Shown here: one piece after another, positions 1 to 44,357 of the stretch
How the letters are laid out: each line of letters begins with the position of its first letter
Position numbering within the stretch: position 1 is the stretch's first letter
Source of the DNA: Fibrobacterales bacterium
GTDB taxonomy: Bacteria; Fibrobacterota; Fibrobacteria; Fibrobacterales; CADBQJ01
DNA length: 44,357 nt
Direction: 5' to 3'
NCBI GenBank assembly: GCA_017650365.1
Contig: JAGCEZ010000076.1
Span: 1-44,357 of the forward strand
Notes under the pieces: generated by a model
What the model was told of the DNA's origin: nothing
Databases searched by the model: none
What the model saw: the letters and a program-made list of their open reading frames with translations, nothing else
Made by a program: the position numbers and the translations under genes

Positions 1-792
1 GACGCCCTCGACGCGGTCGCGGCCGCCCTGAAGCAGGGCGCGGAAGGGCGGCCGGTCGTCCGCTGCGGCGTCGGGTTCCCCGGCATCGTGCGGAACGGGA
101 CGACGGTCCACGGCTCCCCGAACCTCCCCCAGTGGACCGGCGTCGACCTCGCCGGGGAACTCGGGGCGCGGCTCGCTTCGGACTCCGGCCCGTGCGCGGT
201 GCGCGCCGCCAACGACGCGAACGCCGCCGCCCTGGCCGAAAGCCGGCTGGGCGGGAAGTCGGCCGTGCGCAACCTGCTATTCCTCACCCTCGGAACCGGC
301 GTGGGCGGCGGCGTGGTCGCGGACGGGAAGATCCTGGCGGGGCGCGGCGGGTTCGCCGGCGAGGCGGGCCACGTCACCGTCGACCCCGACGGCGAACCCT
401 GCGGCTGCGGCCGGAACGGCTGCCTGGAGGCGCACTTCTCCGAACTCGGGCTCTCGGCCGCGGCCGCGCGCGCGGGGCTGGGCGAGCTGACCGCGAAGGA
501 GATCTTCGACCGGGCCAAGGCCGGGGACGCCGCCTGCCTCGACCTCCTGGACGAGGGGCTCGACCGCCTGGCGATCGGCATCTCCGGGATGTGCGCGCTC
601 CTCGACCCCGAGGAGATCGTCCTGGGCGGCGGCATCGCCAAGGCCGGGCAGTTCCTCCTCGACGCGCTCCGTCCGCACCTCGCGGAGCGGATCAAGTACC
701 CGGGCTACGAAATCCCGAAGGTCCGCCTCGCCGCGCTCGGAAGCGACGCGGGCGTGCTCGGCGCGCTTCTCGTCGGACTCCAGGGCTCCTGA
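1..792 (+). CDS. ROK-family sugar kinase (5' truncated by window edge)
   Basis: Frame 1 is open from the first base, so the true start lies upstream; 263 codons are visible. ROK kinases phosphorylate glucose, N-acetylglucosamine or N-acetylmannosamine with ATP in the cytoplasm. The family signs are clear: a glycine-rich LTLGTGVGGGVV phosphate-binding segment, the GHVTVD segment, and the zinc-binding CGCGRNGCLE motif at about 409-435 with its upstream His. NDANAA, which carries the catalytic-type Asp, is also present. The missing N-terminus should hold the first ATP-binding DxGGT motif. Substrate cannot be decided from sequence; nagA 3.3 kb downstream makes an amino sugar plausible, but the two are not in one operon as seen here. 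It ends about 115 bases before the next gene, without an obvious terminator hairpin. Confidence 0.9.
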   Translation, partial: DALDAVAAALKQGAEGRPVVRCGVGFPGIVRNGTTVHGSPNLPQWTGVDLAGELGARLASDSGPCAVRAANDANAAALAESRLGGKSAVRNLLFLTLGTGVGGGVVADGKILAGRGGFAGEAGHVTVDPDGEPCGCGRNGCLEAHFSELGLSAAAARAGLGELTAKEIFDRAKAGDAACLDLLDEGLDRLAIGISGMCALLDPEEIVLGGGIAKAGQFLLDALRPHLAERIKYPGYEIPKVRLAALGSDAGVLGALLVGLQGS

Positions 793-856
793 CCGGAAGG
801 GCTCCGGCCCTCGTTCCCTCTCCGCCCCCTCTCCCCCGCACCGGGGCGCGGGTTGT

Positions 857-891
857 TCTACATTTTTGTGCGAAGTTCCTACAATTTTGTG
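857..891 (+). promoter_or_regulatory. Tandem direct repeat / promoter region of the NifA-like gene
   Basis: Two copies of a 14-base element (TCTACATTTTTGTG at 857-870 and CCTACAATTTTGTG at 878-891) match at 12 of 14 positions and start exactly 21 bases apart, two helical turns. Each contains a TACAnT -10-like core. They sit 16-50 bases before the chosen ATG, in an A/T-rich island within GC-rich DNA. They could be tandem promoters or a two-site operator for a dimeric regulator; the sequence does not separate these. Confidence 0.5.
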
Positions 892-906
892 GAAAACGGC
901 AAAACG

Positions 907-2472
907 ATGGCCAAAACGGCGAATCCGGCGGACTCCGCCGACAGCGACGGCTCCCTCCTCGCCGAGGTGTCGCAGGCGATCGAGCACATCGACGACACCG
1001 AACAGCTGCTCGAAACCGTGCTGGAGCTGATCCACAACCACGGCTTCCTCTGGGCCGCGCTCAAGGTGGCCGACCCGCGCACGGGCGAGATCCGCATCCA
1101 CAACTCCAGCGGCCTCTCCGACGACCAGATGCGGCGCGGGCGCTACCGCCTGGGCGAAGGGATCACGGGCTCGGTCTTCGAGACGGGCGAGCCGATCGTC
1201 ATCCCGCACGTCCTCCAGGACAGCCGCTACCTCAACCGCACCGGCAGCGCGAACGAGGACGGCGCCTTCTACTGCTACCCCGTCAAGGCGGGCGGCCGGG
1301 TCCTCGGCGCCCTCTCCGCGCTGGCGCCGGCCTGCTCCCCGGCGGCGCACAAAAGGCACGTCCGGCTCTTCTCGCTCCTCGTCCCGATCATCACGCAGAG
1401 CTTCCGCATCGCCGAGCGCATCTGGGAGGAGCGCGAAGGGCTTCAGGAGGAGAACCGCAGGCTGAGGCTCGACCTCGGGACCAGGCGGAGCCTCGGGAAC
1501 CTCGTCGGGCGGTCGTCGAAGATGCTCGCGGTCCTCGGACAGATCGAGCAGGTCGCCCCGACCTCGGCCACGGTCCTGATCTCGGGCGAGGAGGGGACCG
1601 GGAAGTCGCTCGTCGCCGACGCGATCCACTTCGCCAGCCCGCGCAAGGACCGCCCGCTCCTCAAGGTCAACTGCGCCGACGTGGCGGAGAACATCCTCGA
1701 CGCGGAGCTGTTCGGGTACGAGAACGGCGTCGTCTCCGGGACCGTGCTCCACAAGCGCGGCAAGATCGAGCTCGCCGAAGGGGGGACGCTCCAGCTTTCG
1801 GAGGTGGACGCCCTCACCCCCTCGCTCCAGACCAAGCTCCTGCGCTACCTGCAGGAGAGGGAGTTCCGGCGGCTCGGGGGCGCGGAGACCTTCCGCAGCG
1901 ACGTCCGCATCGTCGCGACCACGCGCGAGCGGCTGGAGGACGCGACCGCCCGCGGCACCTTCCGCGAGGACCTCTACTACCGCCTGAACGTCTTCCGGAT
2001 CCGCATGCCCGCGCTGCGCGAGCGCAAGACCGACGTCATCCTCCTCGCGAACCACTTCCTGCAGCGGCTCAACGCCGAGAACCGCCTCGGGATCCGGCGC
2101 ATCTCCACTCCGGCGATCGACCTGATGATGAGCTACCACTGGCCGGGGAACGTCAGCGAGCTCGAGAACTGCGTGGAGCGCGCCGCCTTCTCGTGCAAGG
2201 GCGACACGCTGCGCGCGCCGGACCTCCCGCCGACGCTGCAGCAGGAGGAGGGGCGCGACATCGGCTCCGAACCGCCGAACTGGAGTCTTCCGCAGGCGGT
2301 CGCGAACCTGGAGAAGGAGATGATCTACGAGGCGCTCCAGCAGTCGCGCGGGCACCAGGGACGCGCGGCCCGCAAGCTGGGCGTCACCGAGCGCCAGCTG
2401 GGCTACAAGATGGCGAAGTACGGCATTCCGAAGAACGCGGCCCTCGCGCTCTCGGACGGCGGGATCGGCTAG
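907..2472 (+). CDS. NifA-type GAF/AAA+/HTH regulator with degenerate sigma54-activation motifs
   Basis: A 521-residue cytoplasmic regulator. The N-terminal GAF domain (about 20-165) carries the NifA-like segments GRYRLGEGITGSVFETG and YLNRTG. A helical linker (about 170-200) leads to an AAA+ domain (about 207-445) with Walker A GEEGTGKS (227-234) and the arginine-finger segment FREDLYYRLNVF. A Fis-type helix-turn-helix with the NifA-like segment RQLGYKMAKYGI ends near residue 507. Two hallmark sites are altered. The GAFTGA loop that contacts sigma54 reads GVVSGT (274-279), and Walker B LDE reads LSE (Asp to Ser at 298, Glu299 kept). It may therefore not hydrolyse ATP normally or activate sigma54 promoters. 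The ATG at 907 is preferred over an in-frame TTG at 853 that would place the A/T-rich repeat island inside the protein. The acyltransferase gene follows after 3 bases. Confidence 0.85.
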   Translation: MAKTANPADSADSDGSLLAEVSQAIEHIDDTEQLLETVLELIHNHGFLWAALKVADPRTGEIRIHNSSGLSDDQMRRGRYRLGEGITGSVFETGEPIVIPHVLQDSRYLNRTGSANEDGAFYCYPVKAGGRVLGALSALAPACSPAAHKRHVRLFSLLVPIITQSFRIAERIWEEREGLQEENRRLRLDLGTRRSLGNLVGRSSKMLAVLGQIEQVAPTSATVLISGEEGTGKSLVADAIHFASPRKDRPLLKVNCADVAENILDAELFGYENGVVSGTVLHKRGKIELAEGGTLQLSEVDALTPSLQTKLLRYLQEREFRRLGGAETFRSDVRIVATTRERLEDATARGTFREDLYYRLNVFRIRMPALRERKTDVILLANHFLQRLNAENRLGIRRISTPAIDLMMSYHWPGNVSELENCVERAAFSCKGDTLRAPDLPPTLQQEEGRDIGSEPPNWSLPQAVANLEKEMIYEALQQSRGHQGRAARKLGVTERQLGYKMAKYGIPKNAALALSDGGIG

Positions 2473-2475
2473 GGG

Positions 2476-3378
2476 ATGGCGGCCTTCGCGCAGACGCTCG
2501 CCTCCGCCGCGCTCCGGCTCTGGATCGCGCTCCCCCGCCGCGCCGCCTCCGCGCTCCACGCGCTCCTCGCCCCGGCCGCGCTCCTCCTCAAGCCCCGCAT
2601 CCGCGCCCGCCTCCGCGCCCGGCTCGGCGACGCCTCCCCGTTCCTCGCGGAGACGCCTCGCCCGGCGCGGGTCCTGCGGGCCGTCGCGGACGAAGTCCAC
2701 GCCTCCGCGCGCATCCTCGCTTCGCTCGGAACCGCGCGCCGCGACGGCCCCGAGATCCGCCTCGTCGGCGAAGAGATCCTGGAACGCCTCGCCGCCGCGG
2801 ATTCCTCCGCTCCGGCCCCTTCCGCGGTCCCCGGACACCGCGGCGGCGAAGAGCCCGGGCGGAAGGCGCGCGCGGCGCAGGCGCCGTTCGTCGTCCTCTT
2901 CGGAATCCACCAGGGGCTCTGGGAGCTCCTCCCCGGCGCCATCGCCGCGCGCGGCCTGGCCGTCCACGTCCCCGCGGCGCGGCTCAAATGCGGCGACGAC
3001 GTCGTCCGCGCCCTCCGCGCCGCGGAAAACGTTGAATACTTCCCGGGGAACGAACTCCCGCTGAAAATCCGCGCCCTCGCGAGAGGTGAACAATCGAATC
3101 AAGTTCTGGCATTGCTCGTCGACCAGCCCGGGCCAAATTGCAAGGAGACGGTTTCGCTCTTCGGACGGGAGCGCGTCTGGTGGAGCGCCCCGCTGCGCAC
3201 CGCGAAACGGTGCGGCGCCGCGATCGTCCCCTTCTCGGTCTCGAAGGAGGGAGACGGCGCGAAGATCGAGCTTTTCCCGCCGCTCGAAGGCGCCCCCGAA
3301 GAGATGGGCCCGCTCTCCGCTAAATGGGCCGAAGCGCGGATCCAGGCCGCCCCCGCCTCCTGGGTTTGGTACTATTGA
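2476..3378 (+). CDS. LpxL/HtrB-like lysophospholipid acyltransferase
   Basis: A 300-residue membrane-associated acyltransferase of the lipid A late-acyltransferase (LpxL/HtrB) family. The catalytic HX4(D/E) motif is HQGLWE (His145, Glu150). The second family block follows: LVDQPGP, VSLFGRERVW and PLRTAKRCGAAIVPFSV, and the C-terminus has the APASWVWYY segment typical of this family (PxQWxWxH-like). Such enzymes move a fatty acyl chain from acyl-ACP to a Kdo-lipid A precursor at the inner membrane. The N-terminus (about 1-60) is hydrophobic and Arg-rich, fitting a membrane anchor. The stretch 108-132 (Ala/Pro/Gly-rich) looks like a lineage-specific linker. It starts 3 bases after the NifA-like gene, so the two are probably cotranscribed and translationally coupled. 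It could act on another glycolipid; the exact acceptor is not readable. Confidence 0.8.
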   Translation: MAAFAQTLASAALRLWIALPRRAASALHALLAPAALLLKPRIRARLRARLGDASPFLAETPRPARVLRAVADEVHASARILASLGTARRDGPEIRLVGEEILERLAAADSSAPAPSAVPGHRGGEEPGRKARAAQAPFVVLFGIHQGLWELLPGAIAARGLAVHVPAARLKCGDDVVRALRAAENVEYFPGNELPLKIRALARGEQSNQVLALLVDQPGPNCKETVSLFGRERVWWSAPLRTAKRCGAAIVPFSVSKEGDGAKIELFPPLEGAPEEMGPLSAKWAEARIQAAPASWVWYY

Positions 3379-3383
3379 GCGCA
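3370..3383 (+). promoter_or_regulatory. Promoter -10 box placing transcription start at the ATG (leaderless)
   Basis: TACTAT at 3370-3375 is followed by exactly seven bases and then the ATG at 3383; no Shine-Dalgarno sequence is present. Transcription would start at or within a base of the start codon. The box overlaps the last codons and stop of the upstream gene. Confidence 0.5.
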
Positions 3384-4084
3384 TGATCGTCAAAGCATCC
3401 CGAGCCGGAATCGAACACGCGCGCGACGACGACCAGGCGCCCGCGATGGGGAACGTCAGCTACCTCCTCGCCGCGCCCGAAGCGCGCGAAGCCTGGCTGG
3501 TGGACCCGGCGTGGGACGTCCCCGGCCTCCTCCGCCAGGTCGAGGCGCTGGGCTGCGAGCTCAAGCGCGTTCTCCTCACGCACAACCACGCCGACCACGC
3601 GGGCGGGTTCATCTTCGGAATCCAGATCCCCGGAATCGACGACGTCGAGGCCGCGCTCGGGAACTCGGTCCCGGTCTCCGTCCACGCGGCGGACCTCCCG
3701 CAGCTCGCGCGGGCCTTCCCCGGCCTGGAACCGCTTCTGGAACCGCTTCCGGACTCCCCGCTCGAACTCGCCGGGGAGGAGGTCCGCGTCCTCCGCACGC
3801 CCGGACACACCCCCGGATCGGTCTGCTACGTCGCGTCCGGGACGATCTTCACGGGCGACACGCTCTTCGCGCAGGGGTGCGGCCGCGTCGACCTCCCGGG
3901 CGGGAACGCGGAGCGGATGCTGGAATCGCTCCGCGCGCTGAAGAACGCCGACCCGGAACTCCTCCTCGCCCCCGGGCACGTCTACGGGCTCCCGCGCCTC
4001 TCCCCCGCCGGGGATTCCGGACTTCCGTGGAGCCTCACGCTGGGCGAAACCATCGCCCGGAACGGCGATTTCGCCGATTTGTAG
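3383..4084 (+). CDS. MBL-fold hydrolase (glyoxalase II-like)
   Basis: A 233-residue metallo-beta-lactamase-fold protein. The dinuclear-metal motif THxHxDH is intact as THNHADH (Thr66 to His72), followed by further metal ligands in TPGHTPGSV and FTGDTLF and a late His in APGHVYG. The overall plan is that of hydroxyacylglutathione hydrolase or persulfide dioxygenase-type enzymes, which cleave thioesters in the cytoplasm. An insertion (about 80-115) between the first two motifs is longer than in compact family members. The substrate is not determined by sequence. Start chosen at the ATG just after the upstream stop; the reading frame extends further upstream but that part lies inside the acyltransferase gene. 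Confidence 0.85.
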   Translation: MIVKASRAGIEHARDDDQAPAMGNVSYLLAAPEAREAWLVDPAWDVPGLLRQVEALGCELKRVLLTHNHADHAGGFIFGIQIPGIDDVEAALGNSVPVSVHAADLPQLARAFPGLEPLLEPLPDSPLELAGEEVRVLRTPGHTPGSVCYVASGTIFTGDTLFAQGCGRVDLPGGNAERMLESLRALKNADPELLLAPGHVYGLPRLSPAGDSGLPWSLTLGETIARNGDFADL

Positions 4085-4105
4085 CCCTCCGCCGCCGCAA
4101 AATCC

Positions 4106-4111
4106 TAGATT
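4106..4111 (+). promoter_or_regulatory. Putative -10 box of nagA
   Basis: CCTAGATTAG (TAGATT at 4106-4111) stands 31 bases before the nagA ATG in the 57-base gap, and fits the recurrent CTA-N3-TT promoter box of this window. No convincing -35 is seen. Confidence 0.45.
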
Positions 4112-4141
4112 AGAACGGCACAAAACACCGCCGAGGCCACT

Positions 4142-5317
4142 ATGAGCATGCTCTGCCTGTACAACGGGACCCTCCACACCGGTCTGACCGTCCTCCACCA
4201 GCACACCCTGATCATCGAAAACGGGCGCATCAAGGACGTTCTGAGCAACGAACGCTTCAAGAAGATGCAGCTCCCCGACGACGCGAAGGTGATCGACCTC
4301 CAGCAGATCAACGTCGCCCCCGGCCTCATCGACACGCACATCCACGGCAACGGCGGCTACGGCACCGAAGACGCCTCCACCGACAGCATCCTGGGGATGT
4401 CGCAGGAGCTGCTGAAGTACGGCGTCACCGGCTTCCTCCCCACCCTCTACCCCATGCCCGAGGCCGAGTTCCTCAAGGCCGTGGCCGCCGTCCGCGACGC
4501 CATGGGCCGCGAAGAGGGCGCGCGCATCTTCGGGATGCACCTCGAAGGACCGTTCATCTCGCCCGCCCGCCTGGGCGTGCAGCGCCCCGAGACCGTCCGT
4601 CCGATCGACGTCGGCTTCATGCAGAAGCTCTGGGACATCTCGGAGGGGAAGATCTCGCTGATGACCGTCGCGCCCGAACTGGAGGGGCTGCGCGACCTCG
4701 CCTTCTTCTGCATGGAACGCGGGATCGTCCTGAGCGCGGGCCACACCGACGCCTCCTACGACGACATGGTCGAGGCCATGGCCATCGGCGTCCGCCACGC
4801 CACCCACCTCTTCAACGCCATGCACAAGCTGCACCACCGCGACCCCGGCGTCGTCGGCGCGCTGCTGCTCCACATGGACGTCTCGTGCGAAATCATCGGC
4901 GACGGCTACCATGTCCACCCCAGCCTCGTCCGCCTGCTCATCCGCAACAAGGCCGCCGACAAGGTGGTGCTCGTGACCGACGCCCTCAAGCCCACCGGCC
5001 AGTCGGAAGGACCGCTCTTCGCCAACAACGAGGAGGTCTACCTCTCCGACGAGCACATCTTCCTCCGCAAGAAGGACAACGTGATCGCCGGCTCGTCCCT
5101 CACGATGGACCGCGGCGTGCACAACCTCTACAACTTCGGCGTCTCGCTCGACATGGCCTTCCGCATGGCCACCGCGAACCCCGCCAAGATCATCGGCCGC
5201 GACAACCACTTCGGCTACCTGCTCCCCGGCATGGCGGCCGACATCGTGGTGATGGACTACGACTTCAACGTCAAGCTGACCATCGTCGGCGGCGAGATCA
5301 AGTACAGCACGATCTAG
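4142..5317 (+). CDS. nagA: N-acetylglucosamine-6-phosphate deacetylase
   Basis: A 391-residue amidohydrolase that removes acetate from N-acetylglucosamine-6-phosphate, the committed step in amino-sugar catabolism and cell-wall amino-sugar recycling. Recognisable motifs are DTHIHG (Asp64, His66, His68), HLEGPF (metal-ligand Glu135), SAGHTDAS (His201), ATHLFNAM (His222) and VTDA, corresponding to the active-site set of characterised NagA proteins, including the Glu/His/His metal site. Length matches the family (about 380-400). A second in-frame ATG lies two codons in (4148). The secreted protein gene starts 17 bases downstream and may be cotranscribed. A ROK kinase lies upstream and a chitinase downstream in the same neighbourhood, fitting an N-acetylglucosamine supply, but no nagB is in the window. 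Confidence 0.95.
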   Translation: MSMLCLYNGTLHTGLTVLHQHTLIIENGRIKDVLSNERFKKMQLPDDAKVIDLQQINVAPGLIDTHIHGNGGYGTEDASTDSILGMSQELLKYGVTGFLPTLYPMPEAEFLKAVAAVRDAMGREEGARIFGMHLEGPFISPARLGVQRPETVRPIDVGFMQKLWDISEGKISLMTVAPELEGLRDLAFFCMERGIVLSAGHTDASYDDMVEAMAIGVRHATHLFNAMHKLHHRDPGVVGALLLHMDVSCEIIGDGYHVHPSLVRLLIRNKAADKVVLVTDALKPTGQSEGPLFANNEEVYLSDEHIFLRKKDNVIAGSSLTMDRGVHNLYNFGVSLDMAFRMATANPAKIIGRDNHFGYLLPGMAADIVVMDYDFNVKLTIVGGEIKYSTI

Positions 5318-5334
5318 CCCGCGGGGAGGAGACG

Positions 5335-7236
5335 ATGAAAGACGCACGGAAATCCAGCCGCGGCGCCGTGTTGGCGTCGCTTCTCTGCTTCGCGGCCGCC
5401 TCGGCGCAGGAGATCGCCCTCCCGGCCAACTGGCCGGCCGACGAGATGGTCTTCGGCTACGCCCTGGGAGTGCGGGAAGACGCCATCGCAGGCTCCGAAC
5501 TAACCAGGAATCTCTACGCCTATCCCCACCGCAACGTCACCATGCAGCTGAACATGCAAGGGGAAATCGACACCGCGACGACCGTCAACGCAATCTGGGA
5601 ACTCGCCCAGATGTGGATTCCGCAAATCAGAGGATGGGACGGACACGAGAACGAACGCCATACCGGCATCGGGGTGACGATGTCGGTCTTTTCGGCGGAA
5701 ATCGGCGAAGCGCAGGTCGATGTCCGCGACGAACGCGTCCGAGTCCTGCGCAAGATGAACGACACGGCGACCATCGCCCGCTGGTTCTCCTGGATGGAAA
5801 CCATCCAGTCGAAAATCAACTACTACACCGATCAGGACGCGCTCCCCAACCCGATAGTCGTCCTGGAACCGGATGTCTGGGGAACCGTTCTCCAGGCCCG
5901 TTTCCATTTCGAAAACGAACCGTGCGACAGCTCCTGGTGCGAAGGCAAGACCTGGGGGCAGGTGCTCGACTTCCGCGTCCCCCTGAACGAAGGGCTCGCC
6001 GCGGCCAATTCCCCGATCGCCGGCGAAGTGGCCGCCAATCCCGCGCTCTACCCGCAGACGGTGGCCGGCCTCGCCCGCGCCATGGTCCGGGCCGTGCGCC
6101 AGGCGATGCCCGGAGCCAACCTCTTTTCGCACGTCTCCACCTGGGCCGTCTACGCCGACGGCTGCACCGACGGCGGCTCCCCGGAAAACCTGACCAACGA
6201 CAACCTCCGCGCGTTCAAGTCGACCGAGAGCATGGTCAACTGGCCCGCGGGATACGTCAAGCTCTCCGCGATGGCCAACGTCCGCTTCTACCGCGAACTC
6301 TACGGCTGGAACGCCGAAACCGGCGGCCATCTCGACGACGCCGTCTGGCCCGACGGCTTCGCGGTCGAGAAATACCCCTACGACGCCGGCATGGTGCGGG
6401 ACTCCGCCGGCACCGGCCACTACCGCGCCCAGAGCGCCTATCCGATGCCCGGCGCGGGCACGGACGCCTTCTTCTGGAATCAGACCCAGATGAACCGCTG
6501 GATTCTCTGGGCGAAAACGCTTTCGCAGGGATCGCGCATGCCGCTCCTCGCCTACGGCGTTCCGGTGGGGAACGGTTCGCTGCCCGACGAGCCCTTCGCC
6601 TGGAAGGACACCTTCGTCGACTGGCTCTTCAGCAGCTCCAACTGGGGCGACCGGTACGTCTGGGATCCCGACAACTGGACCAAGTTCAAGAACGCCGGCT
6701 TTGTCGGCATCTTCGCGTCGCGCGCGGGATGGCCGGCCACCGGCACCCATTGGAACGCGCGCACCCAGAGGAGCGGCGACGGCACGGGCTGCGGCTCGAC
6801 CATCAACGGCGTCGCGGTCTCCTGTCCCGTTTCGACCGCAGGCGACGGTCTTTTCTTCGTCTCGCAGTTCAAGGGGCACGACCGCTCGCTAGCGCCGATC
6901 CCGGTGACCTTCGACGAAGAGGCCTTCGACCTCTACACCGGCTTCTGCCAGACCCCGCCGGAAGAGGAGGACGACGCCGGAACGCGGGCGGACGTCGTGC
7001 GCGCCGCCGTCGTCGGCGCGGCGTTCGTCCGCGGCGGGCGGGTCTTCGTCCCCGCGAGCGGACAGGTCGCCGAGGCGAAGGTCTACGACCTCTTCGGACG
7101 CGAACGGCTCGATTTCGGAGGCGCCCTCGAAAACGGCATGCTCTCCTTCGACGCCTCCGCGCTCCCCGTCGGGACCTATTTCGTCTCCGTGACGGCGGAC
7201 GGCGCCCGTTCCGTGCAGAGCGTCCGGCTGAAATGA
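5335..7236 (+). CDS. Secreted protein with T9SS-like C-terminal sorting domain, unknown catalytic type
   Basis: A 633-residue protein with a signal peptide (basic MKDARKSSRG, hydrophobic core, cleavage near residue 24 after SA). The last about 80 residues (VYDLFGRERLDF, then LPVGTYFVSVTADG and a terminal basic strand VQSVRLK) form a beta domain resembling type A sorting domains of type IX secretion. The body (25-540) is aromatic-rich, with NPIVVLEPDVWG (Glu178, Asp180), many Trp and Asn, and a few Cys. The LEPD segment recalls catalytic acidic strands in some glycoside hydrolases, such as the EPD of GH6, but I cannot assign a family. A strong Shine-Dalgarno (GGGGAGGA) precedes the ATG. It follows nagA by 17 bases, so a secreted carbohydrate-active role is reasonable but inferred. 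Confidence 0.8.
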   Translation: MKDARKSSRGAVLASLLCFAAASAQEIALPANWPADEMVFGYALGVREDAIAGSELTRNLYAYPHRNVTMQLNMQGEIDTATTVNAIWELAQMWIPQIRGWDGHENERHTGIGVTMSVFSAEIGEAQVDVRDERVRVLRKMNDTATIARWFSWMETIQSKINYYTDQDALPNPIVVLEPDVWGTVLQARFHFENEPCDSSWCEGKTWGQVLDFRVPLNEGLAAANSPIAGEVAANPALYPQTVAGLARAMVRAVRQAMPGANLFSHVSTWAVYADGCTDGGSPENLTNDNLRAFKSTESMVNWPAGYVKLSAMANVRFYRELYGWNAETGGHLDDAVWPDGFAVEKYPYDAGMVRDSAGTGHYRAQSAYPMPGAGTDAFFWNQTQMNRWILWAKTLSQGSRMPLLAYGVPVGNGSLPDEPFAWKDTFVDWLFSSSNWGDRYVWDPDNWTKFKNAGFVGIFASRAGWPATGTHWNARTQRSGDGTGCGSTINGVAVSCPVSTAGDGLFFVSQFKGHDRSLAPIPVTFDEEAFDLYTGFCQTPPEEEDDAGTRADVVRAAVVGAAFVRGGRVFVPASGQVAEAKVYDLFGRERLDFGGALENGMLSFDASALPVGTYFVSVTADGARSVQSVRLK

Positions 7237-7258
7237 CGTATTCGACGAGGTCTTGACA

Positions 7259-8116
7259 ATGGGAAACGCGAAAAAACTGGTTCTGTCGGCCCTCGCCTGC
7301 GCGGCGCTCGCCGCCTGCGGCGGGGAGAAGGGCGAATCCGCGAAGGCGGCTCCGGCCGCGGCGAAGTCGGCCGTGGTCTTCTATTCCCAGAACGGGGCGA
7401 CGCGCTCCCTGGCGAAGATCTTCGCCGAGGCGACCGGCGCGGACCTCGTCGAAATCAAGCTCGCGAAGCCCTACCCCTCCACCTACGACAGCACCATCGC
7501 CGCCGTGCGCGAAGAGCGCGAGACGGGGCGCTGGCCCGAGCTGGAGAACGCGAAGCCCGACCTGGCGAAGTACGACACGCTCTACCTCGGCTACCCGATC
7601 ATGTTCGGGGCCGTCCCCCCGCCGATGCGCGCCTTCCTCGACTCCAACGACCTCTCGGGCAAGACGGTCGTCCCCTTCTGCACCTACGGCAGCGGCGGGC
7701 GCAAGGCCAGCGCCGAGGAGATCAAGACGCTGGAGCCCAAGGCCGACGTGACCATCGCGATGGGGATCTCCAACCGCCGGATCACGGCCGAAAACGGGAC
7801 CGAGACCGCCCGCGGCGAAGTGTCGCTCTTCCTGGAGAACCTGCGCGCCGGAAAGACCGAAGAGGTCCTCTGCGGCGGCTACTCGGAACAGCGTCCGCTG
7901 ACCGCCGAAGACTCCGCCGTCTTCGCCAAGGCGACCGAGCCCTACGCCTACCTGGGCCTGAAGCCGCTCTCCGTCTCCACGCAGGTCGTCGCCGGCATGA
8001 ACTACCGCTTCGCGTGCGAGATGAACGCCTTCGGCGGCCCGGCCAAGCAGGTCGACGTGAAGATCTTCCGCCCGCTCCCCGGCCGCGGCGAGCCCGAACT
8101 CGTCGTCGTGGAATAG
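7259..8116 (+). CDS. Lipoprotein: flavodoxin domain fused to stefin-like cystatin domain
   Basis: A 285-residue predicted lipoprotein. The signal peptide ends in the lipobox LAAC (Cys20). A short Ala-rich linker leads to a flavodoxin-fold domain (about 37-200): SAVVFYSQNGATRSLAKIF is the FMN phosphate loop, and YDTLYLGYPIMFG and FCTYGSGG are the flavin-contact loops of the Flavodoxin_4 type. The last about 80 residues (205-285) resemble an animal-type stefin. They have an N-terminal CGG trunk, a PLTAED segment, the QVVAG inhibitory loop (242-246) followed by MNYRF, and VKIFRPLPGRGE, which matches the second (LP) hairpin of stefins. In stefins these three elements wedge into papain-like proteases. 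Anchorage would be in the periplasm or on the cell surface. The ATG at 7259 is favoured over a TTG two codons upstream. Confidence 0.85.
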   Translation: MGNAKKLVLSALACAALAACGGEKGESAKAAPAAAKSAVVFYSQNGATRSLAKIFAEATGADLVEIKLAKPYPSTYDSTIAAVREERETGRWPELENAKPDLAKYDTLYLGYPIMFGAVPPPMRAFLDSNDLSGKTVVPFCTYGSGGRKASAEEIKTLEPKADVTIAMGISNRRITAENGTETARGEVSLFLENLRAGKTEEVLCGGYSEQRPLTAEDSAVFAKATEPYAYLGLKPLSVSTQVVAGMNYRFACEMNAFGGPAKQVDVKIFRPLPGRGEPELVVVE

Positions 8117-8130
8117 CCGCGCCCGCTTTT

Positions 8131-8138
8131 TACCTTTG
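8131..8138 (+). promoter_or_regulatory. Promoter box TACCTTTG before the MFS gene
   Basis: TACCTTTG followed by GGC is an exact match to the Bacteroidota -7 consensus TAnnTTTG. It lies in the 48-base gap, 26 bases before the ATG, implying a leader of about 20 bases. Confidence 0.5.
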
Positions 8139-8164
8139 GGCGCGTTCCGGAACGGATCCGGACG

Positions 8165-9379
8165 ATGATGGACGCGATGGCAGAAAACTCCCCGCACGGC
8201 GCCGCAAACGCGCTTCCGCCCCTCTGGACGCGGAACTTCACGATCTGCGCCGCGGCGAACTTCCTGCTCTTCTTCAGCTTCTACCAGCTGCTTCCAATCC
8301 TCCCGATCTACGTCCTCGAGAAGTTCCGGACCGACGAGGCTACCGCCGGGCTGGTGATCTCCCTCTACACGATCGGCGCGCTCGCCTGCCGCCCCTTCGC
8401 CGGCTTCCTCGTCGACACGCTGGACCGCAAGCCGCTCTACTTCCGGACCTTCCTCGCCTTCACGCTCTGCTTCGCCGGCTACCGGGCGCTGGGGCTCCTC
8501 CCGCTGCTCGCGGCGCTCCGCTTCGCGCACGGACTCTTCTTCGGGATCGCCAGCACGGCGAGCAACACCGTTGCCATCGACTCCCTGCCCGCGTCTCGCC
8601 GCGGCGAGGGAATCGGCTATTTCGGCGTGAGCGTCAACCTCGCCTTCGCCACCGGCCCGATGACCGGGATGTTCCTCCACGAGGCGTTCGGCGACGCGGT
8701 CGTCTTCGCCGTGGCGATCGCCCTGTGCGCGGTCGGGCTCCTCCTCGTGAAGTGCCTGAAGACCAGGCCGCGCGAAAAGAACCCGCACAGGCCGCTCTCC
8801 CTGGACCGGTTCTTCCTCGTCCGGGCCGTGCCGCAGTTCGCGAACTTCATCTTCGTCGGTTTCGCCTACGGCCCGGTGACCAACTACATCGCGCTCTACG
8901 CGCGCGAACTCGGAATCGGAGGCGCGGGCTGGTTCTACGCGCTCATCGCCGCGGGCCTCATCCTCAACCGGATCGCCACCGGACGGCTGATCGACCGCGG
9001 CTACCTGATCCACCTCGTGGGCGCGGGCATGACGCTGATCGTCGTCGCCTACGCCCTGCTCGCCTTCTGCGCCTCGCCCGCGGTCTTCTTCCTCTCCGCG
9101 TTCCTCGTCGGCGCCAGCCTCGGGCTCATCTTCCCCGGCTACCAGACCATGTGCGTCAACCTCGCGCGCCACGACCAGCGCGGAACCGCGAACAGCACCT
9201 ACCTGAGCGGCTGGGACATCGGCATCGGGCTGGGCATCCTGGCAGGCGGCGCCATGGCCGGCCGTTTCGGCGGCTACCGCCCGGTCTTCCTCGCCTGCGC
9301 CGTCTCGCTGCTCGTCGCCGACGTCCTCTTCTTCGCCGTCACGTCGCGCCACTATCTCCGCAAAAAACTCGAAGGATGA
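8165..9379 (+). CDS. MFS transporter
   Basis: A 404-residue integral inner-membrane protein with twelve apparent hydrophobic segments. The loop between helices 2 and 3 carries the MFS motif as AGFLVDTLDRKPLYF, and a related RLIDRGYLI repeat lies in the second half. The PxxGP-type segment FATGPMTGMF in helix 5 is typical of drug and metabolite exporters driven by proton antiport. The central loop (about 195-215) is short and basic (KTRPREKNPHR). It resembles the arabinose-efflux (AraJ)-like group, for which substrates are rarely known. Alternative ATGs lie at 8168 and 8177. It stands alone between a lipoprotein gene and a chitinase gene with its own promoter box, so the neighbours do not fix its substrate. 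Confidence 0.88.
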   Translation: MMDAMAENSPHGAANALPPLWTRNFTICAAANFLLFFSFYQLLPILPIYVLEKFRTDEATAGLVISLYTIGALACRPFAGFLVDTLDRKPLYFRTFLAFTLCFAGYRALGLLPLLAALRFAHGLFFGIASTASNTVAIDSLPASRRGEGIGYFGVSVNLAFATGPMTGMFLHEAFGDAVVFAVAIALCAVGLLLVKCLKTRPREKNPHRPLSLDRFFLVRAVPQFANFIFVGFAYGPVTNYIALYARELGIGGAGWFYALIAAGLILNRIATGRLIDRGYLIHLVGAGMTLIVVAYALLAFCASPAVFFLSAFLVGASLGLIFPGYQTMCVNLARHDQRGTANSTYLSGWDIGIGLGILAGGAMAGRFGGYRPVFLACAVSLLVADVLFFAVTSRHYLRKKLEG

Positions 9380-9435
9380 ACGCCCGGCGCCCCTTGTAAA
9401 GAAAACTATTGCGCTTCTCCCCCGCGGGCGCTCCC

Positions 9436-9441
9436 TATATT
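9436..9441 (+). promoter_or_regulatory. Putative -10 box of the chitinase gene
   Basis: CCCTATATTGTAGGGG (TATATT at 9436-9441) lies 35 bases before the ATG. The leader also carries a GGGAGAAG Shine-Dalgarno. The upstream flank is A/T-rich (9393-9411) but gives no well-spaced -35. Confidence 0.5.
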
Positions 9442-9476
9442 GTAGGGGTCGAACGTTCGTTTCGGGAGAAGCAGAA

Positions 9477-11021
9477 ATGAAAGCCTCGTTTGGAAAGATC
9501 CTCGGCGCGCTGGCCGTCGCGTTCGCGTTGTCCGCGCCCTCCTTCGCCGCCGTCAACATCTCCTGGGTGCCGCCCTACGGCTACAGCGCCAGTCAATCCG
9601 CGGTCCAGAACAGCTGGACCTACAACGGGAAGAGCTGGGGGGTGAAGGACGGCCTCACCTACCTCAACCTCCAGTGGTGGAAGCCCGCCGACGACGGGAC
9701 CCTTTCCTCCGAATCCTACGGCCGCGACAGCACCAAGATCAAGTGGTTCGTCAACTGGGGGAAAACCAACGGCGTGAAGATCCTCTTCTGCCTCTACAAC
9801 CCGCCGAAGAGCGGCGAACACGACTGGAACTGGGCGGCGGCGCGCCAGGTCATCCAAAGCAGCAGCAAGCGCGTCGCCTTCGCCAAGAGCGTCATGGAGG
9901 TGGTCGACCGGTACAATCTGGACGGCGTGGACGTGGACTTCGAATGCAACGAAGACCCGGACCCCGAGGCCTGCAACGCCGACTCCACGGACTACCGGAA
10001 GTTCATGCAGGTGATGCGCGACTCGCTCCACAAGCGGAACAAGGTGCTCACCTACGCGGCGTTCGCCGACGAATGGAACGGGCCGAACACCTCCTGGTAC
10101 GGCAAGCTCGACACCATCGTGGACGCCTGGGCCTCCATGGGCTACGACGACGACGGCTACGAAAAGCAGTATCCCGAACAGCTCCAGGCCGTGCCCAGCC
10201 GTTCGCGCCACAAGTTCGCCATCGGCGTCCCCACGCTCGACAGCTGGAAGAACCACACCGCGGGCGAACAGCTCCGCTGGATCCGCGACAACACCGAAGT
10301 CGGCATCGCCATCTGGGACGTCCGCCTGCTCAACTTCACCGACGACGACGACACGCCCCCCGCGTTCTGGAACTCCGGCGAGGCCTGGTATCTCGCCAAC
10401 GGCATCCGCGAACGCGGCAACTCCTCGTCGAGTTCCATCAGCAGCTCGAGCTCGTCCAGCTCGTCGTCGAGCAGCTCCAGCTCTTCCTCGAGTTCGTCCA
10501 GCTCCTTCTCGAACCAGACGGACTGCGCGACCGTTCCGCTCGCCGGCGTCTTTAACGCACGCAAGGGGAAGACCGGTCTCGCCGGCCACCAGGAGAACAA
10601 CTACGTCTCGCAGGGCGGCGAATGGGCCGCGGGCGACATGGTGATTCCCGTCGGCTGGCCCTGCGACCGCGCGGTCGAGGTCGCCGAATCCGAAAACACC
10701 TGGAACGTCTATCTCGTCGAGCCCTGGCCCTACGACACGCTGATGAACGTCTCGTTCCTGAAGCTCGTCTCCAGCAGCTCGGCCAGCTCCTCCAGCGAAG
10801 GTTCCACGGAAATCTCCGACAAGGCCTTCGCCCTGCCCGGCTTCCGCACGGCGGCCACGGTCTACGGCATCACGGGCAAGGCGCTGCTGGCGCTCCCGGC
10901 GCAGGAATGGAGCTCCGCCGAACAGGTGCGCGACGCGATCCGCGGACAGCTCCCCTCCGGCGTCTATCTCGTCAAGTTCGACGGCGTCTCCGCGGCGGTC
11001 CGCGTTCCCGTGGACCGGTAG
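9477..11021 (+). CDS. Secreted GH18 chitinase with polyserine linkers
   Basis: A 514-residue secreted glycoside hydrolase. Residues 1-24 are a signal peptide (cleavage near SFAA). The GH18 catalytic domain spans about 25-310 and holds the signature DGxDxDxE as LDGVDVDFE with the proton donor Glu156; GH18 enzymes cleave chitin beta-1,4 bonds by substrate-assisted retention. Trp-rich strands (QWWKP, WDVRLLNF) suit a sugar cleft. A polyserine linker of about 29 residues (codons near 10422-10508) leads to a small Trp/Cys domain (about 345-430) of unknown carbohydrate-binding type. A second Ser/Ala linker follows, then a C-terminal beta domain (VYGITGKALLAL and LPSGVYLVKFDG) resembling a T9SS sorting domain. 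Polyserine linkers are typical of Fibrobacter enzymes. It has its own promoter and a strong terminator after the stop. Confidence 0.92.
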   Translation: MKASFGKILGALAVAFALSAPSFAAVNISWVPPYGYSASQSAVQNSWTYNGKSWGVKDGLTYLNLQWWKPADDGTLSSESYGRDSTKIKWFVNWGKTNGVKILFCLYNPPKSGEHDWNWAAARQVIQSSSKRVAFAKSVMEVVDRYNLDGVDVDFECNEDPDPEACNADSTDYRKFMQVMRDSLHKRNKVLTYAAFADEWNGPNTSWYGKLDTIVDAWASMGYDDDGYEKQYPEQLQAVPSRSRHKFAIGVPTLDSWKNHTAGEQLRWIRDNTEVGIAIWDVRLLNFTDDDDTPPAFWNSGEAWYLANGIRERGNSSSSSISSSSSSSSSSSSSSSSSSSSSSFSNQTDCATVPLAGVFNARKGKTGLAGHQENNYVSQGGEWAAGDMVIPVGWPCDRAVEVAESENTWNVYLVEPWPYDTLMNVSFLKLVSSSSASSSSEGSTEISDKAFALPGFRTAATVYGITGKALLALPAQEWSSAEQVRDAIRGQLPSGVYLVKFDGVSAAVRVPVDR

Positions 11022-11046
11022 GAACGGCGTTTCCGAGAATCGAGCC

Positions 11047-11071
11047 GAGCCGGAAGGCCCGGCTCTTTTTT
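11047..11071 (+). terminator. Rho-independent terminator after the chitinase gene
   Basis: Stem GAGCCGG / CCGGCTC with loop AAGGC, followed by six T. It lies 26 bases after the stop codon. Confidence 0.9.
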
Positions 11072-11094
11072 CGTCCTTTTCGCGAAAATCAGCT

Positions 11095-11108
11095 TATTTT
11101 TCCTGATA
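11095..11108 (+). promoter_or_regulatory. -10 box at leaderless spacing before yciO
   Basis: TATTTT at 11095-11100 is followed by seven bases and then the ATG at 11108. No Shine-Dalgarno is present, and the terminator just upstream isolates this unit, so the gene must have its own promoter here. Confidence 0.6.
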
Positions 11109-11698
11109 TGCAGATCATCGAAATCCATCCCGTCACGCCGCAGGTCCGGCTCGTCAAACAGGTCGCGGAGGTCTTCCAGGAGGGAGGCGTCGTGATCTAC
11201 CCGACGGTCGCCGGATACGCCATCGGGTGCGACGCCAACAACAAGAAGGCGATCAAGCGGCTCTACGCGGTCAAGGGGGCGATCAAGAAGCCCCTGATGG
11301 CGCTCATGTTCAAGAGCATCTCCGACATGGCGCCCTACGCCAAGGTGGACAACTTCGCCTACCGCGTCATGAAGGACCGCGTGCCGGGGCCCTACACGTT
11401 CATCCTGCCCGCGCAGGTCCACATCGCGCGGCTGCTCGACGTCAAGCGCCTGGAAGTCGGCGTGCGCGTCCCCTGCCACCCCTTCCTGCTCGAGCTCCAC
11501 AACCACTGGGCGGGGCCCATCCTCAACACCGGGGCCCGCCTCCACGACGACGAGGACTTCACCGACCCGGAAGAGCTCGAAAAGGCGTTCCGCGGCAAGG
11601 CCGACCTCCTCGTCTCCTGCGGCGAGATCGCCGTCAACCCCACCAACGTCGTCCGGCTCGTCGACGGCGTGGCCGAAGTGATCCGCGGCGAACTGTAG
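11108..11698 (+). CDS. yciO: YciO-like Sua5/YrdC-domain protein
   Basis: A 196-residue cytoplasmic protein with the YrdC fold, most like E. coli YciO: both open with an IHPVTPQVRLVKQ-type segment, then GGVVIYPTVAGYAIGC, KKPLMALMF, VPGPYTFILPA and VGVRVPCHPF. YrdC-family enzymes make threonylcarbamoyl-AMP for the t6A tRNA modification, but YciO proteins form a side branch whose role is less certain. The usual Thr of the PTDT/PTET substrate loop is altered to PTVAGY. The full-length Sua5 at 33723-34670 is the better candidate for the t6A enzyme, so this copy is probably auxiliary. It is monocistronic, preceded by a terminator, and faces azlD convergently. Confidence 0.87.
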   Translation: MQIIEIHPVTPQVRLVKQVAEVFQEGGVVIYPTVAGYAIGCDANNKKAIKRLYAVKGAIKKPLMALMFKSISDMAPYAKVDNFAYRVMKDRVPGPYTFILPAQVHIARLLDVKRLEVGVRVPCHPFLLELHNHWAGPILNTGARLHDDEDFTDPEELEKAFRGKADLLVSCGEIAVNPTNVVRLVDGVAEVIRGEL

Positions 11699-11725
11699 GA
11701 AAATCCCCGGGCCCGTTCCGGACCG

Positions 11726-12025
11726 TCACGCGAGGAGCGAGACGGCGAAGGCGGCGGCCGTGGCGCAGACGGCGACGGCGACGAGCCCCTTTCCGCGCAG
11801 CGCGAGCAGGAACGCGACGCCGAAGGCGACCGACGTCTCGGCGAGGCTGTCGGTGGCGAAGAAGATCGCGGGCACCGTCATGGCCGAGAGGCAGGCGTAG
11901 GGCACGTAGGCGAGGAAGGAGCGGACCGCTCGGTTCTCGATCTTCCGCCGGAAGAGCGTGAGCGGCACCGCCCGGATCAGGTAGGTGACCAGGCTCATCG
12001 TCGCGATGCCGAGCCAGATCCTCAT
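11726..12025 (-). CDS. azlD: AzlD-family branched-chain amino acid exporter subunit
   Basis: A 99-residue membrane protein with about four hydrophobic segments. It has the AzlD pattern: a short N-terminal helix (MRIWLGIATMSLVTYLIRAVP), a basic loop (RRKIENRAVRSFL), then YVPYACLSAMTVPAIF. AzlD pairs with AzlC to export branched-chain amino acids or related analogues. Its ATG overlaps the azlC stop by four bases (ATGA), implying translational coupling. The frame stays open further upstream, but that part lies in azlC. Confidence 0.85.
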   Translation of the reverse strand: MRIWLGIATMSLVTYLIRAVPLTLFRRKIENRAVRSFLAYVPYACLSAMTVPAIFFATDSLAETSVAFGVAFLLALRGKGLVAVAVCATAAAFAVSLLA

Positions 12026-12771
12026 TCGCCGTCCCCCTGTTTCGTGTCGGAAAGCGGGAAGAGGACCGCGCCGACGGACGAAGCGGCGACCGTGCAGACG
12101 ATGACCGCGATCCCGAACGAGACCTCCTTCAGCCCGGGCGCCCAATGGAACAGGCAGCTCAGGACGACCGCGAGGAGCGAGACCACGAGAATCGGGCGGG
12201 CGCGGCGCGCCTCCGGCACGACGATGGCGATGAACATCCCGTAGAGCAGGACAGACATCGTGCGCGAGACCGACTCGGGCATGAGCGTCGAAGAGAAGGC
12301 GCCGAGGAAGGTGCCCGCCGTCCAGCCCGCCACGGGGAAGACCTCCAGCCCGAGCATGTAGCGGAACGTGAGCGACTTCGCGCGCTTGACCGCGAGCGCG
12401 AAGATCTCGTCGGTGTTGACCGCCGCGACGACGAACCGCTGCCAGAGCGTCACCTCGCCCGAGAGCTTCTGCGAGAGCGAAAGGCTCATCAGCGCGTACC
12501 GGAGGTTGATGATCAGCTGCGTGAGCGCGAGCTCGGCCAAAGCCCCGCCGAAGGCGATCACCTGGATCCCCGCGAACTCCCCGGCCGAGGTCATGTTGGT
12601 CATGCTCATCACCGAGGCCTGGAGGAGGCCGAAGCCGCCGTTGGCGGCCATGATGCCGACGCTGAAGCTCACCGCGAGGTAGCCCAGGGCGATCGGGACG
12701 CTGTCCTTGGCCCCCTGCGCGAATTCCGAGGGCGTTTCCGCGGCCTTTTCCGGCGTCGTTTCCGTTTTCAC
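12022..12771 (-). CDS. azlC: AzlC-family branched-chain amino acid exporter
   Basis: A 249-residue inner-membrane protein with about seven hydrophobic segments. Family marks include the opening AQGAKDSVPIALGYLAVSFSVG, then QASVMSMTNMTSAGEF and NLRYALMSLSLS, the conserved AzlC core. With AzlD it forms an exporter for branched-chain amino acids or toxic analogues. The start codon is GTG. A perfect TACATTTG box lies so close upstream that transcription should begin at this GTG, which supports the choice. It diverges from the lipoprotein/uppP unit. Confidence 0.9.
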   Translation of the reverse strand: MKTETTPEKAAETPSEFAQGAKDSVPIALGYLAVSFSVGIMAANGGFGLLQASVMSMTNMTSAGEFAGIQVIAFGGALAELALTQLIINLRYALMSLSLSQKLSGEVTLWQRFVVAAVNTDEIFALAVKRAKSLTFRYMLGLEVFPVAGWTAGTFLGAFSSTLMPESVSRTMSVLLYGMFIAIVVPEARRARPILVVSLLAVVLSCLFHWAPGLKEVSFGIAVIVCTVAASSVGAVLFPLSDTKQGDGE

Positions 12772-12784
12772 GGGCGCAAATGTA
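12771..12784 (-). promoter_or_regulatory. -10 box TACATTTG at leaderless spacing before azlC
   Basis: On the minus strand TACATTTG (12784 to 12777) is an exact TAnnTTTG match. Seven bases separate TACATT from the GTG start at 12771, and there is no Shine-Dalgarno. Confidence 0.6.
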
Positions 12785-12799
12785 GCACTTCCGTTTGTC

Positions 12800-12826
12800 T
12801 ATTTTTAGGGGACGAAAGACAGGAGG
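12800..12826 (+). promoter_or_regulatory. Promoter box and Shine-Dalgarno of the lipoprotein/uppP unit
   Basis: GTCTATTTTTAGGGG (TATTTT at 12800-12805) and AGGAGG at 12821-12826 precede the ATG at 12832. This contrasts with the leaderless divergent azlC promoter 16 bases away. Confidence 0.6.
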
Positions 12827-12831
12827 CGACC

Positions 12832-13179
12832 ATGAACCGCGCCAAGATTCTCATTCCCCTCTCCGCGATCGCGCTGCTCGCGCTTTCGGGCTGCGAAAAG
12901 AGTTCCTCCCCTCTCGGCTGCTGGCTCGACGAGACCGGCGCCCAGGCGCTCGAACTGGTCGCGCTCGAAGGGAACGCCGTCCGCATCCAGAGCCTCCAGG
13001 GCTCGCTCGACGGCGTCCTCTCGGGCGACACGCTGACCGCCGTGACCGGCGAACCGCTCCACGAGACCATCCGCATGGTCTTTTCGGGCGACGAAGCCGT
13101 CTACGAATTCCTCGGCACGTCCCAGAAGTTCAAGCGGAACTCCCCCAAGGGCGACTGCCTCGAAGCGGGCGCGCAATAG
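12832..13179 (+). CDS. Small lipoprotein, unknown function
   Basis: A 115-residue predicted lipoprotein with a signal peptide ending in lipobox LSGC (Cys20). The mature part is acidic with short alternating beta-like strands (ALELVALEGNAVRIQSLQG) and two further Cys (near residues 29 and 110) that could form a disulfide. No family is recognised. A good AGGAGG Shine-Dalgarno precedes the ATG. The uppP start codon directly abuts its stop with no spacer, so the two are surely cotranscribed; a link to envelope biogenesis is possible but inferred from position only. Confidence 0.8.
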   Translation: MNRAKILIPLSAIALLALSGCEKSSSPLGCWLDETGAQALELVALEGNAVRIQSLQGSLDGVLSGDTLTAVTGEPLHETIRMVFSGDEAVYEFLGTSQKFKRNSPKGDCLEAGAQ

Positions 13180-13965
13180 ATGGAAGAGCTCGTTCTCGGC
13201 GTCGTCCAGGGGCTGACGGAATTCCTCCCGGTCAGCAGTTCCGGCCACCTCGTCATCTTCTCCAACGTCCTGGGAGACGGAGGGGAAGGGACGCTTCTGG
13301 AGGTGCTGCTGCACTTCGGGACCCTCGCTGCCGTGCTGACGGTCTACCGGAAGGAGATCTTCGCGCTCTGCAAGGGGCTTCTCCGGCGCGAACGGGAGGC
13401 GACGCGGCGATGCGGGCTGATCGCCCTGGCCTGCGTCCCCACGGGGCTGATCGGAATCCTCTTCAAGGACCCGCTGGAAGCCCTCTTCGAATCCCCCTTC
13501 GCGGTCTCGTGCGCGATGCTCTTCACCGCCGCGCTCCTCTGGAGCACGCGCTGCATCCCGAAGACGCGCGAAACGCGCCCGCTCGACGCGAAGCTCGCCC
13601 TGCTGATCGGGCTGATCCAGGGCGTCGCCATCGTCCCGGGGATCTCCCGCTCGGGCAGCACCATCTGCGGGGCCCTGCACCTGGGCGTGGACCGCAAGAC
13701 CGCCGGCGACTTCTCGTTCCTGGTTTCGATCCCCGCCGTGGCGGGCGCCGTCCTGCTCAAGGTCAAGGACGTGGCCGAAGCGGGAATCGCGGCCTCGGGC
13801 GTCACGGCCTGGACCGCCGCCGGAGTCGTCGCCGCGTTCCTCGTGGGCTGGGCCGCCCTGGTCTGGCTCCTGAAATTCGTGCGCCAGGGCAAGATGCACC
13901 TCTTCGCCCCCTACGTGCTCGCCGTGGGAGTTTGGGGAATCTTCCGTTTCGGCGGCTTCATCTAA
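13180..13965 (+). CDS. uppP: Undecaprenyl-diphosphatase
   Basis: A 261-residue polytopic inner-membrane enzyme (BacA/UppP) that dephosphorylates undecaprenyl diphosphate to recycle the lipid carrier of peptidoglycan and other surface glycans; overproduction gives bacitracin resistance. Both signature regions are intact: VVQGLTEFLPVSSSGHL near the N-terminus with the catalytic Glu, and VPGISRSGST in the middle. Length is typical (about 260-280). It begins at the base after the preceding lipoprotein stop and therefore relies on translational coupling. A promoter box for the next gene starts right after its stop codon, and no terminator hairpin is evident between them. Confidence 0.95.
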   Translation: MEELVLGVVQGLTEFLPVSSSGHLVIFSNVLGDGGEGTLLEVLLHFGTLAAVLTVYRKEIFALCKGLLRREREATRRCGLIALACVPTGLIGILFKDPLEALFESPFAVSCAMLFTAALLWSTRCIPKTRETRPLDAKLALLIGLIQGVAIVPGISRSGSTICGALHLGVDRKTAGDFSFLVSIPAVAGAVLLKVKDVAEAGIAASGVTAWTAAGVVAAFLVGWAALVWLLKFVRQGKMHLFAPYVLAVGVWGIFRFGGFI

Positions 13966-13966
13966 C

Positions 13967-13972
13967 TAGATT
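13967..13972 (+). promoter_or_regulatory. Putative -10 box of the aminotransferase/lipoprotein unit
   Basis: ACTAGATTT (TAGATT at 13967-13972) stands 45 bases before the ATG at 14018; a GGAGAA Shine-Dalgarno lies in the leader. Confidence 0.45.
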
Positions 13973-14017
13973 TCGTCCACGCCGCGCGGTCTTTTCCCCT
14001 GCGGCGCGGAGAACGTC

Positions 14018-15319
14018 ATGCGCCACAAGCTTCTGGTCCCCGGGGCGAGCGAGGAGCTCACCTACGAAATCCGGGAAATCGTCAAGAAGGCCAAGCAGAT
14101 CCAGGCTCTCGGCCAGGAGATCCTCTGGGAGAACATCGGCGACCCGATCCAGAAGCACAACACGCTCCCCGTCTGGATCCGCGAAATCATCTCGGAGATG
14201 ACGAAGGAGAACTCGACCTACTCCTACTGCAACTCCAAGGGCGACCCGGCCACCCGCAAGTTCCTCGCCGACCGCACCAACGCCCTCGGCGGCGCGCAGA
14301 TCTCCCCCGAGGACATCCTCTTCTTCAGCGGCCTCGGCGACGCCATCTCGACATTCTACCAGTACTTCGCGCCCAACGTCCGCGTCATCGGACCCTCGCC
14401 CGCCTACTCCACCCACTCCTCCGCCGAGGCCGCCAACGCCAAGGCCGAGCCGATCACCTACCGCCTCGACCCGGACAACCACTGGTATCCGGACCTCGAC
14501 GACCTGCGGAACAAGGTGAAGTACAACCCGAGCATCGTCGGCATCCTGCTGATCAACCCGGACAACCCCACGGGCATGGTCTATCCGCGCGAAGTGCTCA
14601 AGGAGATCGTCGACATCGCGCGCGAGTACAGGCTCTTCGTGCTCTGCGACGAGATCTACACCAACATCGTCTACAACGGCGCCCGCGCCTGGAAGCTGGC
14701 CGAGGTGATCGAGGACGTGCCCGGCGTGGCGATGAAGGGCATCTCGAAGGAGTACCCCTGGCCCGGTTCGCGCTGCGGCTGGCTGGAGTTCTACAACCGC
14801 GACCGCGACGCCGACTTCAACAGCTTCTGCGAAACGCTCGCGCAGGCCAAGCAGATCGAGGTCTGCTCGACCACGCTCCCGCAGCTCTCCATCCCCCGCG
14901 TGATGAGCGACCCGCGCTACGAGCCCTACCGCAAGGCCCTCAACGAGGACATCGGGCGGCGCAGCAGCCGCATCTCCGCCATCCTGGGCGAGGTGCCCGA
15001 GCTGATCTTCAACCCCACCTACGGCGCCTTCTACAACGCCATCGTCTTCAAGCCCGGCGTGCTCAAGCCCCACCAGCGTCTGAAAATCGCCAACCCCAAG
15101 GTCCAGGGGCTCGTGGAGCAGTGGGTCGAGGGCGTCCAGGACGACTACCGCTTCGTCTACTACCTCCTCGGGGCGAAGGGGATCTGCGTGGTGCCGCTCT
15201 CCTCCTTCTGCACCGAACTGCAGGGGTTCCGGGTCACGCTCCTCGAAGAGGACCCCGACCACCTCGAACAGATCTTCACCGGCATCCGCGACGCCGTGCG
15301 CGAATACCTCGACTCCTAG
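14018..15319 (+). CDS. Class I/II PLP-dependent aminotransferase (AlaA-like)
   Basis: A 433-residue fold-type I aminotransferase. Active-site residues are visible: NPDNPTG (180-186, with the conserved Asn that positions PLP), DEIY (Asp211, Tyr214), the Schiff-base Lys244 in GISKEYPWPG, and the substrate-carboxylate Arg near the C-terminus. The N-terminal ENIGDP motif is typical of alanine/aspartate-type aminotransferases of subgroup I, and the SKEY-PG-R-CGW block resembles the AlaA/AlaT group. It likely moves an amino group between glutamate and pyruvate or a related keto acid in the cytoplasm; the exact pair is not readable. Another class I/II enzyme at 32420 is a distant relative, not a duplicate. 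A lipoprotein gene follows after 10 bases. Confidence 0.9.
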   Translation: MRHKLLVPGASEELTYEIREIVKKAKQIQALGQEILWENIGDPIQKHNTLPVWIREIISEMTKENSTYSYCNSKGDPATRKFLADRTNALGGAQISPEDILFFSGLGDAISTFYQYFAPNVRVIGPSPAYSTHSSAEAANAKAEPITYRLDPDNHWYPDLDDLRNKVKYNPSIVGILLINPDNPTGMVYPREVLKEIVDIAREYRLFVLCDEIYTNIVYNGARAWKLAEVIEDVPGVAMKGISKEYPWPGSRCGWLEFYNRDRDADFNSFCETLAQAKQIEVCSTTLPQLSIPRVMSDPRYEPYRKALNEDIGRRSSRISAILGEVPELIFNPTYGAFYNAIVFKPGVLKPHQRLKIANPKVQGLVEQWVEGVQDDYRFVYYLLGAKGICVVPLSSFCTELQGFRVTLLEEDPDHLEQIFTGIRDAVREYLDS

Positions 15320-15329
15320 GAGAAGGCCC

Positions 15330-15917
15330 ATGCGCAAGACACTCTTCCGCGCGATTCCCCTGCTCCCCTGCGCCCTGCTTCTGGCCGGCGCTCTCTCGGG
15401 CTGCGGCTCCAGCTCCAAGGGGAACGGCGACCTCCCCGAGATCTGCCGCCTCTACGACTTCAGCAAGGACCCCGAGATGGCCGACGAGTGCGGCATCCGC
15501 CAGACGCGCTACAAGAGCTACAAGAACATCCCGCCGATGCGCTACCTCATCGCGCCGAAGGACGCCCAGATCGTGCTGGACAAGAAGACCGGCGAGGTGG
15601 AGCTGCGCCTGCGCGAGACGATGCCCGTCACGCTGGGCGGAAACATCGGCAAGCAGGTCGACTTCTCCGAGAAGGCGAAGGCGCACCACCTGAAGAACCA
15701 GTACCTCTACAAGGAGATCTTCCCGACGAAGAACTCCCGGATGCGCATCTTCAAGCTCCGCATCCCCGTCCAGGGCGACGACAACTGGCTCGACTACTGC
15801 TTCCGCGTGCCCGAACGGAGCTTCGACCTCGAGCGCAAGCACTCGAAGCTCGCCCTCGCGCTCGACGAGATCACCTGCGCGGAATACGACGCGCTCGTGA
15901 AGAAGTATCCGGACTGA
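15330..15917 (+). CDS. Lipoprotein, unknown function
   Basis: A 195-residue predicted lipoprotein: basic N-terminus, hydrophobic core and lipobox LSGC (Cys25) followed by a Ser/Gly-rich tether. The mature domain has several Cys (including ICRL, DECG, DYCF and ITCA), many Lys and alternating strands; no family is recognised. It starts 10 bases after the aminotransferase with a strong GGAGAAGG Shine-Dalgarno, so both probably share one mRNA although their roles look unrelated. A terminator hairpin shared with the convergent reductase gene follows. Confidence 0.8.
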   Translation: MRKTLFRAIPLLPCALLLAGALSGCGSSSKGNGDLPEICRLYDFSKDPEMADECGIRQTRYKSYKNIPPMRYLIAPKDAQIVLDKKTGEVELRLRETMPVTLGGNIGKQVDFSEKAKAHHLKNQYLYKEIFPTKNSRMRIFKLRIPVQGDDNWLDYCFRVPERSFDLERKHSKLALALDEITCAEYDALVKKYPD

Positions 15918-15939
15918 CCGGAATTCCGCGCATGCGCAG

Positions 15940-15973
15940 GGCGCGGGCCGGCGGTCCGCGCCTTCTTCCTTTT
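15940..15973. terminator. Terminator-like hairpin between convergent genes
   Basis: Stem GGCGCGG / CCGCGCC (15940-15946 and 15956-15962) with a nine-base loop, followed by a T-rich tract (TTCTTCCTTTT) on the plus strand. It serves the lipoprotein gene; on the minus strand it lacks a good U-tract. Confidence 0.65.
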
Positions 15974-15980
15974 CCGGGCT

Positions 15981-17183
15981 CTACTTGAGGAGCGAGCGCA
16001 TCTTCCAGAGGAGCGAGGGCGACGCGACGAGCGTCTCCAGGAAGATCCGCGAAAGCGTGCACTTCTCCTCGGGCAGACGGGCCAGGGCGTGCGCGGCCTT
16101 GTCGAAGACCCGGTCGGAGACGGAGCCGAACGCGGGCTTGGCGCGCATCAGCTGCTCGTGCCCGCGGCCCTTGTCGGTCCACCAGGCGTCGAGACACCGC
16201 TTCGACGCGCGGTCGAAGTCCGTCTCGCCGCCCACGAGAAGCGAGGCCAGGGCGTCGGCGGCGTAGTTCCCGCCCTTCATCGCCTCGAGGATTCCCGCCC
16301 GGCTCAGGGGGTTGACCATGCCGGCCGCGTCGCCGACGCGGAAGAAGCCGTCCGCGCCGAGCGGGAGGCGTTCCTGCCCGCAGGGAATCGGCCCGCCGAA
16401 GAACCTGGGGTTCGAAGGGGCCGCGGAGGGCCAGCGTTCCGCGAGAAGCCGCTTCAGGCACTCGCGCGGCGGCCGGGAGGCCGTGAATTCCTTCCCGACC
16501 ACGACCCCGACGTTCGCCGTCTCGCCGTCGCGCGGGAAGAGCCAGGCGTACCCGCCCGGGGCGAATTCGCGGCCGTAGTGCAGCTGGATGTAGCGCGGAT
16601 CGTGCTCCACGCCCTTCACGAGCGCGAAGGCCGCGAATTCGAGGTCGACGCGCCCGGTGACGAGGCCCTTGTCCGGGGCGGACGAACGGCCCGCGCCCAT
16701 GGCGTCCACGACGTAGCGGGCCTGGATCTCCCGCTCGCCCGCGGCGGAGCGGAGGGAGAGGGTCCGCCGGCCGTCGGAGGCGGGTGCGGAGATCGCCGTC
16801 ACGGCCGTCTCGAAGTCGCATTCGACGCCGGCGGCCTCGCAGCGTTCGGCCAGCCCCCTGTGGAAGCGGGCGCGGTCGAGGATGAAGCCGGAGCCGGGGC
16901 GGGAAAAGCGGACACGCGTGCCGTCCGGGCTGAAGAAGTCGACGCCGTCGATCGTCGTGCGGATCCATTCCGGGGGGACCTCCCCCACCAGGTGGCGCAG
17001 CGTGAGCGCGTGGACCCCTTCGGCGCAGAGAACGGGCTCGCGCCAGGGCGAGGAGCGGTCGATCAGGGCGACCGACGCGCCGGAGGCCAGTTTTTTGAGC
17101 CGCAGCGCCGCGGCCAGGCCGGCGGGGCCGGCACCGCAGACCGCGACATCGTAAAATTCTCTTAAACTCAAATTGGACCTCAA
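15981..17183 (-). CDS. Geranylgeranyl-reductase-family FAD oxidoreductase
   Basis: A 400-residue flavoprotein. The N-terminal dinucleotide fold YDVAVCGAGPAGLAAALRL binds FAD, and the second FAD motif FRVGDAAGMVNPLSRAGILEAM is diagnostic of the geranylgeranyl reductase/PHBH superfamily. Members saturate prenyl chains of chlorophyll, archaeal lipids or menaquinone, or act on other polyprenyl substrates. Central Trp/Tyr-rich strands (YGREFAPGGYAWLFPRD) match the family's substrate-domain motif. With a polyprenyl synthase at 24161 and a squalene synthase-like gene at 28059 in the same window, an isoprenoid substrate is attractive but unproven. The start is a TTG at 17183, or alternatively a TTG four codons later (17171); no ATG is available before the FAD motif. 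Confidence 0.85.
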   Translation of the reverse strand: MRSNLSLREFYDVAVCGAGPAGLAAALRLKKLASGASVALIDRSSPWREPVLCAEGVHALTLRHLVGEVPPEWIRTTIDGVDFFSPDGTRVRFSRPGSGFILDRARFHRGLAERCEAAGVECDFETAVTAISAPASDGRRTLSLRSAAGEREIQARYVVDAMGAGRSSAPDKGLVTGRVDLEFAAFALVKGVEHDPRYIQLHYGREFAPGGYAWLFPRDGETANVGVVVGKEFTASRPPRECLKRLLAERWPSAAPSNPRFFGGPIPCGQERLPLGADGFFRVGDAAGMVNPLSRAGILEAMKGGNYAADALASLLVGGETDFDRASKRCLDAWWTDKGRGHEQLMRAKPAFGSVSDRVFDKAAHALARLPEEKCTLSRIFLETLVASPSLLWKMRSLLK

Positions 17184-17192
17184 TCTCGCTTT

Positions 17193-17214
17193 CCAATAAT
17201 AAAAAAGCTATGTT
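17193..17214. promoter_or_regulatory. Divergent promoter boxes, reductase (-) and pentapeptide gene (+)
   Basis: An A/T-rich island. On the minus strand TATTATTGG (17201 to 17193) faces the reductase, 12 bases before its TTG; on the plus strand TATGTTGG starts at 17209 for the pentapeptide gene. The boxes are only seven bases apart, so the two transcripts probably compete. Confidence 0.5.
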
Positions 17215-17226
17215 GGAAGAAGAGCC

Positions 17227-17249
17227 CCGCCGTCGGACGACGTCGGCGG
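17227..17249 (+). other. Hairpin in the 5' leader of the pentapeptide-repeat gene
   Basis: CCGCCG-T-CG / CG-T-CGGCGG arms with a five-base loop fall in a leader of about 70 bases. The leader ends in an AGGAAAG Shine-Dalgarno before the ATG at 17293. It may stabilise the mRNA; no known riboswitch is recognised. Confidence 0.4.
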
Positions 17250-17292
17250 AGCACGGAGCACACTCCTCCCTCTCTTCGGAAAGGAAAGCAGA

Positions 17293-18615
17293 ATGAAAAA
17301 GAGCATCGTTCGCCCCGCACTGAAGGCCGCGGCCCTCCTCGCCGCGATCGCCGTGGTCGCCGTCGCCCAGGACGCCACGAACTGGGCAGGCAAGGACCTG
17401 CAGAAGCGCTCGTTCCAGCGCAAGAGCATCGACGGCTTCTCCTTCAACTCCGCGAAGGCCGACAGCTGCGACTTCTCCAACGCGACGGCTTCCAAGGTCG
17501 ACTTCCGCAAGGCCTCGCTGCACGGCGCGAAGTTCACCAACGCGCAGATCGACAACGGCAACTTCGAAGGAGCGGACCTGAGCGGCGGACGCGTGGGCAA
17601 CTCCTTCTTCACCAACCCGAAGTTCGACGGCGCCAACTTCCAGGAAGCCAGCCTCGAGAACATCACGCTGACCGGCGGCTCCTACACCAAGGCGAACTTC
17701 ACCAAGGCCAACCTCGAAGGCGCGAAGTTCACCGAAGGCACCGACTTCTCCAAGTCGAACTTCACCGAAGCCAACGCCGTCGGGCTCGACCTCACGGGCG
17801 CCGACCTCACCAAGACGAACCTGACCAAGGCGAACTTCTCCGGCTCCAACATCCCGAGCGGCGCGTTCAAGGGCGCCGTCCTCGAAAAGACCGACTTCAC
17901 CAAGGCCAACCTGATCGGCGCGACCTTCGGCGGCTCGAAGATGAACCACGTCGTGATGCGCGGCGCGGGCCTGAACCGCGTCGACTTCGGCAGCGCGAAG
18001 TTCAACGACGTCGACATGGAGGGCGCGGACCTCTCGCTGACCAGCTTCAGCGGCACCGACTTCTCCAAGTGCAAGCTCGCCAAGGCGCAGTTCACCAACG
18101 CCCAGCTGAGCGGCATCAACTTCACGAAGATGGACCTCGGCGGCACCAAGTACGACAAGAGCCAGCTGAAGAAGATCAACTTCACCGGCGCCCGCCTCGA
18201 CAAGGCCTCCTACTACGACACCGAGCTCATCAAGGTGATCTTCAACGACGCCAACATGAAGCGCGCGGTCTTCGACGGCGCCTACATCGAAAAGAGCCAG
18301 TTCCAGAAGACCGACCTCGGCAAGGCGACCTTCGCCAACGCCAACGTCAACCGCGTGATCTTCGACGACGCCGACATGGAGGACACCGACTTCAAGGGCG
18401 CCAAGTTCCAGAAGGTCACCTTCGTCAAGGCCAACATGAAGGACTGCCGCATGAACGCCGACACCCGCATGTGGTGGTGCGACTTCCGCGGCGCCGACCT
18501 CAGCCGCGCCAAGCTGAAGGGCGTGCAGTTCAAGGACTGCGTCTACAACAGCAAGACCAAGTTCCCCAAGGGCTACACCCCCAAGGCCGGGGAATGGAAG
18601 AAGGCCGCCAACTAG
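17293..18615 (+). CDS. Secreted pentapeptide-repeat protein
   Basis: A 440-residue protein with a signal peptide (basic MKKSIVRPALK, Ala/Val core, cleavage near AVAQ). From about residue 35 to 425 it is almost unbroken pentapeptide repeats of the A(N/D)(L/F)xx type, such as ADLTK, ANFTK and AKFTE, with central Phe or Leu every five residues. Such repeats fold into a right-handed quadrilateral beta-helix. Most known members are cytoplasmic or membrane-bound; export of so long a helix suggests a periplasmic or surface structural or binding role, but function is unknown. The end (RMWWCDFRG, PKGYTPKAGEWKK) forms a distinct Lys-rich cap. No T9SS tail or lipobox is seen. It is monocistronic with its own promoter, leader hairpin and a strong terminator. 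Confidence 0.9.
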   Translation: MKKSIVRPALKAAALLAAIAVVAVAQDATNWAGKDLQKRSFQRKSIDGFSFNSAKADSCDFSNATASKVDFRKASLHGAKFTNAQIDNGNFEGADLSGGRVGNSFFTNPKFDGANFQEASLENITLTGGSYTKANFTKANLEGAKFTEGTDFSKSNFTEANAVGLDLTGADLTKTNLTKANFSGSNIPSGAFKGAVLEKTDFTKANLIGATFGGSKMNHVVMRGAGLNRVDFGSAKFNDVDMEGADLSLTSFSGTDFSKCKLAKAQFTNAQLSGINFTKMDLGGTKYDKSQLKKINFTGARLDKASYYDTELIKVIFNDANMKRAVFDGAYIEKSQFQKTDLGKATFANANVNRVIFDDADMEDTDFKGAKFQKVTFVKANMKDCRMNADTRMWWCDFRGADLSRAKLKGVQFKDCVYNSKTKFPKGYTPKAGEWKKAAN

Positions 18616-18636
18616 GCCGGATCCGGAATTCCGCGA

Positions 18637-18666
18637 AAGGCCCGCTTCGGCGGGCCTTCCTTTTTT
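18637..18666 (+). terminator. Rho-independent terminator after the pentapeptide gene
   Basis: Perfect nine-base stem AAGGCCCGC / GCGGGCCTT with a stable TTCG tetraloop, followed by CC and six T. Confidence 0.93.
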
Positions 18667-18701
18667 CCGGGGAAGGGATTCCCTCCGTGTTTTTCGGTTT
18701 T

Positions 18702-18743
18702 TACATTTAGGCACGCGTGCCCAAACGCACGAGTAAATAGATT
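18702..18743 (+). promoter_or_regulatory. Tandem promoter boxes with a 12-base palindrome
   Basis: Box 1 TACATTTAGG begins at 18702 and box 2 TAGATTAGG at 18738, 46 bases before the ATG at its near end. A perfect 12-base palindrome GGCACGCGTGCC (18710-18721) covers the expected start point of box 1 and could be an operator. Confidence 0.5.
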
Positions 18744-18788
18744 AGGTTCAAGATTTGGACCTCAACGCCCTACGAGGAGTGGCTCCGC

Positions 18789-19676
18789 ATGAAGAAAGAA
18801 TTCGCGATCGGGATGCTCACGACCCTGCTGTTCGCCGCCCCCGCGCTGGCCGACCTTTCCCACGAGGAAGTCCGCACCGGCGCCAAGGTCATTCTCGCCT
18901 CCGACGCCAAGATGCGCTTCAAGTGCAAGTCCGGCTTCGAATGCGAAGACCACATCAAGCAGTTCGCCCAGGGCACCATCACCGGGATCGAAGGCTTCAA
19001 GGCCTACATCACGCTGAAGGAGAGCAAGCAGGTCATCGTCGGGAACTACAACGAGTCCGGCCTGATGGGCGCCGACCTCGAAACGCCCGAGCTGCTCGAA
19101 CAGCGCGCCACGCACCTCGAACAGGAGAAGGCGAAGGAGAAGGCCCGCAAGGAGGCGATCAAGAAGCTCGCCCCCCAGATCAAGATGATCCGCGAAACGA
19201 CGAAGTGGACCTTCGAAGGCGTCGCCCTCGGCACCGAGCTCGCCGACGCGAAGAAGACGCTCCGCGCGAAGAAGTTCCAGATCGCCGACCTCGGCGACGA
19301 CATCTGGGCGGTGAACGGCTACGAAGTCGAGAAGCAGCCGGTGCAGGTGCACCTCTGGTTCAACGAGCTCGGCCTGCTCTACCGCGTCGAAGTCCTCGGC
19401 GAAGGCCGCACCACGCAGCACTTCCAGAAGACCGCCGTCGGCCAGATGAACCAGTTCCGCGAAGTGCTCGGCGGCGTGTTCGGCGAGCCCTCCGAGAACA
19501 AGAAGATCGACATCTACGCGATCGAGCCCGGCGCGGAGGACGCCACGCCCTTCTTCCGCTGGCAGATGGTGGACGTCGAAGGCATGGTCGGCTGCCTGAT
19601 GAGCGAGAACATGTACCTCCCCGTGATGATGGTGACCGCGCCCAAGCTCGCGGAGGTCTCGGGCGACGCCGAATAG
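18789..19676 (+). CDS. Secreted protein, unknown function
   Basis: A 295-residue protein with a clear signal peptide (MKKEFAIGMLTTLLFAAPALA, cleavage before Asp22) and no lipobox, so probably periplasmic. After a short beta-rich domain with two Cys (KCKSGFEC, about 39-46) comes a charged coiled-coil-like helix (about 98-130, Glu/Lys/Arg-rich: LEQEKAKEKARKEAIKKL). A C-terminal domain (about 135-290) has strands such as VQVHLWFNELGLLYRVEVLGEG, as in small periplasmic sensor or lipoprotein-like folds. I do not recognise the family. It has tandem promoter boxes, a GAGGAG Shine-Dalgarno and its own terminator. Confidence 0.78.
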   Translation: MKKEFAIGMLTTLLFAAPALADLSHEEVRTGAKVILASDAKMRFKCKSGFECEDHIKQFAQGTITGIEGFKAYITLKESKQVIVGNYNESGLMGADLETPELLEQRATHLEQEKAKEKARKEAIKKLAPQIKMIRETTKWTFEGVALGTELADAKKTLRAKKFQIADLGDDIWAVNGYEVEKQPVQVHLWFNELGLLYRVEVLGEGRTTQHFQKTAVGQMNQFREVLGGVFGEPSENKKIDIYAIEPGAEDATPFFRWQMVDVEGMVGCLMSENMYLPVMMVTAPKLAEVSGDAE

Positions 19677-19696
19677 CGGCCCGGAAAACCGTTTTC

Positions 19697-19730
19697 GAAG
19701 GGGCTCCGCGCGGCGGAGCCCTTCTTTTTT
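19697..19730 (+). terminator. Rho-independent terminator
   Basis: Long stem GAAGGGGCTCCGC / GCGGAGCCCTTC (one bulged G) with a GCG loop and six T, 20 bases after the stop of the secreted protein gene. Confidence 0.93.
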
Positions 19731-19741
19731 CCCCGCGCGCC

Positions 19742-19770
19742 TTGCCGGACCGGTCCCAGGTTTCTAGATA
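19742..19770 (+). promoter_or_regulatory. Sigma70-type promoter of the arsR/efflux operon
   Basis: TTGCCG (19742-19747), a 17-base spacer and TAGATA (19765-19770). It is one of only two promoters in the window with a readable -35. Confidence 0.7.
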
Positions 19771-19791
19771 TATGTTCAGATGTTCATATAT
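19768..19791. promoter_or_regulatory. ArsR-type operator palindrome
   Basis: A 24-base imperfect palindrome pairing at 9 of 12 positions: ATATATG..CA at the left and TG..CATATAT at the right. It resembles the 12-2-12 operators of SmtB/CzrA/CadC repressors. It overlaps the -10 box and the expected transcription start of the arsR gene, as expected for metal-released autorepression. Confidence 0.7.
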
Positions 19792-19815
19792 GCACCGTTC
19801 AAACGGGGGCGCCGG

Positions 19816-20130
19816 ATGGGAAGCAAAGTCACGCTGGACGATCTCTTCGAGCTGTCGGAGTTCTTCAAGTTCTTCGGCGACACGACGCGCATCCGGATCA
19901 TCCACATTCTGATGTCCGGCGAAATCTCCGTGAACGAAATCGCGGAGCGGCTAGGACTGGAGCAGTCCGCGGTCAGCCACCAGCTGCGGATCCTGCGGAC
20001 CGCCAGCCTGGTCAAACCCCGGCGCGCGGGCCGGCAGATGTTCTACTCGCTGGACGACGAGCACATCGGAATCGTCTTCGACGCCGGGCTGGCGCACATC
20101 CTCCACAAGAAGAGGGGGAAACGGGCATGA
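19816..20130 (+). CDS. ArsR/SmtB-family metal-responsive repressor
   Basis: A 104-residue winged-helix repressor. The recognition helix region is VNEIAERLGLEQSAVSHQLRILRTASLV, followed by the beta-wing RRAGRQMFYSLDDEHI. The C-terminal helix carries HI(xx)H-like residues (DEHIGIVFDAGLAHILHKK) that fit an alpha5 metal site of the SmtB/CzrA kind; no CxC motif of the ArsR/CadC alpha3 type is present, pointing to Zn or a similar ion. The ATG at 19816 follows a G-rich GGGGGC ribosome site. An in-frame ATG at 19780 would add 12 residues and begin inside the operator, so it is less likely but possible. Its stop overlaps the efflux gene start by four bases (ATGA). Confidence 0.9.
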   Translation: MGSKVTLDDLFELSEFFKFFGDTTRIRIIHILMSGEISVNEIAERLGLEQSAVSHQLRILRTASLVKPRRAGRQMFYSLDDEHIGIVFDAGLAHILHKKRGKRA

Positions 20131-21416
20131 CCTCCCTCCTCGCCGAGTTCGCGCGCCAGTTCTTCCTCCTCCTCGCGCAGATGGCGCCCTGGCTGCTTCT
20201 GGGCTTTCTGCTCGCCGGAATCCTGCACGTCTGGGTGCCGAGCCGGCTCTACGTCCCGAAGCTCTCCGGGCGGAGCTTCAAGTCGGTCCTCCTGGCGACT
20301 CTCTTCGGGATTCCGCTTCCGATCTGCAGCTGCGGGACCATGCCGACGGCCGTCGCCCTGAGGCGCGAGGGAGCCGGGAAAGGGGCCTGCGTCGGCTTTC
20401 TGATCTCCACGCCCGCCACCGGCGCGGACTCGATCCTCGCGACCTGGTCGCTGCTCGGGCTCCCCTTCGCCCTCCTGCGGCCCGTCGCGGCCTTCCTGAC
20501 CGCTCTCTTCGGCGGCGCGCTCGCCAACTTCCTGACCCGCGGCGAGCCCGAGGAGACGCCCGGGAACGCGCAGGAAACGCTCTCCGGCGCGAAAGGGGCG
20601 CACGCCTCCCTCCGGGAAAAACTTCGGGAGACGCTGCGCTACGGCTTCGTGGAGATGGTCGGGAACATCGGCAAGTGGCTCTTCGTCGGCTTGCTGCTCG
20701 GGGCGCTGGTCGCGACGGCGGTCCCGGACGGATTCTTCGCCGGGCTGCGCTCCTCTCCCCTGCTCTGCATGCTGCTGGTCCTGGCGCTGACGATGCCGAT
20801 GTACACCTGCGCCACGGGCTCCATTCCGCTCGCCCTCGCGCTGATCGAGAAGGGCCTGACGCCCGGGGCGGCGCTGGTGCTGCTGATGGCCGGCCCAGCG
20901 ACCAGCGTGGCCAGCATGCTCGTGGTCGGCAAGGCGTTCGGGAAGAGGACGCTGGCCGCCTATCTGCTCTCCATCGCCGGCGGCGCGTTCCTCTTCGGGT
21001 TTCTCGTCGACTCGCTCTGGATGGAGGAGTTCCTCGCCGCCCTGCCGCTCGGCGGATGCGCCGCGCACGGACACGGCGGAACGGACTGGACGAACGTCGC
21101 GGCCGCGGTCCTGCTCTCCGCGCTCGCGCTCAACGCGCTGCTTCCCCGGCGCGCGGGAAAGAAGAGCTGCGGATGCGGGAAATGCGGATGCGGGGAAAAC
21201 GGATCAAAGGAGGTCGCCGTGCGCTATCGCGTGGAAGGAATGAGCTGCGGACACTGCAAGGCATGCGTGGAGAAGGCGGTCGCCGCGCTCCCGGGCGTGG
21301 AGAGCGCCGTGGCGGACGTGGCGGGAAAGTCTCTCTCCGTCGTCGGGAACGTGGACGAGAAGGCGCTGAAAGAGGCCGTGGAGAAGGCCGGGTTCGGATT
21401 CGGCGGGAAGTCGTAG
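20127..21416 (+). CDS. SO_0444-type Cu/Zn efflux permease with C-terminal HMA domain
   Basis: A 429-residue membrane protein. Residues 1-340 form the DUF318/YraQ-like permease: two inverted blocks, the first with PLPICSCGTMP (Cys67, Cys69) and the second with MPMYTCATGSIP (Cys228), plus STPATGADS and MAGPATSVAS loops. A Cys-rich linker (KKSCGCGKCGCG, about 345-357) joins a heavy-metal-associated domain (about 364-429) with the metal-binding GMSCGHC motif (Cys374, Cys377). This architecture matches the SO_0444 family of Cu/Zn efflux transporters. Coupling to an ArsR repressor supports metal-induced export. A His-rich segment (CAAHGHGG, near 311-318) may give a further metal site. A strong bidirectional terminator follows. 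Confidence 0.88.
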   Translation: MTSLLAEFARQFFLLLAQMAPWLLLGFLLAGILHVWVPSRLYVPKLSGRSFKSVLLATLFGIPLPICSCGTMPTAVALRREGAGKGACVGFLISTPATGADSILATWSLLGLPFALLRPVAAFLTALFGGALANFLTRGEPEETPGNAQETLSGAKGAHASLREKLRETLRYGFVEMVGNIGKWLFVGLLLGALVATAVPDGFFAGLRSSPLLCMLLVLALTMPMYTCATGSIPLALALIEKGLTPGAALVLLMAGPATSVASMLVVGKAFGKRTLAAYLLSIAGGAFLFGFLVDSLWMEEFLAALPLGGCAAHGHGGTDWTNVAAAVLLSALALNALLPRRAGKKSCGCGKCGCGENGSKEVAVRYRVEGMSCGHCKACVEKAVAALPGVESAVADVAGKSLSVVGNVDEKALKEAVEKAGFGFGGKS

Positions 21417-21449
21417 ATCCGCCGCCGGAGACTGCGCGGGAAAAAAGAG

Positions 21450-21474
21450 AAGGCCCTCGGAGGAGGGCCTTTTT
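21450..21474. terminator. Bidirectional rho-independent terminator
   Basis: Nine-base stem AAGGCCCTC / GAGGGCCTT with a GGAG loop, T-rich downstream on the plus strand and preceded by an A-run (AAAAAAGAGA) that gives a U-run on the minus strand. It closes both the efflux operon and the convergent gene. Confidence 0.92.
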
Positions 21475-21495
21475 CCGAAAGGAACCGGAGCTCGC

Positions 21496-21945
21496 CTAGT
21501 TTTCGTCGTGGCGCTCTTCGATGCGTTCCTTGTCCATCGTGCTGGTCAGGTATTCCTTGAAGTCGCGGTTGAGGTTCACGCCTTCGACGTCTTCGTAGTT
21601 GTTGTCGAGAACGAAGACCGCGGTGGGGTTGTCGAGCCAGCCCACGATGTCGACGTCTTCCAGCTGCATGCTCTTGTCGCCCGCGGCCGCCTTGACGTAC
21701 TGGACTTCGCTCTTCTGCAGCCAGCCCTGCCCGCAGGAGGCCTTGACGAGGACCGCCGTGCCGCCGTCCTTGAGGACTTCCATCTGTTCGGAGGCGTCGA
21801 CGGTGCAGACGGAACCGGAACCGTCCGCGTCCTTGGTCAGTTCAAGGGGGCCTTTCTTCGACATCACGGGCGCGGCGAACGCGACCGCGGCGGAAAGCAG
21901 CGCGAAGGCGATGGTCTTGGACGCAAGGGAGATGTTCATCTTCAT
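21496..21945 (-). CDS. Small secreted acidic protein, unknown function
   Basis: A 149-residue protein from the chosen ATG (MKMNISLASKTIAF, signal peptide with cleavage near AFAA), preceded by a GGGA ribosome-site remnant. The mature part is acidic, with two Cys (VCTVDASE and KASCGQGW) spaced to form a disulfide and a variable-SH3-like pattern of short strands (GGTAVLVKASCGQGWLQKSEVQYV) that could be a bacterial SH3-type fold. The tail is highly charged (DKERIEERHDEN). The frame is open nine codons further upstream, but that would spoil the signal peptide. A promoter box TAGATTAGGGG lies at 22008 to 21998 on the minus strand. Confidence 0.75.
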   Translation of the reverse strand: MKMNISLASKTIAFALLSAAVAFAAPVMSKKGPLELTKDADGSGSVCTVDASEQMEVLKDGGTAVLVKASCGQGWLQKSEVQYVKAAAGDKSMQLEDVDIVGWLDNPTAVFVLDNNYEDVEGVNLNRDFKEYLTSTMDKERIEERHDEN

Positions 21946-21997
21946 CGAGTTTGTCCCTGTAGACGTTCCCACGGACGGAACTCCCGCCCGATGTGTA

Positions 21998-22008
21998 CCC
22001 CTAATCTA
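21998..22008 (-). promoter_or_regulatory. Putative -10 box of the small secreted protein gene
   Basis: TAGATTAGGGG on the minus strand fits the recurrent CTA/TA-N3-TT promoter box and lies about 52 bases before the ATG at 21945. Confidence 0.5.
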
Positions 22009-22043
22009 TTTCAATGAAGCCCAAACTTCAAGCCAAAAGGTTT

Positions 22044-22057
22044 TACTTTTTGGTCCA
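22044..22057 (+). promoter_or_regulatory. -10 box at leaderless spacing before mltG
   Basis: TACTTT (22044-22049) is followed by seven bases and the ATG at 22057. The extended form TACTTTTTGG matches the window's promoter box. No Shine-Dalgarno stands at a usable distance. Confidence 0.6.
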
Positions 22058-23091
22058 TGAAGGTAAAAAATCGTCATCTTTTCTTTACTTTGGCGGTCGT
22101 CGCGGGCGTTTTTCTGGCCGTTTTCGACCATGGCCGCACCCGTTGGGAGCGCCATGCGCCCGAAGGGGCGTTCGTCCGCCCGCTGAAGATCGAGTCCGGC
22201 TCCACCGTCAAACGGGTCGGCAGGCAGCTGGTCGAAGGGGGCTGGGCGAAGGGCGAGCTCGACTGGCGGCTCTACTGCGCGCTGAACCCCTGCGACGGCA
22301 TCAAGGCGGGATCCTACGAGTTCGCCGACCGCGAAGGGCTGAAGACCGTCGTGGAGTCGCTGCGCAAGGGCAAGGTGGCCACGCGCAAGGTGACGATTCC
22401 CGAAGGGCGCGCCAGCTGGGAGATCTTCTCGATCCTCAAGCGCCACTATCCCGAGCTCGACTCGCTCCGGTGGGAAAAGCTGGTCCACGACCCGGCCTTC
22501 GCCGCCACGCTCGGCGTCCAGGCGAACTCGCTGGAGGGATGGCTCCTCCCCGACACCTACCCTCTGCCCGCGGTCGCCGACGAGGCCCAGCTCCTGAAGT
22601 ACCTCGTCCAGTCGTTCGAGAACGTCTGGAAATCGCTCCCCGTGGAGGACTCCCCCGTCCACAGGCGCTACGGCAAGCTCGGCGTGCTGACGCTCGCCTC
22701 GATCGTGGAGGAGGAGGCCGCGACGCCCGGCGAGCGCGGCCACATCGCGGGCGTCTTCTGGAACCGGCTGCAGAGGAACATCTCGCTGGGCGCGGACCCG
22801 ACCGTGCGGTTCATCTTCCGCTCGCTCTCGGGCCCGATCTACCAGTCGCAGCTCGATTCGGACAGCCCCTACAACACGCGGAAGTTCCGCGGCCTCCCGC
22901 CCGGGCCGATCTCGAACCCCGGCCGGGACGCGCTGCTGGCCGCGCTGCACCCCGACAGGACCGACGACATCTTCTTCGTGGCGAAGGACGACGGATCGCG
23001 CGAGCACTTCTTCGCGCCCACGCTCGCCAAGCACAACGAATACAGGCAGGTCGCCGCGCGCAACCGCGCGAAGGCCGGGCGGACCGACTAG
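22057..23091 (+). CDS. mltG: Endolytic murein transglycosylase
   Basis: A 344-residue inner-membrane protein of the YceG/MltG family. One N-terminal transmembrane helix (about 8-23) anchors a periplasmic domain that cuts nascent peptidoglycan strands and sets glycan length. A LysM-like part (about 40-115, IESGSTVKRVGRQLVEGG) precedes the catalytic domain. The catalytic Glu is Glu218 in LASIVEEEA, matching ASIVEKE of E. coli MltG, and the C-terminal block PYNTRKFRGLPPGPISNPG is diagnostic. The start ATG is supported by the promoter box seven bases upstream. It is convergent with the membrane-protein gene, with only 15 bases between their stops and no clear terminator. Confidence 0.95.
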   Translation: MKVKNRHLFFTLAVVAGVFLAVFDHGRTRWERHAPEGAFVRPLKIESGSTVKRVGRQLVEGGWAKGELDWRLYCALNPCDGIKAGSYEFADREGLKTVVESLRKGKVATRKVTIPEGRASWEIFSILKRHYPELDSLRWEKLVHDPAFAATLGVQANSLEGWLLPDTYPLPAVADEAQLLKYLVQSFENVWKSLPVEDSPVHRRYGKLGVLTLASIVEEEAATPGERGHIAGVFWNRLQRNISLGADPTVRFIFRSLSGPIYQSQLDSDSPYNTRKFRGLPPGPISNPGRDALLAALHPDRTDDIFFVAKDDGSREHFFAPTLAKHNEYRQVAARNRAKAGRTD

Positions 23092-23106
23092 GCCGCGGCC
23101 TCCGGA

Positions 23107-24081
23107 TCAGTACCGGACGACCGTCGCGTTGGCCGGACAGCTCGCCGGGCGCTCGTGCTTCACGACCTGGTCGCCCTTGAGCCAGATCGTCGCGGCCGAC
23201 GTCCCGCAGACGGGATGGTCGTCGAAGGCGACGCGCCGGACGGACGAGGTGCGGAGGCAGGCCTCGAATTCCGTATAGGAGAAATTCTCCGACCCGCCCG
23301 AGACCTTGTCGGTGCAGGCCCTGCGCAGGGCTTCGCGCGCCGCTTCCGCGTCGAGGTCGATTCCGGCGAAGCTCTTCGCTCCGTCGGCGGTGACGGCGAA
23401 GACGCTGTCGCTCCGCTTCGGCGCGCGCCACTGGCGCTCCTCGCCCGAGCCCAGTTCGCGGACCAGCTCGGGGCGCGAGGCGATCAGGCTGTCGGAGGCG
23501 TTGGCGGGACCGGCGACGCGGTACTCGCCCGTCGCGGAGTTGCGCTCGACGACCAGCTGGACGTATTCGCCGGTCTTCGCGTCGAACGAGTCCTCGTAGC
23601 GGATCTTCCGGACCTCGGTCCAGCTCGCGGCGACGACGGAATCGCGCCGCACGCGCTCCACGGCGAGGACGCTGTCCGCGGCGGCCTTCTTCAGCCCGAG
23701 GATCTCCTGCTGCCGCGCGTTCTCGCGCATCGCGAGCTGTTCGTCCAGGCAGCTGCGCCCTTCGCGACGCGCCTCCCACAGGCCGCCGCCGCCAGCCGCG
23801 AGGAGCGCGCAGAGCCCGACGAGCAGCTTCCGGTCGAGCGCGACCGACTTCGGCAGCGCGACCATCAGCACGATCGAGAAGAGGATCCCGGCGGCGGCGG
23901 CGGGAAGGTCGAGGCAGAAGAGGTAGCGCACGTAGGCGCACCCCATCGCGACCGCGGTCCCCCCGGCGGCGAGGAAGAGGAAGATCGCCCAGGCGTTGTG
24001 CCGCCCTTCGGAGTTCCTGTGCAGAATCACCCGCACGAGGAGGTAGAGGTAGGATGCGATCAGAAGTCCGCTGGCGACCAT
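23107..24081 (-). CDS. Membrane protein with C-terminal soluble domain, unknown function
   Basis: A 324-residue protein with four hydrophobic segments in the first about 105 residues (near 3-19, 31-51, 62-78 and 85-100). A Glu/Arg-rich helix (about 103-145, coiled-coil-like, SCLDEQLAMRENARQQEILGLKKAA) and a soluble domain (150-324) follow. That domain contains four Cys (ACTDK, EACLR, PVCGT and ASCPA), suggesting disulfides and a periplasmic location. Strands such as YVQLVVERNSATGEYRVAG are regular but no family is recognised. A TATTTTC box (24121 to 24115) and a GGAGCGGAG ribosome-site region precede the ATG. Confidence 0.75.
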   Translation of the reverse strand: MVASGLLIASYLYLLVRVILHRNSEGRHNAWAIFLFLAAGGTAVAMGCAYVRYLFCLDLPAAAAGILFSIVLMVALPKSVALDRKLLVGLCALLAAGGGGLWEARREGRSCLDEQLAMRENARQQEILGLKKAAADSVLAVERVRRDSVVAASWTEVRKIRYEDSFDAKTGEYVQLVVERNSATGEYRVAGPANASDSLIASRPELVRELGSGEERQWRAPKRSDSVFAVTADGAKSFAGIDLDAEAAREALRRACTDKVSGGSENFSYTEFEACLRTSSVRRVAFDDHPVCGTSAATIWLKGDQVVKHERPASCPANATVVRY

Positions 24082-24160
24082 AGGCGTGCTCCGCTCCGTG
24101 TGGGCCCTTTTCTTGAAAATACTCTATCGGCGGCGGGAAAGGGCGGTTTTCCGCGGCCGT

Positions 24161-25156
24161 TCAGAACGAACGGTGGAGCATCGCCCCGATCAGCTTCAGG
24201 AGCGCGTCGCGCCCGGGCCACGGGGGAAGCGCCTGGACGGCGGCCGTCGCGCGGTCGATGTGCCCGCGGGCGACGGCCCGCGCGCGGTCGAAGGCGCCGG
24301 AGCTTTCGAGGAGCGAGACCACCTGCGGGACGCGGCCCTGGTCCGAGGGGACTTCGCGCAGCAGGCCGCGCATCGCCCGCGCCTCGGCGGGAGAGGCGGA
24401 CTCGAGGTAGAGGATCGTCGGGAGCGTCATCACGCCGTTGGCGAGGTCGGTGTGCTTCGCCTTGCCGAGGTTCCCGGCGCCGATCCCGAAGTCGAGGAGG
24501 TCGTCGATCATCTGGAACCCGAAGCCGACGTCGCGCCCGAGCTGCGCGAGCGCCGCGACCGTTTCGGGGCCGTGGCCCGCGATCACGCCGCCGCAGACCG
24601 TGGAGGCCTCGACGAGCGCGGCGGTCTTCCCGGCGACGATCTCCTCGTACTGCCCGAGGGAGACCTCGTTCCCCGCGAGCTGGAGCTCGAGCAGCTCGCC
24701 CGCGACCAGCTGGCCCGACGCGCGGGAGATGGTCAGCGGAATGCGGCTGTCCTCGTCGTCCACGACCAGCTCGAGCGACTTGGCCAGGGCGTAGTCGCCG
24801 AGCAGGACGGCGGCGCGGTTGCCCCAGAGCGAGTGGACGGTCGGTTCGCCGCGGCGGGTCCCGGTCTGGTCGATCACGTCGTCGTGGACCAGCGAGGCGA
24901 GGTGCAGGAGCTCGATGGAGGCGGCCGCGCGGACGGCCCGGTCCGGGGAGGAGGCGGGCCCGCTCTTCGCCAGGAGGAGCAGGAGCGTCGCGCGGATCCG
25001 CTTGCCGTGGCACGAGAGCATCCTCTCCAGGCGCGGGCGCACGGTTTCGGGCGCGGCCTGGGCGACGGCGAGGACGAGGTCCCCCGTCCGCTTCAGGTCG
25101 TCTCCCGCGAAACCGCGGATTTCGCTCAGAATCTTGTAATCGGCGACGCTTTTCAA
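24161..25156 (-). CDS. Trans-polyprenyl diphosphate synthase
   Basis: A 331-residue isoprenyl diphosphate synthase that condenses isopentenyl diphosphate units. Both Asp-rich motifs are intact: LVHDDVIDQTGTRRGEPT (first, DDxxD with the following RR-type region) and GFGFQMIDDLLDF (second). The GKRIRATLLLL segment near the N-terminus and the GKTAALVEAS block are also typical. The bulky residue pattern before the first motif (SIELLHLASLVHDD) resembles medium/long-chain octaprenyl-type synthases, suited to quinone side chains, but chain length is not certain. No ATG fits; the TTG at 25156 is chosen for its upstream GGAGAG Shine-Dalgarno, placed 27 bases or so after a perfect TATCTTTG promoter box. 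The frame remains open far upstream, but only antisense to prmA. Confidence 0.9.
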   Translation of the reverse strand: MKSVADYKILSEIRGFAGDDLKRTGDLVLAVAQAAPETVRPRLERMLSCHGKRIRATLLLLLAKSGPASSPDRAVRAAASIELLHLASLVHDDVIDQTGTRRGEPTVHSLWGNRAAVLLGDYALAKSLELVVDDEDSRIPLTISRASGQLVAGELLELQLAGNEVSLGQYEEIVAGKTAALVEASTVCGGVIAGHGPETVAALAQLGRDVGFGFQMIDDLLDFGIGAGNLGKAKHTDLANGVMTLPTILYLESASPAEARAMRGLLREVPSDQGRVPQVVSLLESSGAFDRARAVARGHIDRATAAVQALPPWPGRDALLKLIGAMLHRSF

Positions 25157-25189
25157 CCGTCTCTCCGGCTGGTTTCCACCTGTTTCCGC

Positions 25190-25228
25190 CAAAGATAGAA
25201 ACCGGACCCGCGCGCCGATTTCTAACTT
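25190..25228. promoter_or_regulatory. Divergent promoters: polyprenyl synthase (-) and prmA (+)
   Basis: Minus strand: TATCTTTG (25197 to 25190) followed by GCGG, an exact TAnnTTTG match. Plus strand: TAACTT (25223-25228) is followed by six bases and then the prmA ATG at 25235, a leaderless arrangement. Confidence 0.6.
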
Positions 25229-25234
25229 CCGGCC

Positions 25235-26095
25235 ATGCCCAAGGGAAGCGACTACTACTGGGTGGAATACGTCACCCCGACCGAAGAGCTGGAACTCAAC
25301 TCCTGGCGCCTGTTCGAAGCCGGCGCCCCCGCCGTGGAGGAACTCGACGTCCCCGGCGACCCCTCGCGCCGGATCCTGCGCGTCAGCGTCGGCTCCAGGG
25401 AGCTCGCGGAGCACATCGCCTCCTCCCTTCCGACGCTCCCCTGCACGACGGGCTCCGCGCCCGACCAGGACTGGGACGTCTGGTGGCGGTCGCAGCAGCA
25501 CCCGATCGACGTCACGCCGCACCTGCGCGTCCGCCCGCCGTGGGTCGAAACCCCGCCGAAGCTCAACGCGCTCGACCTCGTCATCGAGGCGAAGATGGCC
25601 TTCGGCACGGGACACCACGAGACCACGCGCCTGGCCGCGCTCCTGATGGAGCTGCACCTCCCCGCCGTCCGCCCCTGCCGCGTGCTCGACATCGGGACCG
25701 GGACCGGCATCCTGGCGATGTACGCCCGCCACATGGGCGCGGACCCGGTCGGCACCGAGATCGACCCCGTCTGCGTCGAATGCCTGCACGAGAACTGGAC
25801 CCGCAACGGATTCGGGGAGCCGCGCGCGATCCTCGGCCCGCTCGAGGCGCTGCGGACCGACCCGCCCTTCCACGCGGTCGTCTGCAACATGATCCGTTCG
25901 GAGGTCTGGCCGCTGCGCGAGGCGATCCTGGACCACCTCGCCCCGGACGGCGTCCTGATTCTGAGCGGGCAGCTGCTCGCCGAGAAGGAGATCGTGCTCG
26001 GCTGGTTCGCGGAAGCGGGCTTCGAAACGCTCGAGGAGCGCGGCGAAGGCGAATGGTGGGCCGTGGCCGCGAAGCGCGGCGCGAAGAAGCCCTAG
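25235..26095 (+). CDS. prmA: Ribosomal protein L11 methyltransferase
   Basis: A 286-residue SAM-dependent methyltransferase that trimethylates ribosomal protein L11. The N-terminal substrate-recognition domain (about 1-105, starting YYWVEYVTPTEELE) is followed by the Rossmann-fold methyltransferase. The PrmA signature FGTGHHETTRL precedes SAM motif I VLDIGTGTGILAM, and EIDPVCVECLHENW is the acidic SAM-ribose loop. The usual post-I NxxANI-type catalytic motif appears as VVCNMIRSEV, a modest deviation. Length matches the family (about 290-300). It has a predicted leaderless mRNA and is convergent with dnaA, with six bases between stops. Confidence 0.92.
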   Translation: MPKGSDYYWVEYVTPTEELELNSWRLFEAGAPAVEELDVPGDPSRRILRVSVGSRELAEHIASSLPTLPCTTGSAPDQDWDVWWRSQQHPIDVTPHLRVRPPWVETPPKLNALDLVIEAKMAFGTGHHETTRLAALLMELHLPAVRPCRVLDIGTGTGILAMYARHMGADPVGTEIDPVCVECLHENWTRNGFGEPRAILGPLEALRTDPPFHAVVCNMIRSEVWPLREAILDHLAPDGVLILSGQLLAEKEIVLGWFAEAGFETLEERGEGEWWAVAAKRGAKKP

Positions 26096-26101
26096 CGGGA
26101 A

Positions 26102-27466
26102 TCAGCGCAGCTTCGCCTTGATCCGCTCCACGCCGGAGCGCGTCCGCGCGTCGGTCTGGACGCTCTTCTCGACCTTGCGCAGGGCGGAGATCACCGTGGA
26201 GTGGTCGCGCCCGCCGAAGAAGTCGCCGATCGACTTCAGGCTCATGTTCGTCAGCTGCTTCATCAGGCTCATCGCCACCATGCGGGCGAAGGCGACCTCC
26301 TGCGTTCCGCGCCCCTTCTCCAGCGTCCTGGCCTCTTCGACGGAGAACTCGTCGCAGACGGCGGAGAGGATGGCGCCCGCCGTGACGCGGAGCGTGGTCC
26401 CCTGCGGGAAGTCGTGGAGGACGCCCTCGATCATCGCGGCGTCGATCGGGGTCTTGCGGATGGTCTGCGTGAAGAGGAGCTTGCGCAGGACCGATTCGAG
26501 GGAGCGGACGTCGGAGGGGGTCTGGGTCGCGATCAGCCGGAGCGCCGCGTCGTCCAGGAGGAGCGGATAGTCGAGCCGGCGGATCTTGTCGCGCAGGATC
26601 GCCTCGCGCGTCTCCACGTCGGGCGGCTGGATGTCGAGGCAGAGCCCGCCCTGGAAGCGGGTGACCAGGCGGTCCTCGAGGTTCGCGATCTCGGCGACGG
26701 GCCGGTCGCTGGCCAGGACGATCTGGCGCCGGGAGTCGTGGAGCGCGTTGAAGATGTGGAAGAGCTGGACCTGGACGCCCTGCGTCTCGGCGAGGAGCTG
26801 CACGTCGTCCATCAGCAGGACGTCCACCTTGTTCCGGTAGAAGTCGTCCATCTCGCGGATCAGGTTGCGGTCGTTGGCCTGGTTCGCGAGCGAAATCGCG
26901 TCGGTGTATTCGGTGCGGAAGGCGTCCGCGGTGATGTAGCGGATGGTCTTCTGCGGGAAGCTGCGGCGGATGCCGTTGGCGATGGCGTGGAGCAGGTGCG
27001 TCTTGCCCAGGCCCGAGCCGCCGTAGATCAGGAGCGGGTTGTAGGCGCCGCCGGGCTTCTGCGCGACGGCCTTGGCCGCGGCGACGGCGTAGAGCGAGTT
27101 GCTGCCCTCGACGAACGTCTCGAACGTGTAGCCCGGGTTGATGTCGATGCCGGGCAGGATGTTCCCGTCGGGCTCGCGCGCGGACGGGGCCGCGGGGCCG
27201 GGCGCCGGCGACGAGTCGCGGGCGAGGAGCTCCACGCGCATCTCCTTGCCGGTCAGCTCGTGGAGCGCGTCCTCCAGGATTCCGCCGTAGAGGCGCTCCA
27301 GCTTGGGCAGGTCGCTCTCCGCGGGGAACGAGACGCGCAGCCGATCGGGGCTCCAGTCCAGGAGCTCCATTCCGCCGAAAAAGCGCTCGTAGGTCTCCAC
27401 GGAGAGTTCCCCGCGGAGCTTGTCCGTCCACTGCCGGAAAATGATCGGATCGGAATCGGACGCCAT
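26102..27466 (-). CDS. dnaA: Chromosomal replication initiator DnaA
   Basis: A 454-residue replication initiator. Domain I (about 8-85; FRQWTDKLRGELSVETYERFF) mediates self-assembly and DnaB contact, a short variable linker (86-105) is domain II, and domain III is AAA+ with Walker A GGSGLGKTH (149-157), Walker B LLMDDVQLL (Asp220, Asp221) and sensor region ASDRP. Domain IV holds the DNA-binding helix-turn-helix with SIGDFFGGRDHSTVISAL (GGRDH from 418). The ATG at 27466 is chosen for domain I length and for a TATCTT box exactly seven bases upstream; a longer start at 27487 (MFFIFSAMAS) is possible. Neighbours are prmA and a membrane protein, not dnaN, gyrB or rpmH, and no DnaA-box cluster is visible nearby. 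Confidence 0.96.
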   Translation of the reverse strand: MASDSDPIIFRQWTDKLRGELSVETYERFFGGMELLDWSPDRLRVSFPAESDLPKLERLYGGILEDALHELTGKEMRVELLARDSSPAPGPAAPSAREPDGNILPGIDINPGYTFETFVEGSNSLYAVAAAKAVAQKPGGAYNPLLIYGGSGLGKTHLLHAIANGIRRSFPQKTIRYITADAFRTEYTDAISLANQANDRNLIREMDDFYRNKVDVLLMDDVQLLAETQGVQVQLFHIFNALHDSRRQIVLASDRPVAEIANLEDRLVTRFQGGLCLDIQPPDVETREAILRDKIRRLDYPLLLDDAALRLIATQTPSDVRSLESVLRKLLFTQTIRKTPIDAAMIEGVLHDFPQGTTLRVTAGAILSAVCDEFSVEEARTLEKGRGTQEVAFARMVAMSLMKQLTNMSLKSIGDFFGGRDHSTVISALRKVEKSVQTDARTRSGVERIKAKLR

Positions 27467-27479
27467 CGCGGAGAAGATA
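27466..27479 (-). promoter_or_regulatory. -10 box at leaderless spacing before dnaA
   Basis: On the minus strand TATCTT (27479 to 27474) is followed by seven bases (CTCCGCG) and the ATG at 27466. No Shine-Dalgarno is present. Confidence 0.55.
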
Positions 27480-27499
27480 AAAAACATCCCGCGGAATTC

Positions 27500-27512
27500 T
27501 ATAATTGGGCCA
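27500..27512 (+). promoter_or_regulatory. Consensus -10 TATAAT at leaderless spacing
   Basis: A perfect TATAAT (27500-27505) within TTCTATAATTGGGC is followed by six bases and the ATG at 27512. It drives the operon 27512-32085. No -35 match is seen at 16-18 bases. Confidence 0.65.
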
Positions 27513-28066
27513 TGGATCTCCCCTTCGACCCCCTCTGGCTCCTCCTCGTCCCCGTCCCGTTCTGGGTCGCGCTCGTCTGGTGGGACCTCCGCTGCGGATT
27601 CTGCGGCTATCTCGAGGAGAAGATCGCGCAGGGCAAGTCGTGGCTCTACCTCCCCCTCGCCTGGCGCGAAAAGCGCGCGACGTGGAAGGGGATCCACAAG
27701 GTCCTCCACGTCCTGACCGCGCTCGTCACGGCCGCGACCGTCTGGTCCGTCTTCTTCCCCGGACAGCCCGTCCTGCTCCCCTTCTCGCTGCTCGTCTTCT
27801 CGCTTCTCGCCTGGGGCGTGAAGAAGCAGCTCCAGCGCCGGCGCTACTCGCAGCAGGCCACGCTCTACTTCGACCGGCTCCGCGACCACTTCGACCTGGC
27901 CGAACGCTCGGCCAAGCGGGTGACCGAGGCCGAGGTGAAGAACCTGGTCTCCTGGGAGCACCAGCAGCTCCTGCTGCGCGCCGACCAGCACAAGGTCCTC
28001 TTCCTCCTGCTCGCGGGGAAGCGCAAGGCCTCCGAGTTCGAGGAGGAGGCCCGGCAGGATGGTTGA
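27512..28066 (+). CDS. Membrane protein, first gene of squalene synthase operon
   Basis: A 184-residue protein. Hydrophobic segments lie near residues 7-24, 64-82 and 84-101, so two to three membrane helices, followed by a basic, helix-rich cytoplasmic tail (104-184; KKQLQRRRYSQQATLYFDRLRDHFDLAERSAK in part). A CGFCG pair sits just after the first helix. No family is recognised. The stop overlaps the next ORF by eight bases, so it is translationally coupled to the squalene synthase-like gene, and a partner or membrane-anchor role is possible but inferred. Start fixed by the promoter box immediately upstream. Confidence 0.78.
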   Translation: MDLPFDPLWLLLVPVPFWVALVWWDLRCGFCGYLEEKIAQGKSWLYLPLAWREKRATWKGIHKVLHVLTALVTAATVWSVFFPGQPVLLPFSLLVFSLLAWGVKKQLQRRRYSQQATLYFDRLRDHFDLAERSAKRVTEAEVKNLVSWEHQQLLLRADQHKVLFLLLAGKRKASEFEEEARQDG

Positions 28067-29153
28067 CCTCGCCGCGTTCGGCATCGACCTGAAGAACGAG
28101 CGCTGCGGCAGGCCCTGGGCCTACGCGGAGGCGATGCTCCTCAAGGTCTCGCGCACCTTCGCGCTGACGATCAACGTCCTCCCCGCCGCGCCGCGCCGTT
28201 CCGTGCTCCTCGCGTACCTCTTCTGCCGCATCGCCGACACGGTCGAGGACGACCCCGCGCTTTCGGGCGAGGAGAAGCGCGACCTGCTCGGGAAGTTCAA
28301 CGCGATTTTCCTCCCGAACGCGGACTGGACGCGCGCCGCGATCGAGTTCGCGGCGGCCCTGCCCGAGGAGTGGCGGAGCTCCGACGACGACTCCAAGTTC
28401 CTCTCCGCGCACCCCCGCTGGCCGCTCGGGCTCTTCTTCGATCTCCCGGCCTCCACGGTCGCGCACGTCTCCGCCTGCGTCCGCGAAATGCAGCGCGGCA
28501 TGGGCGAATTCGCGCTCCGGCAGACGACGCCAGGGGAATGGGGCGGCCTGAAGACGGTCTCCGAGCTCGACCGCTACTGCTATTTCGTCGCGGGCGTCGT
28601 CGGCGTGATGCTGACCGAGCTCTTCGTGGAGTACACGCCCCTGATCGCGGACTCGACGGCCGACGCGCTGCGCGCCCGGGCGATCGACTTCGGCGAGGGG
28701 CTCCAGCTGGTCAACATCGTCAAGGACGCCGCCGAAGACTCGCGGCGCAACGTCAGCTTCGTTCCGGAAGAGCTCTGCGCCGCGGCCGGGCTGACCCCGA
28801 AGACGCTCTTCGCGCCGGAGAACTCCGAGGCGGCGATGGGCGTGATGCGGGCCCTGTGCGAAAAGGCGCTCGGGCACCTCGACCGCGCCTTCGAATACTC
28901 GCTCCTGCTCCCCCGCCTGGAGCCGAGGCTCCGCCTCTTCTGCCTCTGGGCCCTCCTGATGGCCGTGGCCACGCTCGAACGCGTCACGCGCGACGCGCAG
29001 GTCCTGGGCGAGAAGAAGGTCAAGATAGCGCGCGCCGAGGTGAAGTCCATCGTCCGAGGCTCCTCGCTCCGCGTCTGGAGCGACGCGCTGCTGAAGCGTC
29101 AGTACGGAAAGCTCCGCGAACGGACGGTCCGCAACCTGGAGGCCGCGCGATGA
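28059..29153 (+). CDS. Squalene/phytoene synthase family protein (squalene synthase-like)
   Basis: A 364-residue head-to-head prenyl synthase. It has the opening SRTFALTINVLP, the first Asp-rich motif in CRIADTVEDD (Asp60 to Asp64), and RYCYFVAGVVGVMLTELF, which resembles the YCHYVAGLVG block of classical squalene synthases more than phytoene synthases. The second motif is NIVKDAAEDSRRNVSFVPEEL (Asn219, Asp223, Asp227). Squalene synthases join two farnesyl diphosphates through presqualene diphosphate with NADPH. Length is close to eukaryotic-type catalytic domains, and there is no C-terminal membrane anchor. No hpnC/D/E set or squalene cyclase is in the window, so the end product is unknown. 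It overlaps both neighbours (eight bases upstream, ATGA with lspA downstream). Confidence 0.88.
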   Translation: MVDLAAFGIDLKNERCGRPWAYAEAMLLKVSRTFALTINVLPAAPRRSVLLAYLFCRIADTVEDDPALSGEEKRDLLGKFNAIFLPNADWTRAAIEFAAALPEEWRSSDDDSKFLSAHPRWPLGLFFDLPASTVAHVSACVREMQRGMGEFALRQTTPGEWGGLKTVSELDRYCYFVAGVVGVMLTELFVEYTPLIADSTADALRARAIDFGEGLQLVNIVKDAAEDSRRNVSFVPEELCAAAGLTPKTLFAPENSEAAMGVMRALCEKALGHLDRAFEYSLLLPRLEPRLRLFCLWALLMAVATLERVTRDAQVLGEKKVKIARAEVKSIVRGSSLRVWSDALLKRQYGKLRERTVRNLEAAR

Positions 29154-29701
29154 AGTTCCGCGCGTTCGGAATCGAGGCGAAGCACGCCGCGCTCTTCGCG
29201 GCCGCGCTTCTCGTCGACCAGGCGACCAAGCTCTGGGCCTTTGCGCGCTTCGAAGGGGTCCCCCGCAACGAGCACATCAGCGTGATCGGCGATCTCTGGC
29301 GTTTCCAGCTCGCCTTCAACGAGGGCTCGGCGTTCTCCGTCCGCCCGCAGGACCTCGTCCCGTGGATCCCGCAGACGCTCTTCTTCGCGCTGATGGGGCT
29401 CGCGGCGACGGTCGCGCTCGTCTGGTTCTACAAAAAGGCCGCGCCGGAGGACGGCTTCTCGCGCTGCGGCGCGACGCTGATCCTCGCGGGCGCGATCGGC
29501 AACATCGTCGACCGCTTCCGCCTGGGCAAGGTGATCGACTTCGTGGACTGGGACTTCCCGGACGTCTCGATCGGAGACTGGGCGCTCCAGCGCTGGCCGA
29601 CCTTCAACATGGCCGACGTCTTCGTGCTGACCGGCATCGGCCTCGTCCTCCTCGCCCCCTTCTTCCTCGCCAGGCGGAAGGGAAGCGCGAAGGAGGGGTG
29701 A
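29150..29701 (+). CDS. lspA: Lipoprotein signal peptidase
   Basis: A 183-residue inner-membrane aspartyl protease (signal peptidase II) that removes signal peptides from prolipoproteins after Cys diacylglycerylation; at least three lipoproteins in this window would be its substrates. Motifs: LVDQATKLWA near the N-terminus, FNEGSAFS, GAIGNIVDRFRLG with catalytic Asp121, and FNMADV with Asp156. Four transmembrane segments fit the family. A small insertion (about 134-150, DWDFPDVSIGDWALQRW) between the two catalytic blocks is seen in some Gram-negative LspA proteins. It overlaps the squalene synthase-like stop (ATGA) and the rluD start (one base). Confidence 0.95.
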   Translation: MKFRAFGIEAKHAALFAAALLVDQATKLWAFARFEGVPRNEHISVIGDLWRFQLAFNEGSAFSVRPQDLVPWIPQTLFFALMGLAATVALVWFYKKAAPEDGFSRCGATLILAGAIGNIVDRFRLGKVIDFVDWDFPDVSIGDWALQRWPTFNMADVFVLTGIGLVLLAPFFLARRKGSAKEG

Positions 29702-30702
29702 TGGCCTCGCTCTCCTTCGACGTGGACGAAGAGTCCGCCGGAACTCGCGCGGACCGCTTTCTGCAGAACGCCCTCCGCGACGAATGGTCCCGGACCGACG
29801 TCCAGCGCTGGTTCGACGAAGGGCTCGTCGAACTCGACGGAAAGAAAATCAAGAAGAACCACGAGCTCCGCGCCGGCGCGAAGCTCGTCGTGGCCGACGT
29901 GCCCGAAAAGCCCGGCAGCGACCTCGTTCCCGAGGAGATCCCGCTGGACGTCGTCTACGAGGACGACGACCTGCTGGTGATCGACAAGCCCAAGGGGCTG
30001 GTCGTCCATCCCGGAAGCGGCGTGACGACCGGAACGCTCGCCGCCGCGCTGCTCTGGCGCTGCCGCGAAAACCTCAGTTCGGTCAACGGGCCGCTGCGCC
30101 CGGGCATCGTCCACCGGCTCGACAAGGAGACCTCCGGGCTGATGGTCGCCGCGAAGACCGACGCCGCGCACCGCGGGCTCGCGGAACAGCTGCGGACGCA
30201 CCGCCTGCACCGCGTCTACCGCGCGATCGCCTGGGGCGCGCCGGACGGGGACGAGGGCGTGTTCGAGGGGAACATCGGGCGCGACGCGCGCAACCGCCTG
30301 AAGATGTGCGTCTGCGCGGAAGGACGCCCGGCGCGCACGCACTGGCGCGTCGTCGAGCGCTTCCTCGGGGCGACGGAGTTCGAGCTGAAATTGGAGACCG
30401 GGCGGACGCACCAGATCCGCGTGCACCTCGCCCACAACCGCATGCCCGTAGTCGGGGACCCGCTCTACCGCGGGCGCGAACAGGCGCTGAACCAGATCCA
30501 GCCGATGCAGCGCGCGCTTCTGCGCCCGCTGCTCTCCATCTGCGGCTCGCAGGCGCTGCAGGCCGTGGAGCTGGCCTTCGACCACCCGACGACCGGGAAG
30601 GAGATGCGTTTCTCCGTCCCGCCGGAAACGGAGATCGAACGGGCGCGCGAATACCTGCGGAAGATCACCGCGGGCTCCCTCCCGAAGACGGACGGACGCT
30701 GA
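29701..30702 (+). CDS. rluD: RluA/RluD-family 23S rRNA pseudouridine synthase
   Basis: A 333-residue enzyme that converts uridines to pseudouridine. An N-terminal S4 RNA-binding domain (about 15-65; TRADRFLQNAL, VELDGKKIKKNHELRAGAKL) precedes the catalytic domain with motif I RPGIVHRLDKETSGLMV (catalytic Asp141) and motif II LKLETGRTHQIRVHLA. The family most often modifies helix 69 of 23S rRNA (RluD), but other RluA-type targets are possible. lspA and rluD adjacency is common in many bacteria, which supports both calls. It overlaps lspA by one base (TGATG) and precedes the Mur ligase gene by 15 bases. Confidence 0.92.
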   Translation: MASLSFDVDEESAGTRADRFLQNALRDEWSRTDVQRWFDEGLVELDGKKIKKNHELRAGAKLVVADVPEKPGSDLVPEEIPLDVVYEDDDLLVIDKPKGLVVHPGSGVTTGTLAAALLWRCRENLSSVNGPLRPGIVHRLDKETSGLMVAAKTDAAHRGLAEQLRTHRLHRVYRAIAWGAPDGDEGVFEGNIGRDARNRLKMCVCAEGRPARTHWRVVERFLGATEFELKLETGRTHQIRVHLAHNRMPVVGDPLYRGREQALNQIQPMQRALLRPLLSICGSQALQAVELAFDHPTTGKEMRFSVPPETEIERAREYLRKITAGSLPKTDGR

Positions 30703-30717
30703 ACGCCGGAGCGGAAC

Positions 30718-32085
30718 ATGCAAGGACCCTGGTTTTTCATCGGAGTGGGCGGAACGGGAATGAGCGCGATCGCGCAGCTTCTCGCCTTCAAGGGCGAGGC
30801 GGTCTCGGGCTCGGACCGCGACTTCGCGCGCGACGCGGATTCGAGCGTGAAGCGCGGGCTGGAGAAGGCCGGCGTGAAGTGCTTCCCGCAGGACGCCTCC
30901 GGGCTGGACGCCTCCGTCCGCACCGTCGTGATCTCCACCGCGATCGAAAACGACCATCCCGAACTCCTGAAGGCGCGCGAACTCGGCTGCGAGGTGGTCC
31001 ACCGTTCCGACGCGCTCGCCTGGCTCTGCGCCAGCCACCGCACCATCGCCGTCTCGGGCACCTCCGGCAAGTCCACCACCACGGGCCTGGTCTTCCACAT
31101 CCTGCGCGGACTGGGGCAGGACCCCTCGCTCCTCTCGGGCGCGGGTCTCGCCGACCTCCAGGCCGAAGGCTGGATCGGGAACGGATGGGGCGGAAAGGGC
31201 GAATGGCTCGTGATCGAGGCCGACGAATCCGACGGGACGCTCGTGAAGTACCGCCCGGAGATCGGGCTGATCCTCAACATCGACCGCGACCACAAGGAGC
31301 TCGACGAGCTGATGCGGATCTTCGGGACATTCGCCGGGAACTGCGCGAAGCTCGCGGTCAACCTCGACAACGCCTCCTCCGCGTCGCTCTCCCGGAACCG
31401 CGCGAACGACTTCTCCCTGGAACGGCCCGCGGCCGGCCTCTTCTGCGATTCCGTCAAGCCCTCCCCCGCCGGCTCGCGCTTCCGGATCGGCGGCCTGGAG
31501 GGAGAACTCCCCCTCCCCGGGCGCCACAACGTCTCCAACGCCCTGGCCGCGCTCGCCGCGGTCCGCATGGCCGGATTCCCCCTCGCCGACGCCCTCCGGA
31601 CGCTCGGGACCTTCCGGGGCATCTGGCGGCGCTACCAGGTCGTCGGCGCGGACCGCGGCGTGACCGTCGTGGACGACTTCGCCCACAACCCGGCCAAGAT
31701 CGACGCCGTCCTGGCGACCGCGCAGGAGCGCGCGGAGCGCGTCCTGGCCTGGTTCCAGCCCCACGGCTTCGCCCCGGCCCGTTTCATGCGCCAGGAGCTC
31801 GCGGAGCGCCTCGGGGCCCGCATGCGGCCCCAGGACGTCCTCTGGTTCTCCGAAATCCACTTCGCGGGCGGCACCGTGACCCGGGACATCTCCGGGGCGG
31901 ACCTGGCCGAAGAGGCCCGGAAACGGGGCTGCGACGCCCGCTTCGCCGCCGACCGGGAGGAGGCGATCGGCCAGATCCTCGAAACCGCCCGGCCCGGCGA
32001 CCTGATCCTGCTGATGGGCGCCCGGGACCCCTCTCTGGAGGGGTTCGCGAAGCACGTCTTCGAGCGTCTGAAGGCGAGGCCCTGA
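30718..32085 (+). CDS. Atypical MurC-like Mur ligase
   Basis: A 455-residue three-domain Mur ligase. Domain 1 opens with the UDP-sugar-binding FIGVGGTGMSAIAQLL and SGSD, as in MurC/Mpl. The ATP loop reads GTSGKSTTT (114-122) instead of the MurC/Mpl GTHGKTTTT; EADESDGTL (Glu168, Asp169) and NIDRDHKELDELMRIF follow. The third-domain motif is DDFAHNPAKI (Asp319 to Ile328), with His-Asn-Pro in place of His-His-Pro. MurC adds L-Ala to UDP-MurNAc; Mpl re-uses murein tripeptide. The changes place this on a side branch and its substrate is uncertain. No other mur or fts gene is nearby. It ends the operon begun at 27512. Confidence 0.82.
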   Translation: MQGPWFFIGVGGTGMSAIAQLLAFKGEAVSGSDRDFARDADSSVKRGLEKAGVKCFPQDASGLDASVRTVVISTAIENDHPELLKARELGCEVVHRSDALAWLCASHRTIAVSGTSGKSTTTGLVFHILRGLGQDPSLLSGAGLADLQAEGWIGNGWGGKGEWLVIEADESDGTLVKYRPEIGLILNIDRDHKELDELMRIFGTFAGNCAKLAVNLDNASSASLSRNRANDFSLERPAAGLFCDSVKPSPAGSRFRIGGLEGELPLPGRHNVSNALAALAAVRMAGFPLADALRTLGTFRGIWRRYQVVGADRGVTVVDDFAHNPAKIDAVLATAQERAERVLAWFQPHGFAPARFMRQELAERLGARMRPQDVLWFSEIHFAGGTVTRDISGADLAEEARKRGCDARFAADREEAIGQILETARPGDLILLMGARDPSLEGFAKHVFERLKARP

Positions 32086-32133
32086 GCCCGCCTTCCCCCG
32101 TCCGGAAAACCACCGGTTCCGGGCCCGTTTCCC

Positions 32134-32162
32134 TTGACAACCGGCCTCGAATTTTCTCTATT
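32134..32162 (+). promoter_or_regulatory. Strong sigma70 promoter
   Basis: Perfect TTGACA (32134-32139), exactly 17 bases, then TCTATT (32157-32162; part of CTCTATTTG). It is the best -35/-10 pair in the window, fitting a highly expressed ribosomal protein gene, with a leader of about 62 bases. Confidence 0.85.
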
Positions 32163-32231
32163 TGCCGTCCGTTGGGACGTCCAGGTTCGTCCGGCGCCCT
32201 TTGTCGAGAACTTCAACCTCAGGAAGGCCTT

Positions 32232-32327
32232 ATGCCCTGCGGAAAAAAGCGCAAACGCCACAAGATCGCCACGCACAAGCGGAAGAAGCATCGTCGCGCC
32301 GATCGCCAGAAGAAGAAACTCCGCTAG
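32232..32327 (+). CDS. 31-residue AURKAIP1/COX24 (mS38/bS22-like) ribosomal protein
   Basis: A very short, extremely basic protein (31 residues, over half Lys/Arg/His) beginning MPCGKKRKRHKIATHKRKK. This is the conserved opening of the AURKAIP1/COX24-domain small proteins found in Bacteroidota and relatives, homologous to mitochondrial small-subunit protein mS38 and related to bacterial bS22, which lie near the decoding region of the 30S subunit. An AGGAAGG Shine-Dalgarno stands six bases before the ATG. A consensus TTGACA/TCTATT promoter and a hairpin after the stop show it is a free-standing gene. It falls below common gene-calling length limits. Confidence 0.88.
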   Translation: MPCGKKRKRHKIATHKRKKHRRADRQKKKLR

Positions 32328-32352
32328 CTTTCCGACCGCGCCGGGCCACGCG

Positions 32353-32371
32353 CCCGGCATCCGTTGAACTG
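32353..32371 (+). other. Short GC hairpin after the mS38-like gene (approximate position)
   Basis: GCCGGGC / GCCCGGC arms with a five-base loop lie in the 92-base gap, roughly 32338-32358, without a T-run, so it is not a classical terminator by itself. The stronger hairpin with a T-run follows at 32372. Confidence 0.35.
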
Positions 32372-32404
32372 GCGCACGGGTTCGGACGAATTCGTGCGCT
32401 TTTT
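32372..32404 (+). terminator. Terminator-like or attenuator hairpin just before the aminotransferase
   Basis: Arms GCGCACGGGTTCG and CGAATTCGTGCGC pair along 13 positions (two G-U wobbles in RNA) with a minimal loop, followed by five T. Its end is only 15 bases before the aminotransferase ATG at 32420. It terminates the mS38-like gene and may attenuate the downstream gene, or double as an operator. A weak TTGAAC (32364) / GAATTC promoter overlaps it. Confidence 0.7.
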
Positions 32405-32419
32405 GTGCGAGAAGAGACC

Positions 32420-33721
32420 ATGTCCCAGCCTCTCCATCCCCTGGCGCTCGACCTGAACAAGGCGCTCGAAGCCTCCTCCAACGCGGCCCTCTCGCTGCTC
32501 TCCGGGCGCGGCCGCGCGATCTACTTCCCCAGCAAGGGGATCCTCGGCCAGTCCGCCCAGGCCAAGGGCAGTGCGCTCAACGCCACCATCGGCACCGCCT
32601 TCGAGGAGGACGGCACCCCGATGCGCCTCCCGAGCGTGATGGAGGACATGCCCCTCGGGCCCAAGGCTCTGCTCTACGCGCCGAGCTGGGGACGCCCCGA
32701 GCTCCGCAAGCGCTGGCAGGAGATGGAGGTCGAGAAGAACCCGTCGCTGCGCGGCAAGTCCTTCAGCCTCCCCGTGGCCACCTGCGCGCTGACCCACGGC
32801 GTGAGCGTGGCGGGCCACCTCTTCCTCGACGAAGGCGACCAGGTCATCCTCCCCGACCTCTACTGGGACAACTACGAACTGGTCCTTGGACACGCCTACG
32901 GCGCCGAGCTGGTCACGTTCAACACCTTCAAGGACGGCGGCTACGACGTGGACGCCCTCCTGGAGAAGGTCAACGCCCCGGGCGAGAAGAAGGTCATCCT
33001 CCTCAACTTCCCGAACAACCCCACCGGCTACACCCCCACGGTCGCCGAAGCCGAGGCGATCCAGAAAGGCCTGCTGAAAGCCGCGCAGGCCGGCAAGAAA
33101 ATCGCCGTCCTGATCGACGACGCCTACTTCGGGCTGGTCTACCGCGAAGGCGTGGAGAAGGAATCGCTCTTCGCGCGGCTGGTCGACCTGCACGAGAACG
33201 TGCTGGCGGTCAAGCTCGACGGCGCCACCAAGGAAGACTACGTGTGGGGCCTGCGCGTCGGCTTCGTCACCTTCGGCGGCAAGGGGCTCGGCCCCGAAGC
33301 GCTGAAGGCCCTGGAGGCCAAGGCCGCCGGCGTGGTGCGCTGCACCATCTCCAACGCCTCCAACCCCGCGCAGCTCAACCTGCTCAAGGCCTTCACCAGC
33401 CCGACCTACGCGGCCGAGAAGGCGGAGAAGTACGCCACGCTCCGCGCCCGCTACGAGAAGATCGTCTTGATCTTCGCGGCCCATCCGGAATACCGCGAAT
33501 CGTTCGAGCCCATGCCCTTCAACTCCGGCTACTTCATGTGCGTGAAGCCCGTCGGCGTCGAGGCCGAAGCGGTCCGCCAGGAGCTGAACGCGAACTTCTC
33601 GACCGGCACCATCGTCCTCTCCGGCCTGATCCGCCTGGCCTTCAGCGCGGTCAAGCTCGAAGACCTCGACAAGCTCTTCGCGAACATCGACGCCGCCGTG
33701 CGCAAACTCCGCGGGGCCTGA
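32420..33721 (+). CDS. Class I/II PLP-dependent aminotransferase
   Basis: A 433-residue fold-type I aminotransferase. Active-site landmarks: NFPNNPTGYTP (196-206), DDAYFGLVY (Asp233/Asp234, Tyr236), the Schiff-base Lys271 in LDGATKEDYVWGLRVGF and Arg279. The spacing of Lys-EDYVWGLRVGF resembles a group of aspartate/tyrosine-type aminotransferases common in anaerobes, but the N-terminus (FPSKGILGQSAQAKG) is unusual: it lacks the common GxPD/GxP entry motif and has Gln/Lys-rich residues. The substrate is not assigned. GAAGAGA serves as ribosome site. The start ATG follows a terminator-like hairpin. The sua5 gene starts one base after the stop codon, so expression of sua5 and recD2 may depend on this promoter. 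Confidence 0.88.
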   Translation: MSQPLHPLALDLNKALEASSNAALSLLSGRGRAIYFPSKGILGQSAQAKGSALNATIGTAFEEDGTPMRLPSVMEDMPLGPKALLYAPSWGRPELRKRWQEMEVEKNPSLRGKSFSLPVATCALTHGVSVAGHLFLDEGDQVILPDLYWDNYELVLGHAYGAELVTFNTFKDGGYDVDALLEKVNAPGEKKVILLNFPNNPTGYTPTVAEAEAIQKGLLKAAQAGKKIAVLIDDAYFGLVYREGVEKESLFARLVDLHENVLAVKLDGATKEDYVWGLRVGFVTFGGKGLGPEALKALEAKAAGVVRCTISNASNPAQLNLLKAFTSPTYAAEKAEKYATLRARYEKIVLIFAAHPEYRESFEPMPFNSGYFMCVKPVGVEAEAVRQELNANFSTGTIVLSGLIRLAFSAVKLEDLDKLFANIDAAVRKLRGA

Positions 33722-33722
33722 T

Positions 33723-34670
33723 TTGCCCTCGGCCGGTCTCTCCCCGGAACAGGCAGGCGAAATCCTGCGCGCGGGAGGGGTGGTCGCCATCCCCACGGAG
33801 ACGGTCTACGGCCTCGCGGCCCGCGCCGACCTGGCGGAGTCCGTCCTGAAGATCTTCCGGGCGAAGGGACGCCCCGCCAACGACCCGCTCATCGTCCACA
33901 TCGCCGATATCGGCGAGCTGGACGGCGTGGCGTCCGAGGTCCCGCCCGGCGCGAAGGCGCTCGCCGAGGCCTTCTGGCCCGGACCGCTCACGCTCGTCCT
34001 CCCCAAGCGCCCCTGCATCCCGCCCGAGACCACTTCGGGGCTGGAGACCGTCGCCGTCCGCATGCCCTCGCACCCCGTCGCCCGGGCGGTGATCCGCGCG
34101 GCGGGCGTCCCGCTCGCGGCCCCCAGCGCGAACCCCTTCGGGCGGACGAGCCCGACCTGCGTCGCGCACCTCGACCCCGGGATGATGGCGCAGGTCGACG
34201 GGTACGTGGACGGGGGGCCGTGCGAAGTGGGCGTGGAGAGCACGATCGTCGGCTTCTTCGGCGGGCGTCCGGTCCTCCTGCGCCCGGGCGGGCTCGCGCT
34301 CGAGGAGATCGAATCGGTCGTCGGGCGCGTCGGGCTCCCGGAAAAAAAGAATGCGAAAATCGTCGCGCCCGGGCAGATGCCCAGCCACTACGCGCCGCGC
34401 ACGCCCCTTCGCCTGAAGGGCGATCCCGAAGCCGTCGAAGGGCCGGAAGCGGCGCGCCTCCTCTTCGGCGGCGCGGCGGCCCCCGGCGAATGCGCGGGCT
34501 GGCGGAACCTCTCCCCCGCCGGCGATCCGGCCGAGGCCGCGCGCAACCTCTACCGCATGATGCGCGAACTCGACGCCGTCGGGGCGCGCGTCATCGTCGC
34601 CGACCTCCTCCCCGACGAGGGCCTCGGCCGGGCCGTCAACGACCGGCTCCGCCGCGCCGCCGCACACTGA
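33723..34670 (+). CDS. tsaC: Threonylcarbamoyl-AMP synthase (Sua5 type)
   Basis: A 315-residue two-domain Sua5 protein that makes threonylcarbamoyl-AMP from threonine, bicarbonate and ATP for t6A at position 37 of ANN-decoding tRNAs. The YrdC domain (about 1-200) has GGVVAIPTETVYGLAA, KGRPANDPLIVHI, FWPGPLTLVLP, VAVRMPSHPVA and APSANPFGRTSPT; the linker and C-terminal Sua5 domain (about 215-315) begin at APGQMPSHYAPRTPL, the typical link motif. The only start that preserves the N-terminal helix is a TTG at 33723, one base after the upstream stop. The stop overlaps the recD2 ATG (TGATG). Sua5 was chosen over short TsaC because of the second domain. Confidence 0.92.
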   Translation: MPSAGLSPEQAGEILRAGGVVAIPTETVYGLAARADLAESVLKIFRAKGRPANDPLIVHIADIGELDGVASEVPPGAKALAEAFWPGPLTLVLPKRPCIPPETTSGLETVAVRMPSHPVARAVIRAAGVPLAAPSANPFGRTSPTCVAHLDPGMMAQVDGYVDGGPCEVGVESTIVGFFGGRPVLLRPGGLALEEIESVVGRVGLPEKKNAKIVAPGQMPSHYAPRTPLRLKGDPEAVEGPEAARLLFGGAAAPGECAGWRNLSPAGDPAEAARNLYRMMRELDAVGARVIVADLLPDEGLGRAVNDRLRRAAAH

Positions 34671-36880
34671 TGCGCTTCGTCTGCGAAATCCTCGGCACGC
34701 GCTACCGCCAGGAACGTTCGGGCTGGAGCGTCCTCTCCGTGCGTCTGAAGGGCGAGAAGAAGAAGGTCGCGGCCGTGGGCGTCTTCCCGCCTCTGGAAAA
34801 CGGGGAATGGGCCGAGCTCGAAGGCGAGTGGACCGAGCATCCCCAGTACGGGCCGCAGATCAAGGTCTCCTCGTTCAGGCCGATGGACGCGCAGGGCGGC
34901 GAGGGGATCGTGCGGTTCTTCGCGTCCGGGAACTTCCGCAACGTCGGGCAGGGGCGCGCGAAGGCGATCTACGCCCGCTTCGGAGACAAGGCGATCGACC
35001 TCCTGCGCGACGACCCGTCGCGGATCCGCGACGTGCCCGGGTTCAGCGCCCGCATGGCGGCCGCGTTCGTCGAGGACTGGAACGCCGCCGCCGGGTCGCG
35101 CGACGCGCTCGTGCTCCTGATGGAGGCGGGCGTCGGGCCGGCGACCGCGCAGAAGATCTGCGCGCACTTCAAGGACGCCGCGCTCGAGGCCCTGCGCGAG
35201 AACCCCTACGGGATCTGCGACGAAATCTTCGGCGTGGGCTTCTCGACGGCGGACCGCATCGCGCGGACGCTCGGGACCGACGTCCTCCACCCTCGCCGGA
35301 TGCGCGCGGGGTTCCTCGACCGCCTGAAGCACGCGGCGACCGAAGGGCACCTCTTCCTGCGGCGGGAGCAGCTGCTGGCACGGACGCGCGACCTCCTGGT
35401 CTCCAACACGCGCTTCGACGACGAAGACGGCGCGAACCTCTTCCTCGAACGGCTGGAGGAGCAGCTCCCCGCCGAACTGGAGGAGGCCGAGCGCGGGCAG
35501 CTCCTGGTCGAGAGCGAGGAGGCGGTCTATCTCCCCCTCCTCTACCGGGCGGAGCGGACCGTCGCGGACTGGATCTCCGGGGCGCTGCGGAACCCCATGC
35601 CCGACTTCCCGCGGGAGGATCTCGAGCGGGCGCTCGACCTCTGGGCGGAGCGCGAGTCGATCCGCCTGGACGGCTGCCAGCGCGACGCGGTCCTGGAGGC
35701 CGCCACGAGCCCCGTCTTCGTCCTGACGGGCGGGCCGGGCACCGGGAAGACCACGACCCTGCGCGGGCTCGTGGAGCTTCTCTCGCGCTTCGGGCGCAAG
35801 TTCCTCCTCGCGGCGCCCACCGGGCGCGCGGCCAAGCGCATGGCCGAGGTGACGGGCGAAGAGGCGAAGACCGTGCACCGGCTTCTGGAGTTCGACCCGC
35901 ACGCCAACCGCTTCGGGCGGAACGAGACGAACCAGTTCCGCGGCAAGACGCTGATCGTGGACGAATCCTCCATGATCGACGTCCCGCTGATGTCCTCCAT
36001 CGTCCGCGCGCTCGGCCCGGGCTGCTCCGTCGTCCTCGTGGGCGACGCGGACCAGCTCCCCTCCATCGGCCCGGGGACGCTCTTCCGCGACCTGCTCCAG
36101 TGCTCCTCGATCCCCTCCGCGCGCCTCTCCGTCATCCACCGGCAGGGCGCGGACAGCATGATCCCGCGCAACGCCGTCCGCATCAACTCCGGCGAAATGC
36201 CCGAGGAGATCGCGGACGACTCCGCGACGAACTTCCACGTGCGCTGGACGCGCTCGGCGGAGGAGACGCGGGCCCTGCTTCTCGAACTCGTCTCCGAGGA
36301 GATCCCGAAGCGCTACGGCGCGCACCCGATGCGCGACGTCCAGGTCCTCCTCCCGCGCCACCACGGCGTCCTCGGGACGGACGACCTCAACGCCGAGCTG
36401 CAGCGCCGGCTCAACGCGGACAATCCCCCGTTCCGCGTCGGCGGGCTCGAGCTGCGGCGCGGCGACAAGATGATGCAGCAGCGCAACAACTACGACCTCA
36501 ACGTCTTCAACGGCGACGTCGGCGCGGTCGTCGGGATCGACCCCGCCGCGCGCAAGGTGCAGATCGACTTCGGGGAGGTCGTCTCGCTGGGCGGCGAGGA
36601 GCTGGACGACGTCCGCCTCGCCTACGCCTGCACGATCCACAAGAGCCAGGGCAGCGAATACCCGTTCGTCGTCGTCGCGCTCGACCCCGAGCAGGGCAAG
36701 ATGCTCCAGCGCACGCTGCTCTACACGGCGGTCACGCGCGCCAAGTCGCACGTCTTCCTGATCGGTTCCCGGCTCGCCGCGCTCCGCGCCGTCCAGCACG
36801 AGCCCACGGAGCGCCGCAACGGCCGGCTCCGCGAGCTGCTCGCCGCCGGCGACGACTTCTTCCGGCTCCTCGACGGCTGA
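34670..36880 (+). CDS. recD2: RecD2-type ATP-dependent DNA helicase
   Basis: A 736-residue 5'-3' superfamily 1B helicase. It has the long RecD2 N-terminal region: an OB-like start (about 1-75), then helix-hairpin-helix repeats (about 85-215; DVPGFSARMAAAF, AGVGPATAQKI, IFGVGFSTADRIA). Helicase motifs follow: Q-rich RLDGCQRDAV, Walker A TGGPGTGKTTTL (354-362), TPTGRAAKRM (Ia), DESSMID (II), VGDADQLPSIGPG (III), VIHRQ (IV) and the SH3-containing C-terminal end with YACTIHKSQGSEY (V) and YTAVTRAK (VI). No recB or recC is nearby, as expected for RecD2, which acts in DNA repair and fork maintenance. It overlaps sua5 by one base. Confidence 0.95.
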   Translation: MRFVCEILGTRYRQERSGWSVLSVRLKGEKKKVAAVGVFPPLENGEWAELEGEWTEHPQYGPQIKVSSFRPMDAQGGEGIVRFFASGNFRNVGQGRAKAIYARFGDKAIDLLRDDPSRIRDVPGFSARMAAAFVEDWNAAAGSRDALVLLMEAGVGPATAQKICAHFKDAALEALRENPYGICDEIFGVGFSTADRIARTLGTDVLHPRRMRAGFLDRLKHAATEGHLFLRREQLLARTRDLLVSNTRFDDEDGANLFLERLEEQLPAELEEAERGQLLVESEEAVYLPLLYRAERTVADWISGALRNPMPDFPREDLERALDLWAERESIRLDGCQRDAVLEAATSPVFVLTGGPGTGKTTTLRGLVELLSRFGRKFLLAAPTGRAAKRMAEVTGEEAKTVHRLLEFDPHANRFGRNETNQFRGKTLIVDESSMIDVPLMSSIVRALGPGCSVVLVGDADQLPSIGPGTLFRDLLQCSSIPSARLSVIHRQGADSMIPRNAVRINSGEMPEEIADDSATNFHVRWTRSAEETRALLLELVSEEIPKRYGAHPMRDVQVLLPRHHGVLGTDDLNAELQRRLNADNPPFRVGGLELRRGDKMMQQRNNYDLNVFNGDVGAVVGIDPAARKVQIDFGEVVSLGGEELDDVRLAYACTIHKSQGSEYPFVVVALDPEQGKMLQRTLLYTAVTRAKSHVFLIGSRLAALRAVQHEPTERRNGRLRELLAAGDDFFRLLDG

Positions 36881-36907
36881 AAAGGCGCGGCGACGCGCGA
36901 AAAGGAA

Positions 36908-36927
36908 GAGGCGCCTCGCGGCGCCTC
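36908..36927. terminator. Hairpin between convergent recD2 and fibro-slime genes
   Basis: Perfect eight-base stem GAGGCGCC / GGCGCCTC with loop TCGC. It is followed by GTTTCGTTT on the plus strand and TTCCTTTTC on the minus strand: two modest U-rich tracts, so probably bidirectional. Confidence 0.6.
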
Positions 36928-36953
36928 GTTTCGTTTCCGGCTCCGGCCGTCGC

Positions 36954-39395
36954 CTAGGGATGGCGGTACGGCAGGCGCAGCACCATCGAGGAGCGGTTGC
37001 CGGGGGTCTCCTTCACGTCGGCGCGCGTGCCGTCGGGGGTCAGTTCGCACCAGGCGTTGTGCTTCTGGAGGATGTCCACCTGGACGATGTAGACGCCCGT
37101 CGCGAGCATGCGGCCCGTTTCGGAGAAGGGGTAGATGTTGATGGTCGAGAGGACGTTGGGCGACTTCACGCCGATCTTGGTGTCGGCGCCGGTCTCCCGG
37201 GCCGCGTTCTCGTCGCACATGCCGGCCGCGAGCGGAGTGGGGTTGGTGAGACCCTGGATCTGGTGGATCTGCTCTTCCGTCACTTCCTGGCTGTAGCGCT
37301 GGACGAAGTTGCCCATGTGGTCGAAGACGCGCACGTTCATGCGGAACGGCCCCTTGGTCAGGAAGGCGATCGGCAGGCAGGAGTTGGACATCGCGCCGTT
37401 CTTCATCGAAGCGCGGCAGAGCGGTTCGCTGCGCGAGTCGGAACCGGCGTCGGCGGAGGTGCGGAAGCCGTTGGGGGCGGATCCGGTGGCCACGCCGTTG
37501 ATGAACGCCTGGTTCGCCTTCAGGCCGGAGCCGGGGTTCACGATGTAGAACGAGGGGTCGCCCTGGAACAGGGCCAGCACTTCGTCGGAGCTCTTGCCGG
37601 CGAAGGCGGGATCGTCGGGGTCGAGGACCGTGAAGATCAGTTCGCCGCCCTTGTTGACGTCGAGCTTCCCTTCGCTGTCGAAGGTCTGGCCGTTGGCCTT
37701 GAGCCAGTCCACGATCGCGGCGCCGTTGCCGGCGTCGCCGCCGAGGCCGCTCGTGCCGCCGCCGAAGGGGATGTTCTCGGCGGACTTGGGCTGTTCGATC
37801 GGCTTGACGTTCCCGCCGCCTTCGGCGGAGACCAGGTCGAAGCGCTTGAAGACCTTCGCGTCGGAGACCTTGCCGTTGGCGCCGTACATCCAGGCGTCCA
37901 CGCCGAGCTTCAGGCCGTCGCCGGCGGCGTCCAGCGGGTCGCCGTTGTTGGCGACGGGGTTGACGGAGATCGAGTCGGAGCTGTTGGGCCAGATCGTCCC
38001 CTCGCCCGTGGCGAAGGTGAGCTTGTACTTGTAGCCCTTGCGCTTTTCGGCGCCGACCGTCGTCTCTTCCTCGATCGCGTTGATGTTGAAGACGTGTTCC
38101 GCGCCGGCGCGCTTGATCACGAAGGCGTCGTGGAACACGCCGTTGTTGATGTTGTTCAGGACTTCCTGGTGGAGGCGGGTGTTGAGATAGACCCAGACCA
38201 CGGGATCGCTGCCGTCGGAGACGCGGGCGCTGGTCACCTGGGGGCCCAGCTTTTCGGAGACCTTCAGGTCGTTCAGCGAGACGGTCAGCTTGAGGTTCGC
38301 GCCGTTCGACTGGCGTTCGGCGTAGAAGATGTCCATGCGGTGGAGCGTGTTGGGCGCCCAGCCGTGCGAGGCGGCGTAGTCCTGGATGTTCAGGTTGGCG
38401 TTGATCGGCAGGTGCGTGCCGCCGACGTCCGCGGCGAGCTCGCCGTCGATGAAGATCCAGAGGTCGTCGTCGCCCTGGAACTCGAAGTGCTCGTCGCCCG
38501 TACCGTAGTAGGAGAACATCAGGTGGCTTTCCATCGTGTAGCCGAAGTTGCGGTAGCCCTGCTGGCCTTGCTGGGAGCAGCCCTGCGTGCGGGGCTGCGC
38601 CTGGTCGGAGCCGGTGGAGCCGTAGGAGATCGTCTGCTGGCAGCCGTAGAGCTCGCCGACCGAGACGTCGCCCACGGTGACGTTGCCGTTGCCGTACTTG
38701 TCGAGCGGCAGGAAGTCGTTGCCCAGGCCGTCGACGGTGACCGGCGTGCCGCGCGTGCCCGGCGTGGTGGAGGGGTTGTGCCAGTGGGAGTAGTCGAGCG
38801 TGTATTTGTTGGTGCCGGGGATGCGCTGGAGCTCCAGTTCGTCCTCGACGCGGTAGTTCACGCCGGGGACGTCGTAGAACCATTCGTCGAAGCGGCTGTT
38901 GTTGCAGGCGTCGCGGGCCTTGGAGGGCTTGTAGACCGGAACCTCGTTGCCTTCGAGGTCGATGAGGTCGCTTTCCCAGTACTTTTCGCCGGAAACGGTC
39001 TTGGAAAGCGTGGACTGGACCATCCCGAGCGTGGGATAGACGTCACGCGACTGGGCCGTCACCCAGTTGTAGTAGGTGCCGATCTTCGGCCCCTGGTTGT
39101 CGAGCGTGCCGTAGTTCTGCTGGAACCAGCCGTAGTAGGCGCTGGCGAGACCGGGGTTAGAGGCGAACGCCGGCTGGCCGAGACTGCCGCAGCGCGCCGG
39201 GTCGGTGGTGGCGTCGCCGTACTTGGCGTCGAAGGCCTCGAAGTCGGGGTGGCCCTGGGCCTGCCCGGCGGCCTTGCCCGGGTTGTAGCTGTTGAAGTCG
39301 CGGTAGATGACCTTCAGGTAGAGCTTTTCCTGGGCCTGGACGGCGGCGAGACCTCCGGCGAGGAGCAGTGCGATGAGGACTTTGGGCGAACGCAT
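36954..39395 (-). CDS. Secreted fibro-slime domain protein
   Basis: An 813-residue secreted protein. The signal peptide (MRSPKVLIALLLAGGLAAVQA) is cleaved near residue 22. The fibro-slime domain is centred on MFSYYGTGDEHFEFQGDD and LWIFIDGELAADVGGTH (near 292-327), the PA14-like core in which fibro-slime proteins read GDDDxWxFIDG. An upstream block (about 22-250) is rich in Tyr, Asn and Trp (YRDFNSYNPG, SHWHNPSTTPGTRG). Downstream lies a beta-rich region (about 350-800) with a few Cys and a C-terminus (YIVQVDILQKHN) without an obvious polyserine linker. The family is a hallmark of Fibrobacter, where such proteins occur among surface proteins tied to adhesion to plant fibre. Ligand and anchoring are unknown. 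Confidence 0.88.
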   Translation of the reverse strand: MRSPKVLIALLLAGGLAAVQAQEKLYLKVIYRDFNSYNPGKAAGQAQGHPDFEAFDAKYGDATTDPARCGSLGQPAFASNPGLASAYYGWFQQNYGTLDNQGPKIGTYYNWVTAQSRDVYPTLGMVQSTLSKTVSGEKYWESDLIDLEGNEVPVYKPSKARDACNNSRFDEWFYDVPGVNYRVEDELELQRIPGTNKYTLDYSHWHNPSTTPGTRGTPVTVDGLGNDFLPLDKYGNGNVTVGDVSVGELYGCQQTISYGSTGSDQAQPRTQGCSQQGQQGYRNFGYTMESHLMFSYYGTGDEHFEFQGDDDLWIFIDGELAADVGGTHLPINANLNIQDYAASHGWAPNTLHRMDIFYAERQSNGANLKLTVSLNDLKVSEKLGPQVTSARVSDGSDPVVWVYLNTRLHQEVLNNINNGVFHDAFVIKRAGAEHVFNINAIEEETTVGAEKRKGYKYKLTFATGEGTIWPNSSDSISVNPVANNGDPLDAAGDGLKLGVDAWMYGANGKVSDAKVFKRFDLVSAEGGGNVKPIEQPKSAENIPFGGGTSGLGGDAGNGAAIVDWLKANGQTFDSEGKLDVNKGGELIFTVLDPDDPAFAGKSSDEVLALFQGDPSFYIVNPGSGLKANQAFINGVATGSAPNGFRTSADAGSDSRSEPLCRASMKNGAMSNSCLPIAFLTKGPFRMNVRVFDHMGNFVQRYSQEVTEEQIHQIQGLTNPTPLAAGMCDENAARETGADTKIGVKSPNVLSTINIYPFSETGRMLATGVYIVQVDILQKHNAWCELTPDGTRADVKETPGNRSSMVLRLPYRHP

Positions 39396-39428
39396 GGCGG
39401 TACCTCCGAAGCGTTTTCTCTTCTTAAG

Positions 39429-39437
39429 CCCAATATA
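39429..39437 (-). promoter_or_regulatory. Promoter box of the fibro-slime gene
   Basis: TATATTGGG on the minus strand (39437 to 39429), 33 bases before the ATG, with a GGAGG Shine-Dalgarno in the leader. Confidence 0.55.
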
Positions 39438-39550
39438 GCTAGTTGGAGCCCCGTTTTCGGCCGATTCCGGCCGTAAGGCGCGGTTTTTGTTCCAAAGGTG
39501 TTCACAGGACGGAACGGCCGGCGCCGCGCCGCGCGAGGCCCCGTTCTTCC

Positions 39551-39559
39551 TATTTTTGG
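39551..39559 (+). promoter_or_regulatory. Promoter box of icd
   Basis: CCTATTTTTGGCC (TATTTTTGG at 39551-39559) precedes the icd ATG by 28 bases. The TTTTTG part fits TAnnTTTG. The remainder of the 192-base divergent gap (39396-39587) holds only the fibro-slime promoter and nothing else recognised. Confidence 0.55.
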
Positions 39560-39587
39560 CCGCGATTCCAACCCACGCAGGTCTCCC

Positions 39588-40859
39588 ATGCAGAAATTCG
39601 AACATTTCGCCCTCCCCGCCGACGGCCAGCTGATCTCCACGGCCTCCGACGGGACCCTCCAGGTCCCCGAAAACCCGATCATCCCCTTCATCGAAGGCGA
39701 CGGCACGGGTCCCGACATCTGGCGCGCCTCCAAGCGCGTTCTGGACGCCGCGGTCGAAAAAAGCTCGAACGGCAGGCGCAGGATCGCCTGGATGGAGATC
39801 TTCGCGGGCGAAAAGTCCTGCAAGGTCTACGGCGAGAACCAGTGGCTGCCGGAGGAGACGCTCGAAGCGGTCCGCCTCTGCAAAGTGGCCATCAAGGGCC
39901 CCCTGACCACCCCCGTCGGCGGCGGCATCCGCTCGATCAACGTCGCGTTGCGCCAGAACCTCGACCTCTTCGTCTGTCTGCGCCCCGTGCGCTGGTTCGA
40001 AGGGGTCCCCTCGCCGGTCAAGCGCCCCCAGGACGTGGACATGGTGATCTTCCGCGAGAACACCGAAGACATCTACGCCGGCGTGGAATGGCCCGCGGGC
40101 TCCCCCGAGGCCGACCGCATGGTCGAGCTGCTCCAGAAGGAGTTCCCGAAGCAGGCCTCCAAGATCCGCTTCCCGCGGAACGTCGGGATCGGCGTGAAGC
40201 CCGTCAGCAAGGAGGGCACCGAACGGCTGGTCTCCGCGGCGATCGAATACGCCATCGCCCACGGCCGCAAGAGCGTGACGCTGGTCCACAAGGGGAACAT
40301 CATGAAGTTCACCGAAGGGGCCTTCCGCGACTGGGGCTACGGCGTCGCCAAGTCGAAGTTCGGCGCCGAGCCGATCGACGGCGGCCCCTGGTGCCGGATC
40401 CCCGAAGGGAAGCCCGGCGCGGGCATCGTGGTCAAGGACTGCATCGCCGACGCCTTCCTCCAGCAGATCCTCCTGCGCCCCGCGGAATACGACGTGATCG
40501 CCACGCTCAACCTCAACGGCGACTACATCAGCGACGCGCTGGCGGCCGAAGTGGGCGGCATCGGCATCGCCCCCGGCGCGAACATCAACTCGACCACCGG
40601 ACACGCGATCTTCGAGGCCACTCACGGCACCGCGCCGAAGTACGCGAACCTCGACAAGGTCAACCCCGGCTCGCTGATCCTGAGCGGCGTGATGATGCTC
40701 CAGCACCTCGGCTGGAACGACGCGGCCGACATGATCGTCGCGGCCATCGGCAGGACCATCTCCCAGGGCACGGTCACCTACGACTTCGCGCGCCAGATGG
40801 AAGGCGCGAGGGAGGTCAAGTGCTCCGAGTTCGCGGACGCCGTGATCGCGAATCTCTAG
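39588..40859 (+). CDS. icd: NADP-dependent isocitrate dehydrogenase
   Basis: A 423-residue TCA-cycle enzyme that oxidises isocitrate to 2-oxoglutarate and CO2. It aligns well with E. coli Icd: [12 protein letters not shown], the substrate loop [13 protein letters not shown] (Ser116, equivalent to the phosphorylation-site Ser113 of E. coli), [26 protein letters not shown], and the cofactor loop [19 protein letters not shown]. The Lys-Tyr in HGTAPKYA is the signature of NADP specificity. An acidic-rich domain of homodimer type is intact. It stands alone with a promoter upstream and a strong terminator downstream. The 2-oxoglutarate could feed the aminotransferases seen in this window, but no coregulation is visible. 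Confidence 0.95.
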
Positions 40860-40863
40860 GATT

Positions 40864-40910
40864 CCGCATATGCGGAAAGAGGCGCTCCCCGGAGCGCCTC
40901 TTCTTTTTTT
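40864..40910 (+). terminator. Rho-independent terminator of icd, with a small hairpin before it
   Basis: A perfect 12-base palindrome CCGCATATGCGG (40864-40875) is followed by a long GAGGCGCTCC / GGAGCGCCTC stem (11-12 base pairs with flanking AA/TT; 40877-40902) and seven T (40904-40910). Confidence 0.93.
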
Positions 40911-40924
40911 CGCATTGCGGAACG

Positions 40925-41128
40925 TCAGGAGGCCCGGTTCCGGCCGGCGTCGCAGAGGGTCTCGCAGGAGGCGCAGGCGCCCGAGCAGGCGCCGGCGGCG
41001 GGCTCCCCGTCATCGGCCTTCCCGTGCGAACTCTCGCGCCGGAACGGGCGCCCCGTGAGGAGCGTCTTCACGCCGATGAGCGCGAAGGCGGCCAGCAGCA
41101 GGGCGAGGGTGAAGAGGAAGAGCGCCAT
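40925..41128 (-). CDS. Small single-pass Cys-rich membrane protein
   Basis: A 67-residue protein: one N-terminal transmembrane helix (ALFLFTLALLLAAFALIGV), a basic segment (GRPFRRE), then a Cys cluster (ACSGACASCETLCD) with four Cys that could bind a metal ion or a [Fe-S]-type site. Single helix plus a C-terminal Cys cluster recalls NqrM and FeoB-associated Cys-rich proteins, but the spacing does not match either clearly, so no family is claimed. Its start is nine bases after the stop of the preceding outer-membrane protein gene (41138), on the same strand, so cotranscription is likely. Confidence 0.65.
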   Translation of the reverse strand: MALFLFTLALLLAAFALIGVKTLLTGRPFRRESSHGKADDGEPAAGACSGACASCETLCDAGRNRAS

Positions 41129-41137
41129 CGTCCGTTC

Positions 41138-44100
41138 CTAGAACTCGTAGGTCGTGCTGAAGTCGGCCGAAAGGTCGGTGACGTCGTCCTCGGGCGACCC
41201 GGTACGCTCGATCAGGTCCCACCGCGCGGCCGCGCGCATGCTCCAGCGCGGCGTGATCGCGTAGCGCGAACCCAGCGTCGCGTAGAAGTCCGTGTACTCC
41301 TCGGCGTATTTCCGCATGTGCGTCCCCGCTCCGTCGGTCACGCGGCGGTCCACGGCGCGGTAGGTCAGCCCCGTCTCCGGAATCAGCGAGAGCTTCGAGG
41401 GAATCGCGCGCCATTCGAGCGTCTCGGTCAGGGCCCACTCCCCTTCGGACCGGTCGTACTCCGCGTATTCGCGCGAGGTGATCCGGCCGGCCAGGCGGTT
41501 CGAGACGCTGTTCCGGCGCAGGCGGAACTCCAGCGGAACCGAGACGACGAAGGCGTCGTTGCGGCCGAACTCGTAGCCCATCTTGCCCCAGGTGGTGTCG
41601 CGCAGCTTCCAGTCGGACTTCTCGACGGACCAGCGGTCGAAGTCCGAGAGGTCGGAGTCCCAGCGCAGTTCGGAGCCCGCGGACAGCGCGACGGGCCCGC
41701 GCGACCAGGAGAGGCGCGCGGAGACGCTGTGCATCTCAAGCTTCTGCACGAAGCCGCGCGCCAGCGTGTCGGGCAGGTTCGCGTACCTCTTCCAGGCGGA
41801 GGCGTCGTCGAAGAGCGGATCGTCGACGACCGAGCCGAACGCGCTGGTGTCCTTGAGCAGCAGGCGCGTGGTGCGGCGCTGGCGATGCCCGAAGGCGTAG
41901 CCGAGGTCGAGGCCGAAGCCCGCGGGGAGGTTCCAGCGGTTGTCCAGGCGCATGTCGAGGGAGGTCTTCGGGCGCACGCGGTTTTCGTCCAGCAGCGCGA
42001 GGTTGGAGCGGTCGACGTCGATCCCGGCGATCGACCCCTCGCCGAAGCCGAAGAAGTTGAGCTGCCTGCTGTCGGCGGACGCGTCCTCGACGGAGAGACG
42101 TCCGTCGAACAGGACCTTCCACCAGTCCGAGACGCCCTGCGACATCTTCAGGTAGTACTCGCGGCGGTTCGAGACCAGGTCGGGAGAGCCGGGCGAGACG
42201 AACTGGCGGCCCAGGAAGCGGGCGCCGAAGTCCACGGCGCTCTTCGCGTGGCGCCAGTCCACCTCGAACTCCGCGCCGATCCGGTCGCCGGAGAGCTCGA
42301 ATCCGGAGACGTACTCGTCGGTCAGGCTGTCCTTCAGCGTCCGTGAGAGCGCGCGGACCTCCTCGACGACCTGCGTCCCGCTCTTCCCGAGGCGGGGCGG
42401 GAGGACGCGTTCGAGCTGCGCGGAGGAGATCAGGTTCCTGCGCAGCAGAAGCGCGCGCACGGTGTCGGCCTCGATGAAGACGTTGTTCTCCTCGAGCCAC
42501 CGCTCGACGGCCAGGTTCCACGAGCGCTGCGTGCTGTCCGCGAAGCCGTAGAGCATCGCCGCGCGGATTTCGAGCTCGCCGCCGGACGACGTCCAGGAGA
42601 ACTCGCCGAAGAGCCCCTTGGCGTCCACCGGGTCGTCTTCGAGCAGGCTGCGGTCGCTGATCTGGTCGCGGACGTACGGATCCTTCCGGCGGTCCCAGTT
42701 GCGCGTGAAGCCCGCCGCCAGCTCTCCCCCGCCGAAGGGCGAGAAGGTGAGGCGGGTCAGCAGGAAGAGCTCCTGCGCGACGGCCTCGCCCGGCAGGACC
42801 ACGTCGCCGAAGAGGTCGGGGTTGCGGTCGCCTTCGGAGAGCGGCTGCTTCACTTCGCCCAGCACGACCGTGGCCGAGGCCAGCGGACGCCGGCGCAGCG
42901 CGGTCAGCGGCGTGTTGACGGTGTAGCCCGCGCCGAGGAGCGGAAGGTCGTTCACGACGACCGGGTTCCCCTCTTCGTAGAAGTGGCCCAGCTTCAGGTG
43001 GTGCATGGGCGATTCCCAGACGAGGGAGATCGGCTTGAACGTCCAGTCCGCCCAGTCGTCCCAGGCGACCTCGGCCTGGACCTCGAGCATGCGCTCGGTG
43101 CCGAACCGGGTCTGCGAATAGTAGGAGGCGTAGGGCCGGTAGCCCTCCACGTGGTGGCGGTTGGGATAGCGCTCCCCGGGCGCGACGGAGTCGCCTTCGA
43201 CGACGACCGTCCGGCCGGTCCTGTTCTTCGCGGTGTTGACGTGGTGGTACTCCACGCCCAGGGTCAGGCTTCCGAAATGGTCCACGGTCGGCATCGTCAG
43301 CCCTTCGCTGGAGACCCCGCCGGAATAGCCTTCGGGCCGGACGAGCAGGCGCTCGTCGCCGACTCCCGCGGCGAGGGAGTCGAACCTGGCGCGCCCCTCG
43401 TCTCCGGAGAGGAGGGACCAGTCGCCGCGGTTCCCGCCCACTTCCGGGGGAAGGCCGAAGAGCCGTTCGTCCCCGAACAGGCCGAGCGCTCCGGCGACGC
43501 CGCCCGGGCGCTTCCGCACCTCGAACGTCGTGGCGGCGCCGACGGCGTTCCCGGAGATCTTCGCGCCGGAGAGGTTGACCCCGACCGAGTCGACGAGGAG
43601 GAGACCGGTCGCGTTGTCCTCGACCTTCGCGTCCACCAGGTCCACCATGGAGTAGCCGGACGCGGCGATCCCGATTCCGGAGCCGTGGATCCTGCCGCGT
43701 TCCGCGCCGATGCGCGACCCGTGCGTGCCGACGATCGCGGCGGCCTTCGGGGAGTCCCCGCCGATTTCGCAGTCGGTCAGGTAGGCCGACGAGCCCACCG
43801 CGAAGACCGCGGCTTCGGAGCTTTCGGAGATCTTCGCGCGGTCCAGCCAGGCCTCGGCGTCCTCGAGCGAGACGGCGCGGCGGGCGTGGCGGATCTCCGC
43901 GTGGCGCAGGTCGACGCGGCCGCCGGGGGCGACCGTCAGGCCGCGCCAGGCCCCGGGAATGGACTGCTCGACCGCGGAGACGAAGCGCACGGGGTTCTCG
44001 CGCTCGCCCTGGGCGACGAGCGCCCCGCGGACGTCGATTCCGGCGTTCTCGCCGAGCATCCGGAACTGGACGCCCGGCTCGAGGATCAGGACTTCGCCCG

Positions 44101-44329
44101 GGGGAACGACCTTCGGGCCGTCGATGAGATAATGGCCCGCGGAGAACGTGCCGGTCAGGACCGGCTGCCGGACGATGTTCAGCTCGGGCGCGGGGGCCTC
44201 CGCGGGCGCGGGCCGCGCGGCGGGCGCAGGGGGCTCCGCGGGCGCCGGCTGCGCGGCGGGAGCGGGGGTCTGGGCCCAGAGGGCGGTCGAAACCAGGGCG
44301 GCGAAAAGGGTCGAAAGAGGCTTTTTCAT
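41138..44329 (-). CDS. Outer-membrane protein: beta-helix domain plus C-terminal beta-barrel
   Basis: A 1063-residue protein. The signal peptide (about 1-19, cleavage after WAQ) is followed by a Pro/Ala/Glu-rich linker (about 20-50, PAPAxxPAPAE repeats), a periplasm- or surface-spanning segment. A parallel beta-helix domain follows (about 52-290): EVLILEPGVQFRML, GALVAQGERENPVRFV, WRGLTVAPGGRVDLRHAEI and repeated short strands. The C-terminal two-thirds has alternating aromatic strands (MLEVQAEVAWDDWADW, GELAAGFTRNWDRRKD, SMRAAARWDLIER) and ends in Phe (STTYEF), the usual OMP signature for BAM insertion. The combination suggests a surface-exposed or periplasmic helix tethered to a barrel; function is unknown. 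It ends 28 bases from the window edge, so an upstream partner may lie outside. Confidence 0.82.
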   Translation of the reverse strand: MKKPLSTLFAALVSTALWAQTPAPAAQPAPAEPPAPAARPAPAEAPAPELNIVRQPVLTGTFSAGHYLIDGPKVVPPGEVLILEPGVQFRMLGENAGIDVRGALVAQGERENPVRFVSAVEQSIPGAWRGLTVAPGGRVDLRHAEIRHARRAVSLEDAEAWLDRAKISESSEAAVFAVGSSAYLTDCEIGGDSPKAAAIVGTHGSRIGAERGRIHGSGIGIAASGYSMVDLVDAKVEDNATGLLLVDSVGVNLSGAKISGNAVGAATTFEVRKRPGGVAGALGLFGDERLFGLPPEVGGNRGDWSLLSGDEGRARFDSLAAGVGDERLLVRPEGYSGGVSSEGLTMPTVDHFGSLTLGVEYHHVNTAKNRTGRTVVVEGDSVAPGERYPNRHHVEGYRPYASYYSQTRFGTERMLEVQAEVAWDDWADWTFKPISLVWESPMHHLKLGHFYEEGNPVVVNDLPLLGAGYTVNTPLTALRRRPLASATVVLGEVKQPLSEGDRNPDLFGDVVLPGEAVAQELFLLTRLTFSPFGGGELAAGFTRNWDRRKDPYVRDQISDRSLLEDDPVDAKGLFGEFSWTSSGGELEIRAAMLYGFADSTQRSWNLAVERWLEENNVFIEADTVRALLLRRNLISSAQLERVLPPRLGKSGTQVVEEVRALSRTLKDSLTDEYVSGFELSGDRIGAEFEVDWRHAKSAVDFGARFLGRQFVSPGSPDLVSNRREYYLKMSQGVSDWWKVLFDGRLSVEDASADSRQLNFFGFGEGSIAGIDVDRSNLALLDENRVRPKTSLDMRLDNRWNLPAGFGLDLGYAFGHRQRRTTRLLLKDTSAFGSVVDDPLFDDASAWKRYANLPDTLARGFVQKLEMHSVSARLSWSRGPVALSAGSELRWDSDLSDFDRWSVEKSDWKLRDTTWGKMGYEFGRNDAFVVSVPLEFRLRRNSVSNRLAGRITSREYAEYDRSEGEWALTETLEWRAIPSKLSLIPETGLTYRAVDRRVTDGAGTHMRKYAEEYTDFYATLGSRYAITPRWSMRAAARWDLIERTGSPEDDVTDLSADFSTTYEF

Positions 44330-44330
44330 C

Positions 44331-44342
44331 GTCGGCGCCGAC
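44331..44342. other. 12-base palindrome right before the beta-helix/barrel start codon
   Basis: GTCGGCGCCGAC is a perfect palindrome one base upstream of the ATG (44329, minus strand). A leader hairpin or operator here could affect ribosome access. No promoter box is visible before the window ends. Confidence 0.35.
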
Positions 44343-44357
44343 TTCCCGGGAACGACC

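Follow-up and report, generated by a model that had tools for sequence, protein, structure and literature searches.

The type 1 cystatins, or stefins (MEROPS I25), include human stefins A and B and the secreted Fasciola hepatica protein 6i1m, and in their classical form are single domains of about 100 residues with no signal peptide. The sequence-only reading of the DNA described here called them chiefly eukaryotic, which needs qualifying, since bacterial stefins carrying the QXVXG motif, fusions included, have been known since 2009 (Kordis and Turk, PMC2784779). The known fusions comprise a stefin-chagasin protein of Bacteroides fragilis and a triplicated, fused cystatin of Polaribacter. Action on host cysteine proteases was proposed for the bacterial proteins, whose distribution was patchy, and the Fibrobacteres were marked as having neither stefins nor cystatins (PMC2784779). 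Stefins also occur on plasmids of the Persicobacteraceae (Persicobacter JZB09 and Aureibacter pAT1) as compact domains (33–37% identical), single or in tandem. No flavodoxin part or lipobox is seen in these, whereas the protein described here has both. The unfused or tandem plasmid genes (L083, 2465–2767; L082, 2480–3043) are unannotated or labelled "hypothetical protein". The remainder of the present protein has relatives among the Flavodoxin_4 flavoproteins of gut bacteria (3klb with FMN, 4ici and 4j8p), with which it shares the flavodoxin domain at 25–28% identity in structural alignment; the solved flavoproteins, in contrast, have no stefin domain.

The window, by which we mean the whole stretch of 44,357 nucleotides analysed from a Fibrobacterales bacterium (contig JAGCEZ010000076.1), contains a gene in which these two domains are joined behind a lipoprotein leader. 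An open frame was confirmed where the sequence-only reading had placed it (7259–8116), with the following parts:

7259..8116, plus strand: whole gene, encoding a 285-residue lipoprotein with Flavodoxin_4 and stefin domains (open frame; 33 orthologous Fibrobacter fusion loci)
7259..7318, plus strand: lipoprotein signal peptide (residues 1–20) with lipobox LAAC and predicted lipidated Cys20 (sequence; C20 invariant in 26 orthologues)
7319..7366, plus strand: low-complexity tether, residues 21–36 (mean entropy 2.15 bits, the least conserved part)
7367..7846, plus strand: Flavodoxin_4 domain, residues 37–196 (Pfam, PDB phmmer, fold match)
7868..8113, plus strand: stefin (type 1 cystatin) domain, residues 204–285 (phmmer, family profile, fold search)
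7874..7879, plus strand: wedge part 1, the N-terminal trunk glycines G206–G207 (G206 invariant in 26 fusion proteins)
7982..7996, plus strand: wedge part 2, the first hairpin loop QVVAG, residues 242–246 (Q242, A245 and G246 invariant)
8072..8083, plus strand: wedge part 3, the second hairpin PLPG, residues 272–275 (P272, L273 and P274 invariant)

The LAAC leader and its invariant cysteine bear out the lipobox proposed earlier, and the fusion protein fits a bacterial lipoprotein, lipidation being predicted from the sequence. In the AlphaFold model of the full-length fusion, pLDDT is near 40 across residues 1–30; both domains are retained, and confidence drops at their junction. The gene is 68.7% GC (GC3 94%), in line with 67.8% for the window. 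The kind of inhibitor is known; what is new is the phylum, the near genus-wide retention and the architecture. No report of a flavodoxin-stefin fusion was found in the open-access literature (Fibrobacter with cystatin; stefin with flavodoxin). The QXVXG motif is common to these proteins and the stefins of the 2009 survey (PMC2784779). Unlike the patchy stefins of that survey, however, the present ones are found in 68 of 80 Fibrobacter genomes (genus g6 being taken as Fibrobacter), are predicted to be lipid-anchored and are mostly joined to a flavodoxin.

Is the C-terminal domain a stefin? In a phmmer search of 177,635 PDB sequences, residues 204–285 aligned with human stefin A along 74 residues (E=3.7e-4 to 1.2e-3); the alignment takes in the trunk, QVVAG and LPG and pairs PLPG with the SLPG of stefin A. 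A family profile (A2, from 25 related domains) reached the F. hepatica stefin 6i1m (4.7e-8) and stefin A (2e-6). On the other hand, Pfam Cystatin (PF00031) gave the window protein 12–14.7 bits, under its gathering score of 22.2, and the claimed cystatin match thus stands by profile and by stefin A and falls short by Pfam. The miss looks like a limit of the model's sensitivity, because a homologous Fibrobacter relative with three stefin domains (L067) passes at 1.8e-13. Standard annotation would consequently report a flavodoxin only, and bacterial stefin domains are probably under-counted, since the cut-off misses the Fibrobacter family.

Modelled alone by AlphaFold, the stefin domain reached a pLDDT of 92.5, with a predicted helix (216–232), then four main strands, the QVVAG loop joining the first and second of these; the model shows the cystatin fold of a helix wrapped by an antiparallel sheet. 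In a fold search of the PDB, the first 43 matches were all of the cystatin superfamily except 7cd7, a GFP-binder complex, and stefins came first (6i1m from Fasciola; 1stf, human stefin B with a cysteine proteinase; and 5zc1; probability 1.00). The best TM was 0.73, with Foldseek E-values of 3e-3 and weaker, which are modest for so small a domain. For the full-length model, the top matches listed by Foldseek were flavodoxin-type proteins only. That the likeness to stefins is due to chance, or to convergence of the loops, is a reading favored by the Pfam score, but it is extremely improbable against the phmmer match (about 4e-4), the profile (about 5e-8), the cystatin-dominated fold search and the Pfam match of L067.

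The domain shares with the type 1 cystatins the fold, the trunk glycine, the QVVAG loop and the LPG second hairpin, and like the stefins it shows no evident cystatin-type disulfide pairs. Compared with stefin A, its helix region is about six residues shorter and its last strand and C-terminal tail are truncated. Unlike the stefins, it lies at the C-terminal end of a 285-residue lipoprotein, and the product is therefore a stefin-domain protein rather than a classical stefin. Its trunk is not a free end, as it is in single stefins, and the flavodoxin preceding Gly206 may for this reason hinder it.

The flavodoxin domain was correctly recognized from sequence: residues 38–165 matched Flavodoxin_4 (PF12682) at E=7.2e-21 and 74.7 bits, well above the cut-off of 24, phmmer against the PDB returned 4j8p (3e-17) and FMN-bound 3klb (1e-13), and the fold match to 4j8p had a target-normalised TM of 0.81. 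The presumed FMN-site motifs are SQNGAT, GYPIMFG and PFCTYGSGG, the loop motifs are conserved in the alignment of 26 orthologues, and the domain is accordingly taken to be a putative FMN binder. It may be just a scaffold to which the stefin was joined, and its role may be that of a spacer, of an unrelated enzyme or of a partner coupled to inhibition. It is not needed for the stefin's task, whatever that is, since stefin lipoproteins without a flavodoxin occur in Fibrobacter.

All three parts of the inhibitory wedge had been claimed for the stefin domain, and sequence, fold and conservation agree on them. Across 36 fusion proteins, mean entropy is 0.10 bits at the ten wedge positions and 0.71 in the remaining domain, a difference matched by 15 of 100,000 random site sets (p=1.5e-4) and 16 of 100,000 block-wise permutations (p=1.6e-4). 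The trunk glycine, QXVXG and the second hairpin are invariant or nearly so among the fusions. Only the trunk as originally written, CGG, has to be amended: its first glycine (G206) is invariant, but the cysteine is variable (C, M, A, L, V or F). Over 65 pairs with dS<1, dN/dS has a median of 0.056 in the stefin and 0.094 in the flavodoxin domain. Conservation of the wedge argues for selection on the protease-facing surface, short of proof of inhibition; against this, the wedge could be kept for folding. One orthologous fusion, in genome G139 of genus g7 (L071, 3591–3848), has a loop degenerated to KDSAGTGF and may be a naturally occurring form without inhibitory activity.

The stefin domain is present in 71 of 168 Fibrobacterota genomes, belonging to three of 41 genera. 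About 68 of the 168 have the fusion: 65 of the 80 in g6, two in g7 and the window genome, whose family (f1) differs from that of Fibrobacter. Genus g6 is equated with Fibrobacter through its member G116, which shares its contig position with a Fibrobacter record (L003). Three of the 71 carriers (G084, G085 and G087) have the domain without the flavodoxin part. A separate scan, in which each species was represented by a single genome, returned 33 loci with 68–84% domain identity; every one of the 33 carried the label Fibrobacter and the fusion architecture, and many came from the rumen or other ruminant stomach samples. Other arrangements include two stefins (L069, L084), three (L067), one alone (L070) and a stefin with Fib_succ_major (L068; Pfam 4e-34), all of them with lipoprotein-type leaders and no flavodoxin. 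In the stefin-only lipoproteins the glycine and QxVxG are retained and the second hairpin is somewhat variable. Some of these five proteins also score with the SQAPI and DUF4333 models. Stefin relatives were absent from the scanned viral contigs and phage collection. A phage record (MT836484; H1, L066) was rejected as a stefin fusion although its match covered 80% of the query, because the region after the flavodoxin differs and has no QVVAG-type motif, and plasmid matches to the full protein covered the flavodoxin part alone.

Where did the window gene come from? Identity to the Fibrobacter counterparts reaches 84% for its stefin domain and 69% for the whole fusion, compared with 51–56% for a core Sua5-like gene of the window. 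The other genome of the window's genus is without the fusion, and the tree places the window sequence on a long branch that it does not resolve. Transfer of the fusion between families is possible. No conserved neighborhood was found across Fibrobacter lineages, and hence no operon partner. In the window, the gene directly upstream (5335–7236) encodes a 633-residue protein with no Pfam match, whose terminal tail resembles a type 9 secretion signal. Farther upstream is a NagA-type amidohydrolase (4142–5317) for which the order's 112 further genomes gave no match; it lies near a GH18 protein (9477–11021), and these are possibly acquired amino-sugar genes.

Which peptidases would such a stefin encounter? 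The papain-family model PF00112, which can overlook divergent C1 peptidases, found no match in the window genome and matches in six of the 71 stefin-bearing genomes, leaving 65 without a detectable C1 peptidase. Seven Fibrobacter genomes, all of one genus (L085, L086 and five more), encode a divergent C1-like protein that is secreted and bears Cys, His and NSWG motifs; its copies are mutually 90–94% identical. Six of these seven genomes also have a stefin, and they are the six carriers with a PF00112 match. This overlap, and the fact that eukaryotic stefins target endogenous enzymes, could suggest that the fusion protein controls cysteine peptidases that the bacterium itself keeps in its periplasm or secretes. 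However, no C1 peptidase was detected in the window genome or in most carriers, stefin and C1 peptidases show no positive link (across the order the odds ratio is 0.34 with p=0.08, and inside Fibrobacter 1.06 with p=1), and genus g4 has C1 peptidases and no stefin. Acting on an own enzyme is therefore unlikely as a general role. A foreign peptidase, from a ciliate, a plant or an animal, is the most likely target, because most carriers have no detectable C1 peptidase of their own. The host-protease decoy suggested earlier is plausibly one among several possibilities, with peptidases of rumen ciliates and plants at least as plausible as targets. In the rumen ciliate Entodinium caudatum, cathepsins B and F are among the C01A peptidases expressed, and some of its cysteine proteinases have signal peptides (PMC6925433). 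In rumen-fluid cultures with iodoacetamide, a cysteine-protease inhibitor, Fibrobacter rose from 1.9% to 4.9% (PMC6908469), as expected if cysteine proteases harm Fibrobacter; on the other hand, iodoacetamide is not specific and the result is a correlation.

The identity of the domain, its predicted fold, its conservation and its distribution are all supported, as is the finding that in most carriers no C1 target of their own could be detected. From these we infer inhibitory activity, exposure on the outer surface and a foreign source of the target, and we consider it probable that the product is a lipid-anchored stefin on a flavodoxin scaffold that blocks foreign C1A peptidases through its wedge. 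Lipidation of Cys20 would anchor the protein in the membrane, and the flexible tether would hold the flavodoxin-like domain, which in turn would keep the C-terminal stefin at a distance from the membrane. The wedge, formed by the Gly206 trunk, the QVVAG loop and the PLPG hairpin, would lodge in the active-site cleft of C1A (papain-family) peptidases, which it would block reversibly. Such peptidases would come from the surroundings: from ciliates that engulf bacteria or secrete enzymes, from plant tissue or from the animal. Envelope proteins and surface enzymes would thereby be shielded from proteolysis. The protein may be displayed on the outer surface or may face the periplasm. The main text of two Fibrobacter envelope proteome papers mentions neither flavodoxin nor cystatin.

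Could the domain have kept its fold and lost its inhibitory function, so that a flavoprotein of the surface or periplasm now uses it for binding or as a structural part? There are precedents for cystatin folds taking on other tasks (PMC2784779), and G139 keeps the fusion despite its altered loop, which means that a wedge is not essential for the protein to persist. This is nevertheless rather doubtful, since in the other fusions nothing is conserved more strongly than the wedge, with all three segments retained, and the stefin-only lipoproteins also retain the glycine and QxVxG. A different proposal links the two domains through redox chemistry: the flavodoxin would sense or supply electrons and alter either how strongly the inhibitor acts or what state the catalytic cysteine of the target is in. 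C1 peptidases depend on reduced cysteine, and conservation extends to both the fusion and the loop motifs of the flavodoxin. Against it, stefin lipoproteins occur without a flavodoxin, there is no conserved redox neighbor gene, and no conserved cysteine pair obviously bridges the domains (C204 is unconserved, C141 lies in the flavodoxin loop PFCTYGSGG, and C253 is near-invariant and in a predicted strand). The redox link of the earlier reading thus has no support apart from the fusion and is very unlikely.

Blocking of foreign peptidases by an anchored stefin is accordingly the reading we prefer, and the fusion protein, which most of the Fibrobacter species sampled possess, probably protects these bacteria against the protein-digesting enzymes that surround them. 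More tentatively, the genus-wide set of lipid-anchored Fibrobacter stefins, whether flavodoxin-fused, tandem or fused to Fib_succ_major, might amount to a coat against the papain-family peptidases of ciliates and other gut eukaryotes. Bacterial stefins have so far been viewed as rare, patchy emergency inhibitors with no demonstrated role. A near genus-wide, anchored stefin in a major fiber-digesting genus of the rumen offers a stable, cultivable system in which to test bacterial stefins against eukaryotic cysteine peptidases and, if the idea is true, it would be a bacterial anti-digestion coat made from a kind of protein best known in animals.
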